Positions 1 to 64,000 of a stretch of 64,000 nucleotides of DNA are shown piece by piece. The translations under genes and the position numbers were made by a program. Numbering within the stretch: position 1 is the first letter of the stretch; each line of letters begins with the position of its first letter. The stretch lies in NCBI RefSeq assembly GCF_006516955.1, contig NZ_VHLG01000002.1, forward strand, positions 310,001 through 374,000. Direction: 5' to 3'. Under the pieces are notes generated by a model. It did not search any database and was not told the origin of the DNA. It worked only from the letters and a program-made list of their open reading frames with translations. The stretch is from Martelella alba. Lineage in GTDB: Bacteria; Pseudomonadota; Alphaproteobacteria; Rhizobiales; Rhizobiaceae.

Positions 1-1010
1 AGAAGAAGTTCAAGGAAATCAACGAAGCCTATGAAACGCTGAAGGACCCGCAAAAGCGCGCGGCCTATGACCGTTTCGGCCATGCCGCCTTTGAAAATGG
101 CGGTCCGGGTGCCGGTGGCTTCGGCGCAGGCGGCTTCTCCGGTGCCGGTGGGTTCTCTGATATTTTCGAAGATATTTTCGGCGAGATGATGGGCGGTGCC
201 CGCGGGCGGCGCTCCTCCGGTGGTCGCGAACGTGGCGCGGATCTGCGCTACAATATGGAAATCACCCTTGAGGAAGCCTTTGAGGGCAAGACGGCACAGA
301 TCCGGGTTCCGACCTCGATCGTCTGTGACGAATGTTCGGGCTCCGGCGCCAAGCCCGGCACCAAGCCCACCACCTGCCCGACCTGTCATGGCGCAGGCCG
401 CGTGCGCGCGGCTCAGGGCTTTTTCTCCGTCGAGCGCACCTGCCCGACCTGCCACGGACGTGGTGAAACCATTTCCGACCCCTGCCCCAAATGCCGCGGC
501 GAAGGCCGTGTGATGCAGGAACGCTCGCTGTCGGTGAACATTCCGGCCGGTATTGAAGACGGGACCCGCATCCGCCTTCAGGGCGAAGGTGAAGCGGGCC
601 TGCGTAGCGGCCCCTCGGGCGATCTCTATATATTTCTCTCCGTCACCCCCCATCCCTTCTTCCAGCGGGATGGCGCCGATCTGCATTGCGTGATCCCGAT
701 CTCCATGACCCAGGCGGCCCTTGGCGGCAAATTCGAGGTGACCACGCTTGATGGCGCGAAGTCCCGCGTCGCCGTGCCGGAAGGTACCCAGACCGGCAAG
801 CAGTTCCGCCTGAAGGGCAAGGGCATGCCGGTGTTGCGCTCGTCACAGCGCGGCGACCTTTACATTCAGGTCCGCGTCGAGACGCCGCAAAAGCTGACCA
901 AGCGCCAGCGCGAGCTTATGGAGGAATTCGCTGAAATCTCCTCCAGCGAAAACAGCCCGGAATCAAACGGCTTCTTCGCCCGGATGAAGGACTTCTTCGG
1001 AACGGAATAA
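1..1010 (+). CDS. dnaJ: Chaperone protein DnaJ, 5' end outside window
   Basis: Hsp40 co-chaperone that delivers unfolded clients to DnaK and stimulates its ATPase in the cytoplasm. The reading frame is open from base 3, so the gene begins before the window; only the last part of the J domain is present ([19 protein letters not shown]) and the HPD motif is not. A Gly/Phe-rich linker follows at about 90-240. Four zinc-binding CxxCxGxG motifs ([32 protein letters not shown]) lie between about 324 and 510, which identifies a full type I DnaJ rather than CbpA. The C-terminal substrate-binding domain runs to the TAA at 1008-1010. No dnaK is seen downstream, so any dnaKJ pairing would have to lie upstream. 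Confidence 0.97.
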
Positions 1011-1473
1011 ATAGTCGCCTCGCCTGCAGCCATATCTGCACGGCGGGGCTGACTTTTGCAGCCTTGATCCTCCCGCCATCTATCAAGTCATTTGCGGATA
1101 GCAGCGCCTAACAAGGAGCCCGGATCCACAGATCTGGTCGCTGCGGATGCCGCCTTGCGACATCGCCGACATGACTTTCGTCAGCCTTTCCATTCCATCG
1201 GAACCTAAACCTGCGTTGACGCTTTATTGATCAAGAATTTGAATTTGATAGCGCAAACCAGCATTTGAGCGGTGCATACATACTTGAAAAGACACGTAAA
1301 CCATGTAATTTAGGACCCACATCTTATTGGAAAGGCGATTTTCTGTTGCTGCATTGCAACACTTACATGCGATGCGACACCAAGACGGATGAGAAAACAG
1401 AAATCTCCCATATGAGCTTTGACTAAAATAGCATTTTGACTATCTTACAAGATAGAAACAGAGGAGTTCCCTG
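1011..1473. other. Intergenic region dnaJ to secreted protein gene
   Basis: About 460 bases without a convincing gene. No strong dnaJ terminator hairpin was found. The only structured part is the right end, which holds the promoter and dyad listed separately at 1419-1455. Confidence 0.6.
1419..1455 (+). promoter_or_regulatory. Sigma-70-like promoter with dyad over the -10 box
   Basis: TTGACT (1419-1424) and TATCTT (1441-1446) are separated by 16 bases, a plausible -35/-10 pair. The -10 lies inside an inverted repeat, CTATCTT-AC-AAGATAG (1440-1455). A regulator binding there would block the promoter, but this is inference. The site is 18 bases upstream of the ATG at 1474, with a GAGGAG ribosome binding site between them. 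Confidence 0.45.
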
Positions 1474-2070
1474 ATGCCCCTTTCACGGTCATTCTACGCT
1501 GCGGCAACTGCCGTTGCCCTGACACTCGGTACGACGGCCGCGATGGGCGTTGCCGTACCGACTGCTGCTTACGCGCAGGCAGTGACAACACCGCAAAGCC
1601 TGCTCGCCGGGCGTATCGCCGCCAAGGTTGCCGCACTTGGTGCCAACCCGACGCCGGCACAGGTTCAGGCCGCTGTTGCCGATGCTGTTGCTGAGATTTC
1701 AGCCGCGACCAACACGACCTTCTCCACGCCGGATGTCGTTGGCGCGGTGAACGCGGTTGCCAACAGTCCCTCGGTTTCCTCAACGCAGGCAAAATCCAGC
1801 CTGAACACGACGACGGCAACAGCTGCAACGCAGACTGCTTCGCAGGTTAGCAATGGCGGTAGCGCAACCCGCTCAGTCAGTGTCTCGACGTCTGGTGGAA
1901 CAACCACTGTTGTGGACACGCAGACCGGCACCAGATCAGTGACGACAGGCAATCAGACCACCACCACCACGACAGGCGGCGGCACCACGACAACGAGCGT
2001 CTCCGGCTCTACAACATCTTCGTCGACCAGCAACAACGGCGGTGACGCCAGCCCCGCTTCGCCGAGCTGA
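1474..2070 (+). CDS. Secreted Thr/Ser-rich protein of unknown function
   Basis: 198 residues, not assigned to a known family. An N-terminal signal peptide is clear: basic start MPLSRSF, a hydrophobic stretch to about residue 30, and an Ala-x-Ala type cleavage site near AAYAQA. The first 80 mature residues are Ala-rich and look helical (LLAGRIAAKVAALG). The rest is low-complexity Thr/Ser/Gly with runs of Thr and ends NNGGDASPASPS. There is no beta-barrel anchor, lipobox or cysteine. The start at 1474 is supported by GAGGAG at 1461-1466. The next gene encodes a protein of similar build, so the two may be related surface or matrix proteins; this is inference. Confidence 0.7.
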   Translation: MPLSRSFYAAATAVALTLGTTAAMGVAVPTAAYAQAVTTPQSLLAGRIAAKVAALGANPTPAQVQAAVADAVAEISAATNTTFSTPDVVGAVNAVANSPSVSSTQAKSSLNTTTATAATQTASQVSNGGSATRSVSVSTSGGTTTVVDTQTGTRSVTTGNQTTTTTTGGGTTTTSVSGSTTSSSTSNNGGDASPASPS

Positions 2071-2130
2071 TCGCCTAAAAGCTCTTACCGGCGTCCTTCA
2101 AGGACGCTGGCAGGGAAATGATGCAGCCGA

Positions 2131-2155
2131 AACCCGCCAATTGGCGGGTTTTTTG
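2131..2155 (+). terminator. Rho-independent terminator after secreted protein gene
   Basis: Perfect stem AACCCGCCAA/TTGGCGGGTT (2131-2150) followed by a T run to 2154. A second dyad, GCGTCCTT/AAGGACGC (2091-2107), lies just before it. Confidence 0.85.
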
Positions 2156-2407
2156 TTGTCCGTTTTCGCAGTCCCAGTGCCACAGACATAGGCGGTCCAC
2201 GGTGCCATCAGCCGGAAAAACGGCCAAGGCCTCACCATTGGCAAAATTTAAATTCAGCATAAATGTTTTCAACATGTATAAAATACAACAATACATGTAA
2301 AAAATAATCATAAAAATTCTAAAATAATTAATACAAGTAATTTAACATTTTAATATTTGCGTGATAACAATATATCAAATTTCTATTCTCGATCTGCGGA
2401 GACAACG
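2156..2407. other. AT-rich upstream region of second secreted protein
   Basis: From about 2240 to 2400 the sequence is markedly AT-rich (long runs of A/T around 2290-2360), unlike the rest of the window. It probably contains the promoter of the gene starting at 2408, but no single -35/-10 pair stands out. No gene is supported on either strand. Confidence 0.5.
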
Positions 2408-3334
2408 ATGCACAAAGCCGCATTGTCATATAGTTTTGCTTTCCTTTTTCTGACAGCTCCCATGGCAGCAGTGCCGTCCGTTCCACATATGCCCTTGGGG
2501 CAAATCATCGGTGCCGGAACGGCCTCGGCACAAAGCGCGACCGTTGACCGGGCCACCATTCGATCACTCGCCCGGATGCCGGATGCCCAGCGCGTGCAAG
2601 CGCTGCAGCAACTGATCAGAGCGCGGCCCAACATCAATGTCGCCAACCTCGTGACACAGGTCGTCAAGGCGAACCCGGCGGCGGCGGCCACAATCACCCG
2701 CGACTTCATCACCTCTTTCCCTTCGGTCGCACCACAAATCACACAACAGGCCATCGCGGCGACGCCTGCAGCGGGCCGGGCTGCCGTTGCAACGGCGGCC
2801 TATCAGGCCGCGCCCGCCAATACCAAGTCTGCCGTTTCCAACGCTGCCATTCAGGCAAGCCGAGGCTCGAGCCGCACAACCGTGACCACTGCCCTCAATA
2901 ATGTAGCGCCCCAGACCAATTTGGCCGGTTCGGTTCCTGGAAACCCCACCGATGACGGCGGCTTCGATCTGGATAATGGCAATTTTGGCGGCAGCATTGG
3001 CAGCAGCCCATCCGGCGGGAGCACGGGTTCTGCCTCATCGGCTGGGAGTTCCAGCAGCTCTTCTACTACGGGAAGCGGATCGAGTTCAGGAACATCCGGC
3101 AGCAGTTCGGGTTCCAGCAGTGGGAGCGACTCGAGCTCCAGCAGCAATGACACCGCAGACGGGAAGACCGTGCCGGGCACATCACAGCCAGCACCATCAC
3201 AGGCAACAACAACACAGACGCCGACCGAAGTTGCGACAACGACACCGACCGAGGTAACGATCACAACGCCAACACCACTGCCAACACCGGTGATAGAGTT
3301 CGAAATTCCGCCCACCTCGGCTTCACCGACCTGA
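2408..3334 (+). CDS. Secreted Ser/Thr/Pro-rich low-complexity protein
   Basis: 308 residues from the ATG at 2408, chosen over an upstream in-frame start because GGAG lies about 8 bases before it and the signal peptide begins there (MHKAALSYSFAFLFL). Cleavage is likely after GTASA near residue 43. The mature N-terminal 120 residues are Ala-rich and helical, with short repeat-like units (TPAAGRAAVATAAYQAAPA). Then come an acidic Gly/Asp patch (DDGGFDLDNGNFGG), a Ser/Gly tract of about 70 residues, and a Thr/Pro-rich tail (TPTEV repeated twice). No known domain recognised. Architecture matches the neighbour at 1474: signal, helical Ala-rich part, disordered polar tail. Confidence 0.7.
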   Translation: MHKAALSYSFAFLFLTAPMAAVPSVPHMPLGQIIGAGTASAQSATVDRATIRSLARMPDAQRVQALQQLIRARPNINVANLVTQVVKANPAAAATITRDFITSFPSVAPQITQQAIAATPAAGRAAVATAAYQAAPANTKSAVSNAAIQASRGSSRTTVTTALNNVAPQTNLAGSVPGNPTDDGGFDLDNGNFGGSIGSSPSGGSTGSASSAGSSSSSSTTGSGSSSGTSGSSSGSSSGSDSSSSSNDTADGKTVPGTSQPAPSQATTTQTPTEVATTTPTEVTITTPTPLPTPVIEFEIPPTSASPT

Positions 3335-3951
3335 CGCGATACCCAAGGCGCCGATCTGATGGACTCAGACCGGCGCTCAAATCGTTGAAAAACCCCACCT
3401 TCCGTCAGACCTCATATCTGTATCTGGTCCACAGATATCTGGCAGGCATGCATTGGCCCGGCGAGCGCGACGCCTTTCTGTTCAATGCCCTGAAAACATT
3501 GGTTTCCGTAACAAGCACGGAAATGACATCAATGGGAGACGCGGATCACACCAATCCAGCCATCGGAATGGCGCCACCAGCAATCTGAGCGCCGATCAGT
3601 CATCCGACAACCAGGGCATCTAGCCTTGTCGCTTTTCTCCTGACTGCGGTCGGCGCATGCGCCCGGGGTTTGTCGCGAAAATGCTGTCATCGAAATGACG
3701 ATCTCATTTCACGGGGCAGGACCGCGCGGAAAGCCGGCTTCCATCTCTCTGCAACATCGTCACGCCGGCTTAATCACGACCACCAGCTACGATATGATAA
3801 GCTACTTGTTTCGCCTTTTTGAACCAGCCCAATTGGAACCAAAAACAGCTACAGGCCAGTATATCTTTGCACGCTTGACGCGGAAATCGATTTCGCATCA
3901 GCCTTGTCTGCGCTAAGACGGGAAACCGATTCCGAACGTTTAAGTCACCTT
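3335..3951. other. Intergenic region upstream of recF
   Basis: About 615 bases. Two short frames (3385-3588 and 3695-3916) are open but have no good ribosome binding site, family likeness or typical codon pattern, so no gene is called. No cluster of DnaA boxes was noticed, so no origin is claimed next to recF. Confidence 0.5.
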
Positions 3952-5079
3952 ATGTCCGCAGAGATCTGCCTCAACAGCCTCAAACTGACCGATTTTCGCA
4001 ACTATCGACAGGCGGGCCTGCAATTTGACGGCCGTCATGTCGTGCTGACGGGCAATAATGGCGCAGGCAAGACCAATCTCCTCGAAGCGGTCTCGCTTCT
4101 TTCACCGGGCCGCGGATTACGCCGGGCGGTCTATGCCCAGATCGCGCGACAGGGTGAACAAACCGGCTTTTCGGTTTTTGCCACGCTGAACGGTATGGCC
4201 GGCGATGTTGCAATCGGCACCGGAACGGATGGCGTGGAAGGCGCTGCGCGGAAGCTCCGCATCAATGGTGCGCCAGCCACAAGCACCGAGGCTTTGCTGG
4301 AACATCTGCGCGTCGTCTGGCTCACGCCGGCCATGGATGGCTTGTTTACCGGCCAGGCAGCCGACCGCCGACGCTTCCTCGATCGCATGGTACTGGCAAT
4401 TGACCCCACCCATGGACGCCGGGTTTCCGATTTCGAAAAGGCCATGCGCAGTCGCAACCGGTTGCTTGCCGAGGGACGGCTCGATCCGGCCTGGCTTTCC
4501 GGCCTGGAAAACCAGATGGCCTCGCTCGGCATTGCCATGACATTGGCCAGGCGGGAATTGCTGTCGCTGCTGGCAAGCCTTGTCAGTGACGTTGAAACGC
4601 CCTTTCCTGCACCAAGGACCGGTCTGTCAGGTTTTTTTGCCGACGACATGTCAGGCCCCGCAATTGATCTCGAAGATCGCTACATCGCCATGCTGGAAGA
4701 AGGCCGCCGCCGCGATGCGGCCGCCGGACGCACACTTGAAGGCCCGCATCGCTCGGATCTGGTCGTCTACCACGCCCAGAAGGATATCGAGGCCGCACTT
4801 GGTTCAACCGGCGAACAGAAGGCTCTTCTGCTGGGGCTCGTCCTTGCCCATGCAAGGCTCACCCGCCGCATTTCCGGCCACCCGCCGATCATGCTTTTCG
4901 ATGAGGTTGCCGCCCATCTGGACAGCGATCGCCGCGCCGCGCTATTCGCCATGATCGATGAAATCGGCGGCCAAGCCTTCATGACCGGCACCGACCGGGC
5001 ACTCTTTGAAGCGATCGGTGACAACGGCCAGTTCTTTCACGTGTCCGATGGCGGCGTGACGCAATCTGAATTTCAATAA
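3952..5079 (+). CDS. recF: DNA replication and repair protein RecF
   Basis: SMC-like ATPase that loads RecA at single-strand gaps through the RecFOR pathway. 375 residues from the ATG at 3952 (MSAEICLNSL), the usual family length; an in-frame start 48 bases upstream would add an atypical tail. Walker A is GNNGAGKTN near residue 36, the signature region is STGEQKALLLG, and Walker B is PPIMLFDEVAAHLD near 325. The start of the protein (LTDFRNYRQ) is typical of RecF. It converges on slyX with a 7-base overlap of the coding ends. Confidence 0.96.
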   Translation: MSAEICLNSLKLTDFRNYRQAGLQFDGRHVVLTGNNGAGKTNLLEAVSLLSPGRGLRRAVYAQIARQGEQTGFSVFATLNGMAGDVAIGTGTDGVEGAARKLRINGAPATSTEALLEHLRVVWLTPAMDGLFTGQAADRRRFLDRMVLAIDPTHGRRVSDFEKAMRSRNRLLAEGRLDPAWLSGLENQMASLGIAMTLARRELLSLLASLVSDVETPFPAPRTGLSGFFADDMSGPAIDLEDRYIAMLEEGRRRDAAAGRTLEGPHRSDLVVYHAQKDIEAALGSTGEQKALLLGLVLAHARLTRRISGHPPIMLFDEVAAHLDSDRRAALFAMIDEIGGQAFMTGTDRALFEAIGDNGQFFHVSDGGVTQSEFQ

Positions 5080-5279
5080 TGCGGCGGCTTGGTGACGGCC
5101 GGCCGCTCCAGTGCCTGTTCTTCAAGCGCCAGAAAACCTTCGGTCAGCGCCTCGGTCTGCCGTTTCAGCCGCTCGATCACCCGCCACTGTTCGGCAATCT
5201 GTTCCGAAAGTTCCTCAATCGTGTTCGCCTGATGGGCAACCACTTCCTCGAGATGGGTGATCCGATCGTCCTCAGTCAT
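5073..5279 (-). CDS. slyX: SlyX family protein
   Basis: 68-residue coiled-coil protein: RITHLEEVVAHQANTIEEL followed by a heptad-like helix and the conserved C-terminal PPHY. The molecular role of SlyX is not settled. Its stop overlaps the 3' end of recF on the opposite strand. Length and both ends fit the family. Confidence 0.88.
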   Translation of the reverse strand: MTEDDRITHLEEVVAHQANTIEELSEQIAEQWRVIERLKRQTEALTEGFLALEEQALERPAVTKPPHY

Positions 5280-5404
5280 CAGTGGTCTCCTTGCCGCAAA
5301 ACGGCGCCGCGTTAAGCTGAACCGTTCCAGCCTTTCTTCCGGTTAAGCACATGCGATGTCAAGCAGGGCTTGCAAATCAGCGGAAAACCACCATTTTCGC
5401 CACC

Positions 5405-6169
5405 ATGAGTGAATTCCTGTCAGACGACGAAATCGAACGCTATGCCCGCCATATCGTGCTGCCGGAAATCGGCGGCCCCGGCCAGCAGGCGCTGAAACGA
5501 GCCCGCGTGCTGGTGATCGGCGCCGGCGGCCTTGGCGCGCCGGTTCTGCTTTATCTTTCTGCCGCTGGCATCGGCACGCTCGGCATTGCCGATGATGACC
5601 GCGTCAGCCTGTCCAATCTGCAACGGCAGGTGATCCATTCCTCGGACATGATCGGTGAAGAAAAAACGGAGAGCGCCCGTGCTGCCATCGCCCGGCTCAA
5701 CCCGCATGTGACCTGCCGGCTGTTCCACACGCGGCTTACCGCTGACAATGCGGCAAACATGCTCTCGGGCTTTGATCTGGTGATTGACGGCTCGGACAAT
5801 TTCGACACGCGCTATCTGGCCGCAGATGCCGCAGAACAGGCGCAGATCCCGCTCGTCAGCGGCGCCGTTGGCCGTTTTGACGGCTCGCTGACCGTGCTGA
5901 AGCCTTATGAAACGGCAGATGACGGCAGCCTTTTGCCCGGCTACCGCGATATTTTTCCGCAAAAGCCACCGCCAGGCCTGGTGCCATCCTGCGCCGAGGC
6001 CGGTATTTTGGGGGCCGCAACCGGTGTCGTCGGCACCTTGATGGCGATGGAGGCAATCAAGCTTGCCACCGGCACGGGCGAACCGCTGATCGGCAGGCTG
6101 CTGCTTTATGATGCGCTGTCAGCCCGCTTTGATACGATCAACTACCGCCGCCGCGAAACGCCAAGGTGA
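5405..6169 (+). CDS. moeB: Molybdopterin-synthase adenylyltransferase MoeB / HesA-ThiF type
   Basis: 254 residues from the ATG at 5405 (MSEFLSDDEIERYARHI), where family members begin. It adenylates the C-terminal glycine of a ubiquitin-like sulfur carrier (MoaD or ThiS). The nucleotide-binding motif VIGAGGLGAP lies near residue 35, the conserved LSNLQRQ near 68, and the catalytic Asp region DLVIDGSDNFDTR near 120. There is no rhodanese domain. Unlike E. coli MoeB, no CxxC pair is present; only two cysteines are seen (VTCRL and PSCAEAG), so the structural zinc site appears absent. It ends one base before the convergent gene. Confidence 0.9.
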   Translation: MSEFLSDDEIERYARHIVLPEIGGPGQQALKRARVLVIGAGGLGAPVLLYLSAAGIGTLGIADDDRVSLSNLQRQVIHSSDMIGEEKTESARAAIARLNPHVTCRLFHTRLTADNAANMLSGFDLVIDGSDNFDTRYLAADAAEQAQIPLVSGAVGRFDGSLTVLKPYETADDGSLLPGYRDIFPQKPPPGLVPSCAEAGILGAATGVVGTLMAMEAIKLATGTGEPLIGRLLLYDALSARFDTINYRRRETPR

Positions 6170-6505
6170 TCAGCCCGCCTGTTGGGCCAGTTGATAAAGA
6201 TTGGCGCAGCGCCCGCCGGACGCGCAATAGGCCAGAACCGGACCCTGAACCTCTTTCAGGATCGCCTTAAGCTTGGGCGCCTGGGTAATAGGCGAAGAGG
6301 TACCGCCAACAGGCAGATAGAAAACCTTCAGCCCTGCGGATCTGGCAGCGGTCTCGACATCGGCGAATTTCGGCTGAAAAAAGCCTTCGCCGTCTGGCCG
6401 CATGCAGATCACGGCCTCATAGCCGGCCTTGGCAACGTCTGCCATGTCAGCTGGCTTCAACTGGCCTGTGACATGATAATTATGGGTGACGGGACGTGCA
6501 TGCAT
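6170..6505 (-). CDS. DUF442 / TIGR01244 phosphatase-like sulfur-transferase domain protein
   Basis: 111 residues from the ATG at 6505 (MHARPVTHNYHVTGQL), preceded by AGGAG. This fold, related to protein phosphatases and rhodaneses, is found fused to the ETHE1-like enzyme in the Blh protein of Agrobacterium. The active-site loop is YCASGGRCANLYQ, of the C-x5-R type. Here the domain is a separate gene 42 bases downstream of the metallo-hydrolase, so the two are probably co-transcribed and act together in persulfide handling; the functional link is inference from the fused relatives. Confidence 0.85.
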   Translation of the reverse strand: MHARPVTHNYHVTGQLKPADMADVAKAGYEAVICMRPDGEGFFQPKFADVETAARSAGLKVFYLPVGGTSSPITQAPKLKAILKEVQGPVLAYCASGGRCANLYQLAQQAG

Positions 6506-6547
6506 TTCTTCACTCCTGTGCCGCATCCGGCGGCGTTTTGCCATGCC

Positions 6548-7441
6548 TCAGAATGCGTTGAGCGGCACCTTGAGCATTGGCCTTCCATCCTTGTCTTTCG
6601 GCACCTGTCCGGCGCGCATATTGACCTGCAGCGAGGGTAGGATCAGCCGTGGCATGGCCAGCGTTTTATCGCGCGCCTCGCGCAGCGCCACAAAGGCCTC
6701 TTCATTGCTCCCCTCGCCCACATGAATATTGGCTCGCCGCTCTTCCCCAACGGTGGTTTCCCAGGCGATCGCCCGGCCATTCGGTCCATAGTCATGGCAT
6801 ATAAACAGGCGGACCTCATCGGGCAGGGACAGGACGCGCATGATCGAGTGATAGAGCGCACGCGCATCGCCACCGGGAAAATCAGCCCGCGCCGAGCCGC
6901 CATCCGGCATGAACAGCGTGTCACCAACAAAGGCAGCATTGCCGATGACATGCGTCATGCAGGCCGGTGTATGCCCCGGCGTGTGCATCACATGAGCTGT
7001 CAGGCTGCCGATGGCGTAGCTGTCACCATCTTCAAACAGCCGGTCAAACTGCGAACCATCGCGCTGAAACTCAGTACCCTCGTTGAAAATCTTGCCGAAT
7101 ACGTCCTGCACCTCAATGATCCGCGCACCGATGCCAAGCTTGCCGCCAAGCTGATCCTGAAGATAGGGCGCTGCCGAAAGGTGGTCGGCATGGACATGGG
7201 TCTCGATAATCCATTCAACCTTGAGCCCCTTCGCACGAACGAAGGCAATGACCCGGTCGGCGCTGTCGCTTGAAATCCGGCCAGCGGCATAGTCTATGTC
7301 GAGCACACTGTCGATCACGGCGCAGGCGCTGGTCCGCGGATCGGCGACCACATAGGTCACCGTGTTGGTGGCCGAATCAAAAAACGGCTCAACCTCAGCT
7401 GTCTCGGAAAGGTCCGGCGTAAAGGGAAGCGTTTCGCGCAA
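6548..7441 (-). CDS. ETHE1/Blh-type MBL-fold persulfide dioxygenase
   Basis: 297 residues. The metal-binding motif THVHADHLS lies near residue 82, with HTPGHTPACM near 155 and FVGDTLF near 170, typical of ETHE1 and Blh sulfur dioxygenases that oxidise glutathione persulfide to sulfite. The start is a TTG at 7441 with AAGGAG seven bases upstream; no ATG is better placed. A perfect palindrome 53 bases upstream (7494-7509) is a likely operator. No bigR gene is adjacent. The order (hydrolase first, DUF442 second) is the reverse of the domain order in the fused Blh protein. Confidence 0.88.
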   Translation of the reverse strand: MRETLPFTPDLSETAEVEPFFDSATNTVTYVVADPRTSACAVIDSVLDIDYAAGRISSDSADRVIAFVRAKGLKVEWIIETHVHADHLSAAPYLQDQLGGKLGIGARIIEVQDVFGKIFNEGTEFQRDGSQFDRLFEDGDSYAIGSLTAHVMHTPGHTPACMTHVIGNAAFVGDTLFMPDGGSARADFPGGDARALYHSIMRVLSLPDEVRLFICHDYGPNGRAIAWETTVGEERRANIHVGEGSNEEAFVALREARDKTLAMPRLILPSLQVNMRAGQVPKDKDGRPMLKVPLNAF

Positions 7442-7493
7442 GAAAGGTCTCCTTCAGGACGGAAACTCAGTTTCACCATCCATATTTACAGTT

Positions 7494-7509
7494 ATTCGTA
7501 TATACGAAT
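7494..7509. promoter_or_regulatory. Palindromic operator candidate upstream of the MBL-DUF442 pair
   Basis: ATTCGTATATACGAAT is a perfect 16-base palindrome about 50 bases upstream of the TTG start at 7441, followed by a further partial half-site (ACGAATT, 7511-7518 region). ArsR-type sulfide sensors use AT-rich dyads of this kind at blh operons; the identity of the regulator is inferred only. Confidence 0.55.
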
Positions 7510-7611
7510 TCACGAATTTGTCAATTGCCAATGGCACGCTCTGTTATCCGATCATATGCTTGCGCGCAAAATCGAAAGCGGGTTTGTTGATCAACGCCCG
7601 CATAACAAAAA

Positions 7612-7636
7612 GGGGGCGCAGCAAAACCGCGCCCCC
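7612..7636 (-). terminator. Terminator hairpin, left copy flanking repeat element
   Basis: GGGGGCGC (7612-7619), a 9-base loop, GCGCCCCC (7629-7636). Read on the minus strand it is followed by a T run (A run at 7607-7611), so it can terminate transcription coming from the sugar phosphorylase gene. It is an exact direct copy of the hairpin at 7844-7868, including the loop. Confidence 0.75.
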
Positions 7637-7640
7637 CTGG

Positions 7641-7839
7641 CTGCTGACAAAGTCATTCAGCTTGTCTGTTTGGGGTGAAGTAGCCATCGCCTCCGTCGTC
7701 ATCCCCGTGCTTGTCACGGGGATCCATATTCTTAAGAATTTGAATAAGCAGGTTCTTTCGCCGCGCGGACGCGCGTCGGCTGGATGCCTGTGACAAGCAC
7801 AGGCATGACGTTAGAGAAGGGGACAGGGTTTGTCAGCAG
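7641..7839. repeat. MITE-like intergenic repeat, copy A (199 bp)
   Basis: Non-coding element bounded by the perfect 11-base inverted repeat CTGCTGACAAA (7641-7651) and TTTGTCAGCAG (7829-7839). Inside are two strong hairpins, ATCCCCGTG-n-CACGGGGAT and ATGCCTGTG-n-CACAGGCAT, separated by a GC-rich core (CGCGCGGACGCGCG). Related copies lie at 22327-22527 and 40261-40459 in the opposite orientation. It is flanked on both sides by the same terminator hairpin. No transposase is encoded, so it would need one in trans. Confidence 0.8.
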
Positions 7840-7843
7840 TCTG

Positions 7844-7872
7844 GGGGGCGCAGCAAAACCGCGCCCCCTTTT
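7844..7872 (+). terminator. Terminator hairpin, right copy flanking repeat element
   Basis: GGGGGCGC (7844-7851), loop AGCAAAACC, GCGCCCCC (7861-7868), then TTTT. It is a direct repeat of the hairpin at 7612-7636. In this orientation it terminates plus-strand transcription. Confidence 0.7.
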
Positions 7873-7898
7873 CAAAACAGCCAATATCGCGATGGCAT

Positions 7899-9671
7899 TC
7901 AAATCCGATTTGAAATCCAGCGGCACTGATAGGGCGCAAAACTGATCTTTTGATTGCCTTGTCCGATTGTCTCGCCGGTAATCAGATCAACCCAGTTCTC
8001 CCCACCGATCAAATTCAGCGACATGGCCGGAATTTCGATCGCTTCATCCGAGACATTGTTGATTGCGAAAATGCTCTGCGACCGGTCAACGCTCTGACGC
8101 CAGAAGCCGAACAGCTTCTCGCCCAGATGCAGGGTGAACTGCGTTGCATTGGGGTGGAAGGCCGGTTGCTGGATCCTGATGCCGATCAGCCGCCGCATGG
8201 CATTGAAGACCCTGGCATGCTGGGTCGTCTCATCAGCCAGCGCATGCTCAAGTGCGGCGTAGTTCCAGCGATGCCGGTTGATGGCCCGGTTATGACCGGA
8301 TTTCTCAACGCCGGTGATATCGTTACTCGTCGCCAGCAGCGAGTGGATGTAAAAGGCGGGAATGCCTTCCAGCGCCATGGCAATCGTCTGCGAGCACAGG
8401 AACCGCTCAATGTTGAAGTCATCCTCGCCCTTGATCGTGCCCTTCAGCGCATCAAACAGCGAGACGTTCATTTCATAGGGCCGGACAGAACCGTCGGAAA
8501 GCTGGCGCATGGACACGCGCCCGCCAAAACGTTCAACCGTCTCCACCATTCCGGTAATCGCCTCATCGGACAGAAGGCTCTCCGCTGGTCTGAGCCCGAT
8601 CCCGTCATGCGATGCGGTGAAGTTGAAATAGGCGCAGCCCATCTGCGCCGGCGGCATCGCCATCTGCCAGGCATTGAGGAATTGCGATGTTCCGTTCAAA
8701 AGCGCATGCACGATCAGTGGCGGCAGTGAGAAATTATAGATCATATGCGCTTCATTGCGATTGCCGAAATAGCTCAAGTTTTCGACATTCGGCACATTGG
8801 TCTCGGTGATGAGAACAATGCTTTCCTCACTGAAATCGGCCAGCAACCGCATCAGCCGGATGATCTCGTGTGTCTGCGGCAGGTGAATGCAGGAGGTGCC
8901 AACCTCCTTCCACATGAAGGCGCAGGCATCCAGCCTTATGGTGCGGACACCGCGATTGATATGGAACCGCATGATCCGGAAAAATTCCAGCAGCACGTCT
9001 GGATTGGAAAAATCGAAATCTACCTGATCGTGACTGAAGGTGCACCAGACATAGCGCTCGCCATCGGCTGTCTCCACCTGCCTGAGAAGCGGATGCGCGC
9101 GCGGCCTGACCACCTGGGAAAGGTCATCATCCGGTGAAGCTGTGAAGAAAAAATCCTTGTAGGGCTCGTGGCCCATGCGAAATTCCGAAAACCACGGGCT
9201 CTGGCTGGAACAGTGATTGAGCACCAGATCCGACATCAGCCGGAATTCGCGACCGATGCGCTCGATATCCTCCCAGCCGCCAAGACCACTGTCGACAACA
9301 CGATAATCGGTAATGGCAAAGCCGTCATCGGACGTATACGGAAAATAGGGCAGGATATGAACGCCACGGATCACCCCCTTCAGGTTCTCCGTCAGAAAAT
9401 GATGCAGCAACGCCAGCGGCTTGTGCTCACCATCGATCAGCGAATTGCCATAGGTAATGACATAGGCATTTTCAGCGCTCCACATGCTGTTTCCGGCAAC
9501 GCGACCTCTTTTTCGCGGTGCGGAATTTTCATCCCAGAAAGCTTCCAGCACCTGCCGGGTCAGCGCCCTGGAATCCCGTTCGGGATAGATGCTTTCAAGG
9601 TGGAGTCTGATCCCCTCGCGCAAGCGACGCGGGATCACAGTGGTTCTGGTCGGTGTGTCTGTCGTCGTCAT
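7899..9671 (-). CDS. GH13 subfamily 18 sugar phosphorylase (sucrose/glucosylglycerate phosphorylase type)
   Basis: 590 residues. It cleaves an alpha-glucoside with phosphate to give glucose-1-phosphate; which acceptor it uses (fructose, glycerate, glycerol) cannot be told from motifs. The TIM-barrel catalytic residues are visible: nucleophile Asp248 in RLDACAF, acid/base Glu290 in LITETNVP, and the transition-state Asp356 in TASHDGIG. The YFPYTSDDGFAITDY region near 110-123 is typical of this subfamily and of E. coli YcjM. No transporter or second sugar enzyme is adjacent. A LacI-like palindrome lies about 20 bases upstream of the start. Confidence 0.88.
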   Translation of the reverse strand: MTTTDTPTRTTVIPRRLREGIRLHLESIYPERDSRALTRQVLEAFWDENSAPRKRGRVAGNSMWSAENAYVITYGNSLIDGEHKPLALLHHFLTENLKGVIRGVHILPYFPYTSDDGFAITDYRVVDSGLGGWEDIERIGREFRLMSDLVLNHCSSQSPWFSEFRMGHEPYKDFFFTASPDDDLSQVVRPRAHPLLRQVETADGERYVWCTFSHDQVDFDFSNPDVLLEFFRIMRFHINRGVRTIRLDACAFMWKEVGTSCIHLPQTHEIIRLMRLLADFSEESIVLITETNVPNVENLSYFGNRNEAHMIYNFSLPPLIVHALLNGTSQFLNAWQMAMPPAQMGCAYFNFTASHDGIGLRPAESLLSDEAITGMVETVERFGGRVSMRQLSDGSVRPYEMNVSLFDALKGTIKGEDDFNIERFLCSQTIAMALEGIPAFYIHSLLATSNDITGVEKSGHNRAINRHRWNYAALEHALADETTQHARVFNAMRRLIGIRIQQPAFHPNATQFTLHLGEKLFGFWRQSVDRSQSIFAINNVSDEAIEIPAMSLNLIGGENWVDLITGETIGQGNQKISFAPYQCRWISNRI

Positions 9672-9691
9672 TTAGCTCTCGTTCCCCATGA

Positions 9692-9703
9692 GCTAACGTT
9701 AGC
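9692..9703. promoter_or_regulatory. LacI-family-like operator upstream of sugar phosphorylase
   Basis: GCTAACGTTAGC, a perfect 12-base palindrome with the central CG usual for LacI/GalR operators, 21 bases upstream of the ATG at 9671. No LacI gene is in the window, so the regulator would be elsewhere. Confidence 0.45.
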
Positions 9704-10005
9704 ATGTCGAGGCTGATTGGCAATTCCCAATCAACAATCTGCTAGCGCATCGACGGCACAACCCCCAATGGCAGCACTTCATTTCGCTTCCGTGAGCTTT
9801 TGCAAACACATCAAATTTACGTGCAATTACCCTAAAATACGTTTAGATAACGGTAACATTGCCTCGCGATAGTAGGACAGGAGCCCGAGCCGCTCCTCAC
9901 AGCAAGGCAGGGTTTTCAGGGTTCAGCGACCTTCCCATTGTTGCTGCGCAACAAATTCGGCAGGATGAAAGGCAAGCGTGAACCAGTTTTTGAACGAAAG
10001 AACTG

Positions 10006-10025
10006 TTGCCGGTGAACACCGGCAA
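10006..10025. promoter_or_regulatory. 20-base dyad upstream of luxR
   Basis: TTGCCGGTG-AA-CACCGGCAA, a perfect 9+9 inverted repeat with a 2-base centre, about 110 bases upstream of the luxR ATG. Size and symmetry fit a LuxR-type binding site or another dimeric regulator. Confidence 0.45.
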
Positions 10026-10105
10026 ACGTCAAGGTTAGGATTAAGGCCGTAAGGCGGGTGTGCCATTGTTGACTGGAAATTCTACACTCTACTGCTTGCG
10101 CGACG

Positions 10106-10115
10106 GTGTGCACAC
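10106..10115. promoter_or_regulatory. Short palindrome in luxR leader
   Basis: GTGTGCACAC, perfect 10-base palindrome ending just 5' of the AAAGGAG ribosome binding site (10121-10127) of luxR. It could be a binding site for autoregulation; weak evidence because it is short. Confidence 0.3.
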
Positions 10116-10134
10116 ATATTCAAAGGAGTTGGGC

Positions 10135-10872
10135 ATGTCCGGCGACAGTCCGATGACGGAACCGGATGAGGAAAGCGTCTTTGACGCGATTGACAGGGCG
10201 GCCGATGTTGACGCTGCCATTCGCGTGCTGCGTGACCTTTATAATCTCGGTCATGTCACCTATCACCATGCCCAGACCGTCCCAGCTGACATGAATGTCG
10301 ACGCTCCTTTTGTGCGCACAACCTATCCCGCCGAATGGGTGTCCCGCTATCTCGTCCGCGGTTATGTCAATCACGATCCGGTCGTGCGCGACGGGCTGCG
10401 CCGTGCACTGCCTTTCATCTGGTCAGATCTTGAGGAAACAGCCGGCTCCCGCGCCGTGATGGCAGATTTCCTTGCCCATGGTCTGTCCGATGAGGGTTAT
10501 TCGATCCCGATCACCGACAAGGCAGGACGGCGCGCGCTTCTGTCCGTCAATGCCCGTTTTGGCGAGACCGGCTGGCCCCAGCGCGTCGCCCGCCACAAGA
10601 AAAGCTGGATGGAGGTCTCCCACGCCATCCATAAGAAAGCGATCCGCGAACTTTATGGCGAGAGTGATCCCGCACCCGGCCTGAGCCCGCGCGAAATTGA
10701 AACGCTCTACTGGATTTCCCAGGGCAAGGAATTCCGCGAGATCGCCAAGATCATCGGCATCTCCGACCATACGGTCCGCTCCTATATGCGCTCTGCCCGT
10801 TACAAGCTTGATTGCGCCACCATTTCCCAGGCCGTCGCCAAGGCGATCCGCCTCCGGCTGATCAACCCTTAA
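10135..10872 (+). CDS. LuxR-family autoinducer-binding transcriptional regulator
   Basis: 245 residues from the ATG at 10135, chosen because AAAGGAG lies 7 bases upstream; a further in-frame ATG at 10060 lacks one. The N-terminal domain (about 20-165) has the autoinducer-binding pattern EWVSRYLVRGYVNHDPVV with conserved Trp, Tyr and Asp, then PFIWSDL. The C-terminal LuxR helix-turn-helix (about 175-240) reads LSPREIETLYWISQG...ISDHTVRSYM. The luxI-type synthase gene follows 257 bases downstream on the same strand, so this is the cognate receptor by position. Confidence 0.92.
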   Translation: MSGDSPMTEPDEESVFDAIDRAADVDAAIRVLRDLYNLGHVTYHHAQTVPADMNVDAPFVRTTYPAEWVSRYLVRGYVNHDPVVRDGLRRALPFIWSDLEETAGSRAVMADFLAHGLSDEGYSIPITDKAGRRALLSVNARFGETGWPQRVARHKKSWMEVSHAIHKKAIRELYGESDPAPGLSPREIETLYWISQGKEFREIAKIIGISDHTVRSYMRSARYKLDCATISQAVAKAIRLRLINP

Positions 10873-10900
10873 CCCTCTCCTTAAGCGTGTACTGTAACAG

Positions 10901-10921
10901 CCGCCCGTCATCAGCGGGCGG
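10901..10921 (+). terminator. Weak terminator-like hairpin after luxR
   Basis: CCGCCCG-TCATCAG-CGGGCGG without a clear T run, 28 bases after the luxR stop. It separates luxR from luxI and may only attenuate. Confidence 0.4.
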
Positions 10922-11025
10922 TTGATCGCGCTGACACGCCTATACATCAGGCGTTGCGGACGGTCGCGTAAAACGCGCATTTTTATCGCCGCAATGCAGC
11001 AAGCCTATCTGAATTACACGTAAAA

Positions 11026-11052
11026 CCCCGTACAAATGTACGCGTACAGGGG
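11026..11052. promoter_or_regulatory. lux-box-like overlapping dyads upstream of luxI
   Basis: Two overlapping dyads, GTACA-AA-TGTAC (11030-11041) and the perfect palindrome TGTACGCGTACA (11037-11048), are framed by CCCC and GGGG. They lie about 80 bases upstream of the synthase start, a usual place for a LuxR target controlling luxI. Confidence 0.5.
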
Positions 11053-11129
11053 TGCTCGTTCAATTGTGGCAATTTTCAAATCCATAGAGCGCCTTCATTC
11101 TCACAACGAAATCCTTACAGGAGAAGGCA

Positions 11130-11792
11130 ATGTTTGTAACAGTTCAGGAGTTTCAGCAGCAGCAATACGCAGATCTCGTCGACCAGTTCCTGCGCCTGCG
11201 AAAGAAGACCTTTGCCGATCAGCTCGGCTGGGATGTTCAGGTTAGCGACGAGCGTGAAGCCGATGCCTATGACCGGATGAACCCGGTTTACCTTCTGTGG
11301 TGCAGCGATGACCGCAAGACGCTTTACGGCGGCATGCGGCTGATGCCGACCACGGGACCGACGCTGCTTTATGATGTTTTCCGCAGCACATTCCCGGGTT
11401 CGATCGACCTTGTTGCCCCCGGCATCTGGGAAGGGACACGCATGTGCCTTGACGACGAAGCCGTTCAACGCGACCATGACGACATGAGCCCGGGCTATGC
11501 CTTCAGCCTGTTGCTGCTTGCGCTTTGCGAATGCGCCCTCGACCACGGCATCCATACGATGATCTCGAACTACGAGCCGCATATGAAGCGGGTTTACAGG
11601 CGCTCTGGCGTCGAGGTCGACGAGCTGGGCCGTGCCGATGGTTACGGTCGCCACCCGGTTTGCTGCGGTGCCTTCGAGGTTTCCGACGAGGTCATGGAGC
11701 GCATGCGCGCCAAACTCGGCGTCAATCATTCCCTTTTTACCAATGCCTCAGCGCCGCAACCCGGCAGGGCACTGATGGCTTCGGCCGCCTGA
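11130..11792 (+). CDS. Acyl-homoserine-lactone synthase, LuxI family
   Basis: 220 residues with AGGAG 8 bases upstream of the ATG. It joins S-adenosylmethionine and an acyl carrier to make an N-acyl-homoserine lactone. The invariant LuxI residues are visible: RLRKKTF and LGW near 22-34, the acidic pair in DEREADAYD near 44-48, GGMRLMPTTGP near 67-77 (conserved Arg), and EGTRM near 99-103 (conserved Glu and Arg). The acyl chain length cannot be read from the sequence. A tail of about 20 residues after the core is Ser/Ala-rich. A small gene follows 22 bases downstream. Confidence 0.94.
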   Translation: MFVTVQEFQQQQYADLVDQFLRLRKKTFADQLGWDVQVSDEREADAYDRMNPVYLLWCSDDRKTLYGGMRLMPTTGPTLLYDVFRSTFPGSIDLVAPGIWEGTRMCLDDEAVQRDHDDMSPGYAFSLLLLALCECALDHGIHTMISNYEPHMKRVYRRSGVEVDELGRADGYGRHPVCCGAFEVSDEVMERMRAKLGVNHSLFTNASAPQPGRALMASAA

Positions 11793-11814
11793 CCGGCCTA
11801 TAGACGGAGGCATT

Positions 11815-11988
11815 ATGCAGGACACAACAAAACTCGCAACTGACCAGAACAAGCTTGCCGCCATTCGCGGCTGGGTCCGGCTTGCCCTTTGGGATGCAGA
11901 AGAAATCAATGACGAAGCGCTCGTCTACATCCTCAAGATGGCGCTCGAACAGATCAACAAGAAATCAGATCCTGCAAGCCTTCACTGA
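11815..11988 (+). CDS. 57-residue protein encoded directly downstream of luxI
   Basis: ATG at 11815 with ACGGAGG 6 bases upstream, stop TGA at 11986-11988. The product is mostly helical and mildly acidic (MQDTTKLATDQNKL at the start, then WVRLALWDAEEINDEALVYI). No signal peptide, membrane segment or known domain is recognised. The 22-base gap from luxI and the good ribosome binding site suggest co-expression with the synthase. It could be a modulator of quorum sensing; that is inference from position alone. Confidence 0.65.
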   Translation: MQDTTKLATDQNKLAAIRGWVRLALWDAEEINDEALVYILKMALEQINKKSDPASLH

Positions 11989-12000
11989 CGAACAGCAATT

Positions 12001-12027
12001 GGAGGCGGCGCATCGCCGCTTCCATTT
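12001..12027 (+). terminator. Terminator-like hairpin after the small gene
   Basis: GCGGCG-CAT-CGCCGC (12005-12019) flanked by complementary GA/TC bases and followed by TTCCATTTT. It probably ends the luxI-small gene transcript. Confidence 0.5.
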
Positions 12028-12196
12028 TCGGCGCGATTGGTTTATCAGAAGGGCGGCTGGAAGCGCCTGCCCTCCGCAGCCTGGCAACAGGACAAGGTGA
12101 AGACTTCCGATTTTCCCATCATGGCTTTTTCGGCGTGACGGGCTGGCAATGCGGAGCCCATGCAGTTTTTTTGCACGCATTGACGAAAGACAGCCT

Positions 12197-12673
12197 ATGA
12201 ACACCGCAAATGGCGCAAGCCACCTTCCTTCATGTGAAGACCTCAAAAGGCAGGCACGCCGCCTGCGCCAGGCCCTGCAGGCCCAGGAACACACCATTTC
12301 CCACAGCTTCGCGCTTGAGCTGATTGCCGCCCAGCACGGCTATCGTGACTGGAACACGCTCCAGGCTCTTTCCACCAGGTTCGATGGTGAGACAGAAGGC
12401 GCCAGGACGGATAGTGCGACCACATTGGGCCTCGGCAGCGCCGTGACGGGGCGCTATCTTGGCAATCCGTTTTCGGGAAAGATCATCGCCCTGCAAACGC
12501 TGGGCGACGCCTCGCTCAAGCTAACGATCGCTTTTGACAAGCCGATTGATGTTGTCTCCTTCGACAGCTTCTCTTTCCCGCGCCGGCGGATCAGTGCAAC
12601 GATCGACCGGAAAAGCAGGATCAGCACGGCACGCACCTCCGACGGGGCGCCGCATCTGGTGATCGACCTGTAA
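12197..12673 (+). CDS. Glyoxalase-related domain protein
   Basis: 158 residues from the ATG at 12197. The N-terminal part has the pattern LKRQARRLRQALQAQ...SHSFALELIAAQHGYRDWNTLQA, which matches a small domain annotated in databases as a glyoxalase-superfamily relative. The C-terminal half (about 75-158) is a beta-rich part with FDSFSFPRRRISATID and DGAPHLVIDL at the end. No catalytic metal ligands can be assigned, so enzymatic activity is uncertain. It is the third gene after luxR-luxI but lies beyond a hairpin, so it may be separately transcribed. The ribosome binding site is weak. Confidence 0.65.
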   Translation: MNTANGASHLPSCEDLKRQARRLRQALQAQEHTISHSFALELIAAQHGYRDWNTLQALSTRFDGETEGARTDSATTLGLGSAVTGRYLGNPFSGKIIALQTLGDASLKLTIAFDKPIDVVSFDSFSFPRRRISATIDRKSRISTARTSDGAPHLVIDL

Positions 12674-12740
12674 GGGCAGACTTTTTCTGGTAAGTTCACT
12701 TAAACGAACCATAAGCCTGCTGACCGACTTGGCAAGCGCG

Positions 12741-12783
12741 TGTCATTTGTTAAGCTGAAACTAAGCCATACAAACAAATGACA
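12741..12783. promoter_or_regulatory. Inverted repeat in front of arsR-type gene
   Basis: TGTCATTTGTT (12741-12751) and AACAAATGACA (12773-12783) are perfect 11-base arms 21 bases apart. Beyond them the flanks continue the symmetry (AAGCGCG against GCGCTT with one base missing). The right arm ends 8 bases before the ATG at 12792. Suited to an autoregulatory operator, or to an mRNA hairpin covering the start. Confidence 0.6.
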
Positions 12784-12791
12784 GCGCTTGC

Positions 12792-13148
12792 ATGGCCCAG
12801 ATGCAGGGGAAAAATATGGTTGCGCATCAAAATAGGGGGCCGAGTGCTCCACTTCTCTCGACTGAAGATATCACGCGGATTTCCAGCCTGATCAAGACGC
12901 TGGCTCATGCACATCGGCTTGCCATACTCGAAGCGCTGCGCGGGGAGGAATGTTCCGTCACGGAATTGTGTCATCGAACCGGCCTTGCCCAGGCACAATT
13001 ATCCCAACAATTGGCGACCCTGCGCCGCAGCGGCCTTGTTTCCACCGAACGCGACGGCCGCTTTGTTTATTACCGTCTGAACAACCCGGCTTTCGGCCAG
13101 TTTTTCGACACGCTGGCCGAGCTTGAGGTTGTGACGGAGCTCAACTGA
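12792..13148 (+). CDS. ArsR-family winged-helix transcriptional regulator
   Basis: 118 residues. The ArsR fold is clear: ISSLIKTLAHAHRLAILEAL (about 30-49), recognition helix AQAQLSQQLATLRRSGLV near 66-83, and the wing ERDGRFVYYRL near 86-95. Two cysteines, Cys54 and Cys60 (EECSVTELC), lie in the second helix region; a C-terminal cysteine as in BigR/SqrR sulfide sensors is missing. The signal is therefore unclear: metal, thiol or another. The start at 12792 could also be the ATG at 12816. A long inverted repeat overlaps the upstream region. Confidence 0.85.
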   Translation: MAQMQGKNMVAHQNRGPSAPLLSTEDITRISSLIKTLAHAHRLAILEALRGEECSVTELCHRTGLAQAQLSQQLATLRRSGLVSTERDGRFVYYRLNNPAFGQFFDTLAELEVVTELN

Positions 13149-13312
13149 GCAGCGGGCTGTTTCCCCGACCTTGCAGCCATCCACAGACAACATTTTTCTT
13201 AAAAAAAGCATCATTTGACGCTGGACTTGAAAAAACAAACTGCTATAAACGCGCTCACTCAAGGGGCGCCACGCTGCTCCGAGAGGACCGGCAAAACTGA
13301 TTTGCAGGTCAT

Positions 13313-13388
13313 GCCCAGATAGCTCAGTTGGTAGAGCAGCGGATTGAAAATCCGCGTGTCCGTGGTTCGAATCCGCGTCTGGGCACCA
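13313..13388 (+). tRNA. tRNA-Phe (GAA)
   Basis: 76 bases including the encoded CCA. The acceptor stem GCCCAGA pairs with TCTGGGC, the D loop is AGCTCAGTTGGTAGAGC, and the anticodon loop is TTGAAAA within the stem GCGGA/TCCGC, giving GAA. The T arm is GTGGTTCGAATCCGC. Confidence 0.97.
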
Positions 13389-13502
13389 CTTTCCTTCGAT
13401 CTTTTTTCTGCACCTCTATCTACGTTTTTCGTGACCGCAGCGCTATGCTGCGCGCAATCTGGTGCTGGATGCGGTGCGCATCATGCAAATGGGAGAGTGT
13501 TG

Positions 13503-14426
13503 ATGGAATGTCGATTGCTGGGATTACCGGTGCAAAGCGGCGCCGGGCGCAAGGGATGCGAGATGGGCCCAAGTGCGCTGCGCACGGCCGGCCTTGCCGA
13601 AGCGATTGCAGCGCTTGGCCACGAGGTTCGCGATTTCGGCAATCTTTCTCCCGCGCCGCAAAGACCCCTCACCCATGACAATCCAGCCTTGAAAATGCTT
13701 GGCGAAAATGTTGCCTGGCTCGATGCGATCGTTGCACGCGCCTATGAAATCAGTGAAGCAGGCCTGCCGATTTTCATGGGTGGTGATCATATTCTCTCCG
13801 CAGGCAGTGTCGCCGGCGTTGCCCGCCGCGCAAAGGAGCGCGGCCGCCCGCTCTTTGTGCTCTGGCTGGATGCGCATCCCGATTTTCACACGCTGGCAAC
13901 AACCGAGAGCGGCAATCTGCACGGCACCCCGGTTGCCTATTTCTCAGGCCTTTCAGGCTTTTCCGGGATCTATCCCGATCTCACGGCCCCCGTTGATCCG
14001 CGAAATATCTGCATGATCGGCATTCGCAGCGTTGATCCTGCCGAACGCAGCGCCCTGCGGCAAAACGGCGTCACGGTAAACGACATGCGCGCCATTGATG
14101 AAAACGGCATCGCCGTGCTGCTATCGGCCTTTCTCGACAAGGTGGCCGCTGCCGATGGCATGCTGCATGTCAGCCTTGATGTCGACTTTCTCGACCCGCA
14201 GATCGCACCTGCGGTTGGCACGACGGTACCGGGCGGCGCCACCTTTCGTGAGGCCCATCTTGTCATGGAACTGCTGCATGACTGCGGCCTGGTCACCAGC
14301 CTTGATCTCGTTGAGCTCAATCCCTTTCTTGACGAGCGCGGCCGCACGGCGACGCTTTTGTGCGATCTGACAGCCAGCCTGCTTGGCCGGCAGGTGATGG
14401 ACCGTCCGACCCGCAGCTTTGGCTGA
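13503..14426 (+). CDS. Arginase / agmatinase family ureohydrolase (arginase-like)
   Basis: 307 residues from the ATG at 13503 with GGGAGAG upstream; the open frame extends back over the tRNA, which is not coding. Manganese ligands are visible: GGDH near residue 96, LDAHPDFHT near 122, and SLDVDFLDP near 223. It hydrolyses arginine (or a guanidino analogue) to urea and ornithine in the cytoplasm. The start MECRLLGLPVQSGAGRKGCEMGP is arginase-like rather than agmatinase-like. No other arginine gene is adjacent. It converges on the GGDEF/EAL gene two bases away. Confidence 0.88.
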   Translation: MECRLLGLPVQSGAGRKGCEMGPSALRTAGLAEAIAALGHEVRDFGNLSPAPQRPLTHDNPALKMLGENVAWLDAIVARAYEISEAGLPIFMGGDHILSAGSVAGVARRAKERGRPLFVLWLDAHPDFHTLATTESGNLHGTPVAYFSGLSGFSGIYPDLTAPVDPRNICMIGIRSVDPAERSALRQNGVTVNDMRAIDENGIAVLLSAFLDKVAAADGMLHVSLDVDFLDPQIAPAVGTTVPGGATFREAHLVMELLHDCGLVTSLDLVELNPFLDERGRTATLLCDLTASLLGRQVMDRPTRSFG

Positions 14427-14428
14427 CA

Positions 14429-16705
14429 TCAACCTGAAACAGGCTCCACGCCCTGTTTTGCCAGATAGCGGGCGAAATCTTCCGCCGGGACCGGCCTTGA
14501 AAAGGCATAGCCCTGCAATGTCTCAACGCCGATCGCCTCAAGGATTTCGGCATGACGCCGGGTCTCGACACCTTCAGCCACGAGCCCGACATTGCGCGCC
14601 CGGGCAATGTCGACGATCGCTGCGATCACCTGTCGCTGCGCTTCGTCTGCAATGATCGGCGAAATCAGCTGACGGTCGATTTTCAACCGCGACGGACGCA
14701 ACCGCAACAGCGAGATGATCGAGGCGAAGCCGGTACCGAAATCATCCACTTCGATCTCAATGCCGCGTGCGCGCAAAGCTGCAAGATTGTTCACCATCGC
14801 CGCATTGCCATCGTCCAGATAAACGCTTTCGAGCACTTCGAAGGCCAGGCGACCGGGGGGCAGATCCAGTCCATCAAGATCCTCCATCAGATCGGGCGAG
14901 GCAAGCCTCGGGCCCGATACGTTGACGGAAAGACGCGGCAGGAAAAGCCCGGCACCGTCCCAGGCCTTGAGGTGCTCAAGCGTTTTTCTCAGGACGATGG
15001 CATCGATCCGGCTCGTCAAGTTCATCATTTCAGCAGCCGGCATGAAGCTGTCCGGCGTCAGAATGCCACGTGTCGGATGCTGCCAGCGGACCAGCGCCTC
15101 GGCCCCGGTCACCGCATGGGTGATGGCGCGAAGCTGCGGCTGGAAAAACACCACGAGCTGATCATCCTCGATGGCGCTGACAATATCATCAGCGATCTGG
15201 CGAATATCGGCCGAGCGCCTGCGCATCGTCTCATCAAAGAAGCAAACACTGCCACGCCCGGTTTCTGACGCCGCCGTGAGCGCGATATCGGCTCTTCCCA
15301 GCATTTCCGTCCTGTCTTCGTCGCCAATAGCCCCCACCGCTATGCCGATGACTGTCCCGAGCCGGATCGTGTGATCATCAATCGCCACCGGCATTTCAAC
15401 AGCATCAACCACTTCTTGCAGCATTGCCGGCTTTTTGTCCTCCAGAATGGCCTCTGCGAAGATGATGATGAACTTGTCGCCGCCGATCCGCACCGCGATC
15501 GAGCTTGCATCGAGCACCTCGCGCAGGCGGGCTCCGATCGTGGCCAGCACCCGGTTACCGACATCCGGCCCATGGGTCAGATTGACATTCTTGAAGCGGT
15601 GAATGTCGATCAGCATTACGGAAAACGGTCCTGGCCTGCCCACCTGTCCCCGGCGCCACATCTCCAGATAGCGATAGTTTCTCAGCCCGGTGGCCTCGTC
15701 ATGTTCGGCCAGATAGGCAAGCCGGCGGTCGCGACTGCTCAAGGCCGTCGTACTGACCTTCAGCTGATCATTGCTCTTGCCGCGCGTCCAGGAAAAATAA
15801 AGCGCCAACAGAACCACGGAAAAGGCGCAGAGCCCTGAAAGACCCGTCAGAACATAGATGCCGATCCTCTGCGAAAGACTGAAACCCCAGCCCGATTTGG
15901 GCATACCGGCCAATACCCAGTCCGCCGGCAGCAGGCGCAGTTCAGTCGGCCCTGGCCAGTAGGCATCAACAGGCAATGTGACCAGCTGATCCGCCCTGCC
16001 AGCCTCAATGGCCCCGACCGCAGGCGCGCCAAGAGCCACATGCCCGTCCCTGTCGACAATGGCGCACACGACACCAAACTGGGAAGCCTCTGATACAGTG
16101 CTGGCAAAAAGAGCGGCAATATTGATCACAACGACCAGGCTCCGCCGCCCGGGATTGACAGTGTCGCCTTGCCCTGAGGGCGGCAAGGGTTGTAGCAAAC
16201 CGATAAAATATCCGCCATCTTCCTTGGGATCGGCGGTCACAAGGCTCACCGCCGCACGCCTGTTCACCAATTCGGCAGGATCCTGCCAGGCCGCTCCGTG
16301 ATACAGCCAGTCGAGGGCGGCCCGGTTATAACCATGGCTGAAGCGAATACCATTGCTGTCAAGAATGGCAGCGGCGGCGACATTTTCATTGCGAATGAGA
16401 AAATCTTCCACCAGCCGGTCAAAGGCAATCTCAGACACCGCACCTCTCTGCTCGGCAATGACATTGCCGATACCGTGCTGTAACGCCGCAACACCGGCAA
16501 AATCCCTAAGCAGGTCATCCCTGATATGCGCCAAAGCGCTTGCTATTGTGGCACGCTGATCATCAACGCGGCTTTTCCCGGCCCAAACGCCGAACAATAT
16601 GGCTGCAACAACAATCGTAACGAACGCCAAAACGCCAAACAAGACATGCGAATGCTTGCGCAGCCGCAGTTCATCAGTCCGTCCGGCCATATTGTTAGTT
16701 TCCAT
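14429..16705 (-). CDS. Membrane GGDEF-EAL protein, probable c-di-GMP phosphodiesterase
   Basis: 758 residues. Transmembrane segment 1 is at about 19-41, a periplasmic sensor region follows to about 285, segment 2 is at about 287-312, and the GGDEF and EAL domains fill the rest. The GGDEF motif is degenerate, RIGGDKF, with Lys in place of the catalytic Glu, and no RxxD inhibitory site precedes it, so cyclase activity is unlikely. The EAL domain keeps EALVRWQHP, the Asn in SVNVSG, DDFGTGFAS, KIDRQLI and AEGVET, so it should hydrolyse c-di-GMP. The start could also be the ATG at 16690. It is convergent with the arginase gene. Confidence 0.9.
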   Translation of the reverse strand: METNNMAGRTDELRLRKHSHVLFGVLAFVTIVVAAILFGVWAGKSRVDDQRATIASALAHIRDDLLRDFAGVAALQHGIGNVIAEQRGAVSEIAFDRLVEDFLIRNENVAAAAILDSNGIRFSHGYNRAALDWLYHGAAWQDPAELVNRRAAVSLVTADPKEDGGYFIGLLQPLPPSGQGDTVNPGRRSLVVVINIAALFASTVSEASQFGVVCAIVDRDGHVALGAPAVGAIEAGRADQLVTLPVDAYWPGPTELRLLPADWVLAGMPKSGWGFSLSQRIGIYVLTGLSGLCAFSVVLLALYFSWTRGKSNDQLKVSTTALSSRDRRLAYLAEHDEATGLRNYRYLEMWRRGQVGRPGPFSVMLIDIHRFKNVNLTHGPDVGNRVLATIGARLREVLDASSIAVRIGGDKFIIIFAEAILEDKKPAMLQEVVDAVEMPVAIDDHTIRLGTVIGIAVGAIGDEDRTEMLGRADIALTAASETGRGSVCFFDETMRRRSADIRQIADDIVSAIEDDQLVVFFQPQLRAITHAVTGAEALVRWQHPTRGILTPDSFMPAAEMMNLTSRIDAIVLRKTLEHLKAWDGAGLFLPRLSVNVSGPRLASPDLMEDLDGLDLPPGRLAFEVLESVYLDDGNAAMVNNLAALRARGIEIEVDDFGTGFASIISLLRLRPSRLKIDRQLISPIIADEAQRQVIAAIVDIARARNVGLVAEGVETRRHAEILEAIGVETLQGYAFSRPVPAEDFARYLAKQGVEPVSG

Positions 16706-16888
16706 TTGGCACTCGCCCGCCCAACCCCGAACAATACTCAGACAGGATACAGGTTAAAAGGGCATCGCCACAAGTAGATGAAGTGCAACCCGTCGGACAG
16801 AACTTAAAACTGCATAGGGTGAGCCGGGCTGCCATGGCCTGTTTCTCGGAAAGGCTCGGCTGCAGAAGGATCGTCCGGTGCGAAAAAT

Positions 16889-17872
16889 TCAGCCGCCGCC
16901 GATCAGAATGCCGGCTGCCAGCACCAGCCCGCCGCCCAGAACAACCTGGAATGCAGCACGCAGAAAGGGCGTTTCCATATAGCGGTTCTGAATGAATGCA
17001 ATGGCCCATAGCTCGCAGAATACCACGACAATGGCGACGGCGGTAGCAATCCAGAAGTCGGGAATGAGATAGGGCAACGCATGGCCAAGACCACCAACAG
17101 CCGTCATGATGCCGGAAGCAAGGCCGCGTTTGACCGGCGAGCCGCGGCCAGACAGCTTGCCATCATCATGGGCAGCTTCGGTGAAGCCCATGGAGATACC
17201 GGCACCGACAGCAGCCGAAAGCCCGATCAGAAAGGTCTGCCAGGTATCCTGCGTGGCAAAGGCGGCGGCAAAAATCGGCGCAAGCGTCGATACCGAACCA
17301 TCCATCAAACCGGCCAGACCGGGCTGCACGAAGGTTAGAATGAACTGGCGATTGGCATGGGAATCTTCCTCTTCCAGAACCTCGGTCGGCGTGTGCTTGT
17401 CGGCAAGTTCACGCGCAATCGCGCCATGTCCCGCTTCCGCTGCAGCCAGATCTCCAAGGAGCTTGCGCGTATCGGCATCGCAGACGCGCTGTGCGGCCGC
17501 CCGGTAAAAGCGTTCCGACTGCGCCTCCATGTCAATGGTTGCGTTGCGGATCTTCTCCAGCGACAGTGTACCCATCAGCCAGTCGGGCCTGCGATCATAA
17601 AAGCCGCGAACATGGCCACGCCGGATCAGCGGAATATAGTCCCCGAAACGGCGCTTGTGCATATCGATCAGCACCTGGCGATGCCGGTTCTCCACCGCCG
17701 CCATGTCTTCAAACACCTTGGCCGATTGCGGAAAGTCAGCCTTAAGCCGGCTGGCATAGGCCTGGTAGATACGGGCATCGTCTTCCTCGGAGGAAATGGC
17801 AAGCGCCAGCACTTCCTGCTCGGACAGACTTTCAAATGAGCGCTTGGCGCCGGGAAAAAACGAGGGAGACAT
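16889..17872 (-). CDS. mbfA: Membrane-bound ferritin / iron exporter MbfA
   Basis: 327 residues. The N-terminal ferritin-like (Er/rubrerythrin) domain, about 15-165, carries the di-iron ligands in SSEEDDARIY, AAVENRHRQVL and MEAQSERFY plus AAAEAGHGAI. The C-terminal VIT1/CCC1 domain, about 180-327, has the hydrophobic segments, including FVQPGLAGLMDGSVSTLAP and AAVGAGISMGFTEA. In Agrobacterium and Bradyrhizobium, MbfA exports ferrous iron and is repressed by Irr when iron is low. Here an ICE-like palindrome lies 28-48 bases upstream, agreeing with that. Confidence 0.94.
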   Translation of the reverse strand: MSPSFFPGAKRSFESLSEQEVLALAISSEEDDARIYQAYASRLKADFPQSAKVFEDMAAVENRHRQVLIDMHKRRFGDYIPLIRRGHVRGFYDRRPDWLMGTLSLEKIRNATIDMEAQSERFYRAAAQRVCDADTRKLLGDLAAAEAGHGAIARELADKHTPTEVLEEEDSHANRQFILTFVQPGLAGLMDGSVSTLAPIFAAAFATQDTWQTFLIGLSAAVGAGISMGFTEAAHDDGKLSGRGSPVKRGLASGIMTAVGGLGHALPYLIPDFWIATAVAIVVVFCELWAIAFIQNRYMETPFLRAAFQVVLGGGLVLAAGILIGGG

Positions 17873-17899
17873 CTAGAACCTGTAAAACTTGCATTCTTT

Positions 17900-17920
17900 A
17901 GTTTAGAATTATTCTAAACT
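17900..17920. promoter_or_regulatory. ICE (Irr) box in front of mbfA
   Basis: TTTAGAATTATTCTAAA is the core of a 21-base palindrome (arms 17900-17909 and 17911-17920). It matches the TTTAGAA...TTCTAAA pattern of iron-control elements bound by Irr in rhizobia and lies 28 bases from the mbfA start, where binding would repress. Confidence 0.85.
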
Positions 17921-17990
17921 ATTTTGCAAAAATGTCAATCACCCTGCTGCGCTGCAGCGTATTCCGATACGGACGTGACAGGGGACAGGT

Positions 17991-19076
17991 TCAGACCTCT
18001 ACAGAAACATCGCTCAGCGGGCGTGAACAGCAGGCGAGCACATAGCCCTCATCAATCTCTTCGTCGAGAATGCCGCCATTATGCTGCATATCGACCTTGC
18101 CGGAGAGGCATTTGACCCGGCAGGTGCCGCAAATGCCGCTTTCGCAGGCCGAAGGAATACGAATGCCCGCCGATCGCGCGGTTTGCAAAAGCGTGAAGCC
18201 GGGCTCAGCCTCAACGGTCTGGCCGGTTTCGGTGAAGGACACGGAAAGACGCGCATCCTCCTCGCCGCTGTCGCCGACGACCACCATCGGCGCTGGCTTG
18301 TCCGGCTTGAAGCTCTCCTCGAAATAGCTGTCGGCCATGGGAAAACCCGAGCCGGCAAGCGATTCCCTGACCGTCGCCATGAAAGGTTCCGGCCCGCAGC
18401 AAAACACCTTGCGGTCAAGAAAATCCGGCACAAGAAGCGCAATCTTGGCCTTGTCGATCCAGCCCTTCAGCCCGGACCAGAGCTGGGTCCGTTCCAGTTC
18501 GGTAACGATGAAGCCGAGATTAAAGAAAGGCATGTAACGCGCCTTATATTCCAGTTCCCAGCGGAAAATGATGTCATTGGGTGAGCGGGCGCAATGGATA
18601 AAAGCGATATCGGCATCGGGATCGCGGTCACCGAGATCGCGTGTCATCGACATCATCGGGGTAATGCCCGAGCCAGCGGAGATGAACAGATATTTGTCGG
18701 CCGGGTGACGCACATAGGAAAAATCGCCAAGCGGCCCGATAGCCTTGAGCTTCATGCCGGGTTGAAGATGTTCGAACATCCAGCGCGTACCGATACTGTC
18801 AGCCTGCATCTTGACCGTGACCGCAATGGTGAACGGCCGCGACGGCGAAGACGAGATCGTATAGGTGCGCAGCACCGGCTCCGGCCCGACTGGCAGTTCC
18901 AGCGTGATGAATTGCCCTGGCAGATAGCGAAACCAGATATTCTTGGCCTCCGCCCGGAAGGTGAAGGTCATTACATCCGGGGCTTCCGGCGTCCAGGCCA
19001 CGCATTCAAGCATATGCTCGCGGGCATTCCAGGGCACCATTTCATCAATATGCTTGAACAGTGGATTCTTGACCAT
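17991..19076 (-). CDS. gbcB: Flavin/2Fe-2S reductase of a glycine-betaine-type monooxygenase
   Basis: 361 residues. The order is FAD-binding domain (about 25-120, RYLPGQFITLEL and RTYTISSSPSRP), NAD-binding domain (about 125-235, SAGSGITPMMSM), and C-terminal plant-type ferredoxin (about 275-361, CESGICGTC with a distal Cys in LACCSRP). It passes electrons from NADH to the Rieske oxygenase. The oxygenase gene is directly upstream, 32 bases away, so they form an operon. The closest known pair is GbcAB, which demethylates glycine betaine to dimethylglycine; a related betaine such as stachydrine or carnitine is possible. Confidence 0.85.
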   Translation of the reverse strand: MVKNPLFKHIDEMVPWNAREHMLECVAWTPEAPDVMTFTFRAEAKNIWFRYLPGQFITLELPVGPEPVLRTYTISSSPSRPFTIAVTVKMQADSIGTRWMFEHLQPGMKLKAIGPLGDFSYVRHPADKYLFISAGSGITPMMSMTRDLGDRDPDADIAFIHCARSPNDIIFRWELEYKARYMPFFNLGFIVTELERTQLWSGLKGWIDKAKIALLVPDFLDRKVFCCGPEPFMATVRESLAGSGFPMADSYFEESFKPDKPAPMVVVGDSGEEDARLSVSFTETGQTVEAEPGFTLLQTARSAGIRIPSACESGICGTCRVKCLSGKVDMQHNGGILDEEIDEGYVLACCSRPLSDVSVEV

Positions 19077-19108
19077 GAATTCTCAGCTTCCGGGACTTCT
19101 CGGTTTTC

Positions 19109-20353
19109 TCAGGCAACGACGGAAAGCGGCTGCGCCGGGCCGGAAAGCCGGCGCGCAAGCGTGTTGGCATACCATTCGACAAACTGCATCACGCCGCCTT
19201 CATCTTCTTGACTGTATGGCCCGGGCTCATAGGCCGGCGAACGGATGCCGCGGGCATTTTCCTCAACGATCCGGCGATCCTGATCATTGGTCTCGACCCA
19301 GACATGGGTCAGCTCGGCAAGGTCATAGTCAATGCCCTCGATGGCATCCTTGTTGACCAGCCAGGTTGTGGTCACCTCGGTCTCCTCCGGCCCAAGCGGC
19401 AAAACGCGGAAGGAGATCGTGTGATCGATCAGGAAATGGTTCCAGGTCGTTGGATAGTGGAACAGCAGAAGTGTGCCGATATTGCGCGTCGTTACATCCG
19501 GCGACAGCAGTTTCTTCACGGCTGGCATTCCGCTCATCGTATAGCTTTCCGCCCCTTGGATCAGCGGCATGCGGGCGACACGATATTGCCCGTCAACCCC
19601 CATATCGAAACGGGACGGCAGGCCGCCCGCCTCGCAATGCGCCCAATGAGCGAGAATTTCAGGGTCATCCATCATGCCTTGAACGCCCGTAACCGAGGAC
19701 GCCTCTGGATAGGTGCGGCAAAGCTCGGGATGATTGGCCGAGCAGTGATAGCATTCGCGGTTATTTTCCCAGACGAGCTTCCAGTTGCCCTTCTCCACGA
19801 TCGTCGATTTGAAGGCGACCTTGGCCTCGGCAATGCGATGCGGTGCCATATAGGGGCCGATCGCGGCGCGCAAGGGCGCGATATCGGGCGCCTCATCCGC
19901 AAGGCAGATAAAGACATAACCTGCAATCGTCTCGCAATGGATCGGCTTCAGCCCGAATTTCGCCTTGTCGAAATCGTCGCCCATGTGACGGACAAATTGC
20001 AAGGTGCCGTCGAGATCATAGGTCCATTGGTGATAGGGACAGACCAGCTTCGCAGACGTTCCCTTTTCCGTGGTGCAGACCCGTGAGCCACGATGCCGAC
20101 AGGAATTATGCAGCGCCCGGATCTGCTGATCACGCCCGCGGGTCAGGATCACAGCATATTCACCCACCTGGAGGGTGAGATAATTGCCGGGCTTAGGCAA
20201 CTCGCAATCATGGCCGACAAACAGCCAGTCGCGATAATAGAATTCCTCCATATCAACGCGGAAAAAATCCGGGTCGGTATAGAAGGATCTGGCAAGGGTG
20301 AAGCCGTCCTTGCGGGTCTTCAGCCCTTCAAGCATCTGCTGGCGTATGGTCAT
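19109..20353 (-). CDS. gbcA: Rieske oxygenase, glycine betaine demethylase type
   Basis: 414 residues from the ATG at 20353, with GAGG upstream. The Rieske cluster ligands are CRHRGSRVC (C-x-H) near residue 90 and CPYHQW (C-x2-H) near 109. The mononuclear iron site is in NNRECYHCSANHPE near 200. The body agrees well with what I recall of Pseudomonas GbcA, including LVCPYHQWTYDLDG, KGNWKLVWENNREC and the C-terminal TNDQDRR and PAYEPGPYS. The reaction is oxidative removal of one methyl group from glycine betaine as formaldehyde. The substrate is inferred from likeness. Confidence 0.86.
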   Translation of the reverse strand: MTIRQQMLEGLKTRKDGFTLARSFYTDPDFFRVDMEEFYYRDWLFVGHDCELPKPGNYLTLQVGEYAVILTRGRDQQIRALHNSCRHRGSRVCTTEKGTSAKLVCPYHQWTYDLDGTLQFVRHMGDDFDKAKFGLKPIHCETIAGYVFICLADEAPDIAPLRAAIGPYMAPHRIAEAKVAFKSTIVEKGNWKLVWENNRECYHCSANHPELCRTYPEASSVTGVQGMMDDPEILAHWAHCEAGGLPSRFDMGVDGQYRVARMPLIQGAESYTMSGMPAVKKLLSPDVTTRNIGTLLLFHYPTTWNHFLIDHTISFRVLPLGPEETEVTTTWLVNKDAIEGIDYDLAELTHVWVETNDQDRRIVEENARGIRSPAYEPGPYSQEDEGGVMQFVEWYANTLARRLSGPAQPLSVVA

Positions 20354-20697
20354 GGCGGCCTCGCGCGATGAAATGAAAGCAATTGTGATCATTAAAACAC
20401 CGCCCGGTTGCGGCCTGCATCTCATCTACGACATGACTTTCGTGAATGACGACACGCTGTCATTCACGCTGAAAAACCGGCCGCAGGAGAAATGCGCCCG
20501 ATAGGCGCACTCTTACGTTCACGACACCTATGGACGCATCCTGTTGTCACCTGGCCTTTGCCAGTTCTTATAAATATTTCACATCATTCGCGCCAAATTC
20601 CCTGTTGCAACGGCAAATTTCTGGCTTATCATTCCTGCATACTTGCATATTAGTTTCTGCAAGTTGAAATTTTTGAAGACTTTTGGGAGGTCTCTTC
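20354..20697. other. Divergent intergenic region gbcA / pectate lyase
   Basis: About 340 bases without a gene. It contains the inverted repeat at 20441-20468 and, nearer the lyase, an AT-rich stretch (20570-20680) that should hold its promoter. Confidence 0.6.
20441..20468. promoter_or_regulatory. Operator-like inverted repeat upstream of gbcA
   Basis: CGTGAATGAC-8 bases-GTCATTCACG, perfect 10-base arms, 88 bases upstream of the gbcA start. It could bind an activator of the gbcAB operon. Confidence 0.55.
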
Positions 20698-22287
20698 ATG
20701 TCACGTTTTTCGCAGCGGACCGTCGCACGGCTGACGGCGTCCGCAGCCTTTGTGCTGCTTTCTGCAGGCTTCGCCGTAACGGCGCTTGCCGCAGGCGCCA
20801 CACCATCCGACCCATCGCTGTTTAATATTGAAGGCTATGCCGCTGTCGCTGGCGTCACCGGTGGCGGGGTCTATTCGGAGGATGATCCGCGCTATATCAA
20901 GGTCGCGACGGCAGACGAATTTCTCAACGCCCTTGCCAGCATATCCGATACCGACAACGAACCCTATCGCGTCATCGAGATCACCGCAGATCTTGATCTC
21001 GGCTATATCGAGGCTGGCGGCGATGCCACAGCGGCAAAATATCCGTTCTTCACGGCGCATAATCCGGCACTCACCAGCGCTGTGCTGAAGAAAACCGGCG
21101 TTTCCAAAATCAATATCACCGGCTTTGACGGATTGACAATCTATTCAAAAAACGGCGCGACCATCCGACATGCCGGCTTCAACATTGATGACGGACAGAA
21201 CCTGATCATCCGCAATCTCACCTTTGACGAAATGTGGGAATGGGATGAGAAAACCGCCGGTGATTACGATGAAAATGACTGGGATTACATCACCATCGGC
21301 AATTCCAAGAAAAGCGCGGTCGGCGCGGTCTGGATTGATCACTGCACCTTTTACAAGGCCTATGACGGGATCGTCGACATCAAGCGCGGCGCCTCCAACC
21401 CGGCCGACAATGGCCCCGACACCCAGGCACAGAACGGTATCACCATTTCCTGGACCAAGATCCTGCCCGGCAGCGGCAATCCGGATTTCATGAAGGAACA
21501 GTTCGACGCGCTGGAGGCAAACCGGGCTGCCTATCCCTTCTATGATTTCCTGCGCTCCTTCATGACGGAGGACCAGATCATGGAAGTCGAGATGCCGGTG
21601 AAGAAAGGCCACCTGATCGGCTCATCCTCGAAGAAGGAAAAACCCGGCTTCGTCGTCACCCTCGCCCACAATTATTACAAGGATTTGCAAGACCGCATGC
21701 CGCGGCTGAGAACCGGTGATGTTCAGGTCTATAATCTTGTCGCCGATGCCGCGGATGTGCGTGAAACCATGGCCTGGTACGACAAGCTGCTGGCCGATAA
21801 CCCGGACAAGGCGGCAAAGCTTGGTGGCGATCCCTACAAGCTGAAGCTTTACACCAATGGCTCGATCTCGACGGAAAGCGGCGCGGTCATGGTGCGCAAC
21901 AGCATTTACAAAGGCGTCCAGACGCCGCTGCGCAACAACCAGTCCAAGCCCGAGGATCCGACCTATACCGGAGCGATCGAAGCTTTCAACACCAGAATGG
22001 AACTGCTTGCCGGCGCCGATGATGATTTGATCCCAGCACCGCAATCCACCATTACCGACGCGAGCGGTACCCAGTGGATCGTCTGGCAGGGTGACAGCGG
22101 CGTGTCCGGCACACCTCTTGGCCCGACCGAAGCACCGCCGATCCCCTTCAAGTGGAACAATGGCGAGCCGCCGGTTCCGCAGAACCTGTTTGATACAGAC
22201 AAGGTGGAAGCGGTCGTCACCAGCGATGCCGGCGCCGGTGCGATCACGCTTTCGACCGCCGAATGGCTCAGTCCAATAAACAAATAA
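20698..22287 (+). CDS. Secreted pectate lyase, polysaccharide lyase family 1
   Basis: 529 residues from the ATG at 20698, with GGGAGG 7 bases upstream. The signal peptide is residues 1 to about 33 (MSRFSQRTVARL, hydrophobic core, AL-AAG cleavage region). The PL1 beta-helix shows the usual signatures: IDDGQNLIIRNLTFDE near 165, VWIDHCTFYKAYDGIVDIKRG near 215 with calcium-binding acidic residues, and HNYYKDLQDRMPRLRTG near 325 with the catalytic Arg. It cleaves de-esterified pectin by beta-elimination outside the cell. No pectin transporter or uronate genes are adjacent. Downstream is repeat element B. Confidence 0.9.
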   Translation: MSRFSQRTVARLTASAAFVLLSAGFAVTALAAGATPSDPSLFNIEGYAAVAGVTGGGVYSEDDPRYIKVATADEFLNALASISDTDNEPYRVIEITADLDLGYIEAGGDATAAKYPFFTAHNPALTSAVLKKTGVSKINITGFDGLTIYSKNGATIRHAGFNIDDGQNLIIRNLTFDEMWEWDEKTAGDYDENDWDYITIGNSKKSAVGAVWIDHCTFYKAYDGIVDIKRGASNPADNGPDTQAQNGITISWTKILPGSGNPDFMKEQFDALEANRAAYPFYDFLRSFMTEDQIMEVEMPVKKGHLIGSSSKKEKPGFVVTLAHNYYKDLQDRMPRLRTGDVQVYNLVADAADVRETMAWYDKLLADNPDKAAKLGGDPYKLKLYTNGSISTESGAVMVRNSIYKGVQTPLRNNQSKPEDPTYTGAIEAFNTRMELLAGADDDLIPAPQSTITDASGTQWIVWQGDSGVSGTPLGPTEAPPIPFKWNNGEPPVPQNLFDTDKVEAVVTSDAGAGAITLSTAEWLSPINK

Positions 22288-22297
22288 AACCATCCGG

Positions 22298-22320
22298 GGC
22301 GCAGGAGGCAATCCTGCGCC
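22298..22320. terminator. Hairpin flanking repeat B, left copy
   Basis: GGCGCAGGA-n5-TCCTGCGCC right after the pectate lyase gene. Near-identical hairpin recurs on the other side of the element at 22534-22556. Confidence 0.6.
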
Positions 22321-22326
22321 CTCAGA

Positions 22327-22527
22327 CTGCTGACAAACCTCGCCCCCTTTTACTGATGTCATGCCTGTGCTTGTCACAGGCATCCAGCCGACGCGCGTCC
22401 GCGCGGCGAAAGACTCTTATAATCCAATGCCCTGAAGAGCCTGGATCCCCGTGACGAGCACGGGGATGACGACAGAGGGGGCGGCTATTCCACCCCAAAC
22501 AGGCAATCCGAATGGCTTTGTCAGCAG
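22327..22527. repeat. MITE-like intergenic repeat, copy B (201 bp)
   Basis: It has the same terminal inverted repeats as copy A: CTGCTGACAAA (22327-22337) and TTTGTCAGCAG (22517-22527), both perfect. Internal hairpins ATGCCTGTG/CACAGGCAT and ATCCCCGTG/CACGGGGAT appear in the reverse order to copy A. It is flanked by two direct copies of a different, local hairpin (GGCGCAGGA/TCCTGCGCC). Confidence 0.82.
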
Positions 22528-22533
22528 CCTGGC

Positions 22534-22556
22534 GGCGCAGGAGACGATCCTGCGCC
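22534..22556. terminator. Hairpin flanking repeat B, right copy
   Basis: GGCGCAGGA-n5-TCCTGCGCC, direct repeat of 22298-22320 with changes only in the loop. Confidence 0.55.
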
Positions 22557-22651
22557 TTGCTTCTTCCGCCTTTTCCTTGCCCTGGGGCCAAGAATTTCCT
22601 TTCGCTTGATGGTCCACCGTTCTAAACGGACAGATCGAAAGGAATGCGAAA

Positions 22652-23623
22652 ATGGCGCAGATCATCGATTGCAGGCAAAATCTGGATGAAGCCCTTGCCG
22701 CCGGTGTTAAAACACTCAGCGAAGGTGCGCTCGTTGCCATTCCGACAGAGACGGTTTACGGGCTGGCGGCCGATGCCACCAATGCTGAAGCCATCGCGAA
22801 AATCTACGCGGCCAAGGGCCGCCCCGCCTTCAATCCGCTAATCTGCCACATGGCCGATCTTGCCATGGCCATGCGCTATGCCGTCTTTGACGAGATCGCG
22901 CTGAAGCTGGCGAAAGCCTTCTGGCCCGGCCCGCTGACACTGATCCTGCCACTGAAGGCTGACAGCGGCATTGCCGCTGCGGCGACTGCGGGTCTGCCGA
23001 GCGTTGGCATCCGCGTGCCGATGGGGTTCTCCAACCGTTTGATCGCAGCCTTTGACCGGCCGCTTGCGGCCCCCTCGGCCAATACATCCGGCCGGATCAG
23101 CCCGACAACAGCCCCCCATGTGGCAGCCGATCTCGGCGAAAAGATCGCACTGGTGATCGATAATGGTGCCGCCGATGTCGGCGTGGAATCGACCATTTTG
23201 AAAATCGCGGATGGTGAAATCACCCTGCTTCGCCCTGGCGGCATCAACCTTGACGCCGTTGAGACGCTGACTGGCATCGCCATTACCCGGAAGGAAAGTT
23301 TCGGTGCTATCGAGGCACCGGGGATGATGGCGTCCCATTACGCGCCCAATGCACCGGTCCGGCTCAATGCCACATCCGTTTTGCCGGGCGAGACGCTTGT
23401 CCTGTTCGGCCATCCCGAGATTGCCGATATCGACAATGCCGCACGGATCCACCAGTTGAGCGCGGCCGGCGACCTTGCAGAAGCCGCCGCGCGGCTTTAC
23501 GACATCATGAAACAGGCAGATGCGGAGAAGGCCTCGCGGATCGCCTTTTCGCCGATCCCGAAAACGGGCATTGGCGAGGCGATCAATGACAGGCTTTCGC
23601 GCGCCGCCGCCCCGCGCCCCTGA
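22652..23623 (+). CDS. Threonylcarbamoyl-AMP synthase (Sua5/YciO/YrdC)
   Basis: 323 residues. It makes threonylcarbamoyl-AMP from threonine, bicarbonate and ATP, the first step of t6A37 modification of tRNAs reading ANN codons. The YrdC domain (about 12-200) has the KR/ST pattern in IPTETVYGLAADATN, KGRPAFNPLICH and PSANTSGRISPT. The Sua5-type C-terminal domain (about 225-320) begins APGMMASHYAPNAPV, so this is the long Sua5 form rather than TsaC. AAGGAA precedes the ATG. An FAD-oxidase gene begins 16 bases after the stop and is probably in the same operon. Confidence 0.92.
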   Translation: MAQIIDCRQNLDEALAAGVKTLSEGALVAIPTETVYGLAADATNAEAIAKIYAAKGRPAFNPLICHMADLAMAMRYAVFDEIALKLAKAFWPGPLTLILPLKADSGIAAAATAGLPSVGIRVPMGFSNRLIAAFDRPLAAPSANTSGRISPTTAPHVAADLGEKIALVIDNGAADVGVESTILKIADGEITLLRPGGINLDAVETLTGIAITRKESFGAIEAPGMMASHYAPNAPVRLNATSVLPGETLVLFGHPEIADIDNAARIHQLSAAGDLAEAAARLYDIMKQADAEKASRIAFSPIPKTGIGEAINDRLSRAAAPRP

Positions 23624-23639
23624 CGCACAGGAGATCCCG

Positions 23640-25076
23640 TTGACCGACCATCTGCCCGAACCCGCCCTGATCGCGCGTTTCACCTCTATTGTCGGCAAGG
23701 CCCATGTGCTGAGCGATGCCGCTGATCTTGAGCCCTATATCACCGAAAATCGCGGCCTTTATCGCGGCCGCACGGTTCTGGTGCTGAAACCCGGTTCGAC
23801 CGAGGAAGTCGCGGCGATCATGAAGCTTGCCAGCGAAACAAAAACGCCGGTCGTGCCAGCTGGTGGCCGCACCGGCCATGTCGGCGGCCATGTGCCGCGC
23901 GAGGCAGGGACCGATATCGTGCTGTCACTGGAGCGGATGAACCGCATTCGCGAGATCGTCCCGTCGGGCAACTTCCTCGTCTGCGATGGCGGCACCATTC
24001 TTGCCGATGTGCAGAAAGCAGCGGAAGCACATGACCGGCTGTTTCCGCTCTCGCTCGGTTCGGAAGGCTCGTGCCGCATCGGCGGCAATCTGTCCACCAA
24101 TGCCGGCGGTACAGCGGTTCTTTCCTATGGCAATATGCGCGCCCTCTGCCTCGGCCTTGAAGTGGTGCTGCCAACCGGGGAAATCTGGAACGGGCTGCGC
24201 TCGCTGAAGAAAGACAATACCGGTTATGATCTGCGCGATCTCTTCATCGGCGCGGAAGGCACGCTCGGCATCATTACAGGGGCCGTGCTGAAGCTCTTCC
24301 CTCGTCCACGCGGCCATCAGGTGGCGCTTGCCGGCGTATCTTCGCCGGAAAGCGCGCTGGCGCTGTTCAATATCGCCACCAGCCGCTGCGCATCGGCGCT
24401 GACCGGCTTTGAATTCATGGCTCGCATGGTGGTCGGCTTCACCGTCAAACATACCGAAGGCGTGCGCGATCCGCTGGCCGAACAACATCCCTGGTATGTG
24501 CTGATTGACGTTTCCACACCCGATACCCAGCAATCCGCCGACGCCATGGTTGAAGCTGTGCTGGAGGAAGCCTTTGAAAAAGGCGTGATCGAAGATGCGG
24601 TGATTGCCAAGTCGCAAGCCGAGATCGACCAGATCTGGCATATGCGCAACGCCATGTCAGATGCGCAGAAACCGGAAGGCGGATCGATCAAGCATGATGT
24701 CTCCGTACCCGTCTCCGCCATTCCCGCCTTCCTGCATGAAGCCGACGCGGCGGTGATGAAGACCGTGCCGGGCGCGCGCATCTGCGCCTTCGGCCATCTT
24801 GGTGACGGCAATATCCACTATAACATTTCCCAGCCCGTCGGCGCCGACAAGGCTGAATTCATGGGGCGCTGGGGCGAAGTCAACAAGGTCGTCCACGCCA
24901 TCGTGCTGGCCCATGGCGGCTCGATATCCGCCGAACATGGCATCGGCCGGCTGAAGCGCGACGAACTCGCCGAAATCCGCCCGGAGATCGAAATGGATCT
25001 GATGCACCGGATCAAGCGCGCCTTCGATCCGGAAGGCATCATGAACCCGGACAAGGTTTTGAAGGTCGAAGGCTGA
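23640..25076 (+). CDS. FAD-linked oxidase, D-2-hydroxyglutarate/D-lactate dehydrogenase type
   Basis: 478 residues from a TTG at 23640 with CAGGAG 6 bases upstream; an ATG at 23586 inside sua5 is the alternative. The PCMH-type FAD domain, about 40-215, shows PAGGRTGHVGGHVP, GSEGSCRIGGNLSTNAGG and AEGTLGIITGAVLKLFP. The C-terminal FAD-oxidase domain has the metal and substrate site FGHLGDGNIHYNI and SAEHGIGRLKR near 385-440. It oxidises a D-2-hydroxy acid; which one is not clear from motifs. Confidence 0.87.
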   Translation: MTDHLPEPALIARFTSIVGKAHVLSDAADLEPYITENRGLYRGRTVLVLKPGSTEEVAAIMKLASETKTPVVPAGGRTGHVGGHVPREAGTDIVLSLERMNRIREIVPSGNFLVCDGGTILADVQKAAEAHDRLFPLSLGSEGSCRIGGNLSTNAGGTAVLSYGNMRALCLGLEVVLPTGEIWNGLRSLKKDNTGYDLRDLFIGAEGTLGIITGAVLKLFPRPRGHQVALAGVSSPESALALFNIATSRCASALTGFEFMARMVVGFTVKHTEGVRDPLAEQHPWYVLIDVSTPDTQQSADAMVEAVLEEAFEKGVIEDAVIAKSQAEIDQIWHMRNAMSDAQKPEGGSIKHDVSVPVSAIPAFLHEADAAVMKTVPGARICAFGHLGDGNIHYNISQPVGADKAEFMGRWGEVNKVVHAIVLAHGGSISAEHGIGRLKRDELAEIRPEIEMDLMHRIKRAFDPEGIMNPDKVLKVEG

Positions 25077-25295
25077 GCGCTTCGCCAAGGCCTTGGTTAA
25101 CACCCGGTCACCTGCGTGTTCACACCTTCTAAACCCTGCCGGAACGGGTTTTGATAACCATTACCAAGCGCCAGATTTTCTTAACCCTAGCTGTTAAGAC
25201 GGTTGGTAAGAACCTCGCCTATGATCGCCCTCAGACAGACGCAGCAAGCGTCATGACAGAAGGCCCGGAACGGGTCCGTTACAAAGGGTGATCAA

Positions 25296-25856
25296 ATGTC
25301 GTATTCGGAGAGGACGAGGGACGCGGAAGACGCCATGATCAGGGTTGATCCGCAGCATTTTCCGCAGAAGTTCAGCTATGCCGCCAAGGGGGCCGAGGCG
25401 CGCATAGGCGTGAAGCTGGACGAACGCGGCGCCGTGGTTCGCCGCGACCTGCCGTCAAGCAAGCTCCCCTTCTCGATTGCACTGCCCGGCCGGGCCTTCA
25501 AGGGGGTCGCCGCCCGCGCCATTGCCCACCGCGAAGGCAAGATCACGGTGACACTGGAATTGCACCATTCCGATCCGGAAATGTGCATCCCGCTGCTCGT
25601 CACCCATGATCTGAACGATATCGTCGCCGACTGGCAGAACTGGTCGTCGCTCTACGATATTCCGATGCTGATGGTGGAAGCAGACGGTATCGCCCGCCCG
25701 CTCGCCAATGGCGCGGATGTAATCCGCCCCGCCAATGACACCGAGAATACCGGCACCATCCCGGCGCGTAAAAGCCCCCGCACCATGATGCGGCTGAAAG
25801 GCGGCAAGCTTGGCGTCAGCATGAAATATACAGCAAAGACGATCGCCGCCGGTTAG
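25296..25856 (+). CDS. DUF6101 family protein
   Basis: 186 residues, a conserved alphaproteobacterial protein of unknown function. No signal peptide or membrane segment is seen. The core (about 45-130) reads LPSSKLPFSIALPGRAFKG, VTLELHHSDPEMCIPLL and DIVADWQNWSSLYDIPMLM. The C-terminal 50 residues are basic and probably loose. Its last four bases overlap the stop of ubiA on the other strand. Confidence 0.8.
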   Translation: MSYSERTRDAEDAMIRVDPQHFPQKFSYAAKGAEARIGVKLDERGAVVRRDLPSSKLPFSIALPGRAFKGVAARAIAHREGKITVTLELHHSDPEMCIPLLVTHDLNDIVADWQNWSSLYDIPMLMVEADGIARPLANGADVIRPANDTENTGTIPARKSPRTMMRLKGGKLGVSMKYTAKTIAAG

Positions 25857-26809
25857 GCAACAAGGGCTGCGATCGTCAGGCCGAGAAAGACCACCAGGCC
25901 AACATAGAAATTGAATTTGAACAGCCGCAGGCATTGATCGCCATCGTCAATATCGAGAACGGTGATCTGATAGGCCATCATCGCTGCGGCAATGACCAGC
26001 CCGAACCAGGCGAAAGCACCAACACCGGCCAGCGCGAAGGCAAGAGCCGTCAGCGCCAATGTGAGCCCGTAAAGGCCGAGAAGCCATGGCTTGGTGTTTT
26101 CCGCGAAAAGCCGCGCGGTGGACCGGACGCCGATCAGCGCATCATCTTCCTTGTCCTGATGGGCATAGATCGTGTCATAACCGATCGTCCAGGCGACAGC
26201 GCCGACATAAAGCAGGACCGGCGCGAAAGACAGCGATCCGAACACCGCCGCCCATCCCACCAGTGCGCCCCACGAAAAGGCCAGGCCAAGGAAAAGCTGC
26301 GGCCAGTCGGTAAAGCGCTTGGCAAAGGGATAGATCGCCACCACCACCAGCGACACGATTGCAAGACCGATGGTGAAGCCGTTGAAACACAGCAGCACTA
26401 AAAGCCCAGCCAGCGCCTGCAGCGCGATAAACAGCTTGGCCTGAAAACGGGTCACCCGCCCCGAAGGCAGCGGCCGGGAGCGTGTGCGCGCCACCTTGCC
26501 GTCGATCTTGTGGTCAACGAGATCATTATAGGTGCAGCCGGCGCCGCGCATGGCAACCGAGCCGATGAAAAACAGGATGAGATGGGCAATAAACTGCCCT
26601 GGACGGAATGCTCCGGCATTGGCCGAAACATCGGCGGCAAGTGCAGCCGACCAGAAACAGGGCCACATCAGCAATTGCCAGCCGATCGGCCGGTCCCATC
26701 GGGCAAGCTGGGCATAGGGCCAGAGCCAGCGCGGCAAAAGGCGGTAGACGAAATTTTCCGACGGCGCATCGAATACGCGCCCGTCATCCTCGCGAACTTG
26801 GTCCATCAT
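25853..26809 (-). CDS. ubiA: 4-hydroxybenzoate polyprenyltransferase UbiA
   Basis: 318 residues, with about eight membrane segments. It prenylates 4-hydroxybenzoate in ubiquinone synthesis at the inner membrane. Two Asp-rich prenyl-diphosphate sites are visible: NDLVDHKIDGKVARTRSRPL near 115 and YDTIYAHQDKEDD near 210. The octaprenyl donor could come from the ispB product at 52118. The start may also be the second Met three bases in. Upstream by about 65 bases is the cfa stop, so a shared transcript is possible. Confidence 0.93.
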   Translation of the reverse strand: MMDQVREDDGRVFDAPSENFVYRLLPRWLWPYAQLARWDRPIGWQLLMWPCFWSAALAADVSANAGAFRPGQFIAHLILFFIGSVAMRGAGCTYNDLVDHKIDGKVARTRSRPLPSGRVTRFQAKLFIALQALAGLLVLLCFNGFTIGLAIVSLVVVAIYPFAKRFTDWPQLFLGLAFSWGALVGWAAVFGSLSFAPVLLYVGAVAWTIGYDTIYAHQDKEDDALIGVRSTARLFAENTKPWLLGLYGLTLALTALAFALAGVGAFAWFGLVIAAAMMAYQITVLDIDDGDQCLRLFKFNFYVGLVVFLGLTIAALVA

Positions 26810-26875
26810 CGTCCACGGTCCCTTACCAGATTGTTTGCGCCAGCCATTTCCTCCCGGAAGCGGCTGGCGAGAAGC

Positions 26876-28138
26876 TTAGAATTCGAGCGGTTCGAGCGGC
26901 GCGCGTGAGGCTTCCTTCTGACGGAATTTCTCCTCAGCCTCGAACATATAGCGCCGGTTATTGGGCGTCGCAAACTGGCTTTTCGACAGCTGCAGCTGGA
27001 AGACGAACATCTTGTCCCACTCAAACGCCATTTCCGAACCGGCGAGATAGAACTCCCACATGCGGAAGAATTGCTCGTCATAGAGCTTGATCGCTTCTTC
27101 CTTGCGGGCAACGAAGCGATTGCGCCAGTTGCGCAGCGTATAGGCGTAATGCATCTGCAGGATTTCGGTGTCGCGCACCAGAAGACCGGCCTTTTCCACC
27201 GCTGGCAGCACCTCGGACAGCGCCGGAATATAGCCACCGGGGAAAATGTACTTCTCGATGAAGGGGTTGGTCATGTTGTGACCGGCGACATCACGGCCGA
27301 TCGAATGCAGAACCATGACGCCGTCATCATCAAGAAGCTCGAAACACTTCCGGAAGAAGTTATTGTAGCGCCCGGTTCCGACATGCTCGAACATGCCAAC
27401 CGAAACAATGCGGTCGAAGGGTTTCGCCTTCATCGTCCGGTAATCCTGAAGCTCGAAACGAACCCGATCGGACAGGCCGCGCTTTTCCGCCCGTTTGGCC
27501 GAAATCGCCAGCTGTTCATGCGAAAGCGTGATACCGGTCATGTCAACGCCAGCCATTTCGGCCAGATAAAGGCTCAACCCCCCCCAGCCCGAACCAATCT
27601 CAAGCACGCGCTGGCCTTCAGAAAGACACAGTTTTCCTGCGATATGCCGCTTCTTGGCCAATTGCGCCTCATCGAGCGAAATGCCCGGCGGATCGAAATA
27701 GGCACAGGAATACTGCCAGTCCTCATCAAGGAAGAGGTTGAAGAGGGATGGCGTCAGATCATAGTGATGCGATACGTTCTTCCGGTTGTGATTGACCGGC
27801 AGTCGGGTGTGGAGCTGTGCCAGACCGATTCGCCAAAAAAGCTTGACCGCCATCATCGGTGAAAAAACCGTAGACAGTGTGTTTTTGCGGACCAATGACA
27901 GGAAGTCATAGATATCGCCGTCATGCAGCTTGAAACGGCCCTGCATGTACATTTCACCCAGCGTCAGGGCCGGATCGGAAGCAAGAAGCTTTTCTGCTTC
28001 AGCGTCTGTAACCTCGACGCTGACGCGTTCGCCGGTGCCATCACCATGGGTGGTTTCGCTGCCGTCGGCCCATTTGACCTTCAGCGTTCCTGTATTCACA
28101 ATCTTGTCTACGAGATTGGGCAGAGAGGATGCCATCAA
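26876..28138 (-). CDS. cfa: Cyclopropane-fatty-acyl-phospholipid synthase family protein
   Basis: 420 residues. It adds a methylene bridge from S-adenosylmethionine to unsaturated lipid chains. The SAM site is VLEIGSGWGGLSLYLAE near residue 195. Family signatures include HYDLTPSLFNLFLDEDWQYSCAYF near 147-170 and SVGMFEHVGTGRYNNFF near 265. The N-terminal 100 residues form the lipid-binding part. It starts MMASSLPNL; either Met is possible. Membrane-lipid stress response is the usual role. Confidence 0.92.
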   Translation of the reverse strand: MMASSLPNLVDKIVNTGTLKVKWADGSETTHGDGTGERVSVEVTDAEAEKLLASDPALTLGEMYMQGRFKLHDGDIYDFLSLVRKNTLSTVFSPMMAVKLFWRIGLAQLHTRLPVNHNRKNVSHHYDLTPSLFNLFLDEDWQYSCAYFDPPGISLDEAQLAKKRHIAGKLCLSEGQRVLEIGSGWGGLSLYLAEMAGVDMTGITLSHEQLAISAKRAEKRGLSDRVRFELQDYRTMKAKPFDRIVSVGMFEHVGTGRYNNFFRKCFELLDDDGVMVLHSIGRDVAGHNMTNPFIEKYIFPGGYIPALSEVLPAVEKAGLLVRDTEILQMHYAYTLRNWRNRFVARKEEAIKLYDEQFFRMWEFYLAGSEMAFEWDKMFVFQLQLSKSQFATPNNRRYMFEAEEKFRQKEASRAPLEPLEF

Positions 28139-28226
28139 AATCTCCGAATAAATGCTATTGTCATATATTAATGCGTCAGGCTCACATTATTCAATTTGGA
28201 GCGAGAAACAAGCAATCGATTTAACT

Positions 28227-29132
28227 CTACTTTTGCGCGTATTTCTCCTTTGTTTCCAAGGGCAAAAGCCCGATAGCCGATACAACCCGGTCCCGCAGGG
28301 CAAAACGCCCCGCACATTCAAGTACAAGCGGCTGACAGGCGCGGGTCAGGGTCGGGAAAGGTGCGACAAGCCTGCCTTGATCCAGATGCCGGTCAATCAG
28401 TGACCGGTGGCCCATCAGAATACCGCCACCACTGAGCGCCTCTTCGAGCGCCATGCTGTAAAGTGAGAAAACCGGCCCTTCCGGAATGGAAGTCTCACAC
28501 TTCATAACCTGACAGAACCAGTCCTGCCAGTCATGGTTCCACAGCGCGTCGGAAATCAGCGGAAAGGCAAGCAGGTCATCGGGCGTCTCAAGCTTTTCGG
28601 CAAGCGCCGGCACGCAGACCGGTGTCATGGCGTCTGTCGCCAGAACAACCTGTCCCGCGGCCGGATCGACGCTACGGAAAAACAGGCTGAAATCGAACAT
28701 TTCACGCGCCAGATTGGGCGGCCGCTCCAGCGCCGTCACCGATATCGTCACACCGGGAAAGACCTGCTTCAACGCTGCAAGCCGTGGCGCCAGATAAAGC
28801 TGGGCAACCGAGGGAAGTGCCACGACCTGAAGGCGTTTCGGCTTTGCCGTCTCCCGCAGCCGGTGCTGGGCCCCGCCCAGCGCATCAAAGGCGCGGGTGA
28901 AATCACCGATAACCTCGCGGCCAAGCGCCGTCAGCCTGACCCCCTTGGAGCGTCGCTCGAACAGAGCCGCACCCGCCCAGTCTTCCAGCGCCTTGATATG
29001 CTGCGATATCGCCGCTGGCGTCACCGAAAGCTCTTCGGCCGCCGCGCTGAAGCCGCCAAGCCGTGCTGCGGCCTCAAACGCGCGCAGCGCATTGAGCGGC
29101 GGACCTTTGGGACGGGGTGGAGCAACCGGCAT
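28227..29132 (-). CDS. LysR-family regulator, GcvA-like
   Basis: 301 residues. The helix-turn-helix is at about 12-70 (PLNALRAFEAAARLGGFSAAAEEL, TPAAISQHIKALEDWAG). The effector-binding domain fills about 95-290. It starts with the GcvA-type PPLNALRAFE pattern. It is divergent from the SHMT-like gene at 29239 with 106 bases between, the usual arrangement of a LysR regulator and its target; the intergenic region has TAA/TTA-rich stretches around 29150-29185. The inferred target is the neighbouring PLP enzyme. Confidence 0.9.
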   Translation of the reverse strand: MPVAPPRPKGPPLNALRAFEAAARLGGFSAAAEELSVTPAAISQHIKALEDWAGAALFERRSKGVRLTALGREVIGDFTRAFDALGGAQHRLRETAKPKRLQVVALPSVAQLYLAPRLAALKQVFPGVTISVTALERPPNLAREMFDFSLFFRSVDPAAGQVVLATDAMTPVCVPALAEKLETPDDLLAFPLISDALWNHDWQDWFCQVMKCETSIPEGPVFSLYSMALEEALSGGGILMGHRSLIDRHLDQGRLVAPFPTLTRACQPLVLECAGRFALRDRVVSAIGLLPLETKEKYAQK

Positions 29133-29238
29133 GACGCGAATCCTTGACCTAGTTTTTCTAAGCCAAAATTCAATTAATCTCGCTTGTCAATGGATGCGGC
29201 GCTTCTAGACTGGCATCAAACGAAAAAGGGGATTTTTC

Positions 29239-30555
29239 ATGCTTGCCGACCGCGACTGGCTGCCCGCACAAAGTGCCGAGCGCATCAACGCCATTCTCAA
29301 GACGACCATCGGCCTTTCGCCGATTGATAGCGTGGCCCGGATCGAGGCGCTTGCCCGCGAAAATGCCGAGATCCATACGAAGCGCTGCTTCAACCTCAAC
29401 CCGGCCACCAATGTGATGAACCCGCGCGCCGAGACTATGCTTTCGGCCGGTCTGGGATCGCGGCCGTCGCTTGGCTATGCCGGCGACAAATATGAGATGG
29501 GACTGCAGGCGATTGAGGAAATCGAAGTGATCGCGGCCGATCTCGCGGCCCGGGTTTTCGATGCAAAATATGCTGAACTGCGCATTCCTTCCGGCGCTAT
29601 CGCCAATCTCTATGGCTTCATGGCCACCTGCGCTCCGGGCGACACCATCATTGCACCGGATGCGGAAGTGGGCGGCCATGTCACCCATCACGCCGCCGGA
29701 TGCGCCGGTCTGTTCGGGCTGAAAACCATTTCCGCGCCGAGTGACGCAAAAGGCTATTCCATCGATATCGACCAGCTGGCACGGATGGCGCGGGAAATCC
29801 GCCCGGCGCTGATTACTGTCGGCCAGAGCCTCAACCTGTTTGAACACCCCGTTGCCGATGTGCGGGCAATCGCCGATGAGATCGGCGCCAAGGTGATGTT
29901 TGACGCAGCCCATCAATGCGGCATCATTGCCGGCAAGGCATGGAAAAACCCGCTCGAAGAGGGCGCGCATTTCATGACCATGAGCACCTATAAAAGCCTT
30001 GGTGGTCCGGCGGGCGGGCTTATCGTCACCAATGATGCCGAGATTGCCGAGAGGCTGGAAGCCATCGCCTTTCCCGGCATGACCGCCAATTTCGACGCTG
30101 GCAAGACGGCCGCACTCGCCATTTCGCTGGCCGACTGGCTCGACCATGGTCAGGCCTATGCTGACGAGATGATCGCAACGGCACAGGCTTTCGCAGAGGT
30201 GTTGACCGAGGCCGGAATACCCCTTTTTGCAGCAGAACGGGGCGTAACCGCCTCACATCAGTTCGCCATTGAAGCGGCCCGATTTGGCGGCGGCCAGACG
30301 GCTTCGAAAAAGCTGGAGCTTGGCGGCTTTCTCGCCTGCGGCATCGGCCTGCCGATTGCCGCTGTTGACGGCGACAATAACGGTCTCAGGATCGGCACGC
30401 CGGAACTGGTGCGCTTCGGCGTCAACCGCAGCAATGTCCGCGAAATCGCTGAACTTAGCGCCCGTGTGCTTATGTCCAACGCGCCGGAAAGCCTGGCTGA
30501 CGAAACACGGGCATTGCGCGCCAGATACCAGTCGCTGCATTTCATCAACGGCTGA
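29239..30555 (+). CDS. SHMT-like PLP-dependent enzyme (fold type I)
   Basis: 438 residues. It is related to serine hydroxymethyltransferase but clearly diverged. The PLP lysine is in MSTYKSLGGPAGG near residue 255, in place of the usual THK of GlyA. Other sites are VMNPRAETMLSAGLGSRPS near 55, GYAGDKY near 80, and FDAAHQCG near 220. This could be an aldolase or hydroxymethyltransferase acting on an alpha-substituted serine or beta-hydroxy amino acid; the substrate is unknown. Divergent LysR gene suggests inducible catabolism. A GC-rich hairpin follows. Confidence 0.75.
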   Translation: MLADRDWLPAQSAERINAILKTTIGLSPIDSVARIEALARENAEIHTKRCFNLNPATNVMNPRAETMLSAGLGSRPSLGYAGDKYEMGLQAIEEIEVIAADLAARVFDAKYAELRIPSGAIANLYGFMATCAPGDTIIAPDAEVGGHVTHHAAGCAGLFGLKTISAPSDAKGYSIDIDQLARMAREIRPALITVGQSLNLFEHPVADVRAIADEIGAKVMFDAAHQCGIIAGKAWKNPLEEGAHFMTMSTYKSLGGPAGGLIVTNDAEIAERLEAIAFPGMTANFDAGKTAALAISLADWLDHGQAYADEMIATAQAFAEVLTEAGIPLFAAERGVTASHQFAIEAARFGGGQTASKKLELGGFLACGIGLPIAAVDGDNNGLRIGTPELVRFGVNRSNVREIAELSARVLMSNAPESLADETRALRARYQSLHFING

Positions 30556-30563
30556 GGACTGGA

Positions 30564-30592
30564 TGCCTGCGGCTTTGAAAAAGCCGCAGGCA
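30564..30592. terminator. Hairpin shared by convergent genes
   Basis: TGCCTGCGGCTTT-GAA-AAAGCCGCAGGCA, a perfect 13-base stem between the SHMT-like gene and the MATE gene. T content inside the stem could serve either strand. Confidence 0.65.
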
Positions 30593-30595
30593 CGA

Positions 30596-31993
30596 TCACG
30601 ACGTCCGGCCCGCCATCATGACGCCGAAACCGGCACCGGTGCGCCGGTGATTGGCGCCAAGCACAACTGCCGCGACACCGAGCATGGCAAGATCCGAGAC
30701 CGCGCCGGAAAGCCAGATCCCGGTTTCCCCCAGTGCAAGCGGCAGCAGAAAAATGCCCGGCACCACGAAGAGATAGGGCCGTGTCAGACTGAGCGCACCG
30801 GCCGCCAATGCATTGCCAATGGCCTGGAAATAACCCGACAGCATGATCATCGGTGCATAGATCACATAAGTGATCACCAGAAGCCGGGTGATCCGCGCCA
30901 TTTCGGCAATGGTCGCCGGATCGGTGACGAATATCCGGGCGATCGGCCCCGGCATCGCCATCAGGATCGCCTCGACGGCGACACCATAGACCAGCCCAAC
31001 CACAAGGCCGATCCTGAGCGTCTGATCGGAGCGGCCAAAGGCGCTGGCGCCGAAATTGTTGCCGACGATCGACTGACAGGCGAGGTTAAGCCCCATCAAC
31101 GGCAGAAAGGCGAAGGTCATCACCCGCGTGACGATGCCGTAGGCAGCAATGGTTGCGGCATAGTGATCCCCGCCCCAGATCTGCTCGGCAACGATCATCG
31201 CCCCGGAAGTGACACTGACACCGGCCAGCGTCAGAGACGACGGCAGGCCGAGCTTGACGTTTTCACACCAGTCGGAAAAGCCGCTATGTCCCGTCATAGC
31301 CCATAATTTCAGCGGCGTGCGACCGGAAAGCCTGAGCGCTGCGGCAATGACAAGCGCCGCCACCTGCGCGGCAAGCGTACCGATGGCAGACCCCGCCACG
31401 CCCCAGCCCATCAGGACAATGAAGATGTAGTTGAAACCAATATTGGCAAGCGTCACCGCAACACCAATCACCGCCATCAGCATGGCAAGCCCCTCGGAGC
31501 GCAGCGCATCACCCTGAATGCCGATCAGAAAGGTCAGAGGACTGCCATAGATGACGATGGCAATATAGATCATGCCCATCCGTGCAAGACCGGCATCACC
31601 CGCCGAAAGCCAGTTGATCAGCGAAGCACCTGAGAGCGCGAAGACCAGCATCAGCACAAGGCAGATGGCAATGGCCAGAAATGTCGCGGATTGCATCGCC
31701 GCCTGCGCACCCTTCTTGTCGCCCGAGCCAAGCCGTCGCGCCAATATGCTGGCCATGCCGGAAGAGACCAGCGTGGACAGGGCATTCAGCGCCATGAAAA
31801 CAGGAAAGACGAGCGTGACGGCGGCCAAGGCATCAGCACCGACATAGACACCAAGAAAGACGGCATCGACGACGGTAAAAAGCCCGCTGACCAGCATGAG
31901 TACAATAATCGGTGCAGCCGTTTTGAAAAAAAGCGGCCAAAGCGCACCGGTGAGATACGGATTGCCCGTATCCGGAGAGATTTCGCGTGTCAT
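30596..31993 (-). CDS. MATE-family multidrug efflux transporter
   Basis: 465 residues with about 12 hydrophobic segments in two halves. It starts at the ATG at 31993 (MTREISPDTGNPYLTGAL); an upstream GTG would add seven residues. The family pattern is visible in FKTAAPIIVLMLVSGLFTVVDAVFLG at the start of TM1 and in the repeat in the second half (SLTLAGVSVTSGAMIVAEQ). It exports cationic drugs or metabolites in exchange for sodium or protons. The substrate is not predictable. It stands alone; no TetR or MarR gene is next to it. Confidence 0.88.
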   Translation of the reverse strand: MTREISPDTGNPYLTGALWPLFFKTAAPIIVLMLVSGLFTVVDAVFLGVYVGADALAAVTLVFPVFMALNALSTLVSSGMASILARRLGSGDKKGAQAAMQSATFLAIAICLVLMLVFALSGASLINWLSAGDAGLARMGMIYIAIVIYGSPLTFLIGIQGDALRSEGLAMLMAVIGVAVTLANIGFNYIFIVLMGWGVAGSAIGTLAAQVAALVIAAALRLSGRTPLKLWAMTGHSGFSDWCENVKLGLPSSLTLAGVSVTSGAMIVAEQIWGGDHYAATIAAYGIVTRVMTFAFLPLMGLNLACQSIVGNNFGASAFGRSDQTLRIGLVVGLVYGVAVEAILMAMPGPIARIFVTDPATIAEMARITRLLVITYVIYAPMIMLSGYFQAIGNALAAGALSLTRPYLFVVPGIFLLPLALGETGIWLSGAVSDLAMLGVAAVVLGANHRRTGAGFGVMMAGRTS

Positions 31994-32140
31994 ATTCGGT
32001 TCCAAAAGGAACACCCGGGAAAAGCCAGTGCCCGCATTGCCGCCAAAACGGGTGTTACATCCGAAATGGGAGACGAAATCAGACCGGCTTCACCAACGTC
32101 TTAGCGACGCGCGGGCGGCAGGTGCCGGCAACCCCTAACG

Positions 32141-32158
32141 CCGGCCAATTAAGGCCGG
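32141..32158. terminator. Hairpin downstream of the ABC permease operon
   Basis: CCGGCC-AATTAA-GGCCGG with further pairing outside (CG..CG). It lies 50 bases after the last permease gene; no T run, so only a probable terminator. Confidence 0.4.
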
Positions 32159-32207
32159 TAGCGTCCGGTTGTCAAGCACCCGCAGCACCTGTGCGGCTAT
32201 CACCCGG

Positions 32208-33164
32208 TCAGGCTTCCGACAGCGTCTTCATCTTGCGCCCGCGATTGGCCCGATAGGAGAAGAGGACAAGCGCGACAATGGTGACGGCGAAGGGGATCGC
32301 CTGAATGATCTCCGCCGGGATCCAGGCGAAAAAGTTCGGCATCACGATCGAAAGCGCCTCGAAGAAGCCGAAAAACAGCGCCGCAAGCGCCGCGCCCACC
32401 GGATGGCGTGCACCGAGCAGAACCGCGCCGAGCGCGATGAAGCCACGCCCCGCCGTCATGTCACGCGTAAAGCCGACATAGTTGAACATGGCAAGCTGTG
32501 CCCCGCCAATGCCGGCAAGCGCGCCGGAGGCAACGAGCGCCCAGAACTTCACCGCCATCACCGAAATGCCGGCGGCTTCGGCCGCCGCCGGATATTCACC
32601 GACGCCGCGCAGCCACAGCCCGTAGGGCGTGCGATAGAGGAAATACCAGATGCCGATCACCGACAGCACGGCAAGCCAGGACAGGATCGAGTTATGGCCG
32701 AAAAGCGCATCGAGCGTAGGACCGGCAACCGGAATGGCACTGAGCCCCGGGATCGGCAGTTCCGGCACCGCCTTGGAGATCAGGTTGATGGAGGTTCCCT
32801 TGTCGCCGCCGGTGGCAAGCGACAGTGCGAAGACCGTGCCGCCCGTGGCAAAGATATTGATGGCAAAGCCCACCAGCACGACATCGGCCTTGCGGTTGAG
32901 ATGGAAATAGCCCATCACCGCGCCAAACAGGCCTCCTGCCATCATGGCGGCGATAACGGCCACATACCATGGCGCATAGACCGAGGTGATAACCGCCGTC
33001 AGCGCCGCGATCAGCATCATGCCTTCCAGCGCCACATTGAGCGCCCCCGACAGATCGGCAATCAGACCGCCCATCGTGGCGAAAAGCAGCGGCGTCGCCG
33101 TGCGGATCACCATGACGAGGAAGGTCGCGGAAAAGATCGTTGCAAGAAGATCAAGCATTGTCAC
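32208..33164 (-). CDS. ABC transporter permease, nucleoside (BMP) type, second permease
   Basis: 318 residues, about 8-9 membrane segments, matching the YufQ/NupQ type of permease in BMP-dependent transporters. Signature regions include ATPLLFATMGGLIADLSGALNVALEGMML near the start and YPAAAEAAGISV with AGIGGAQLAMF in the coupling region. It is the last gene of the four-gene transporter operon and follows the first permease by five bases. Confidence 0.9.
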   Translation of the reverse strand: MTMLDLLATIFSATFLVMVIRTATPLLFATMGGLIADLSGALNVALEGMMLIAALTAVITSVYAPWYVAVIAAMMAGGLFGAVMGYFHLNRKADVVLVGFAINIFATGGTVFALSLATGGDKGTSINLISKAVPELPIPGLSAIPVAGPTLDALFGHNSILSWLAVLSVIGIWYFLYRTPYGLWLRGVGEYPAAAEAAGISVMAVKFWALVASGALAGIGGAQLAMFNYVGFTRDMTAGRGFIALGAVLLGARHPVGAALAALFFGFFEALSIVMPNFFAWIPAEIIQAIPFAVTIVALVLFSYRANRGRKMKTLSEA

Positions 33165-33169
33165 CCCCC

Positions 33170-34246
33170 TCAGGCAGCTGCAGGCTTGGCAAAAAGACGC
33201 GCAATCAGCTTGCGGCCCGGCACCGAGAAGGACGAGGCGACCAGCAGGATCACCAGCGCCTGAACCACCGAAATCATTTCCGCCGGAACATCGGTGCGGA
33301 TGCCCATAAGCTGCGCGCCCTGCCTGAGATAGCCGTAGAAGATCGCCACGATCGGTACCGCCAGCGGCCGGTTGCGTGCGACGATCGCAATCAGGATCCC
33401 CTCAAACGGCAGCCCGCCATCGAAATCAATCGTGATCCGTCCAAAGGCTGTGCCCTGCACGAAAACCGCCCCCAGCAATCCGCCAATGGCACCCGAAACG
33501 GTCATTGCCGACACCATGATCGTATTGGCGCGGATGCCTGAATATTCGGCAAAACGCGGATTATGGCCGACCAACCTCAGCTTTAACCCCCAGCGGGTGC
33601 GGTAAAGCAGAAACCAGACAACCGCGACGGTGATGATCGCGATGACGATACCGAGATCGAAGCGCGTATGCGGTATGAAGGCCGGAAAGATCGCGCTCTT
33701 GGGGAATTTCGGCGACATCAGCTGACCGGAGCCGGCCGGTGCAAGATCCGCACGGACGATATAATCCACCACCTTGATGGCGATATAGTTCAGCATCAGC
33801 GAGGAGACGATTTCATTGGCGCCGAAACGGGCCTTGATATAGCCGGGAATGAAGCCGTAAATCGCCCCGGTCACCATGGCCGCGAGAATGGCGGTGGGAA
33901 TGGCAAGCGCCGTCGTGCCGATCGGCGAAAGCGCCACCAGTGCGGCGAAAAGTCCACCGACAAAGACCTGCCCCTGGACGCCCATGGAAAACTGCCGTGC
34001 CTGGAACACCAGCGCGAAGGCAAGACCTGTAAGTGTCAGCTTGGCGACATCATCGACCCAAAGCCCCATGGTGCGTTTGGAAGAAAGCGGACCGGTCAGC
34101 AAGGTGTCGATCGCCTTGCCGGGATCATCGGAGGTGAACCAGATGGCAATGAATGCGACGATCAGCGCACCGACAAGGGCAACGACAGCGCGGCCAACTT
34201 CATTGAAGACCGCTTCGAACCGGGAGTTTTTTGTGCGTGCCATCAA
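33170..34246 (-). CDS. ABC transporter permease, nucleoside (BMP) type, first permease
   Basis: 358 residues, about 9 membrane segments, YufP/NupP type. Typical stretches are LTGLAFALVFQARQFSMGVQGQVFVGG, GFIPGYIKARFGANEIVSSLMLNYIA and RFAEYSGIRANTIMVSAMTVSGAIGGL. Its start overlaps the end of the ATPase gene by four bases, showing translational coupling. Confidence 0.9.
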   Translation of the reverse strand: MMARTKNSRFEAVFNEVGRAVVALVGALIVAFIAIWFTSDDPGKAIDTLLTGPLSSKRTMGLWVDDVAKLTLTGLAFALVFQARQFSMGVQGQVFVGGLFAALVALSPIGTTALAIPTAILAAMVTGAIYGFIPGYIKARFGANEIVSSLMLNYIAIKVVDYIVRADLAPAGSGQLMSPKFPKSAIFPAFIPHTRFDLGIVIAIITVAVVWFLLYRTRWGLKLRLVGHNPRFAEYSGIRANTIMVSAMTVSGAIGGLLGAVFVQGTAFGRITIDFDGGLPFEGILIAIVARNRPLAVPIVAIFYGYLRQGAQLMGIRTDVPAEMISVVQALVILLVASSFSVPGRKLIARLFAKPAAA

Positions 34247-35784
34247 AGTGCCCTCGCCATGGTTGCTGCGTCCTGCTTTTCGATGCCGAGCATATACATG
34301 CCGAGCGTTTCGGCCGTGAGTTCCTCGGAATTGGTAAAGGCAGCAACGATGCGGCCGCGATAAAACACCACCAGACGGTCAGCCAGCGCCAGAAGCTCCG
34401 ACAGGTCCGCAGAGCTCAAGAGCACGGCAGCACCGCCATCACGCGCATCGGCGATGGATTTCCAGATGAACTGGGTGGCACCAAGATCAACGCCACGCGT
34501 TGGCTGATTGACCAGCAGCACGCCTGGCTGTTCCGACAGTTCGCGCGCGACGACCACTTTTTGCATATTGCCGCCCGACAGCGTGCCGACGGCAAAATCC
34601 GGCCCGCCGACGCGGATCGAAAACTGTGCAATCAGCTTTTCGGCATTGGCGCGGATCGCCTTGAGATCGAGCAGGCCGGAGCGCACAAAGCGTTGATCGG
34701 CAAGCTTGGTCGATACCAGATTTTCAGCCACGCTGGAACCGGTCGCCAGCCCTTCGGCGATGCGGTCCTCGGGAATGCTGGCGACGCCCTTTTCGCGCCG
34801 TTTCAAGACACTCATGGCAACGATATCGGCGCCATCGACATCAATGCGCCCCGAAGCCGCTTTGCGCAACCCGGCCACGGCTTCCAAAAGCTCGGCCTGA
34901 CCATTGCCCTCAACGCCGACAAGACCGACTATCTCACCGGCATGAACGCTGAGCGACAGATCCTCGCAGACCGTCGTGCCGCTTTCGGAAACAATCTTGA
35001 GCTTTTCAACGGAAAGCCTTGTGTCGCCGCGCGCTTTTGATCGTTCGACCCTGAGGCTCACCTCGCGCCCGACCATCATGGTGGCGAGCGCCTGTTCGCT
35101 CGTCTTGTCAGCGGCGACAGAACCCACGGTCTTTCCGGCACGCATGACGGTGATGCGATTGGAAATCTCCAGCACTTCCGGCAGTTTGTGGGCGATGAAG
35201 ATAACGGTGCGACCTTCGGCAATCAGCGAGCGAACGGCGGTGAACAGCTCCTCCACCTCCTGCGGCGCCAGAACCGCGGTCGGTTCATCGAGAATGAGGA
35301 TCCGCGCATCGCGGTAAAGCGCTTTTAGAATTTCGACGCGCTGCTGCTGGCCGACCGGCAGCTTGCCGACGGGCGCCAGCGGATCAACATTCAGATGAAA
35401 CCGTTCAGACAGCGCGCGCACTCTGGCAATGGCGCTCTCGCGGTCGAATTTGAAACCGGAGCCCGGCTCGGCACCCAGCACGACATTCTCATAGACAGTG
35501 AAAGAGGGAACCAGCGAGAAGTGCTGGAAGACCATGCCGATCCCGGCAGCGATGGCCTCGGAGGGATTGGCGAAGGACACCGCATGGCCATCAAGCCGCA
35601 ACTCACCGCTATTGGGCTGCTCGATCCCGAACAGGATCTTCATCAAGGTCGATTTGCCGGCACCGTTTTCGCCGACGACCGCATGGACTTCACCGGCATT
35701 GACCGAAAGATCGACACCATCATTGGCGACCACGCCACCGGGATAGACCTTGCCGATGGCGGCGGCTTCAAGAAGTGGAGCCAT
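34243..35784 (-). CDS. ABC transporter ATP-binding protein, duplicated domain, nucleoside (BMP) type
   Basis: 513 residues with two ATPase halves, as in YufO/NupA. Half 1 has Walker A GENGAGKST near 38, signature LPVGQQQRVEILKAL near 142 and Walker B LILDEPTAVL. Half 2 (about 265-500) is degenerate at Walker A (GVEGNGQAELLEA) but keeps the signature LSGGNMQKVVVARELS and LLVNQPTRGVD. Degeneracy in the second half is normal for this class. It powers uptake with the two permeases. Confidence 0.93.
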   Translation of the reverse strand: MAPLLEAAAIGKVYPGGVVANDGVDLSVNAGEVHAVVGENGAGKSTLMKILFGIEQPNSGELRLDGHAVSFANPSEAIAAGIGMVFQHFSLVPSFTVYENVVLGAEPGSGFKFDRESAIARVRALSERFHLNVDPLAPVGKLPVGQQQRVEILKALYRDARILILDEPTAVLAPQEVEELFTAVRSLIAEGRTVIFIAHKLPEVLEISNRITVMRAGKTVGSVAADKTSEQALATMMVGREVSLRVERSKARGDTRLSVEKLKIVSESGTTVCEDLSLSVHAGEIVGLVGVEGNGQAELLEAVAGLRKAASGRIDVDGADIVAMSVLKRREKGVASIPEDRIAEGLATGSSVAENLVSTKLADQRFVRSGLLDLKAIRANAEKLIAQFSIRVGGPDFAVGTLSGGNMQKVVVARELSEQPGVLLVNQPTRGVDLGATQFIWKSIADARDGGAAVLLSSADLSELLALADRLVVFYRGRIVAAFTNSEELTAETLGMYMLGIEKQDAATMARAL

Positions 35785-35806
35785 AAATCCTGCCTTTCAA
35801 CTGAAA

Positions 35807-35842
35807 AGGCGCCCATCCTTTCACTTGAAAAGATGAGCGCCT
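35807..35842 (-). terminator. Intercistronic hairpin between binding-protein and ATPase genes
   Basis: On the minus strand AGGCGC...GCGCCT forms a long interrupted stem with TTTTC after it. It can cause partial termination, giving more binding protein than transporter. Confidence 0.55.
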
Positions 35843-35855
35843 GCCAAATGGTGGA

Positions 35856-36911
35856 TTACTGACCCATCGCCGTATCGACGGTGATCTGGCCGGAGATGAT
35901 CTCGTCTTCCTGCGTCTTGACCTCGGCACGGACATCGGCGGGAACCAGCTTTTCATAATAGGAATTTTCCGAGATGCCGACGGCGCCGTCTGCAAGCCCC
36001 AGAAGGATCGCCGAGCCGTAAGGCGCAGTCCCCTTGATGGTTTCATCAAGCGCGGTCACCAGCGAATCGCCGACCTTCTTTTCCACCGAGGTGAAGATCA
36101 CATCAGCCTGGGCCGGATCGCTGTCAGCAAAGATCATTGCCTGATCGCTGTCGACGCCAACGGCAAGCTTGCCTTCGTCACGGGCGGCCTGAAGCGCACC
36201 GACACCGGTACCGCCGGCAATCGGGAAGACGATATCAGCCCCTTGCGCGAACTGGGCCAGCGCCAGTTCCTTGCCCTTGGCCGGATCGGTGAAGGAGCCG
36301 GCAACCGAGCGCATCACCTCGATATCGGGATTGGCAGCCTTGGCGCCCTGTTCGAAACCAACGGCGAATTCGAGAACGGTGGAACCTTCAACGCCAAGAA
36401 TTTCACCGAGCTTGCCGGTCTTGGAAATCTTCGCGGCGGCATAGCCGGCAAGATAGGCTGCCGTCGAGGTGCGGTACTGGATCGCCAGAACATTCGGATA
36501 GGCACCACCGGAGAAATCCGGTGCATCGTCAAAGATGATGAATTTCTTTTCCGGATATTCATCGGCCAGCTCGGCAATATAACCGGTCATCTCCCAGGTA
36601 CCGCCGATGATGACGTCGTAATCGCCGTCGGTTACATCGGCCAGTGCCGGCTGCCAGCGCGAGCGATCCGAACCCGCCTCGATGACGGTTGCCTTGACCG
36701 GCAATTCGGCTTCAGCCTTTTTCAGGCCCGCAGCGGCAGAATCCAGAAAGCTCTTGTCGCCCAGCGTGCCGTGAACGACGAAGGCAACCTTCAACGGGTT
36801 GTCGGCGGAATAATCCTCAGCCATCACGGCCGGTGCGGAAACCGAAAGGGCAAGGCCCGTGGCAAAGGCAAGCCGGCCGAAGGCACGGCGGGTAAGGGAA
36901 GGAAGGCGCAT
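35856..36911 (-). CDS. BMP-family substrate-binding protein of a nucleoside ABC transporter
   Basis: 351 residues from the ATG at 36911 with AGGAG upstream. The signal region MRLPSLTRRAFGRLAFATGL has twin arginines, so Tat or Sec export is possible, with cleavage near AVMAED. No lipobox cysteine is seen. The BMP fold motifs include VHGTLGDKSFLDSAAAGL near 40, GVEGSTVLEFAVGFEQGAKAA near 165, and AGGTGVGALQAARDEGK near 230. Members bind purine or pyrimidine nucleosides. It heads the transporter operon; abundant expression is suggested by the hairpin after it. Confidence 0.9.
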   Translation of the reverse strand: MRLPSLTRRAFGRLAFATGLALSVSAPAVMAEDYSADNPLKVAFVVHGTLGDKSFLDSAAAGLKKAEAELPVKATVIEAGSDRSRWQPALADVTDGDYDVIIGGTWEMTGYIAELADEYPEKKFIIFDDAPDFSGGAYPNVLAIQYRTSTAAYLAGYAAAKISKTGKLGEILGVEGSTVLEFAVGFEQGAKAANPDIEVMRSVAGSFTDPAKGKELALAQFAQGADIVFPIAGGTGVGALQAARDEGKLAVGVDSDQAMIFADSDPAQADVIFTSVEKKVGDSLVTALDETIKGTAPYGSAILLGLADGAVGISENSYYEKLVPADVRAEVKTQEDEIISGQITVDTAMGQ

Positions 36912-36975
36912 GCTGTTCTCCTGTCTCATAACGTCTTGTTGTTTTGCAGTCCCCGAAGACGGCCTCAACCGCCTT

Positions 36976-37010
36976 GAAAAAAGTAATCAGGAGACGACCC
37001 TCATCGTCTC
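36976..37010 (-). terminator. Terminator after the amidohydrolase gene
   Basis: On the minus strand GAGACGA/TCGTCTC (36991-37010) forms the stem, and a run of six T (the A run at 36976-36982 on the plus strand) lies eight bases further on. It separates the amidohydrolase from the binding-protein gene. Confidence 0.6.
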
Positions 37011-37015
37011 GAAAT

Positions 37016-38368
37016 TCAAATCGCCTCGCGGGCAGCCTCCACGCGCGCCCAGAAGCGCCTGTAGGTTGTCTCATATTTGTGGCGCAAGGTGGCAAGATCT
37101 TGCTTGATCAGCCGTTTTTCAACAACCAATGCCTCTCCAGCGACAAAAACATGGGAGATATCACGGCCACTGCCCGAATAGACCAGAAGTGTCGCGATAT
37201 CGGGAACCGGCGAATAGCCGGGACCATTCATGTCAATCGCGATGATATCGGCAGCCTTGCCAACCTCAAGCGAACCCGTTTCATGATCGAGGCCGAGCGC
37301 ACGGGCGCCGTCAATGGTTGCCATGCGCACCAGCTCGCGGCTTGAGATCGGCTGGGCGACGCCTTCGCGGTGTGAGGCGGCAAGGCCTGCGACGCGCATT
37401 TCGGCGATCATGTCATAGGAATTATTGGCCGCAACATTATCCGTGCCAAGCGCCACGGTGATGCCCGCCGCGCGCAATTCCTTCACCGGGCAGATACCGG
37501 GCTTGCCGGAGCGCAGACCCGCCGTGGCGCAATGGGCGACAGAGGCAGCAGGCGCAGCGGCAAAGATGGCGATATCTTCCGGCGACAGATCCAGGCAATG
37601 GGCGGCATGAACGCGGCCATTGAAAAAGCCATCACGGTGCAGCGCCTCGGTGGCCGTCAGCCCGTAGCGCGCCATGGTTTCGGCGTTATCCTCCGGTCCG
37701 GCGGCCATATGCAGATGCATGCCGCAGCCATAGCGGATCGCCGTCTCAACCTCGGCGCGGATCAGGTCCTCGCTATTGTCGACATAGGGCGCATGCGGGC
37801 CGAACCAGGGGACAATCCGCCCGCCGGCACGCGACTGGCGTTCGATGAAGGCAGAGGCCGCCGCCAGTTCCCGCTCGCCGCGCTCCCTGTCGCCCAATTG
37901 CACGATGCCATAGGCGATCACCGCGCGGATACCGCTTTCATCGGCGGCTTCGGCGATCTCATCAGCAAAGAAATACTGTTCGCAGAAGGTCGTGGTGCCC
38001 GAAAGCAGCATCTCCGCACAGGAAAGCGCCACCGACGGCTTGATATCGGAAGCCTCAAGCGAGAGCTCGGGCTCGCGCACCGAATTATACCAGCCCTCCA
38101 TGGTCAACAGGCTGTAACCCTCGGTATGGCCGCGAAACAGGATCATCGGCGAATGCGTATGCGCGTTGATCAGCCCCGGCATGACCAGATGGCCATCAAG
38201 GATGAAATGCTGGTCAAAGCATTCGGCCGATGGCCGGGTTTCCAATGGGCCAAGCCCGGTGATGCGACCATCGGTGAAGGAAATCCAGCCGCGCTCATGG
38301 ACCGTATCGGCCTGATCAACGGTCAGGATTGTCGCTTCGGAAAGCAGAACTGAAACCATATTCCCCAT
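37016..38368 (-). CDS. Amidohydrolase, purine/adenosine-type deaminase family (SsnA/MtaD-like)
   Basis: 450 residues in the metal-dependent TIM-barrel hydrolase superfamily. Metal ligands are INAHTHSPM near residue 72, the downstream His in MHLHMAAGPEDN near 220 and VHAAHC near 255, and the Asp in ALGTDN near 310. The layout matches 5-methylthioadenosine/S-adenosylhomocysteine and guanine-type deaminases. Position directly upstream of a nucleoside ABC transporter suggests a nucleoside or base deaminase. The start may be the Met three codons in (38359). It is divergent from the cytidine deaminase gene. Confidence 0.82.
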   Translation of the reverse strand: MGNMVSVLLSEATILTVDQADTVHERGWISFTDGRITGLGPLETRPSAECFDQHFILDGHLVMPGLINAHTHSPMILFRGHTEGYSLLTMEGWYNSVREPELSLEASDIKPSVALSCAEMLLSGTTTFCEQYFFADEIAEAADESGIRAVIAYGIVQLGDRERGERELAAASAFIERQSRAGGRIVPWFGPHAPYVDNSEDLIRAEVETAIRYGCGMHLHMAAGPEDNAETMARYGLTATEALHRDGFFNGRVHAAHCLDLSPEDIAIFAAAPAASVAHCATAGLRSGKPGICPVKELRAAGITVALGTDNVAANNSYDMIAEMRVAGLAASHREGVAQPISSRELVRMATIDGARALGLDHETGSLEVGKAADIIAIDMNGPGYSPVPDIATLLVYSGSGRDISHVFVAGEALVVEKRLIKQDLATLRHKYETTYRRFWARVEAAREAI

Positions 38369-38522
38369 TCTTTTTCATCGTTTCAGGTAGCGACTTATTG
38401 GCGCCCGCTTCCGGCTTGTCAAATCCTATTCCCCGCCCTATGCCTAAAAAATACGCTTGTTTCCGCAGCGCACAAGTGCTGCACATTCTCATCAAGAACC
38501 CCGAACCCGGGAAGGTAGCCGC

Positions 38523-39482
38523 GTGAGCCCGATTGCGCCCCCTGACAATAACCGCAAGAACCGTATCGCCGAGATCGAACACAATCATGGCCCGGCCATC
38601 CGCCAGGAAGCAGAGAGCCTTGCCGGCCGCGGCCGCGAGGCGCTGAAAGCCAATGCCGGCAGTGTGCTTTCTGCGGCCGCCGCAGAGAAAATCTGCGACC
38701 GGTTTGACATAGAGGACATTGAGTTTCTGATGGCCTTGCTCGTGGACACGGCAGCGCTACGCGCGCGCCCGCCGATCTCGGGCTTCTTCGTCGGCGCGGT
38801 CGGGCTGGAAGCTGAAACCGGCAACCTGATTCTTGGCGGCAATCTCGAATTTCCCGGCACCCATCTTGGTTTTTCTGTCCATGGCGAGGGGTTTGTATCT
38901 TCGCGCGCCTTTTCGCGCGGCACATCGGTGAAGACCATTGCGCTTTCGGGCGCCCACCCCTGCGGTCATTGCCGGCAATATCTGTCCGAATTCGCCATAG
39001 GCGCCGATCTCAACCTCGTCGATCCCCTCGGCCACAGGCTGAAGCTCGCCGATCTCTATCCCTGGCCTTTTTCTCCGGAAGCGCTGGATGAAAAGGGCGC
39101 GGAAGGCGGGCGAATCAACTTCCCCGACCTCGCCCTTGCCGATAGCATTTCCGACGCCATCGCCCCTGCCCTGCTTGCCGCAGGCAAGCGCGCGCATGCC
39201 CCCTATAGCCGCTCGCCGGGCGCCGTTGTGCTGGAGCTGAAAGGCGGAGCGCTGATCAGCGGGGCAACCATTGAAAGCGTCGCCTTCAACCCGACCATGC
39301 CGCCTTTGCAGGCCGCCCTTATCGACCTTCTGGCACATGGCTTCGACTATAACGATATCGAGCGCGCAACCCTTGGCACCGTCACCGGCGGCCCGGTCGA
39401 CTATGCCCGCTCAACGGCGGAATTGCTGACCATTCTCGCGCCGCAGGCAAGCCTTGATGTCCATAACTGGAGCGGGCTATGA
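38523..39482 (+). CDS. cdd: Cytidine deaminase, large E. coli type
   Basis: 319 residues from a GTG at 38523 with GGAAGG 8 bases upstream. The N-terminal catalytic domain has the zinc site in VHGEGF (E. coli has His-Ala-Glu) and PCGHCRQYLSEF. The C-terminal half, about 185-319, is a decayed second deaminase domain (PYSRSPGAVVLELKGG, FNPTMPPLQAALIDLL), as in the E. coli enzyme. The N-terminal 60 residues are extra and charged. It converts cytidine and deoxycytidine to uridine. Its last four bases overlap the creatininase gene, so they are coupled. Confidence 0.86.
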   Translation: MSPIAPPDNNRKNRIAEIEHNHGPAIRQEAESLAGRGREALKANAGSVLSAAAAEKICDRFDIEDIEFLMALLVDTAALRARPPISGFFVGAVGLEAETGNLILGGNLEFPGTHLGFSVHGEGFVSSRAFSRGTSVKTIALSGAHPCGHCRQYLSEFAIGADLNLVDPLGHRLKLADLYPWPFSPEALDEKGAEGGRINFPDLALADSISDAIAPALLAAGKRAHAPYSRSPGAVVLELKGGALISGATIESVAFNPTMPPLQAALIDLLAHGFDYNDIERATLGTVTGGPVDYARSTAELLTILAPQASLDVHNWSGL

Positions 39483-40222
39483 GCGGCTTTCTCGAGGCCT
39501 CGAAGGCGAGCTGGCCGGAGATCGAAGCTGCGGTCGCAGAGGGCGCGCTTGCCATCGTTGCCGTTGGCGCCTGCGAACAGCATGGCCCCCATCTGCCGCT
39601 CGTCACCGATACGGTGATGGCCGAGGGCGTTGCCCGCGAGATCGCCCGCCGAGAGAGCGCGGTTCTGCTGCCGCCTGTCACTTATGGCGAGGCCTGGAAC
39701 AATGAGGCCTTTCCCGGCACGATTTCGCTGTCGCCAGAAACGCTGCAGGCGATGATTTTCGATATCGGCGCGGGCGTGAAGCGGATCGGCTTTTCCGCGC
39801 TCATCACCGTCAACGGCCATTTCGGCAATCGTGAGCCGATCGCGCTCGCCGCCCGCAGGCTCCGCAACAGCAACGGCCTGCCGGTTCTCTCACTCGATTA
39901 TCCCGGGCTGGACGCGCTTTGTGCCGACATTCTCGACGGCAAGCCTGCCGGTTTCGGCTTCATGCATGCCGACGAGATGGAAACATCTTTCATGCTGGCG
40001 CTGGCTCCCGACAGTGTGCGCATGGACAGGGCCGAAGCCGAATATCCCGACTTTCCGCCGACCTTCGGCATGGAACCGATGCAGCTGCGCGATTTCAACA
40101 GCTCCGGCGTTTTCGGTGATCCGCGTCCGGCAACGGCTGAAAAAGGCCGCAGCCTGATTGATGGCGTCGTTACCGAGAGCCTCCGCCAGATCGGCCTGTT
40201 CAGAACACGCCACGGTATCTGA
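39479..40222 (+). CDS. Creatininase family amidohydrolase
   Basis: 247 residues. Metal-binding motifs are VGACEQHGPHLPLVTDT near residue 30 (Glu, His, Asp), TVNGHFGN near 103, and HADEMETSF near 162. The family includes creatinine amidohydrolase, mycofactocin peptidase MftE and a formamidopyrimidine hydrolase of archaeal riboflavin synthesis. Its start overlaps the end of cdd (ATGA), so it probably works on a product or relative of nucleoside degradation rather than on creatinine. That is inference. Confidence 0.83.
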   Translation: MSGFLEASKASWPEIEAAVAEGALAIVAVGACEQHGPHLPLVTDTVMAEGVAREIARRESAVLLPPVTYGEAWNNEAFPGTISLSPETLQAMIFDIGAGVKRIGFSALITVNGHFGNREPIALAARRLRNSNGLPVLSLDYPGLDALCADILDGKPAGFGFMHADEMETSFMLALAPDSVRMDRAEAEYPDFPPTFGMEPMQLRDFNSSGVFGDPRPATAEKGRSLIDGVVTESLRQIGLFRTRHGI

Positions 40223-40230
40223 CAGCAAAA

Positions 40231-40256
40231 GGCCCCTGCGTTTCAGCGCAAGGGCC
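40231..40256. terminator. Hairpin flanking repeat C, left copy
   Basis: GGCCCCTGCG-TTTCAG-CGCAAGGGCC with one bulge, just after the creatininase stop. A related direct copy with the same TTTCAGCGC loop is at 40464-40490. Confidence 0.55.
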
Positions 40257-40260
40257 CAGA

Positions 40261-40459
40261 TTGCGGACAAACCTTCCCCCTTTTTCTGAGGTCATGCCTG
40301 TGTTTGTCACAGGCATCCAGCCGACGCGCGTCCGCGCGGCGAAAGAACTCGTCTATTCAATATCCTATGAATCTGGATCCCCGTGACAAGCACGGGGATG
40401 ACGACGGAGGGAGGGGCTATTCCACCCCAAGCAGGCAATCTGAACGACTTCGTCAACAA
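40261..40459. repeat. MITE-like intergenic repeat, copy C (199 bp)
   Basis: Same orientation as copy B, with drifted ends: TTGCGGACAAA (40261-40271) and TTCGTCAACAA (40449-40459). Internal hairpins ATGCCTGTG/CACAGGCAT and ATCCCCGTG/CACGGGGAT and the CCGACGCGCGTCCGCGCGGC core are conserved. The ends being more diverged than in A and B suggest an older insertion. It lies between two convergent genes. Confidence 0.8.
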
Positions 40460-40463
40460 TCTG

Positions 40464-40490
40464 AGCCCCCCGCGTTTCAGCGCGAGGGCC
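40464..40490. terminator. Hairpin flanking repeat C, right copy
   Basis: GCCCCCCGCG-TTTCAG-CGCGAGGGCC, direct relative of 40231-40256, next to the glyS 3' end. Confidence 0.5.
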
Positions 40491-40515
40491 TCGTCATGTC
40501 ATCCGAAAACAGTGA

Positions 40516-42630
40516 TCAGCCGGAGATCTTCGAGAAATCGGCAACCTTTTCCGTGGCCTGGCGGATCATGGCGAGAAGCGCCAGGCGGTTGGCGCGCACG
40601 GCCTCATCATCCGCATTGACCAGAACATCGGTGAAGAAGGCATCGACCGGTGCACGCAGGGCAGAAAGCGCCTCCATGGCATGGAAGAATTCTTCCGCCG
40701 CCGCCGCTTTTTCCGCTGCGGCGGAGGCCGACAGGATCGCCTCATAAAGCGCCTTTTCGGCCGGCACCTCAAACAGCGCCGGATCGACCTTTTCGGCCAC
40801 CTTCGTCTTCTTCTTTTCTTCCGCCGCCAGCAGCTGGCTCGCACGCTTTTCACCAGCCAGCAGGTTCTGGCCATCTTCCGAATCGAGGAATTTGGTCAAG
40901 GCCTCAACCCGGCGCGCCACGACTTCCAGATCATCGGCATCCCCGGTCAGCACCGCATCGATCAGATCATGCCGCGCGCCCATGTCGCGGAGGTAAACCT
41001 TGAAACGGTCATGGAAGAAGGACAGCAGATCGCGATCGTCAAACACCGAAAGCAGCTTCAGCCGGACACCGCGTTCCAGAATGATGCGGATGACGCCGAG
41101 GGCAGCGCGGCGCAGCGCGAAAGGATCGCCCGAGCCGGTCGGCTTTTCGCCGATCGACCAGAAACCGGTCAGCGTATCAAGCTTGTCGGCCAGCGCCACG
41201 GTGAGCGAGACCTTGCCGCGCGGCACGACATCGGAAGGGCCGAGCGGCTTGTAATGCTCCTCGATCGCGGCGGCGACATCGTCGCTCTCGCCCTGGAGGC
41301 TCGCATATTTGCGGCCCATCAGCCCCTGAAGCTCGGGAAACTCACCAACAGCCTCGGTGCGAAGATCAGCCTTGGCCAGCACGACCGCACGGTCAACCTC
41401 TGCCGCATCGGCACCGACGACCGGTGCCAGCTTGCCGGCAAGGGCGCGGATGCGCTCAATGCGCGCACCCTGCGTGCCGAGCTTGGCATGGAAGGTAACG
41501 TTCAGTGCATCGAGCTTGGCCATGCGCTGGTCGAGCGGCTTTTTCAGATCGAGCCCGAATTTGGCCGCCGAAGCTTCGAGCGTCTTCAGGTCGGGCAGGT
41601 CGCGCTGATCCATGTGCCAGAAATGCAGGCCATCGGAGAGGCGCGAGCGCACCACCTTGCCATTGCCATGGCGGATTTCCGCACCACCATCGGAAGCGGC
41701 GATATTGGCGACCAGAATGAACTTGTTGGAAAGCTTTTCCTCGCCCTGCACGCGGGTGACGAAGCATTTCTGGTTGGTCTTGATCGTCAGCCGGGTGATC
41801 TCGTCCGGAATTGCCAGAAATTCCGCCTCGAATTCGCCGAGCAGAACCTGCGGATATTCGACAAGGCCCGATACTTCATCGAGCAATGCCGCATCTTCCA
41901 CCAGTTCCAGCCCGTTGGCAAAGGCGAGATTGGCAGCATCGTCAGCAATCACATGCTTGCGGCGCTCGGCATCGAGAATGACGCAGGCCTTCTCAAGCCC
42001 TGAGACGTAATCGTCGAAACGGCGCACGGCAAAGCCTTGCGGCGCATGGAAGCGGTGGCCATAGGTAATGTTGGAGGCGACAATGCCGTCGATCTCGAAA
42101 TCGATGACCTCGGTTTCCTCGATCTCGGTGCCGAAGGTGCAGACGATCGACTGCAGCGGACGCACCCAGCGCAGCGCACCGGGATTGACCGACTGCGCAC
42201 CCCAGCGCATCGATTTCGGCCAGGGGAAATTGCGGATGATGCCGGGCATGATCGAACGGATGATGTCGCGCGCGTCCTGACCGGGCTTTTCGATGATGGC
42301 GACGTAGAAATCGCCCTTCTTCGGGTCCGACTGGATCTTTGCCTCGGAAATATCGGCAAGACCGGCGCCGCGCAGAAAGCCTTCCAGCGCCTTTTCCGGT
42401 GCGCCGACGCGCGGGCCTTTACGTTCTTCGCGCACATCGGCAGACCGTGCCGTCAGTCCCTTGATATGCAGCGTCAGCCGGCGCGGCGTCCAGTATTCCT
42501 TGGCGCCCTCATAGGTCAGGCCCTGATCGACAAGCTGATCGGTGACGAGCTTTCTCAGATCACCGGCAGCTTTCTGCTGCATGCGGGCCGGAATTTCCTC
42601 GGAGCGAAGTTCAAGCAATAAATCAGGCAT
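40516..42630 (-). CDS. glyS: Glycyl-tRNA synthetase beta subunit
   Basis: 704 residues from the ATG at 42630 ([17 protein letters not shown]) with GGAGGG upstream; this is the canonical beginning. The beta subunit binds tRNA-Gly and works with GlyQ as a heterotetramer. Family stretches include [41 protein letters not shown]-like regions and the C-terminal anticodon-binding-like domain with [12 protein letters not shown]. It lies 5 kb from glyQ, with aroA, lemA and DUF2207 genes between. A duplicated copy of its first 15 codons lies upstream. Confidence 0.95.
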
Positions 42631-42751
42631 GTGCGACACCCTCCGCCCGCATGTTTTCGTCTGCTCTGCCCGTCCTCGCGCTTCCGCGCTGCGGTCGAGC
42701 GGGCGGGGCCGGAATTTCCTCGGAGCGAAGTTCAAGCAATAGGTCGGGCAT
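42586..42751. repeat. 45-base direct duplication of the glyS 5' end
   Basis: Bases 42586-42630, the first 15 codons of glyS, recur at 42707-42751 with three changes, 121 bases apart. The upstream copy keeps its ATG (minus strand, 42751), and 14 codons match [14 protein letters not shown]. Because 121 is not a multiple of three, it opens a separate 42-codon frame (42751 down to 42623) that stops within codon 3 of glyS. Confidence 0.9.
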
Positions 42752-42848
42752 GACGGGCTTCTATCGTGTTCTCAAAATGATCGTGACGGGGGTGTTAGCA
42801 AGTCGGCGGGCAAAAGTCATCCGCCAATCAGGCAATGGCTGGACTTTG

Positions 42849-44837
42849 CTACCAGCCACCGCCGCCGCCGCCACCACCGCCGCCACCGGAAAAGCCACCG
42901 CCGGAGGAAAAGCCGGAGGAGGAGGTGTTCTGCGTCGGCATGGACGACGACATGGTCGAGGCCATGGAGGAGGACAAGGCACCGATCTGATCCGACAGGT
43001 GGTGATGACTGAAATCGCCGTGATACCAGTAGGGCGAATAATAGCCGGCTGTCCCCGCAGCAACGGCCGCAGCAAGCCAGGTATCAAAGGTTTTCGACCA
43101 GGGCTTTTCCACGCCGAGCGCCACTGCATAGGGCAGCAGTGTTTCGAAATGCTGCGGCGACATTTTCGGCGCGCTTGCCATGTTCATCCGGTCGGCTTCC
43201 GCCAGCACCAGATATTGCTTCAGCCCGGCGATCTCATCCATCTTCTTGCGCCCGGCAGGCGTCGGCGCTCCCATCAGCGTGAAGAAGACAAGGTTCATCA
43301 GCACGATGCCGCCAACGGAAACAATGACAGCCCAGTCCTCTCCATAAAGCGCATCGGAGAAAAAGGTGAGCATAATGCCGCCGATGGTATGGATGGCGAA
43401 GAAACCGCCAAAGGCGATCAGCAATAGCAGCCGCACAACCAGAAACACGCCGCTCTTGCGCCGGCTGAAGCTTTTGGAGATGGCGGTGGCAAACAGGCCG
43501 ACAAAAATCGCCATGAAAATCGACAGAAACAGGATCGGGATCACCGTATCGCTGATCATGCCGAAGGCCAGAAGCGCAATCACCGAGACGGCGGACAGCG
43601 CCAGGCCGCCACCGATATAGCCGCCATTGGAAACGAAATATTCGCCGCGATGCTCGCCGGTAATCGCCCCGGTAAAGGCGCTGGCCATGGCCGAAACCGA
43701 GCTTGAATGCGCCTTGTCGATAATGAAGACACCGCCGACATTATCAATATCCTTCAGCACCGCGCGCTGACCGGATGGCAGGCTCGGATCGAAGGGTTTT
43801 TCCGTGCGGGTGATCCGCATGCCCTTTTTCGGCTCGTCAATGGTGACAAACCCCTTGACGGCCAGATCGATCACCGTTGCCGCAATCGCATCAAAACGGT
43901 GCGAACCGAAGCCCTGATGCTCGACATACGCAACCAGCCCCGGCGACAGTCCCTCGGGCGGCTCCCAGCGCGGCACGACAACGCCCGGCTTGGGATCGCG
44001 GCCAACCCGCAGCCAGAAAATCATATAATAGGCAAAGACCAGAATGAGACCGCCAAAGCCGATAAAATAATTGCGGTAGTCGTCAAAGAACCACGATGCG
44101 CCCGTTGCCGGATCCGGCCCGGTAATCGCCCCTTTCGGGATGGCGACGACGACGGAAAGCCCCTCTTCAGGCGGAAGCGGCGCTGTTGTGGTGACGGTGA
44201 TCACATTGCCGTTTGTGCTTTCACGCGCGGCCTTGCCGATGGCACCGTAATCCCCGGTGAAGAAATCCGTCTTCAGCGGCGTCACCCCCTCCGGCAGGCG
44301 GATGACCGCCGTGGCCGTTTCAATCGGAAAGGCCCAGAAATTGCCGGTGGCATTCCAGTAGACCTCGTCGTGATCATCGAAATAGCGAAGCTGCCGGTCG
44401 GTATCATAGGTCAGCACATAGGTGTGATCGCCGGGCGGCAGCATGGTATCGGCCGAGCCGATATAGATGCGGATGCCGCCGGAAATGCTTTCCGTATGCC
44501 ACTGGGCCGGCCGGCCATCCAGCGTGACGGATTTAAGGTCAAAGGTGACAGATCCGCTGCGGCCATTGTCCTGCCGGAACTTCAGCGGAAAATCGCGATA
44601 GATGCCACGGCGGATCTGGTCGCCCTCGGCATGAACGGCAATCGTCTCGGTGACATCAAAAAGACCGGAGGGCTTCACCGTCACATCCGAGGAAAAACTG
44701 TTGATCACCTCGGCGGCCCGCGCCGGCAGGACCGGTGCCAGCAAGAGCGCCATAAAGAGAACCGCCAGCATCGCTGGCCGTTTCATGGCCTCAACCAGCA
44801 AATCCGAGGCATTTCTGTTCCGGTCTGCTGTCGCCAT
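42849..44837 (-). CDS. DUF2207 domain membrane protein
   Basis: 662 residues from the ATG at 44837 with GAGGA upstream. There is an N-terminal signal or membrane segment at about 20-42 ([20 protein letters not shown]). The external DUF2207 domain (about 43-245) contains [25 protein letters not shown]. Several membrane segments lie between 250 and 560, and the tail ends in a Gly-rich run before a final Trp. The function is unknown. Homologues are often next to lemA, as here (aroA intervening), and LemA-DUF2207 pairs are thought to act at the cell envelope. Its start lies 11 bases after the aroA stop. Confidence 0.88.
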
Positions 44838-44848
44838 GGTTTTCGTCC

Positions 44849-46117
44849 TCAATCCTCGAAGGTGACGCCGAGCGTTGCAAGCGCATCCCAGTAGCCGGGA
44901 TAGGTCTTGCCGACGCAGAGCGGATCAAGAATGGTGATGCCGGAAATCTTCAGCCCCGCCAGTGCAAAGCTCATGGCGATGCGGTGATCGGCAAAGGTGT
45001 CGATCTCGGCCGGCAGATGCTGACCGGCAAGGGCCGGATCGGCATGGACGATCAAATCATCGCCCTCTTCTTCTGCCAGCCCCTCGCGGATGGCATTGAG
45101 CCCGAGCGACAGCGCCCGGGTGCGGTCGCATTCCTTCACGCGGAGATTTTCAATGCCGGTAAAGCGCACCGGCGTCTGGTTGAAGGCAGCAAGCACGGCC
45201 AGCGTCGGCACCGCATCCTGCATCTGGCTGCCATCGATCACCGCCGGCATATGCGGGAAAGATGCGATCACCTGATAGGCCCAGGCATCGGGCTGGGTGA
45301 ATTTATCCGCCGCCGTGCCGATATCGATCGCGCCGCCGGTAAGCTTTTCCGCTGCCCAGAGATAGGTGGCGGCAGAAGCATCCGGCTCGATATGGAAATC
45401 GGTCGCCTGATAGCCCGTCGGCTTCACCCGCCAGCTTGCCTCGTCGATCTTTTCCACCGCAGCGCCGAAGGCTGCCATGGCATCAAGCGTCAGATCGACA
45501 TAGCCGCGCGCGCCGATTTCAGAGCCCGTCAGCGCAACAGTGACCGGCTGGTTCGCGCCTTCAGGCGCAAGCGGCGCGGCCATCAGCAGGGCGGAAACAT
45601 ACTGGCTGGAAAGTCCGGCATCAATGTCCACGCGTCCGGTGCCGAAATGGCCATTGCCGTGGATTGTCACCGGCGGGCAGCCGGTCGGGGCAGCCGCATC
45701 AATGCCAAGGCTTCTCAGCGCTTTCACCAAAGGCCCGATCGGGCGCTTGCGCATATGCTCGTCGCCATCGACCACCACCGTGCCGGAGACGCTTGCCACG
45801 GCCGCCGTCAGAAACCGTGTTGCCGTGCCGGCATTGCCGAGAAAGAGCGGATCAACCGGTGCCTGCAGCGCGCCGGAACCGGTGACGACAAAGCTCGTCG
45901 CATCCGGTTCATCCACGATGACGCCCATGGCTTTGAGCGCATTGGCCATGTGACGGGTGTCATCGCTCTTCAGCGCGCCGGTCAGCCGGCTTGTGCCTTT
46001 TGACAGGCCGGCGAGCAACAGCGCGCGATTGGTGATGGATTTCGAACCGGGCGGGCTGACATGGCCGGAAAGCGCATGCTCCGGCGGAATGACGGTCAGC
46101 CTGTCTTTGTCAGTCAT
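44849..46117 (-). CDS. aroA: 3-phosphoshikimate 1-carboxyvinyltransferase (EPSP synthase)
   Basis: 422 residues. It joins phosphoenolpyruvate and shikimate-3-phosphate in the shikimate pathway. Motifs are [17 protein letters not shown] near 21, [15 protein letters not shown] near 92, [14 protein letters not shown] near 170, [12 protein letters not shown] near 340, and [15 protein letters not shown] near 382. The PEP loop reads GTATRF, where E. coli has GTAMRP, so the site equivalent to Pro101 is Phe. This differs from the CP4-type enzyme that many rhizobia encode near cmk and rpsA, so this may be a second copy; the window cannot show that. It sits between lemA and DUF2207. Confidence 0.92.
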
Positions 46118-46158
46118 CGGAAATTCGTCCTCAACGGGCCTTCAAGAGACCGGAATGT

Positions 46159-46722
46159 TCAAAAGGAGACCTGCGGCACCGCGCGATCGGCGCTGTTGTC
46201 GATCTCGAAATAGTCTTTCTTGTGAAAGCCGTAGCGGCTGGCAACCATATTGGAGGGAAAGCTCTCGACCTTGACGTTCAGGTCGCGGGCGGCACCGTTA
46301 TAATAACGGCGCGCCATCTGGATCTCGCTCTCGGTCTGTTGCAGCGTCTTCTGCAATTCGGCAAAATTCTGGCTGGCCTTGAGGTCGGGATAGGCTTCGG
46401 CAAGGGCGAAAAGCCGGCCCAACGCCTGGGTCAGCTCGCCTTCGGCAGCAGCGCGTCCCGCCACATCGCCTGCCGGCACGGCCGTCGCCTTGTTGCGCAT
46501 GGCAACCACCTCTTCCAGCGTGCCGCGTTCATGGCTGGCATAGCCCTTGACCGTTTCCACCAGATTGGGAACCAGATCAGCACGGCGCTTCAGCTGCACA
46601 TCAATACCGGACCACCCCTCTTCCGCCATCTGCCGGGCGCTGACAAGGCTGTTATAAAGCGAAATTGCATAAAAGATCACCGCCGCAGCTATGACGACAA
46701 TGACGATAAGGGCGGTCAGCAT
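46159..46722 (-). CDS. lemA: LemA family protein
   Basis: 187 residues. One N-terminal membrane segment (LTALIVIVVIAAAVIFYAISLYN), then a helical bundle with the family pattern YNSLVSARQMAEEGWSGIDVQLKRRADLVPNLVETVKGY and the conserved YNGAARDLNVKVESFPSNMVA near 140. Known as an envelope protein of uncertain role. It is 86 bases downstream of glyQ and 42 bases upstream of aroA, so it is in the same unit. Confidence 0.95.
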   Translation of the reverse strand: MLTALIVIVVIAAAVIFYAISLYNSLVSARQMAEEGWSGIDVQLKRRADLVPNLVETVKGYASHERGTLEEVVAMRNKATAVPAGDVAGRAAAEGELTQALGRLFALAEAYPDLKASQNFAELQKTLQQTESEIQMARRYYNGAARDLNVKVESFPSNMVASRYGFHKKDYFEIDNSADRAVPQVSF

Positions 46723-46807
46723 CGATACTCTCCCTGACTGATCGGAATGAGGCTAGATCGCCGCATCCGCATGTCAATCCTGCATGTCCAACCAAAAGCC
46801 TGATGCT

Positions 46808-47758
46808 TCAGGCCGCTTCGGGTGCATAGCCCCCGGCATCGGTCAAAAGGAACGCCTCGCCGCAGGCCTTGGCCAGCGTGCGCACGCGCAGAATATAGCT
46901 CTGCCGTTCCGTCACCGAGATGACACCGCGCGCATCCAGCAGATTGAAGATATGCGATGCCTTGATGCACTGGTCATAGGCCGGGAACACACATTTATGC
47001 AGCATGCCCGCAGCGGTCGGGTGGCCGGCGTCAAGCAGTGCCTTGCATTCGGCTTCCGCATCAAGGAAATGGCGATGCAGCATCTCGGTATTGGCATATT
47101 CGAAATTGTGCCGCGAATATTCCTGCTCGGTCTGCAGGAAGACATCGCCATAGGTGACCTTTTCGTCGCCCTCTCGGCCGTTGAAATTGAGGTCATAAAC
47201 ATTGTCGACGCCCTGCACATACATGGCAAGCCGCTCCAGACCATAGGTCAGTTCACCGGCCACCGGCGCGCATTCAATACCGCAAACCTGCTGGAAATAG
47301 GTGAACTGCGACACTTCCATGCCATCGCACCAGCATTCCCAGCCAAGCCCCCAGGACCCCGTGGTCGGGTTTTCCCAGTCATCCTCAACGAAGCGGACAT
47401 CATGCAGCAGCGGATCGAGCCCGATCGCTCGCAGCGAGCCGAGATAAAGCTCCTGCAGATCCGGCGGCGAGGGCTTCAGCAGAACCTGATACTGGTAATA
47501 ATGCTGCAAACGGTTCGGGTTTTCACCATAGCGGCCATCGGCCGGGCGGCGCGAGGGCTGCACATAGGCAACATTCCAGCGCTTCGGCCCGAGCGCACGC
47601 AGCGTCGTTGACGGATGCAGCGTACCGGCGCCCACCTCCATGTCATAGGGCTGCAAAATCGCGCAGCCCTTGTCCGCCCAGTAGGACTGGAGCGTCAGGA
47701 TCAGCCCCTGGAAGGAGCGTTTGGGGTGCATATGGGGCGCAATCTCATCCTTAGACAT
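46808..47758 (-). CDS. glyQ: Glycyl-tRNA synthetase alpha subunit
   Basis: 316 residues, the catalytic class II subunit. Signatures include [19 protein letters not shown] near the start, [22 protein letters not shown] near 40, and [22 protein letters not shown] near 125. It forms an alpha2-beta2 enzyme with GlyS, encoded 4 kb downstream. It heads the glyQ-lemA-aroA-DUF2207-glyS run. Confidence 0.97.
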
Positions 47759-47909
47759 GGCGAACCGGCTTTCCTTGGCTTTTCATTCCGGTTGCGGTGA
47801 GTGCCACGGAAGGGCCAAGGGGTCAAGCTTATCGAACGGCAGGGGCCGCAAATCACCCGCCAAACAGGCAATTTCCGGCACCTCACCGCTCAGTTTCGGT
47901 GTAACGGCA

Positions 47910-49400
47910 TCAAGCCTTGGTGGGCAGCGGCCGGAACTCGTCCTTGCTTGGCGTCATCAGGCTGACGATCCAGATGGCGATAAAGGCGGCGATAAAGCCG
48001 GGAATGATCTCATAGACACCGGCACCACCCATAAAGCTCTGATCGAAGCCAAGCGCGATCCAGCCGCCAACCGTCACCGCACCGACAACCAGACCGGCAA
48101 CGGCCCCCCAGCCCGACATGCGCGACCAGGTGAGCGACAGGATGATCAGCGGCCCAAAGGCGGCACCGAAACCGGCCCATGCATGCGATACGAGGCCAAG
48201 AACCTTCGAATCCGGGTTCCAGGCGATCCAGGCAGCGAGCACGGCCACCAGCAGAACGAAGAAGCGGCCGATATTGACCAGTTCCGGCTCGCTGGCATGG
48301 CGGCGCAGGAACAGGCGGTAGAAATCCTCCGTCAGCGAGGAGGACGACACCAGAAGCTGGCTCGAAATCGTGCTCATGACGGCAGCCAGAAGGGCGGCGA
48401 GCAAAAAGCCCGTGATCAGCGGAATGAACAGCTGATGAGCCAGAATGATGAAGATCGTTTCCGGATCGGCAACGGTGATATTGTTGCCAACCACGAAGGA
48501 GCGGCCGAAAATGCCGACGCCGATGGCACCAAGCAGCGAGATCACCATCCACGCCATGCCAATATTGCGCGCTGCCGGAACATCCTTGACGCTGCGCACC
48601 GCCATGAAACGGACGATGATATGCGGCTGGCCGAAATAGCCGAGTCCCCAGGCAACCGCCGAGAGCCAGCCGATCACCGTGACGCCATGGATCATCGACA
48701 GGAAATTCGGGTCGACACTCAGCATACGCGCTTCAGACACACCAAAGCCGCCGGCACGGATGACGACGACGATCGGCATGATCACCAGCGCGACCATCAT
48801 GATGCAGCCCTGAACGAAATCCGTCAGGCTCACCGCCAGAAAACCGCCGATCAGCGTATAGACCAGAACGATCCCCATCGTGATGAGAATGCCGACCTGA
48901 TAGGGGTTCAGCCCCTTGATCGTGACGAGATCCTGAAAGGCGGTATCGAACAGCTTGCCGCCAGCCACCAGACCAGATGCCGTGTAGACCGCGAAAAAGA
49001 CAACGATGACAACGGCTGACACCGTGCGCAGCATGGTCGACCTGCTGGGAAAGCGGTTCGACAGGAATTCGGGGATGGTCAGCGCATTGTCATAGCGTTC
49101 GGTCTGTTCGCGAAGCCTTGGCGCAACGATAACCCAGTTGAAAAACGCCCCGATCACGAGCCCGATGCCGATCCAGCTCTGGGCGAGGCCGCTGACGAAC
49201 AATGCGCCGGGAAGCCCCATCAGTAGCCAGCCACTCATATCCGATGCACCGGCAGAAAGGGCGGCAACAGCCGGCGAGAGCTGGCGGCCGCCAAGAATAT
49301 ATTCTTCCGAACTCGATGTGGATTTGCGCCAGGCGTAAAAACCGATCCCCAGCATCAAAAGAAAATAGATCGACAGGCTGATCCAGATTCCGGTGCTCAT
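47910..49400 (-). CDS. putP: Sodium/proline symporter PutP
   Basis: 496 residues from the ATG at 49400 with GGGGGA upstream; the open frame continues 13 codons further but lacks a better site. About 13 membrane segments in the solute:sodium symporter fold. Characteristic stretches are GGRQLSPAVAALSAGASDMSGWLLMGLPGA near 40-70, LREQTERYDNALTIPEFLSNRF near 100, and SSQLLVSSSSLTEDFYR near 335. It imports proline with sodium. No putA is adjacent. Confidence 0.93.
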   Translation of the reverse strand: MSTGIWISLSIYFLLMLGIGFYAWRKSTSSSEEYILGGRQLSPAVAALSAGASDMSGWLLMGLPGALFVSGLAQSWIGIGLVIGAFFNWVIVAPRLREQTERYDNALTIPEFLSNRFPSRSTMLRTVSAVVIVVFFAVYTASGLVAGGKLFDTAFQDLVTIKGLNPYQVGILITMGIVLVYTLIGGFLAVSLTDFVQGCIMMVALVIMPIVVVIRAGGFGVSEARMLSVDPNFLSMIHGVTVIGWLSAVAWGLGYFGQPHIIVRFMAVRSVKDVPAARNIGMAWMVISLLGAIGVGIFGRSFVVGNNITVADPETIFIILAHQLFIPLITGFLLAALLAAVMSTISSQLLVSSSSLTEDFYRLFLRRHASEPELVNIGRFFVLLVAVLAAWIAWNPDSKVLGLVSHAWAGFGAAFGPLIILSLTWSRMSGWGAVAGLVVGAVTVGGWIALGFDQSFMGGAGVYEIIPGFIAAFIAIWIVSLMTPSKDEFRPLPTKA

Positions 49401-49810
49401 GATCGCGTCCCCCTTCTGTTTGCCGCCCGGCGCGATCAAAAGCTCAGGCGGGGATATCCTTGTTGTCCGGCAAACACACGCAAACCAGCATACAGCTTAC
49501 CGAATCCTCCCGCAAAAGCTGTACCACCCGATCAACCGCTGTCACAACCCTTTTGGAGAATTTCCCCGGCCAGCCCCGTCTGCGTCATTGAGACAGGGCC
49601 TGAAAAACCCGGCATCAATCGCGGCAAGGCTGCAAATTTTCATGAAAAACGCCCGCCGCACCACCGCGCAGGCCTGGCAGCCATAGGCAGGATCGTATCA
49701 CTGCACCACCCGATTTATAAAGGGCCCGATTTATAAAAAGAGAGAAAGACAGGAACTGCAACACTGTGAAAAGCAACTGCAGTCAGCCCGTCCAAGCCCG
49801 TTAAAACAGG
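49401..49810. other. Intergenic region upstream of putP
   Basis: About 410 bases without a supported gene. A direct repeat CCCGATTTATAAA occurs at 49709-49721 and 49725-49737 (16-base period), possibly a regulatory site. Otherwise nothing recognised. Confidence 0.45.
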
Positions 49811-50002
49811 CTATTCCTGATCCTTGCGGACACTGTAGACCCCTGTATCGGGGTCCTTTACCAGAGTTCCGATCGCGCCATTCTTCTTCTCGGCACGGCG
49901 CTGTTCTCCCCGCGCCGTCGTCTTCTCGGCATCAGCGATGAACTTGCGATAAAGCATGTATCCGCCGCCGAAAATAGCAGCCATGACCAGCAATTGCGGC
50001 AT
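49811..50002 (-). CDS. Small single-span membrane protein downstream of sppA
   Basis: 63 residues. Residues 1-18 form a membrane segment (MPQLLVMAAIFGGGYMLY), followed by a basic/charged helix with EKTTARGEQRRAEKKNG and a conserved-looking end LVKDPDTGVYSVRKDQE. Function unknown. It starts 31 bases after the sppA stop, so co-transcription is likely. Confidence 0.7.
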   Translation of the reverse strand: MPQLLVMAAIFGGGYMLYRKFIADAEKTTARGEQRRAEKKNGAIGTLVKDPDTGVYSVRKDQE

Positions 50003-50032
50003 ATGTGCCTCTTTAATCCTGTGAACCGCGCG

Positions 50033-50890
50033 TTAAAGCCCGTAACGCGACCATAATGCACGCTCTTCCGCCTGTTCGGCAAGACCGGCGGCAAGACCTG
50101 CGGCAATCCGTTCGCCGGAAAAATCGACGCCCGGCACCCTGCGCCCCAGAAGCGTGGTCGGGCCGGTGATCAGCTTGAGCTCGACAGTTTCGCCATAGCG
50201 ATCGGCAAGTGTCTTGCGCATATCGCCCATACCATCGACCAGACCGAGCGCGACACCGCGCTTTCCGGTCCAGAACATGCCGGTGAACAGATCCGGATCA
50301 TCGGCAAGCTTTGCACCGCGCCGTTCCTTCACCATATCGATGAAGACGTCGTGGATCTCGCTCTGAAGCGTTTTCAGATAGGTGATGTCACGTTCCTTTT
50401 CCGGCTGGAACGGATCCAGCATCACCTTGTTTTCGCCCGAGGTATAGACGCGCCGCTCGATCCCGAGCTTCTCGATCAGCCCGGTAAAGCCGAAACCACC
50501 CGAAACCACGCCGATGGAACCGACAATTGAAGTGGGATCGACGAAGATCTCATCACCGGCAAGCGCGATCATATAGCCACCCGATGCGGCCACATCCTCA
50601 ACGAAGACAAGTACCTTCTTGTGCTTTTCTTCTGCCAGGAGGCGAATCCGCTCGAAAATCTGCCGTGACTGGACAGGCGATCCACCCGGCGAATTGACCG
50701 AAATGGCGATAACGGGTGCGGATTTGAGCGAAAAGGCCTTTTCCAGCGCGGGCGCAACCGATGCAAGATTGAGTGCCGGCCGGGTGCGTGAACCACCCGC
50801 CATGATGGTGCCGGACAGGCGCACCACGGGAATGATTGTCCGGTCCTTGCGAAACCGCGCTGGCACAAGCCTCTTCAATGCATCCTTCAT
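50033..50890 (-). CDS. sppA: S49 family signal-peptide peptidase SppA-like
   Basis: 285 residues. Serine protease that degrades leftover signal peptides at the inner membrane. The catalytic Ser is in IVGSIGVVSGGFG near 148 and the general-base Lys in SGENKVMLDPF near 178, matching the Ser-Lys dyad of Bacillus-type SppA. NSPGGSPVQSRQIFERIR near 68 is the substrate-binding strand. It is the short form without a clear N-terminal membrane anchor. Upstream is the TrmN6-like gene. Confidence 0.9.
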   Translation of the reverse strand: MKDALKRLVPARFRKDRTIIPVVRLSGTIMAGGSRTRPALNLASVAPALEKAFSLKSAPVIAISVNSPGGSPVQSRQIFERIRLLAEEKHKKVLVFVEDVAASGGYMIALAGDEIFVDPTSIVGSIGVVSGGFGFTGLIEKLGIERRVYTSGENKVMLDPFQPEKERDITYLKTLQSEIHDVFIDMVKERRGAKLADDPDLFTGMFWTGKRGVALGLVDGMGDMRKTLADRYGETVELKLITGPTTLLGRRVPGVDFSGERIAAGLAAGLAEQAEERALWSRYGL

Positions 50891-50995
50891 CGGGTATCCC
50901 TCTCAATCAATGCGTGCCGGTTGTCCGGGCGTGCTAGATGTATGGGCTCGCGCATCAAAGACAAGGGCAGACATGCATGGAAAATAATCTTCGCC

Positions 50996-51787
50996 CTAAA
51001 GGCGTGCATAGGCAGCACGGCCATTATTCAGATCGTCGACATCTTTGCTGAAAGCGTGACCGGAGGTTGCATGCATGACAAGTGCGCTGCGGATATTCAG
51101 CCGCGCCCGTGATCCCTTGACCGCGCTGACCAATATCCGGAAGGCATTTTCGCCCGCCCGGGCATGAATGGGCGTGATCTCCAGCCCGCCGAAACGCTTT
51201 CCACAGGCCTGAATGATTGCGGCGATGGATTGCGGCCGTGCGATCAGCGACAGCGTACCCGACGGCTTCAAAATTGCACCGGCCGTGCGGATCCAGTCCT
51301 CGAACAGATCGCCGGCAATCGCATGGGCATCGCGCTTCAGCGGATCGGGCGTGGCCCGGTCGGACGCATCATTGAAAGGCGGATTCATGATCACATGGTC
51401 GAAACTGTCATCCACAAGACCGGCTGCATTGCGCGCCGCCCCGCGCAGGGTCACATCTGCCTCAAACAGGCTGACACGTTCAGCAATTCCGGCATTTTCG
51501 GCCAGAGCAAGCGTCTTTTCGGCAAAGCCTGCCATGTCGGCAGAGCGCTCGAACAGACAAACATGGGCGTTACGCAACCGCGCGGCAACGGCCATGCCGG
51601 CGCCCCCCGCCCCCGCACCGAGATCGGCAACACGAATTGCCCCCGTACCGGTCACCATGGAGGCCAGAAGCATGGCATCCATGCCAATGCGGTGACCGCG
51701 CCCCTTCGGCTGAACCAGGTAGAAAGCGCCACGATGGAAAGCGTCGACCGTCTCGGTCGCCGCGATGGATTCGGCCGCCGCCCTCAT
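50996..51787 (-). CDS. tRNA1(Val) m6A37-type methyltransferase (TrmN6/YfiC-like)
   Basis: 263 residues. SAM-dependent N6-adenine methyltransferase: Rossmann motif I VADLGAGAGGAGMAVAAR near 52 and catalytic IMNPPFNDAS near 132 (NPPF type). The N-terminal FHRGAFYLVQPKGRGHRIGMDAMLLA is typical of the YfiC group. The substrate tRNA is inferred from family. Its start overlaps the DUF2007 gene by four bases (ATGA), so both are coupled. Confidence 0.85.
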   Translation of the reverse strand: MRAAAESIAATETVDAFHRGAFYLVQPKGRGHRIGMDAMLLASMVTGTGAIRVADLGAGAGGAGMAVAARLRNAHVCLFERSADMAGFAEKTLALAENAGIAERVSLFEADVTLRGAARNAAGLVDDSFDHVIMNPPFNDASDRATPDPLKRDAHAIAGDLFEDWIRTAGAILKPSGTLSLIARPQSIAAIIQACGKRFGGLEITPIHARAGENAFRILVSAVKGSRARLNIRSALVMHATSGHAFSKDVDDLNNGRAAYARL

Positions 51788-52008
51788 TCCTGCCTGAGCT
51801 CCTTTTCCAGCCCGGCATCGACCAGCAATGCGCGCGCCTCCTCGGCATCACCATCATCCACCATAAGCCGACGCGGCAGGAGACCAAGCGAACCTTCGGT
51901 CAGGCTCATGGCCTGATCCGCCACGAAAAAGTGAATCCCGGCCTCTTTCAGCAGGCTTTCCACAAGGCTCAGCAGCACTGCGTCATTTGTGCGCATGAGG
52001 TTGATCAA
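51784..52008 (-). CDS. DUF2007 domain protein
   Basis: 74 residues from a TTG at 52008, which has GGAGAAG at a good distance; the ATG at 51996 is the alternative. The single domain reads MRTNDAVLLSLVESLLKEAGIHFFVAD then RRLMVDDGDAEEARALLVDAG, a ferredoxin-like fold found in small signal-transducing-like proteins. Function unknown. Divergent from ispB. Confidence 0.8.
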   Translation of the reverse strand: MINLMRTNDAVLLSLVESLLKEAGIHFFVADQAMSLTEGSLGLLPRRLMVDDGDAEEARALLVDAGLEKELRQE

Positions 52009-52117
52009 TGACAAGAGCTTCTCCAAGATTTGAGCGTAACGAAACAATTTGCCTCTTGTCGCATCAGGGCTGCCTCCCTATTGTCAGCGACAATTCCGTT
52101 AACAGGAGCGATCAGCC

Positions 52118-53134
52118 TTGGGCGTCGTCACACCGCTAGCCAAAAAAACCGAACAACCCGCATCCATAAAGCCGATTGTCGACCTGACAAAGGCGGATAT
52201 GGAGCGCGTCAACGCGCTCATCCTGTCCAAGGCAGGCTCGGATGTCCAGATGATTCCCGAAGTGGCCAACCACCTGATCTCCTCCGGTGGCAAGCGCCTG
52301 CGCCCGATGCTGACCCTGGCAGCGGCATCACTCTTCGGCTATTCCGGCGAAGGCCATGTGCTTCTGGCCACCAGCGTCGAGTTCATGCACACCGCCACGC
52401 TTCTGCACGACGATGTGGTTGATGAAAGCGATTTGAGGCGCGGCAAGTCTTCAGCCCGGATGATCTGGGGCAATCAGGCCAGCGTTCTTGTCGGCGACTT
52501 CCTGCTCGGCCAGGCCTTCAAGATGATGGTCGATGCCGGCTCCATGGATGCGCTTGCCGTCCTTTCGAACGCCGCCGCCGTCATTGCCGAAGGCGAGGTG
52601 TTCCAGCTCGCAGTTTCCAAGAAGATGGAGACCAGCGAGGCGGACTATGTCAACGTGATTCGCGGCAAGACCGCAGAACTTTTTGCCGCCGCCGCCGAAG
52701 TCGGCCCGATCATTGCCAATGCCTCACCCGCTGCCCGCACGGCGCTGCGCGACTATGGCATGGCGCTCGGCCTTGCCTTCCAGCTGGTCGACGATGTGCT
52801 GGACTATGGCGGATCCAGCGCCGATCTCGGCAAGAATACCGGCGATGATTTCCGCGAGGGCAAGATCACGCTTCCGGTGATTCTGGCCTATGCGCGCGGT
52901 GATGACGACGAGAAGGCTTTCTGGCGCAAAGCCATGGAAGAAGGGCAGAACGACGACGAAGCGCTCGCCCGGGCCAAGAGCCTGATTGCCCGGCATGGCG
53001 CTCTTGAAGACACGATCGCCCGCGCGCTTGATTATGGTGAAGAGGCGCGTTCGGCGCTTTCTGCATTGCCGCCGTCGCCGATCAAGCAGGCCCTGGTGGA
53101 CGTGGTCGACTTCTGTATCGCCCGGATAAGCTGA
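52118..53134 (+). CDS. ispB: Octaprenyl diphosphate synthase (polyprenyl synthetase)
   Basis: 338 residues from a TTG at 52118 with AGGAG upstream. It makes the long isoprenoid side chain of ubiquinone. First Asp-rich motif LLHDDVVDESDLRRG near 98, second LVDDVLDYGG near 225, with GKRLRPMLTL near 60. Chain length (octa- or decaprenyl) is not fixed by these motifs. It pairs functionally with ubiA at 25853. Confidence 0.93.
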   Translation: MGVVTPLAKKTEQPASIKPIVDLTKADMERVNALILSKAGSDVQMIPEVANHLISSGGKRLRPMLTLAAASLFGYSGEGHVLLATSVEFMHTATLLHDDVVDESDLRRGKSSARMIWGNQASVLVGDFLLGQAFKMMVDAGSMDALAVLSNAAAVIAEGEVFQLAVSKKMETSEADYVNVIRGKTAELFAAAAEVGPIIANASPAARTALRDYGMALGLAFQLVDDVLDYGGSSADLGKNTGDDFREGKITLPVILAYARGDDDEKAFWRKAMEEGQNDDEALARAKSLIARHGALEDTIARALDYGEEARSALSALPPSPIKQALVDVVDFCIARIS

Positions 53135-53207
53135 CCTGCCGGAATATTGCCGTCTTCAGGCCGCAAAACAGCTGGAATCTCGATAGCACGGATGGAGAAG
53201 AAATTTG

Positions 53208-55043
53208 ATGGATAGCAAGCGCCGCTTCAACACTGGCTCCAGACGCTTCCTGACGACGGCAGCCCTTGCCCTTGCGCTTGGCTTTCCCGCCATTGCCAGT
53301 GCAGATACGGCGCCGGTGACATCGGCCGAAGCCATGTCGATGACGGCCAACAGCTTTGCCGGGGCGCTTCTGGCCGGCCAGATGGCCGCCAATGACAATG
53401 ATCTTGAAAGCGCCATCGCCTTCTTTCGCCGTGCTTTGCAATTCTCTCCGGACGATCCGGGCACCAACAGCCAGCTCTTCGTCGCCCTGATGTTTCGCGG
53501 CGATGTTGAAGGGGCGACGGCTCAATCCGGCAATGTCGGCGGCAATATCCAGCTTGCCCCGCTCGTATCGCTGGCCCGTGGTCTCGACAGCTTCAAGCGT
53601 GGCGACTACGATGATGCGCTGAAGCAGCTCGGCACCTATAAGGACAGCGATATCGACCGGCTCGCTGCCAATCTCGTTTCCGCCTGGGCCATGGTAGGCA
53701 AGGGGGATGTGGATGGCGCGCTCGACAGCCTTGACGGGATCAAGGGACCGGAGTGGTTCAAGGTTTTCGTCAATTACACTGCCGGCGCCATTGCCGATCA
53801 GGCCGGTATGACCGCCAAGGCCCGCACCTATTTCAACAATGCGCTTTTCGATGAGGCCGGCGTACGCGCCGCCCCCGATACCTTGTTGAAGATCGTTACC
53901 GCCCTTGCCGCCATCGAACAGGCTGCAGGCAATACGCAAAAGGCACTCGACGTCGTCTCCGTTGCCGAAGGGTACGGGCTGAACGACGCCGTCCTGACGC
54001 CATTGCGCGACCAGATCAATAACGGTGTGCCGATTGAGGGCAAGGCGGCCTCGATCGAGGCCGGTGGCGCCAGCGCTTTCTTCATGCTCGGCGCTGCGCT
54101 GAATCAGGGCGGCTCCGACGATCTCGTCTCGCTCTATGTTGCGCTCGCCGCCGCGCTGGATGCCAGTGATCCCGGCATTCTGTTTCTTCAGGGACAGCTG
54201 GCCGTCAACGCCAAGGACCCCGAACTGGCACTGTCCTATTTCTCCCGCATTCCCGCAACGGCCCCGCAATATCGCCTTGCCGAGCTGCAGAGCGGACTGG
54301 CGCTCGCCGATACCGGCAAGAGCGACGAGGCCAAGGCCAAGCTGGAAGATCTGATCGCCGCGTCGCCCGATGACAGGCGTGGCTATCTGGCGCTTTCAGC
54401 CATCTATTCCTCGGATAAGGAATATGAGGATATGGCCCGCGTACTCGACAAGGCCGTCGAGGTGATCGGTCCTGTTCCCGCCACTGACGACTGGGGTATT
54501 TTCTACCGGCGCGGCATCGCCTATGAGCGGCTGCATCAGTGGGACAAGGCTGAGCCCAATTTCTTCAAGGCGCTTGACCTCTATCCCGAACAGCCCGAAG
54601 TGCTCAATTATCTCGGCTATTCGTGGATCGATCAGGGGATCAATCTCGACAAGGGTCTCGACATGATCAAGACCGCCGTCGACAAACGGCCGGATGATGG
54701 CTACATCGTTGATTCACTCGGCTGGGCCTATTTCCGCCTCGGCCGCTTTGACGATGCAGCAAACGAACTCGAACATGCCGTGGAACTGGATAGTTCCGAT
54801 CCGACGATCAACTACCATCTGGGCGACGCCTACTGGCGCACCGGGCGCAAGCTCGAGGCGATGTATCAGTGGAGCAAGGCGCTTACTCTCGGCCCCGAGC
54901 CCGATGATATTCCCGAGATCAAGGATCGCCTCGCCCATGGCCTGCCGGACCTGCCTGCGACAGAAGACAGTGAAAAGGCGGCAAGCGCCGAGAGCACCGC
55001 GCCGCCTGCAAGCGACAGCGCCGACCCGGCTCCGGCCCAATGA
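53208..55043 (+). CDS. Exported tetratricopeptide-repeat protein
   Basis: 611 residues from the ATG at 53208 with GGAG upstream. The signal peptide is residues 1 to about 37 (SRRFLTTAALALALGFPAIASA). At least eight TPR-like units follow, for example AIAFFRRALQFSPDDPGTN near 68, AYERLHQWDKAEPNFFKAL near 445, and AYFRLGRFDDAANELEHAVELDSSDP near 510. The tail from about 585 is Ala/Ser/Pro-rich. It probably mediates protein contacts in the periplasm; precise role unknown. Its stop overlaps ispE by four bases. Confidence 0.87.
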   Translation: MDSKRRFNTGSRRFLTTAALALALGFPAIASADTAPVTSAEAMSMTANSFAGALLAGQMAANDNDLESAIAFFRRALQFSPDDPGTNSQLFVALMFRGDVEGATAQSGNVGGNIQLAPLVSLARGLDSFKRGDYDDALKQLGTYKDSDIDRLAANLVSAWAMVGKGDVDGALDSLDGIKGPEWFKVFVNYTAGAIADQAGMTAKARTYFNNALFDEAGVRAAPDTLLKIVTALAAIEQAAGNTQKALDVVSVAEGYGLNDAVLTPLRDQINNGVPIEGKAASIEAGGASAFFMLGAALNQGGSDDLVSLYVALAAALDASDPGILFLQGQLAVNAKDPELALSYFSRIPATAPQYRLAELQSGLALADTGKSDEAKAKLEDLIAASPDDRRGYLALSAIYSSDKEYEDMARVLDKAVEVIGPVPATDDWGIFYRRGIAYERLHQWDKAEPNFFKALDLYPEQPEVLNYLGYSWIDQGINLDKGLDMIKTAVDKRPDDGYIVDSLGWAYFRLGRFDDAANELEHAVELDSSDPTINYHLGDAYWRTGRKLEAMYQWSKALTLGPEPDDIPEIKDRLAHGLPDLPATEDSEKAASAESTAPPASDSADPAPAQ

Positions 55044-55948
55044 CGACGGCTGACGCCTTCGACCTTGCCGAGGAAGCGCCGGCGAAAATCAATCTGGCGC
55101 TTCACATAACCGGACGAAGACCGGATGGCTATCATCTCATCGACACGCTCGTGACCTTTACCGAAACGGGCGACCGGCTGTTCTTTGCCGCAGCTGACGA
55201 GGATCGGTTCACCGTGTCCGGCCGCTTTGGCGGACGCGTGCCCTCCGGCCCCGCAGCACAAGCCGATAATCTGGTGGTCAGGGCGCTGGACCTCATGCAT
55301 AGGCTGGCCGCAGCGGAAGGCCGAACGGCAGAGCCTGTGCATATTCACCTTGAAAAGAACCTGCCCCCCGCCTCCGGCATTGGCGGCGGCTCGGCAGATG
55401 CTGCGGCAACGCTTCGCGGACTGAACAGGCTCTGGCGGCTTGGCCTTCCGCCTGAGCGTCTGGAGCAGGCAGCCCTTGCGCTTGGTGCCGACTGCCCGAT
55501 GTGCGTGGCAAGCCGGCCTCTTCTGGCGCGCGGTATCGGCGAGGAACTGATCCCCCTTCCCCATTTGCCGCCGCTGAATATGGTGCTGGTCAACCCGCTT
55601 TCGCCGGTTGCGACACCGGCCGTATTTGCGGCCCTGACCAATCGCGAAAATCCGCCCTTGCCCGCCATTCCCACCGCAGCCGAGCCGGAGAAATGGCCCT
55701 TGCTGATTGCCGCCGGGCGCAATGATCTGGAAGTGCCGGCGCTCGCCCTTCTGCCTGAGATCGGCGCCGTTTTGCAGGCGCTGGAAAAAACCGGGACAAA
55801 ACTCACCCGAATGTCGGGATCGGGCGCCAGCTGCTTCGGCCTTTATGACGATGAAAATGCTGCGACGGACGCAGCTGGACGGCTGACGCACGCCTTTCCC
55901 GACTGGTTCGTGATGGCCGCCAGCACGGTTTCGGGAGAAAAACCATGA
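55040..55948 (+). CDS. ispE: 4-diphosphocytidyl-2-C-methyl-D-erythritol kinase
   Basis: 302 residues of the GHMP kinase family, in the MEP pathway to isoprenoids. ATP loop NLPPASGIGGGSADAAATLR near 110. N-terminal APAKINLALHITGRRPDGYH is the family start. C-terminal MSGSGASCFGLYD near 255. Overlaps the upstream TPR gene and the downstream moaB gene by four bases on each side, so all three are co-expressed. Confidence 0.96.
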   Translation: MTTADAFDLAEEAPAKINLALHITGRRPDGYHLIDTLVTFTETGDRLFFAAADEDRFTVSGRFGGRVPSGPAAQADNLVVRALDLMHRLAAAEGRTAEPVHIHLEKNLPPASGIGGGSADAAATLRGLNRLWRLGLPPERLEQAALALGADCPMCVASRPLLARGIGEELIPLPHLPPLNMVLVNPLSPVATPAVFAALTNRENPPLPAIPTAAEPEKWPLLIAAGRNDLEVPALALLPEIGAVLQALEKTGTKLTRMSGSGASCFGLYDDENAATDAAGRLTHAFPDWFVMAASTVSGEKP

Positions 55949-56493
55949 GCAGAACCGGTGAAGACCGCCCCTTTATCCCCGTGCGCTTTGCAGTGCTGAC
56001 CGTCTCCGACAGCCGCACGCTTGAAGATGACCGTTCCGGCGCTACCCTTGCCGCGCGCATTGCCGACGCTGGACATGTCTTGAGCGAAAGGGCAATCCTG
56101 CCCGATGATTGCGTGCAGATCCGTGAAACGGTGACGGCCTGGTCAAGGCGTGACGATATCGATGTCGTCGTGACGACCGGCGGAACCGGGTTTACCGGCC
56201 GCGATGTGACGCCGGAAGCAATCGAGCCGCTGTTCGACAAGCGGATGGACGGGTTTTCGGCCATCTTCCACCGCATCTCCTTTGAAAAGATCGGGACCTC
56301 GACCGTGCAGTCACGGGCAACAGCCGGGCTGATCGGCACCACCTTCGTTTTCGTGCTGCCAGGGTCGCCCGGCGCCTGCAAGGATGCCTGGGACGGCATT
56401 ATCGGCGGGCAGTTCGACTATCGTCACCAGCCCTGCAACTTCGTCGAGATCATGCCGCGGCTCGATGAACATCTGCAGCGGAAAAAGGGTTGA
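55945..56493 (+). CDS. moaB: Molybdenum cofactor biosynthesis protein B
   Basis: 182 residues with the MoCF-binding fold. VLTVSDSRTLEDDRSG near 14 and VVTTGGTGFTGRDVTPEAIEPL near 73 are the family signatures; LPGSPGACKDAWDGI near 136 follows. It acts in adenylylation of molybdopterin. Start overlaps ispE (ATGA). Confidence 0.95.
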   Translation: MSRTGEDRPFIPVRFAVLTVSDSRTLEDDRSGATLAARIADAGHVLSERAILPDDCVQIRETVTAWSRRDDIDVVVTTGGTGFTGRDVTPEAIEPLFDKRMDGFSAIFHRISFEKIGTSTVQSRATAGLIGTTFVFVLPGSPGACKDAWDGIIGGQFDYRHQPCNFVEIMPRLDEHLQRKKG

Positions 56494-56508
56494 GTTTGGC
56501 AAACGGCC

Positions 56509-57033
56509 TCACGCGCGCGCGCGCTCCGTCACCCAGGCCGGAATAATCTCACAGGAAAGCCGCCGCGAATTCATGCGTCCGGCAAGGGCAAAGGGCGAGG
56601 AACCGCAGTCTTCCGCTTTTTGCAATGCAACCTGTTTCGGCATCAGCAAGCCCGTTTCCAGCGGACATCTGCGCCGGAACAGCGAGGTCAGCCAGGAACG
56701 CCGGTAGCGGCTGGATTGGGTAAAGCGCGCCGGCCGGCTTTCAAGCGCCATATGTTCGGTCACCGTTTCAACCCAGCCCGTCAATGGCCGCGCACCGGGC
56801 TCGACCAGCATCACCCAGTCGCCGCGCGCCGAGTTGATCACCGATTTCAGATCCCATTCACGATGGAAGCGACAGCCCGCAGCCTCTGCAACGACCTCCG
56901 TACCGTCCGTCGAGCCGTGATCCAGCACAATGACATCGCTGACAAGCCCCTCGACAGCGCCTGTCACGAGGCTGGAAAGCGTGTGCGCCAGCGCCGGTTC
57001 CTGATTTTTGCATTCGATAATGACGGTCAGCAT
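56509..57033 (-). CDS. Short glycosyltransferase family 2-like protein
   Basis: 174 residues with the GT-A nucleotide-binding start LTVIIECKNQEPALAHTLSSL, SDVIVLDHGSTDGT near 35 and GDWVMLVEPGARP near 72. It has no membrane anchor, and the acceptor half is short, so substrate is unknown. Divergent from the radical SAM gene 113 bases away, and convergent with moaB. Confidence 0.75.
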   Translation of the reverse strand: MLTVIIECKNQEPALAHTLSSLVTGAVEGLVSDVIVLDHGSTDGTEVVAEAAGCRFHREWDLKSVINSARGDWVMLVEPGARPLTGWVETVTEHMALESRPARFTQSSRYRRSWLTSLFRRRCPLETGLLMPKQVALQKAEDCGSSPFALAGRMNSRRLSCEIIPAWVTERARA

Positions 57034-57146
57034 GCCTATTCTTATGCAGAGCTTGACGGAAATGTGAAGGCTTTCTTCACTATGTTCTTGCTTTGTTCTA
57101 ACTAATCCGTTATCAGAATCCCATAAACGCTTCTATGGAGGTTCCG

Positions 57147-58295
57147 ATGAACGAAGTCGTGCGCATGATGGCAGGTCCTGATGCGGCTTTTGAGGCCGGT
57201 TCCCTCTCGCCTGAAACCGGCATGGAGCTGATTGACAGCGGTCGGCGCAGGGGTCGCGGCGCAACAACCAATCCTGATGGCCGCTTCGAAGTGTTGAACC
57301 GGACCCATTTCGACGATGGCTGGGACCGCGACGAGACGCCGGTTCCACTCAAGACAGACGTGCAGATTGAAAAGTCGCGAACGGTCATTACCCGCAACAC
57401 GTCGCCGGATGTGCCTTTCGAACGTTCCATCAATCCCTATCGCGGCTGCGAACATGGCTGCATCTATTGCTTTGCCCGGCCGAGCCATGGGTTCATGGGG
57501 CTTTCGGCAGGCCTTGATTTCGAGACCCGGCTGTTCGCCAAGCCGGATGCCGCGCGCCAACTTGCCAACGAATTGTCCAAGCCCGGCTACCGGGTGAAGA
57601 CCATTGCCATCGGCACCAATACGGATCCCTATCAGCCGATCGAAAAGGAATGGCGGATCATGCGCCAGATCCTTGAGGTGCTTTCGGCCGCCAACCATCC
57701 GGTCACGATCACCACCAAGTCGGCGCTGGTCCTGCGTGATCTGGACCTGCTGCAAGCCATGGCGGAAAAACGGCTGGTCAAGGTGATGATGTCGGTGACG
57801 ACCCTGGACCGCAAGCTTGCCCGGCTGATGGAGCCACGTGCAGCAACACCGCCACGCCGGCTGGAAGTGATCCGCGCCCTGTCGGACGCCGGCATACCGG
57901 TCGGGATATCGCTGGCTCCCGTAATCCCCGTACTCAATGACCATGAGATCGAGCGCATTCTTGATAGCGGCAAGGCTGCTGGCGCCTCTGAGGCAAGCTA
58001 TATTCTGCTGCGCTTGCCATTGGAGGTCGCTCCTTTGTTCAAGGACTGGCTGCTTGAGCATTATCCTGAACGGTTCCGTCACGTGATGAGCCTGATCCGC
58101 TCCATGCGCGGCGGCAAGGATTACGATGCCGAATTTGTCCGGCGGATGAAGGGCAGCGGACCTTATGCCTGGCAGATCGCACGCCGCTTCGACATGACGG
58201 CCAAGCGCCTCGGCCTGATGAAACGCGGCATTGCGCTGCGTGATGATCTTTTTTCGCCGCCCAATCCGGGGGGAACCCAGCTTTCGCTGTTCTGA
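57147..58295 (+). CDS. PA0069-family radical SAM protein
   Basis: 382 residues from the ATG at 57147 with TGGAGG upstream. The radical SAM cluster motif CEHGCIYCFAR (C-x3-C-x2-C) lies near 103, after SINPYRG. Further conserved stretches are GTNTDPYQPIEKEW near 160 and the spore-photoproduct-lyase-like order of domains. The reaction is not known for the family; DNA or nucleotide repair has been suggested. It ends GGTQLSLF. Confidence 0.88.
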   Translation: MNEVVRMMAGPDAAFEAGSLSPETGMELIDSGRRRGRGATTNPDGRFEVLNRTHFDDGWDRDETPVPLKTDVQIEKSRTVITRNTSPDVPFERSINPYRGCEHGCIYCFARPSHGFMGLSAGLDFETRLFAKPDAARQLANELSKPGYRVKTIAIGTNTDPYQPIEKEWRIMRQILEVLSAANHPVTITTKSALVLRDLDLLQAMAEKRLVKVMMSVTTLDRKLARLMEPRAATPPRRLEVIRALSDAGIPVGISLAPVIPVLNDHEIERILDSGKAAGASEASYILLRLPLEVAPLFKDWLLEHYPERFRHVMSLIRSMRGGKDYDAEFVRRMKGSGPYAWQIARRFDMTAKRLGLMKRGIALRDDLFSPPNPGGTQLSLF

Positions 58296-58401
58296 TCCGC
58301 CTCTTCCGGCCGGAAGCCGCCCTTGTTTTCCGGCCGATGAAGTCCCCTGCCGCCGCTTTTGGGGACTTGCAGGAGATCGGCTGGTTGTGTGAAATGGCGC
58401 C

Positions 58402-59055
58402 ATGTCACCACGCAAACCAGCCGATTCTCCAACCCTTTTTGAAATCCCGCCCGGAGGGCCTGATTTTGCCCTGGAACACCAGGCGCAGAAGAACGGCTTC
58501 AGACTGGTCGCCGGCTGCGATGAGGCAGGACGCGGGCCGCTTGCAGGGCCGGTTGTCGCGGCAGCTGTGATTCTGGATCCCGCCCATGTCCCGGCGGGCC
58601 TCAATGATTCGAAGAAGCTGACGGCGAAGAAACGCGAGGCCCTTTATGCCGAGATCATGGCCCATGCCACCGTTGGCATCGCCTCCAGCGGTCCCGAACT
58701 GATCGACCGGATCAATATTCTACGTGCCAGTCTTGACGCCATGCGTCGTGCCGTCGAAGCTCTCGCGAGAGCCCCCGATATGGTACTGACCGACGGCCGC
58801 GACACGCCGCCGAATATCGCGATGAAGGCGAGCGCCGTGATCAAGGGCGACGCCCGATCGCTTTCGATCGCCGCCGCCTCGATCGTCGCCAAGGTCACGC
58901 GTGACAGGATGATGGATCAGGCGGCGCACATCTTTCCCGCCTATGGCTTCGAAAAACATGCCGGCTACGGCACGGCTGCCCATCTCGCCGCCATCCGCCA
59001 GCACGGCCCCTGCCCGCTTCACCGCATGAGCTTTCGCCCACTGAAACAGGACTGA
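58402..59055 (+). CDS. rnhB: Ribonuclease HII
   Basis: 217 residues. It nicks RNA in DNA at single ribonucleotides and RNA primers. Catalytic motif [19 protein letters not shown] near 37 carries the first acidic pair, [15 protein letters not shown] near 70, VLTDGRDTP near 130, and [14 protein letters not shown] near 155. Starts [11 protein letters not shown]. Followed by tRNA-Pro on the other strand. Confidence 0.96.
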
Positions 59056-59128
59056 GAACGCGGCTACTGCATGTATCGCGCTCACGCGCGGCTCAGCTAA
59101 AAAAAGGAGAAATTCTCGGGAAAAATGA

Positions 59129-59205
59129 TGGTCGGAGTGGCGTGATTCGAACACGCGACCCCCTCGTCCCGAACGAGGTGCGCTACCAGACTGCGCTACA
59201 CTCCG
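59129..59205 (-). tRNA. tRNA-Pro (CGG)
   Basis: 77 bases on the minus strand including CCA (TGG at 59129-59131). Acceptor stem CGGAGTG pairs with CACTCCG, anticodon stem CCTCG/CGAGG with loop TTCGGGA, so the anticodon is CGG. T arm GCGTGTTCGAATCACGC. Confidence 0.96.
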
Positions 59206-59649
59206 TGACCAGCGGCGCTTCTATAGACCAGCCCTTACGATGAGGCAAGCGGTCAAAGCGAATTTTCTGACACTTTTATGTATGATGACTTGGACAGCAG
59301 GCAGAACCGGGTTCCAGACTGCAATCACATCGATCATGAATTGCATACGATCCGCAAATTTTCGATGATTTCCTTCTTTGTTTAGAAATTTTTGGTTCAA
59401 TCATCAATCAAACTCGATATTGACGCACGATTCCACATTCGTGCCGCTTGACCACGGCCTCGCTGTCACGCTATGTGAAGGCCAAAGGAAATACCGGCTG
59501 GCGGCTGGCTCGCGCGCGTGCAAGACACGCGCAAGGCATGCCAGAGACCTAAAGTCTGGCAATCCTTCGCGTTCCGACGCAAAATCGGTGTCCCAAGGCT
59601 TATTTTCGTTTCAAGGCTTCTCAAGATTATCGGGTAACGGTGAACACGC
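59206..59649. other. Long leader region upstream of dgcN
   Basis: About 445 bases, no supported gene. Near the right end two hairpins follow each other: GCGCGTG/CACGCGC (59514-59532) and TGCCAGA/TCTGGCA (59539-59561). They could be part of an mRNA leader or a terminator pair; no known riboswitch was recognised. The start of dgcN has only a weak ribosome binding site. Confidence 0.45.
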
Positions 59650-60651
59650 ATGATCAACACTCCCTATCTTCTGTTTCTGGGCGATGCGCCCGACCAGCTG
59701 GCAGCCAAGGTTGCCCAGGGCATCAAGGACTGGCGCCCGGAATTTGCCCTTGGTCAGCTGAAGCTTGACGGCTGCAATGCCGATCTCGGCCTGCCGAATC
59801 TTTCGATTTCAGAAGCCGTGGAAAAGGGCGTCAAGACGCTTGTCATCGGCGTTGCCAATCGCGGCGGCATCATTTCGCCGGCCTGGAAGAGCGTTCTGCT
59901 TGAAGCGCTCGACGCCGGTCTCGACATCGCCTCCGGCCTGCATAACCTGCTGCGCGACGAAGCTGATCTTGCCGCCAAGGCCAAGGAACTGGGCCGCGTG
60001 CTACATGATGTCCGCATTCCTTCGGTCAAATACCCGATTGCCAATGGCAAGAAGCGCGCCGGCAAGCGCATGCTCGCTGTCGGCACCGACTGCTCCGTTG
60101 GCAAGATGTACACCGCGCTTTGCGTTGAAAAAGCCCTGCTTGAAGCCGGTGCCAAGGCCAGCTTCCGCGCCACCGGCCAGACGGGCATCCTGATCACCGG
60201 CGAAGGTGTTCCGCTTGATGCTGTGATCGCCGATTTCATGGCCGGATCCGTCGAATATCTGACCCCGGAAAACGACGCCGATCACTGGGACCTGGTCGAA
60301 GGCCAGGGCAGCCTGTTCCACGCTTCCTATTCCGGCGTCACCATGGCGCTCGTCCATGGCAGCCAGCCCGATGCTCTGGTTCTGTGCCACGTTCCGAACC
60401 GCCCGCATATGCGCGGCCTGCCCGACTATCAGCTGCCGTCGCTGGAAGACCTGCGCGATGTTGCGCTGAAGCTTGCCCGCGTGGTTAATCCGGCCTGCGA
60501 GGTTGTCGGCATTTCACTCAACACCCATGGCATGTCGGATGAGGACGCCGCGAAAATCTGCGCCGAGACCGAAGCCCGCATGGGTCTGCCGACGGTTGAC
60601 CCGTTCCGCCATGGCGCCAAGCGTCTTGCCGACGCGCTCCTTGCCCTATGA
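59650..60651 (+). CDS. dgcN: D-glutamate N-acetyltransferase DgcN (DUF1611)
   Basis: 333 residues. In the described D-glutamate route, DgcN acetylates D-glutamate, and DgcA then racemises N-acetyl-D-glutamate. The C-terminal P-loop-like domain has VGTDCSVGKMYTALCVEKALLEAG near 142, with EGQGSLFHASYSGVTMALVHG near 215 and HVPNRPHMRGLPDYQLPS near 247. N-terminal domain of about 120 residues contains LVIGVANRGG. It overlaps dgcA by four bases, the usual pair. Confidence 0.88.
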   Translation: MINTPYLLFLGDAPDQLAAKVAQGIKDWRPEFALGQLKLDGCNADLGLPNLSISEAVEKGVKTLVIGVANRGGIISPAWKSVLLEALDAGLDIASGLHNLLRDEADLAAKAKELGRVLHDVRIPSVKYPIANGKKRAGKRMLAVGTDCSVGKMYTALCVEKALLEAGAKASFRATGQTGILITGEGVPLDAVIADFMAGSVEYLTPENDADHWDLVEGQGSLFHASYSGVTMALVHGSQPDALVLCHVPNRPHMRGLPDYQLPSLEDLRDVALKLARVVNPACEVVGISLNTHGMSDEDAAKICAETEARMGLPTVDPFRHGAKRLADALLAL

Positions 60652-61634
60652 GCGGCGTAACACTTCACGCGCGCGAAGATGTGTTTCCGGTTGCCGGAAG
60701 CTTCACCATCGCGCGCGGCTCCCGCACCGAGATCCGTGTCGTCACAGTCACGCTGGATGATGGAACGCATCGCGGCCAGGGCGAATCGGTACCCTATGCC
60801 CGATATAACGAAACCGTCGATGGCGTGATTGCCGACATCATGACGCTGGAAAGCGCCATTGCCGGTGGCATGGACCGGCTTGCCCTGCAGACACGCCTGC
60901 CGGGCGGTGCTGCGCGCAATGCGCTGGACTGTGCCTTCTGGGACCTGGAAGCAAAGCGGGCAGGCAAGCCTGTGTGGCAGCTTGCCGGGCTTGCTGCGCC
61001 CGGTCCGCTGATGACGGCCTATACGATCTCGCTTGGCACACCGGAAAAAATGCGAAACCAGGCCGCTGAAAACGCCCATCGCCCACTGCTGAAGGTCAAG
61101 CTGGGCGCCGATGGCGATCTGGAACGGATCGAAGCCGTGCGTGCGGGTGCCCCCAATGCCGATATCATCGTCGATGCCAATGAGGGCTGGTCGGTGGAGG
61201 CCTATCAGGCGCTCGCTCCGACACTGGTGCGACTTGGCGTCAAACTGGTCGAGCAGCCTCTGCCTGCCGGCAATGATGAAGCCTTGAAGGATATCGCCCG
61301 CCCGCTTCCCGTCTGCGCGGACGAAAGCTGCCATGACCGCAAGTCACTGGCCGATCTTGCCGGCAAATATGATGCGATCAACATCAAGATCGACAAGACC
61401 GGCGGGCTGACGGAAGCACTTGCCTTGAAGGCGGAGGCCGAAAAGGCCGGTTTTCAGATCATGACGGGCTGCATGCTTGGCACCTCGCTTGCCATGGCCC
61501 CGGCCATGCTGGTCGCCCAGAATACCGCCTTTGTCGATCTCGATGGACCGCTGCTGCTGGCGGCGGATCGCGATCATGCGATCCGCTTTGAAGGATCGAA
61601 AATGCACCTCCCCGAACCGGCCCTTTGGGGCTGA
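60648..61634 (+). CDS. dgcA: N-acetyl-D-glutamate racemase DgcA (enolase superfamily)
   Basis: 328 residues; relative of L-Ala-D/L-Glu epimerases. Barrel residues visible: Lys in LLKVKLGADGD near 151, metal Asp in IVDANEGW near 177, Glu in VEQPLPAG near 204, Asp in CADESCHD near 228, and Lys in INIKIDKTGG near 250. It overlaps dgcN (ATGA), so the function as D-glutamate catabolic racemase follows from pairing; without it a dipeptide epimerase would also fit. Confidence 0.88.
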   Translation: MSGVTLHAREDVFPVAGSFTIARGSRTEIRVVTVTLDDGTHRGQGESVPYARYNETVDGVIADIMTLESAIAGGMDRLALQTRLPGGAARNALDCAFWDLEAKRAGKPVWQLAGLAAPGPLMTAYTISLGTPEKMRNQAAENAHRPLLKVKLGADGDLERIEAVRAGAPNADIIVDANEGWSVEAYQALAPTLVRLGVKLVEQPLPAGNDEALKDIARPLPVCADESCHDRKSLADLAGKYDAINIKIDKTGGLTEALALKAEAEKAGFQIMTGCMLGTSLAMAPAMLVAQNTAFVDLDGPLLLAADRDHAIRFEGSKMHLPEPALWG

Positions 61635-61661
61635 CGGGATCACGACAATCTTTGTAACCTG

Positions 61662-61692
61662 ATGCCGGCCGCCCAGCGCGCCGGCATTTTTT
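61662..61692 (+). terminator. Terminator after dgcA
   Basis: ATGCCGGC (61662-61669), 10-base loop, GCCGGCAT (61680-61687), followed by a T run. Ends the dgcN-dgcA transcript. Confidence 0.9.
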
Positions 61693-61751
61693 CTTTCGCC
61701 ACACGCCCTTGCCGACACCGGTTCATCACGCGCAAAATCTCTGTATTTTTT

Positions 61752-61761
61752 TTGTCGACAA
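61752..61761. promoter_or_regulatory. GntR-type operator candidate upstream of the DapA-like gene
   Basis: TTGTCGACAA, a perfect palindrome preceded by a T run and followed by TT, 78 bases upstream of the ATG at 61839. It fits the TTGT-n2-ACAA pattern used by FCD-type GntR regulators. No GntR gene is in the window. Confidence 0.45.
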
Positions 61762-61838
61762 TTCGTCGCCTGACTGTTAATGACGAAGAAAGTGAAGAAA
61801 AAGCCCGCAATTTCGGGCCCTACGACAACGGGACAATC

Positions 61839-62774
61839 ATGAGCAACTCAGTTTTCAAGGGATGCATGCCAGCGCTGATGACGCCCTGCCATGCCGATCG
61901 CACGCCGGATTTCGATGCACTTGCTGAAAAGGGCAAGGAGCTTATTGCTCTCGGCATGTCTGCCGTTGTCTATTGCGGCTCGATGGGCGACTGGCCGCTT
62001 TTAAGCGATGAGCAACGCCAGCAAGGCGTCGAAGCTCTCGTCAAGGCCGGCGTTCCCGTGATTGTCGGCACGGGCGCCGTCAACACCAAATCGGCAGCAA
62101 GCCATGCAGCCCATGCTGCCAAAGTCGGTGCCAAGGGCCTGATGCTGATCCCGCGGGTTTTATCGCGCGGCTCCTCGCTCAGCGCGCAGAAGGCGCATTT
62201 TTCCGCATTGCTGGAGGCCGGCGCAGGCCTGCCTGCCGTGATCTACAACAGCCCCTATTATGGCTTTGCGACCCGCGCCGAACTCTTCTTCGAACTGCGC
62301 GCCAAACACGCCAATCTCGTCGGCTTCAAGGAGTTCGGTGGTAAGGCCGACATGACCTATGCGGCAGAAAACATCACCACCGGTGACGATACGCTGAGCC
62401 TGATGATCGGCGTCGACACCGGCGTCTTCCATGGCTTCGTCAATTGCGGAGCCGTCGGCGCGATTACCGGTATTGGCAACGCCCTGCCGCGCGAAGTCCT
62501 GCATCTCGTCACGCTTTGCGAAAAGGCTGCCACCGGCGATGCAGCCGCCCGCCGCGAGGCAAAAGAGTTGGAAGACGCGCTGATGGTGCTGTCGACTTAT
62601 GATGAAGGCCCTGACCTGGTCCTGCATTATAAATATCTGATGGTGCTGAACGGTGATGAGAAATACCGCCTGCACTTCAATGAAAGCGATGCACTGAGCC
62701 CCTCTCAGCAGCGCCATCTCGAAAACCAGTACGCCCTGTTCAAGGCCTGGTACGCGTCGCGCTATCCGGCCTGA
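61839..62774 (+). CDS. DapA-family aldolase/lyase (dihydrodipicolinate synthase-like)
   Basis: 311 residues from the ATG at 61839; the longer open frame upstream covers the terminator and operator and is not coding. The Schiff-base Lys is in LVGFKEFGGKAD near 164, the conserved Tyr in VIYNSPYYGFATR near 133, and the carboxylate-binding loop is YCGSMGDWPLL, where classic DapA has GTTGE. These point to a family member acting on another 2-keto or hydroxy acid. It follows dgcNA after a terminator, with its own operator-like site, so it is separately controlled. A minus-strand terminator-like hairpin (61803-61818) lies in its leader. Confidence 0.83.
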   Translation: MSNSVFKGCMPALMTPCHADRTPDFDALAEKGKELIALGMSAVVYCGSMGDWPLLSDEQRQQGVEALVKAGVPVIVGTGAVNTKSAASHAAHAAKVGAKGLMLIPRVLSRGSSLSAQKAHFSALLEAGAGLPAVIYNSPYYGFATRAELFFELRAKHANLVGFKEFGGKADMTYAAENITTGDDTLSLMIGVDTGVFHGFVNCGAVGAITGIGNALPREVLHLVTLCEKAATGDAAARREAKELEDALMVLSTYDEGPDLVLHYKYLMVLNGDEKYRLHFNESDALSPSQQRHLENQYALFKAWYASRYPA

Positions 62775-62785
62775 CAGAACGGGCC

Positions 62786-62824
62786 GGCATGACATCAGCA
62801 GAAGGGGGCAAGGTTTGTCAGCAG
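62786..62824. repeat. Remnant (one end) of the MITE-like repeat
   Basis: GGCATGAC...GAAGGGGGCAAGG then TTTGTCAGCAG (62814-62824) matches the right end of copy A (7802-7839). The rest of the element is missing. It follows directly after the DapA-like gene. Confidence 0.7.
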
Positions 62825-62878
62825 GCTGGGGCCGACCCGGTTCAACGCGACGGCACCGGCGACACTGCCTTCAATTTA

Positions 62879-63030
62879 CGCAGCGTCAGACATGACTTTC
62901 GCCCAGCCTTGCGCTGAGTGCATAGACGCCTTGCAGCAAAGCCACTGCCTCGTCGATGAGACCTTCGCTATATGTCAGTCAACACAGATTGATGAGCAAC
63001 AGACTAGGTTGCTCAAGAGACGGAGATTTT
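62879..63030 (+). repeat. 152-base leader repeat, copy 1, upstream of DUF1127 gene
   Basis: Aligns without gaps to 63849-64000 (offset 970) with about 11 differences. It contains the conserved hairpin GAGCAA/TTGCTC (62994-63014) and the CGGAG ribosome binding site, and ends three bases before the ATG at 63034. It is therefore promoter plus 5' UTR of the DUF1127 gene. Confidence 0.9.
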
Positions 63031-63033
63031 ACG

Positions 63034-63177
63034 ATGGGCATGGCACGTTCCTTCAACAACTGGGTGAAGTATCGTCAGACCGTCAGCGAGCTCGACCGCA
63101 TGTCGACACGGGAACTGTCGGATCTCGGCATCAACCGCGAAGATATTCGCCGCGTCGCCCGCAAGGCTTCGTTCTAA
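63034..63177 (+). CDS. DUF1127 small protein (CcaF1-like)
   Basis: 47 residues: MARSFNNWVKYRQT..., LDRMSTRELSDLGINREDI, and RRVARKASF. This is a complete DUF1127 domain, rich in Arg/Lys, without a signal or membrane segment. The ATG at 63034 has CGGAG 10 bases upstream; a second ATG lies two codons in. In Rhodobacter the DUF1127 protein CcaF1 is encoded with the CcsR sRNAs and binds RNA; the same gene order is seen here, because three CCTCCTCCC-loop hairpins follow the stop directly. Role by analogy: RNA turnover under stress. Confidence 0.92.
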   Translation: MGMARSFNNWVKYRQTVSELDRMSTRELSDLGINREDIRRVARKASF

Positions 63178-63184
63178 GCTTCCC

Positions 63185-63330
63185 CCCGGCCTTCAGGGCC
63201 GGGACATCAATTCGTTGCGACGCACTCCTCCTCCCAGCGTCGCCTCGATATGGTTGACGATACTCCTCCTCCCAATCGTCAATCAACCCAATGACGCCCA
63301 CCGGATCCTCCTCCCCCGGTGGGCGTTTTG
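63185..63330 (+). ncRNA. CcsR/cuckoo-type sRNA with three anti-Shine-Dalgarno loops
   Basis: Four consecutive hairpins follow the DUF1127 stop. The first is CCCGGCC/GGCCGGG (63185-63203). The second has stem GCGACGC/GCGTCGC (63217-63243), the third TTGACGAT/ATCGTCAA (63254-63282), both with the same 13-base loop ACTCCTCCTCCCA. The fourth has stem CGCCCACCGG/CCGGTGGGCG (63295-63325), loop ATCCTCCTCCC, and TTTT after it, so it is also the terminator. The unpaired CCUCCUCCC can pair with Shine-Dalgarno sequences. The arrangement equals that of CcsR RNAs cut from a DUF1127 mRNA in Rhodobacter. Confidence 0.88.
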
Positions 63331-63391
63331 CTATTCTACGGACGTCATTCACGGGTTGCGTCGCATGGCTGGCAGGTCAGGCAGGCGAATG

Positions 63392-63619
63392 TCATGAGGC
63401 CCCGCGCCGATTGGCAAGCCGGCGGATTTCCTGCTCGTGAAGCTCCTTGATTTTCTGCTCATTCTCTTCTCGCTGTCGTTCTTCCTGCTCCCGCGTTGCC
63501 TCTGCCCGCGCCGCCGCCGCGGCCCGTTCCTGAGCCTCTCTATCCCGGCGCAACTGCTCGCGCGCCGCGGTATCGATGGACCTTGACCGGGATCTATCGC
63601 CATAAGGCTGAATTGCCAT
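63392..63619 (-). CDS. Small charged coiled-coil protein, hypothetical
   Basis: 75 residues from the ATG at 63619 with GGGAG 10 bases upstream; an ATG 15 bases earlier is possible. After a short start (MAIQPYGDRSRSRS) nearly the whole protein is one Arg/Glu/Ala-rich helix, for example RDREAQERAAAAARAEAT and EENEQKIKELHEQEIRRLA. Family not recognised. Low GC-skewed codon choice is not decisive, so it is only a probable gene. Confidence 0.5.
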   Translation of the reverse strand: MAIQPYGDRSRSRSIDTAAREQLRRDREAQERAAAAARAEATREQEERQREENEQKIKELHEQEIRRLANRRGAS

Positions 63620-63848
63620 TTCAAAAGCTCCCATAGATTACACTTCCACGACCGTAGCCATTGAAACCGCGATAAAAAATTCTTTAATTTTAATGATGCG
63701 ACCGCAGCTGGAACTGAAAATAAAGGACTTGTGTCACGCGCTCCGCCATGCCCTGCGCGGGATATGAGCGAAATATGGCTTTCTCAAATCCACGATCACC
63801 GACAGCGCCTGGCCACAGGGCAGCTCGGGAGGGGCTGCCTGCGTTTTG
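63620..63848. other. Intergenic region before second leader copy
   Basis: About 230 bases. A minus-strand frame at 63690-63923 is open but runs through the leader repeat and is not accepted as a gene. Nothing else recognised. Confidence 0.4.
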
Positions 63849-64000
63849 CGCAGTGTCAGGCGTGGCTTTCACCCAGCCTTGCGCTGAGTGCATAGACGCC
63901 TTGCGGCAAAGCCACTGCCTCACCGATGAGACCTTCGCTATATGTCAGTCAATACAGATTGGTGAGCAACAGACTAGCTTGCTCAAGAGACGGAGATTTT
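63849..64000 (+). repeat. 152-base leader repeat, copy 2, at window end
   Basis: Second copy of 62879-63030, with the GAGCAA/TTGCTC hairpin and CGGAG site preserved. The window ends exactly where copy 1 has four more bases before its start codon, so a second DUF1127 gene is expected to start just outside. Confidence 0.85.

Follow-up and report, generated by a model that had tools for sequence, protein, structure and literature searches.

The DUF1127 gene and the three-hairpin RNA behind it in the analyzed window (the whole 64,000-nt stretch, positions 310,001–374,000 of Martelella alba contig NZ_VHLG01000002.1) probably form a cuckoo RNA/CIN1-type operon, whose single transcript, preceded by an LsrB/VtlR-like box, would be cleaved to a trans-acting anti-Shine-Dalgarno RNA. 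Coordinates are window positions unless a contig or locus is named.

The DUF1127 gene, the ar14 RNA, and their copies

The gene was taken from the open reading frames (63034–63177, +; ATG at 63034, stop codon at 63175–63177). Its 47-aa product matched PF06568 in Pfam (E 5.1e-15, 55.4 bits), which bears out the DUF1127 call of the initial annotation, made from the letters. Downstream, the Rfam covariance model of ar14 (RF02344) matched 63207–63331 (+) over its full length (1–123) with 113.2 bits, the gathering cut-off being 58.8. The founding member of this family is NfeR1/Smr14C2 of Sinorhizobium meliloti. The region 63207–63331 was folded (minimum free energy −52.9 kcal/mol) into hairpin 1 (63212–63248, +), hairpin 2 (63251–63285, +), and a terminator hairpin (63289–63330, +). 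Loop 1 (ACTCCTCCTCCCA, 63224–63236, +) is an anti-Shine-Dalgarno loop, loop 2 (ACTCCTCCTCCCA, 63262–63274, +) is the identical 13-mer, and loop 3 (ATCCTCCTCCC, 63305–63315, +) sits on a terminator-like stem. Three hairpins, two of them with the same 13-base loop and the third on a terminator stem, had been noticed at the outset and were confirmed by folding. Like ar14 RNAs in general, the window RNA has an unpaired CCUCCUCCC in each of its three hairpins, and its stems are variable.

Membership in the CcsR family was rejected, as the CcsR1 model (RF02791) gave 19.1 bits with a cut-off of 65.3. The covariance search with cuckoo RNA models that had been suggested was thus passed with ar14 and failed with CcsR1; of the earlier claim of CcsR kinship, the cuckoo-type relation stands, but the closest family is ar14/NfeR1 and not CcsR. 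From the DUF1127 stop codon, 29 nt were measured to the ar14 start and 34 nt to the first stem, instead of the 40 bases first given. The word "fused", used in the same place, means no more than a downstream position of the RNA in the presumed 3′ UTR. A candidate 5′ UTR hairpin, GAGCAAC/GTTGCTC (62994–63014, +), was predicted from the letters. The interval between stop codon and array holds a hairpin without the CCTCC motif (63185–63203, +), possibly a processing spacer. Several DUF1127-linked loci of the genus have a comparable CCTCC-free hairpin and several others lack it, so this leader hairpin was rejected as a family feature.

The motif CCTCCTCCC has three sites on the two strands of the 64-kb window, and all three are in ar14 loops. 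First-order Markov simulation gave a mean of 0.48 sites per 64 kb and no triplets within 100 nt in 200 runs, by which a chance origin of the loop triplet was ruled out. In the whole genome, 44 sites were counted (31 forward, 13 reverse), 12 of which make up the triplets of four ar14 copies.

A second copy of the window unit lies 970 bp further on, and the two are 95% identical over 464 nt. The upstream region of the second unit is still inside the window (63860–64000, +; box 63880–63893, −10 63938–63943), and its DUF1127 domain and ar14 RNA (109.7 bits) follow just past the window end (G000:C22:374013 and 374177). Both copies have the frame, box, −35, −10, and three loops intact and fold into the same three hairpins. 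The closest named relative, Martelella sp. HB161492 (L096), has the same upstream genes (80% identity over 444 nt) and one copy of the unit. Between the tandem units, an 80-aa Arg/Glu-rich reading frame was observed (63392–63634, −); DNA similar to its region (L012:1421–1840) was not found in L096 or L149.

Elsewhere in this genome, 445-bp units consisting of a promoter, a DUF1127 gene, and a two-hairpin RNA stand in tandem (G000:C54:1–1021 and G000:C48:1–600; L013, L014). There are at least four, partial ones included, in an array broken by the assembly at the C54/C48 ends. Genome G011 (L185, 3.2 kb read) has a single copy of this type, the two sides of which match C54 and C48. The two-hairpin RNAs of these units reach 47–50 bits to ar14, below the cut-off. 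Another two-hairpin-like stretch with CTCCTCCCTCCC and CCTCCCC motifs (G000:C55:181149–181257, −; L017) scored 36.1 bits, also below the cut-off, and no DUF1127 match was found nearby.

All 13 genus genomes have ar14 over the cut-off, in 40 arrays (three in each of 12 genomes, four here). The loop pattern parsed 39 of them; L171, which it missed, is changed in loop 1 and lacks an upstream DUF1127. Among the parsed arrays, 27 lie directly behind DUF1127 and 12 do not; for L150 and L152, the linkage was taken from the map instead of from the parsing. Each genome has one solo ar14 and two DUF1127-linked copies, with a third linked copy in this genome. As an ar14 with no DUF1127 in front exists in every genus genome, the RNA does not require the protein. 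After removal of two exact duplicates, 37 rows were aligned. In loops 1 and 2 the core never varies, and three CCTCCTCCC motifs are kept in 36/37 rows (L179 has two and departs at loop 3). Changes on both sides were seen in 14 of the 27 pairs predicted in the consensus fold, which recovers just three pairs of hairpin 1. The loop invariance is partly built in by the choice of rows by loop pattern, and the fairer conservation figure is the 39/40 covariance-model matches that pass this pattern. Kept loops on covarying stems uphold the selection on the loops proposed at the start, and loss of the loops at orthologous loci, named there as a reason to abandon the idea, did not occur. Across the order, ar14 passed the cut-off in 29/199 sampled genomes under stricter filters and is not universal.

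The promoter and its box in the genus

An LsrB/VtlR-like box, TGCG-N6-GCAT, is predicted at 62910–62923 (+) from its genus-wide conservation. The letters further read as a −35-like CTGCCT (62945–62950, +), 17 nt before a −10-like CTATAT (62968–62973, +), which is 58 nt after the box start and would place the start site at approximately 62980. A TGC-N11-GCA dyad that starts 44 nt before the box (62866–62882, +) is suggestive of an NtrC site. The S. meliloti nfeR1 promoter is given as CTTAGAC-N17-CTATAT, with an LsrB site TGCA-N6-GCAT at about −72 and an NtrC motif TGC-N11-GCA from −116 (PMC10746234). The window thus has a promoter of NfeR1 type in that the box precedes CTATAT, with one box letter off the S. 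meliloti form, but the −35 CTTAGAC is replaced by CTGCCT at 62945–62950. By its letters, the window promoter resembles those of NfeR1 and of VtlR-activated small genes.

A TGCR-N6-GCAT box was found ≤420 nt upstream of 40/40 genus arrays (39 parsed and L171). YTATAT follows 30–80 nt after the box in 19 of the 39 parsed arrays, with a spacing of 58 in all 19; the other 20 are without an exact YTATAT at the expected place. The offset of 44 nt of the NtrC-like dyad recurs in the duplicate of the window unit and in the ortholog L149, and elsewhere only roughly, in L184. Dyads at 42–46 nt were present in only 4/39 genus arrays and at 31 nt in five (background 0.0006 per position).

The box followed after 44 nt by YTATAT gave 55 matches in the 13 genus genomes and none in the reversed control. 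When assigned by hand, 38 stood before DUF1127, four before a solo ar14, 12 before genes of a second small-protein family (5 of them read, 7 assigned by the promoter letters alone), and one at the contig end in the C48 array, with none left over. Matches of the small-protein type occur in 12/13 genus genomes (5 read). One such case in this genome is a 55-aa small protein behind a box, −35, and −10 of the same type (G000:C2:53079; L206, 1501–1860), for which Pfam and NCBIfam gave no match; a CATCCTCCC stretch follows its stop.

Compared with the published Brucella VtlR motif (PMC12595884), the window box has 11/15 matching positions, a score that is weak on its own and is equally reached by 50/576 random 300-nt Rhizobiales pieces. 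Nothing came out of a generic sigma70 and terminator scan, which relies on the E. coli consensus, unsuited here, and limits loops to ≤8.

Linkage and the box in other alphaproteobacteria

A DNA-pattern scan for the three motifs at ar14 spacing returned at least 120 loci. DUF1127 was ≤400 nt upstream on the same strand at 53 of the 120 loci listed, with approximately two expected by chance (75 DUF1127 domains in 938,674 bases); among the same loci, it was downstream of seven arrays and on the opposite strand at none. With the taxonomic groups taken from record titles, the link among the loci listed was strongest in Rhodobacterales (34/40), and the counts were 18/60 for Rhizobiaceae/Brucellaceae, 0/6 for Devosia, 1/6 for other or unsure alphaproteobacteria, and 0/8 for non-alphaproteobacteria. 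The last eight look like chance matches of a low-complexity pattern. In a Tropicimonas record (L132, 7525–7932), four triple-motif arrays were observed 110 bp apart, perhaps because hairpins behind a single DUF1127 gene were amplified recently. Short DUF1127 proteins of alphaproteobacteria are reported to occur often together with CcsR-like sRNAs, an arrangement called the "CIN1 locus", a name credited to Reinkensmeier and Giegerich 2015 (PMC10253847), and this report supports the DUF1127 link and the CcsR/cuckoo kinship put forward initially. As the window locus has a DUF1127 gene beside cuckoo hairpins, we infer that it represents this known arrangement in a Martelella.

The VtlR motif was applied in its reversed form to 300-nt upstream regions with a threshold of ≥12/15. 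It was reached in 30/31 regions of the Rhodobacterales DUF1127-cuckoo loci listed and in 4/320 random controls; three of the 34 linked loci listed were left out, having <300 nt upstream. Neither of the two unlinked Rhodobacterales genes among the loci listed reached it. For the remaining alphaproteobacterial loci listed, the counts were 5/19 linked genes, 1/17 unlinked genes, and 30/51 solo arrays (controls 10/576). The box with a TTGYKC core 21–24 nt further was present in 28/34 Rhodobacterales operons among the loci listed, with 36 matches in total on both strands of 1.88 Mb and none in the reversed control. Before the Rhodobacterales operons (loci among L031–L145), a strongly conserved stretch reads ATGCA-N6-GCATGGCAGCATTG, then ATTGTGCA..GCAGCAT, and lies mostly approximately 145–260 nt before the DUF1127 domain. 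A dyad search brought out related dyads in Rhodobacterales but nothing box-like in the linked Rhizobiales operons.

In this genome, trxB and two ar15/AbcR RNAs flank a LysR-type gene (trxB-lsrB-abcR order, as for LsrB/VtlR), which has 90% and 85% identity to its best matches in the A. pusense and Ensifer genomes. The exact TGCR-N6-GCAT is absent from the abcR promoter of this genome, which has 12/15 of the VtlR motif. VtlR is reported to activate directly the small gene atu1667, orthologous to bab1_0914 and bab2_0512, and whether atu1667 acts as an RNA is left open in that source (PMC7486931). In Brucella, three DUF1127 genes are reported to be upregulated by VtlR (PMC12595884).

LsrB-like proteins (39–43% identity) were found in all 11 Rhodobacterales genomes picked from the 40 loci listed, and the one tested (P0001) was a reciprocal best match (263.1 bits, 130.7 for the next). 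No trxB was found beside the 11 genes, with approximately 2 kb covered on both sides in ten and, in L203, one side covered only to approximately 150 nt past the gene; orthology there is thus not backed by synteny. The Rhodobacterales loci do not include R. sphaeroides itself. In the openly accessible literature, judged by title and abstract start, no paper tying LsrB to CcsR was found. As a tentative reading, control by one LsrB/VtlR-type regulator might be ancestral for DUF1127-cuckoo operons in Rhizobiales and Rhodobacterales. Operons of the ccaF1-CcsR type, reported as RpoH-driven, would in that case have a conserved LysR-type box, about as far from the core promoter, through which an LsrB-like protein switches them. 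The Martelella box-plus-promoter would define a nearly closed regulon that comprises DUF1127 genes, cuckoo RNAs, and another small-protein family, and tandem multiplication of the units would raise the RNA dose.

Proposed mechanism, alternatives, and meaning

In the operon that we favor, a single transcript would start at approximately 62980 from a sigma70-type promoter, with the LsrB/VtlR-like activator box approximately 70 nt upstream of the start, encode the 47-aa DUF1127 protein, and end at the third hairpin. RNase E would cut the 3′ UTR between the stop codon and the array and release an RNA of approximately 125 nt, perhaps with the aid of the DUF1127 protein, as reported for CcaF1. Via any of its loops, the RNA would pair with the ribosome-binding sites of many mRNAs, above all those of transporters, and thereby block their translation. 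NfeR1 is reported to need LsrB and to silence mRNAs via three redundant motifs, loop pairing at ribosome-binding sites blocking translation (PMC10746234). CcsR1–4 are described as cut from the ccaF1 3′ UTR (PMC8625941), and the DUF1127 protein CcaF1 of Rhodobacter sphaeroides is reported to help RNase E cut, while an Agrobacterium DUF1127 protein is reported to bind the sensor kinase PhoR (PMC12501420). By analogy, the DUF1127 protein of the window may bind RNA, as CcaF1, or a sensor kinase, as in the case of PhoR.

Each of the known systems shares part of this layout. The window RNA and NfeR1 have in common three hairpins, CCUCCUCCC loops, and variable stems, and their units have the LsrB-like box and the CTATAT −10 in the published order, with a possible NtrC-like TGC-N11-GCA of the window unit at the published offset. 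However, NfeR1 is reported to be transcribed as a 123-nt RNA under a promoter of its own, whereas the window promoter precedes a DUF1127 gene and differs in the −35. The C52 copy, with no DUF1127 in front, would be nearer to NfeR1 in arrangement. The CcsR1–4/CcaF1 (RSP_6037) locus of R. sphaeroides shares a DUF1127 gene followed by CCUCCUCCC-loop hairpins in one 3′ UTR; there, four RNAs are described (RS0680a, later CcsR1, has two stem loops), in contrast to one three-hairpin RNA in the window, and the promoter is reported as RpoHI/HII-dependent (PMC10253847), while the window −10 is nfeR1-like. Adjacency of DUF1127 and a cuckoo RNA is shared with the CIN1/cuckoo family as reported in the same source. 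In the VtlR/LsrB regulon of Agrobacterium and Brucella (abcR, atu1667, bab1_0914, bab2_0512, and vrsA), a LysR-type activator directly switches on an sRNA and small DUF1127-type genes (PMC7486931, PMC12595884). The window genome has the related box and the trxB-lsrB-abcR gene order in common with this regulon. Hairpins behind the DUF1127 genes of the regulon are not mentioned in the available parts of these two sources, but they are present at the window locus.

Three other readings were weighed. The gene order and the loops would also suit a stress module as in Rhodobacter, a ccaF1-CcsR operon under RpoH control that responds to heat or singlet oxygen; such an operon has been described, with an RpoHI/HII-dependent promoter and oxidative induction (PMC10253847, PMC5036791, PMC8625941). 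We consider this unlikely, given the 19.1 bits to the CcsR1 model, below 65.3, and a −10 (CTATAT) shared with nfeR1 and placed 58 nt from the LsrB-like box. With a promoter like those of NfeR1 and of VtlR-activated small genes, a module of the heat/RpoH type is not the first expectation. As LsrB has been described as redox-responsive (PMC11975290), the module may yet have an oxidative link.

That the array is merely a 3′ UTR stabilizer and terminator of the DUF1127 mRNA, with its loops acting in cis, if at all, would fit its place behind the gene and the terminator-like third hairpin, yet it is very improbable: ar14 also occurs without DUF1127 in front, under its own box, the loop letters are kept while the stems change, which a mere stabilizer does not need, and the NfeR1 motifs are reported to act in trans (PMC10746234). 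On the third reading, DUF1127-RNA units would multiply in this genome by tandem duplication with only one of them expressed, and the window copy would be a decaying duplicate. The nearby second copy (970 bp away, with 95% identity over 464 nt) and the single copy in L096 speak for decay, as does the report that northern blots reliably showed only one of the six nfeR1 copies of S. meliloti (PMC7143759), by which the window copy may be silent or conditional. We still hold decay to be quite improbable, as both copies keep the frame, box, −35, −10, loops, and three-hairpin fold, and the second has 109.7 bits to ar14.

On the preferred reading, an operon with a cleaved trans-acting RNA, the locus belongs to an already known RNA family, and the DUF1127-cuckoo link is already in print (PMC10253847). 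The locus joins the work on ar14/NfeR1 and CcsR sRNAs with that on LsrB/VtlR-activated DUF1127-type genes, which the sources available to us treat apart. If one regulator switches both, some of the phenotypes of lsrB/vtlR or DUF1127 mutants may stem from the downstream RNA.
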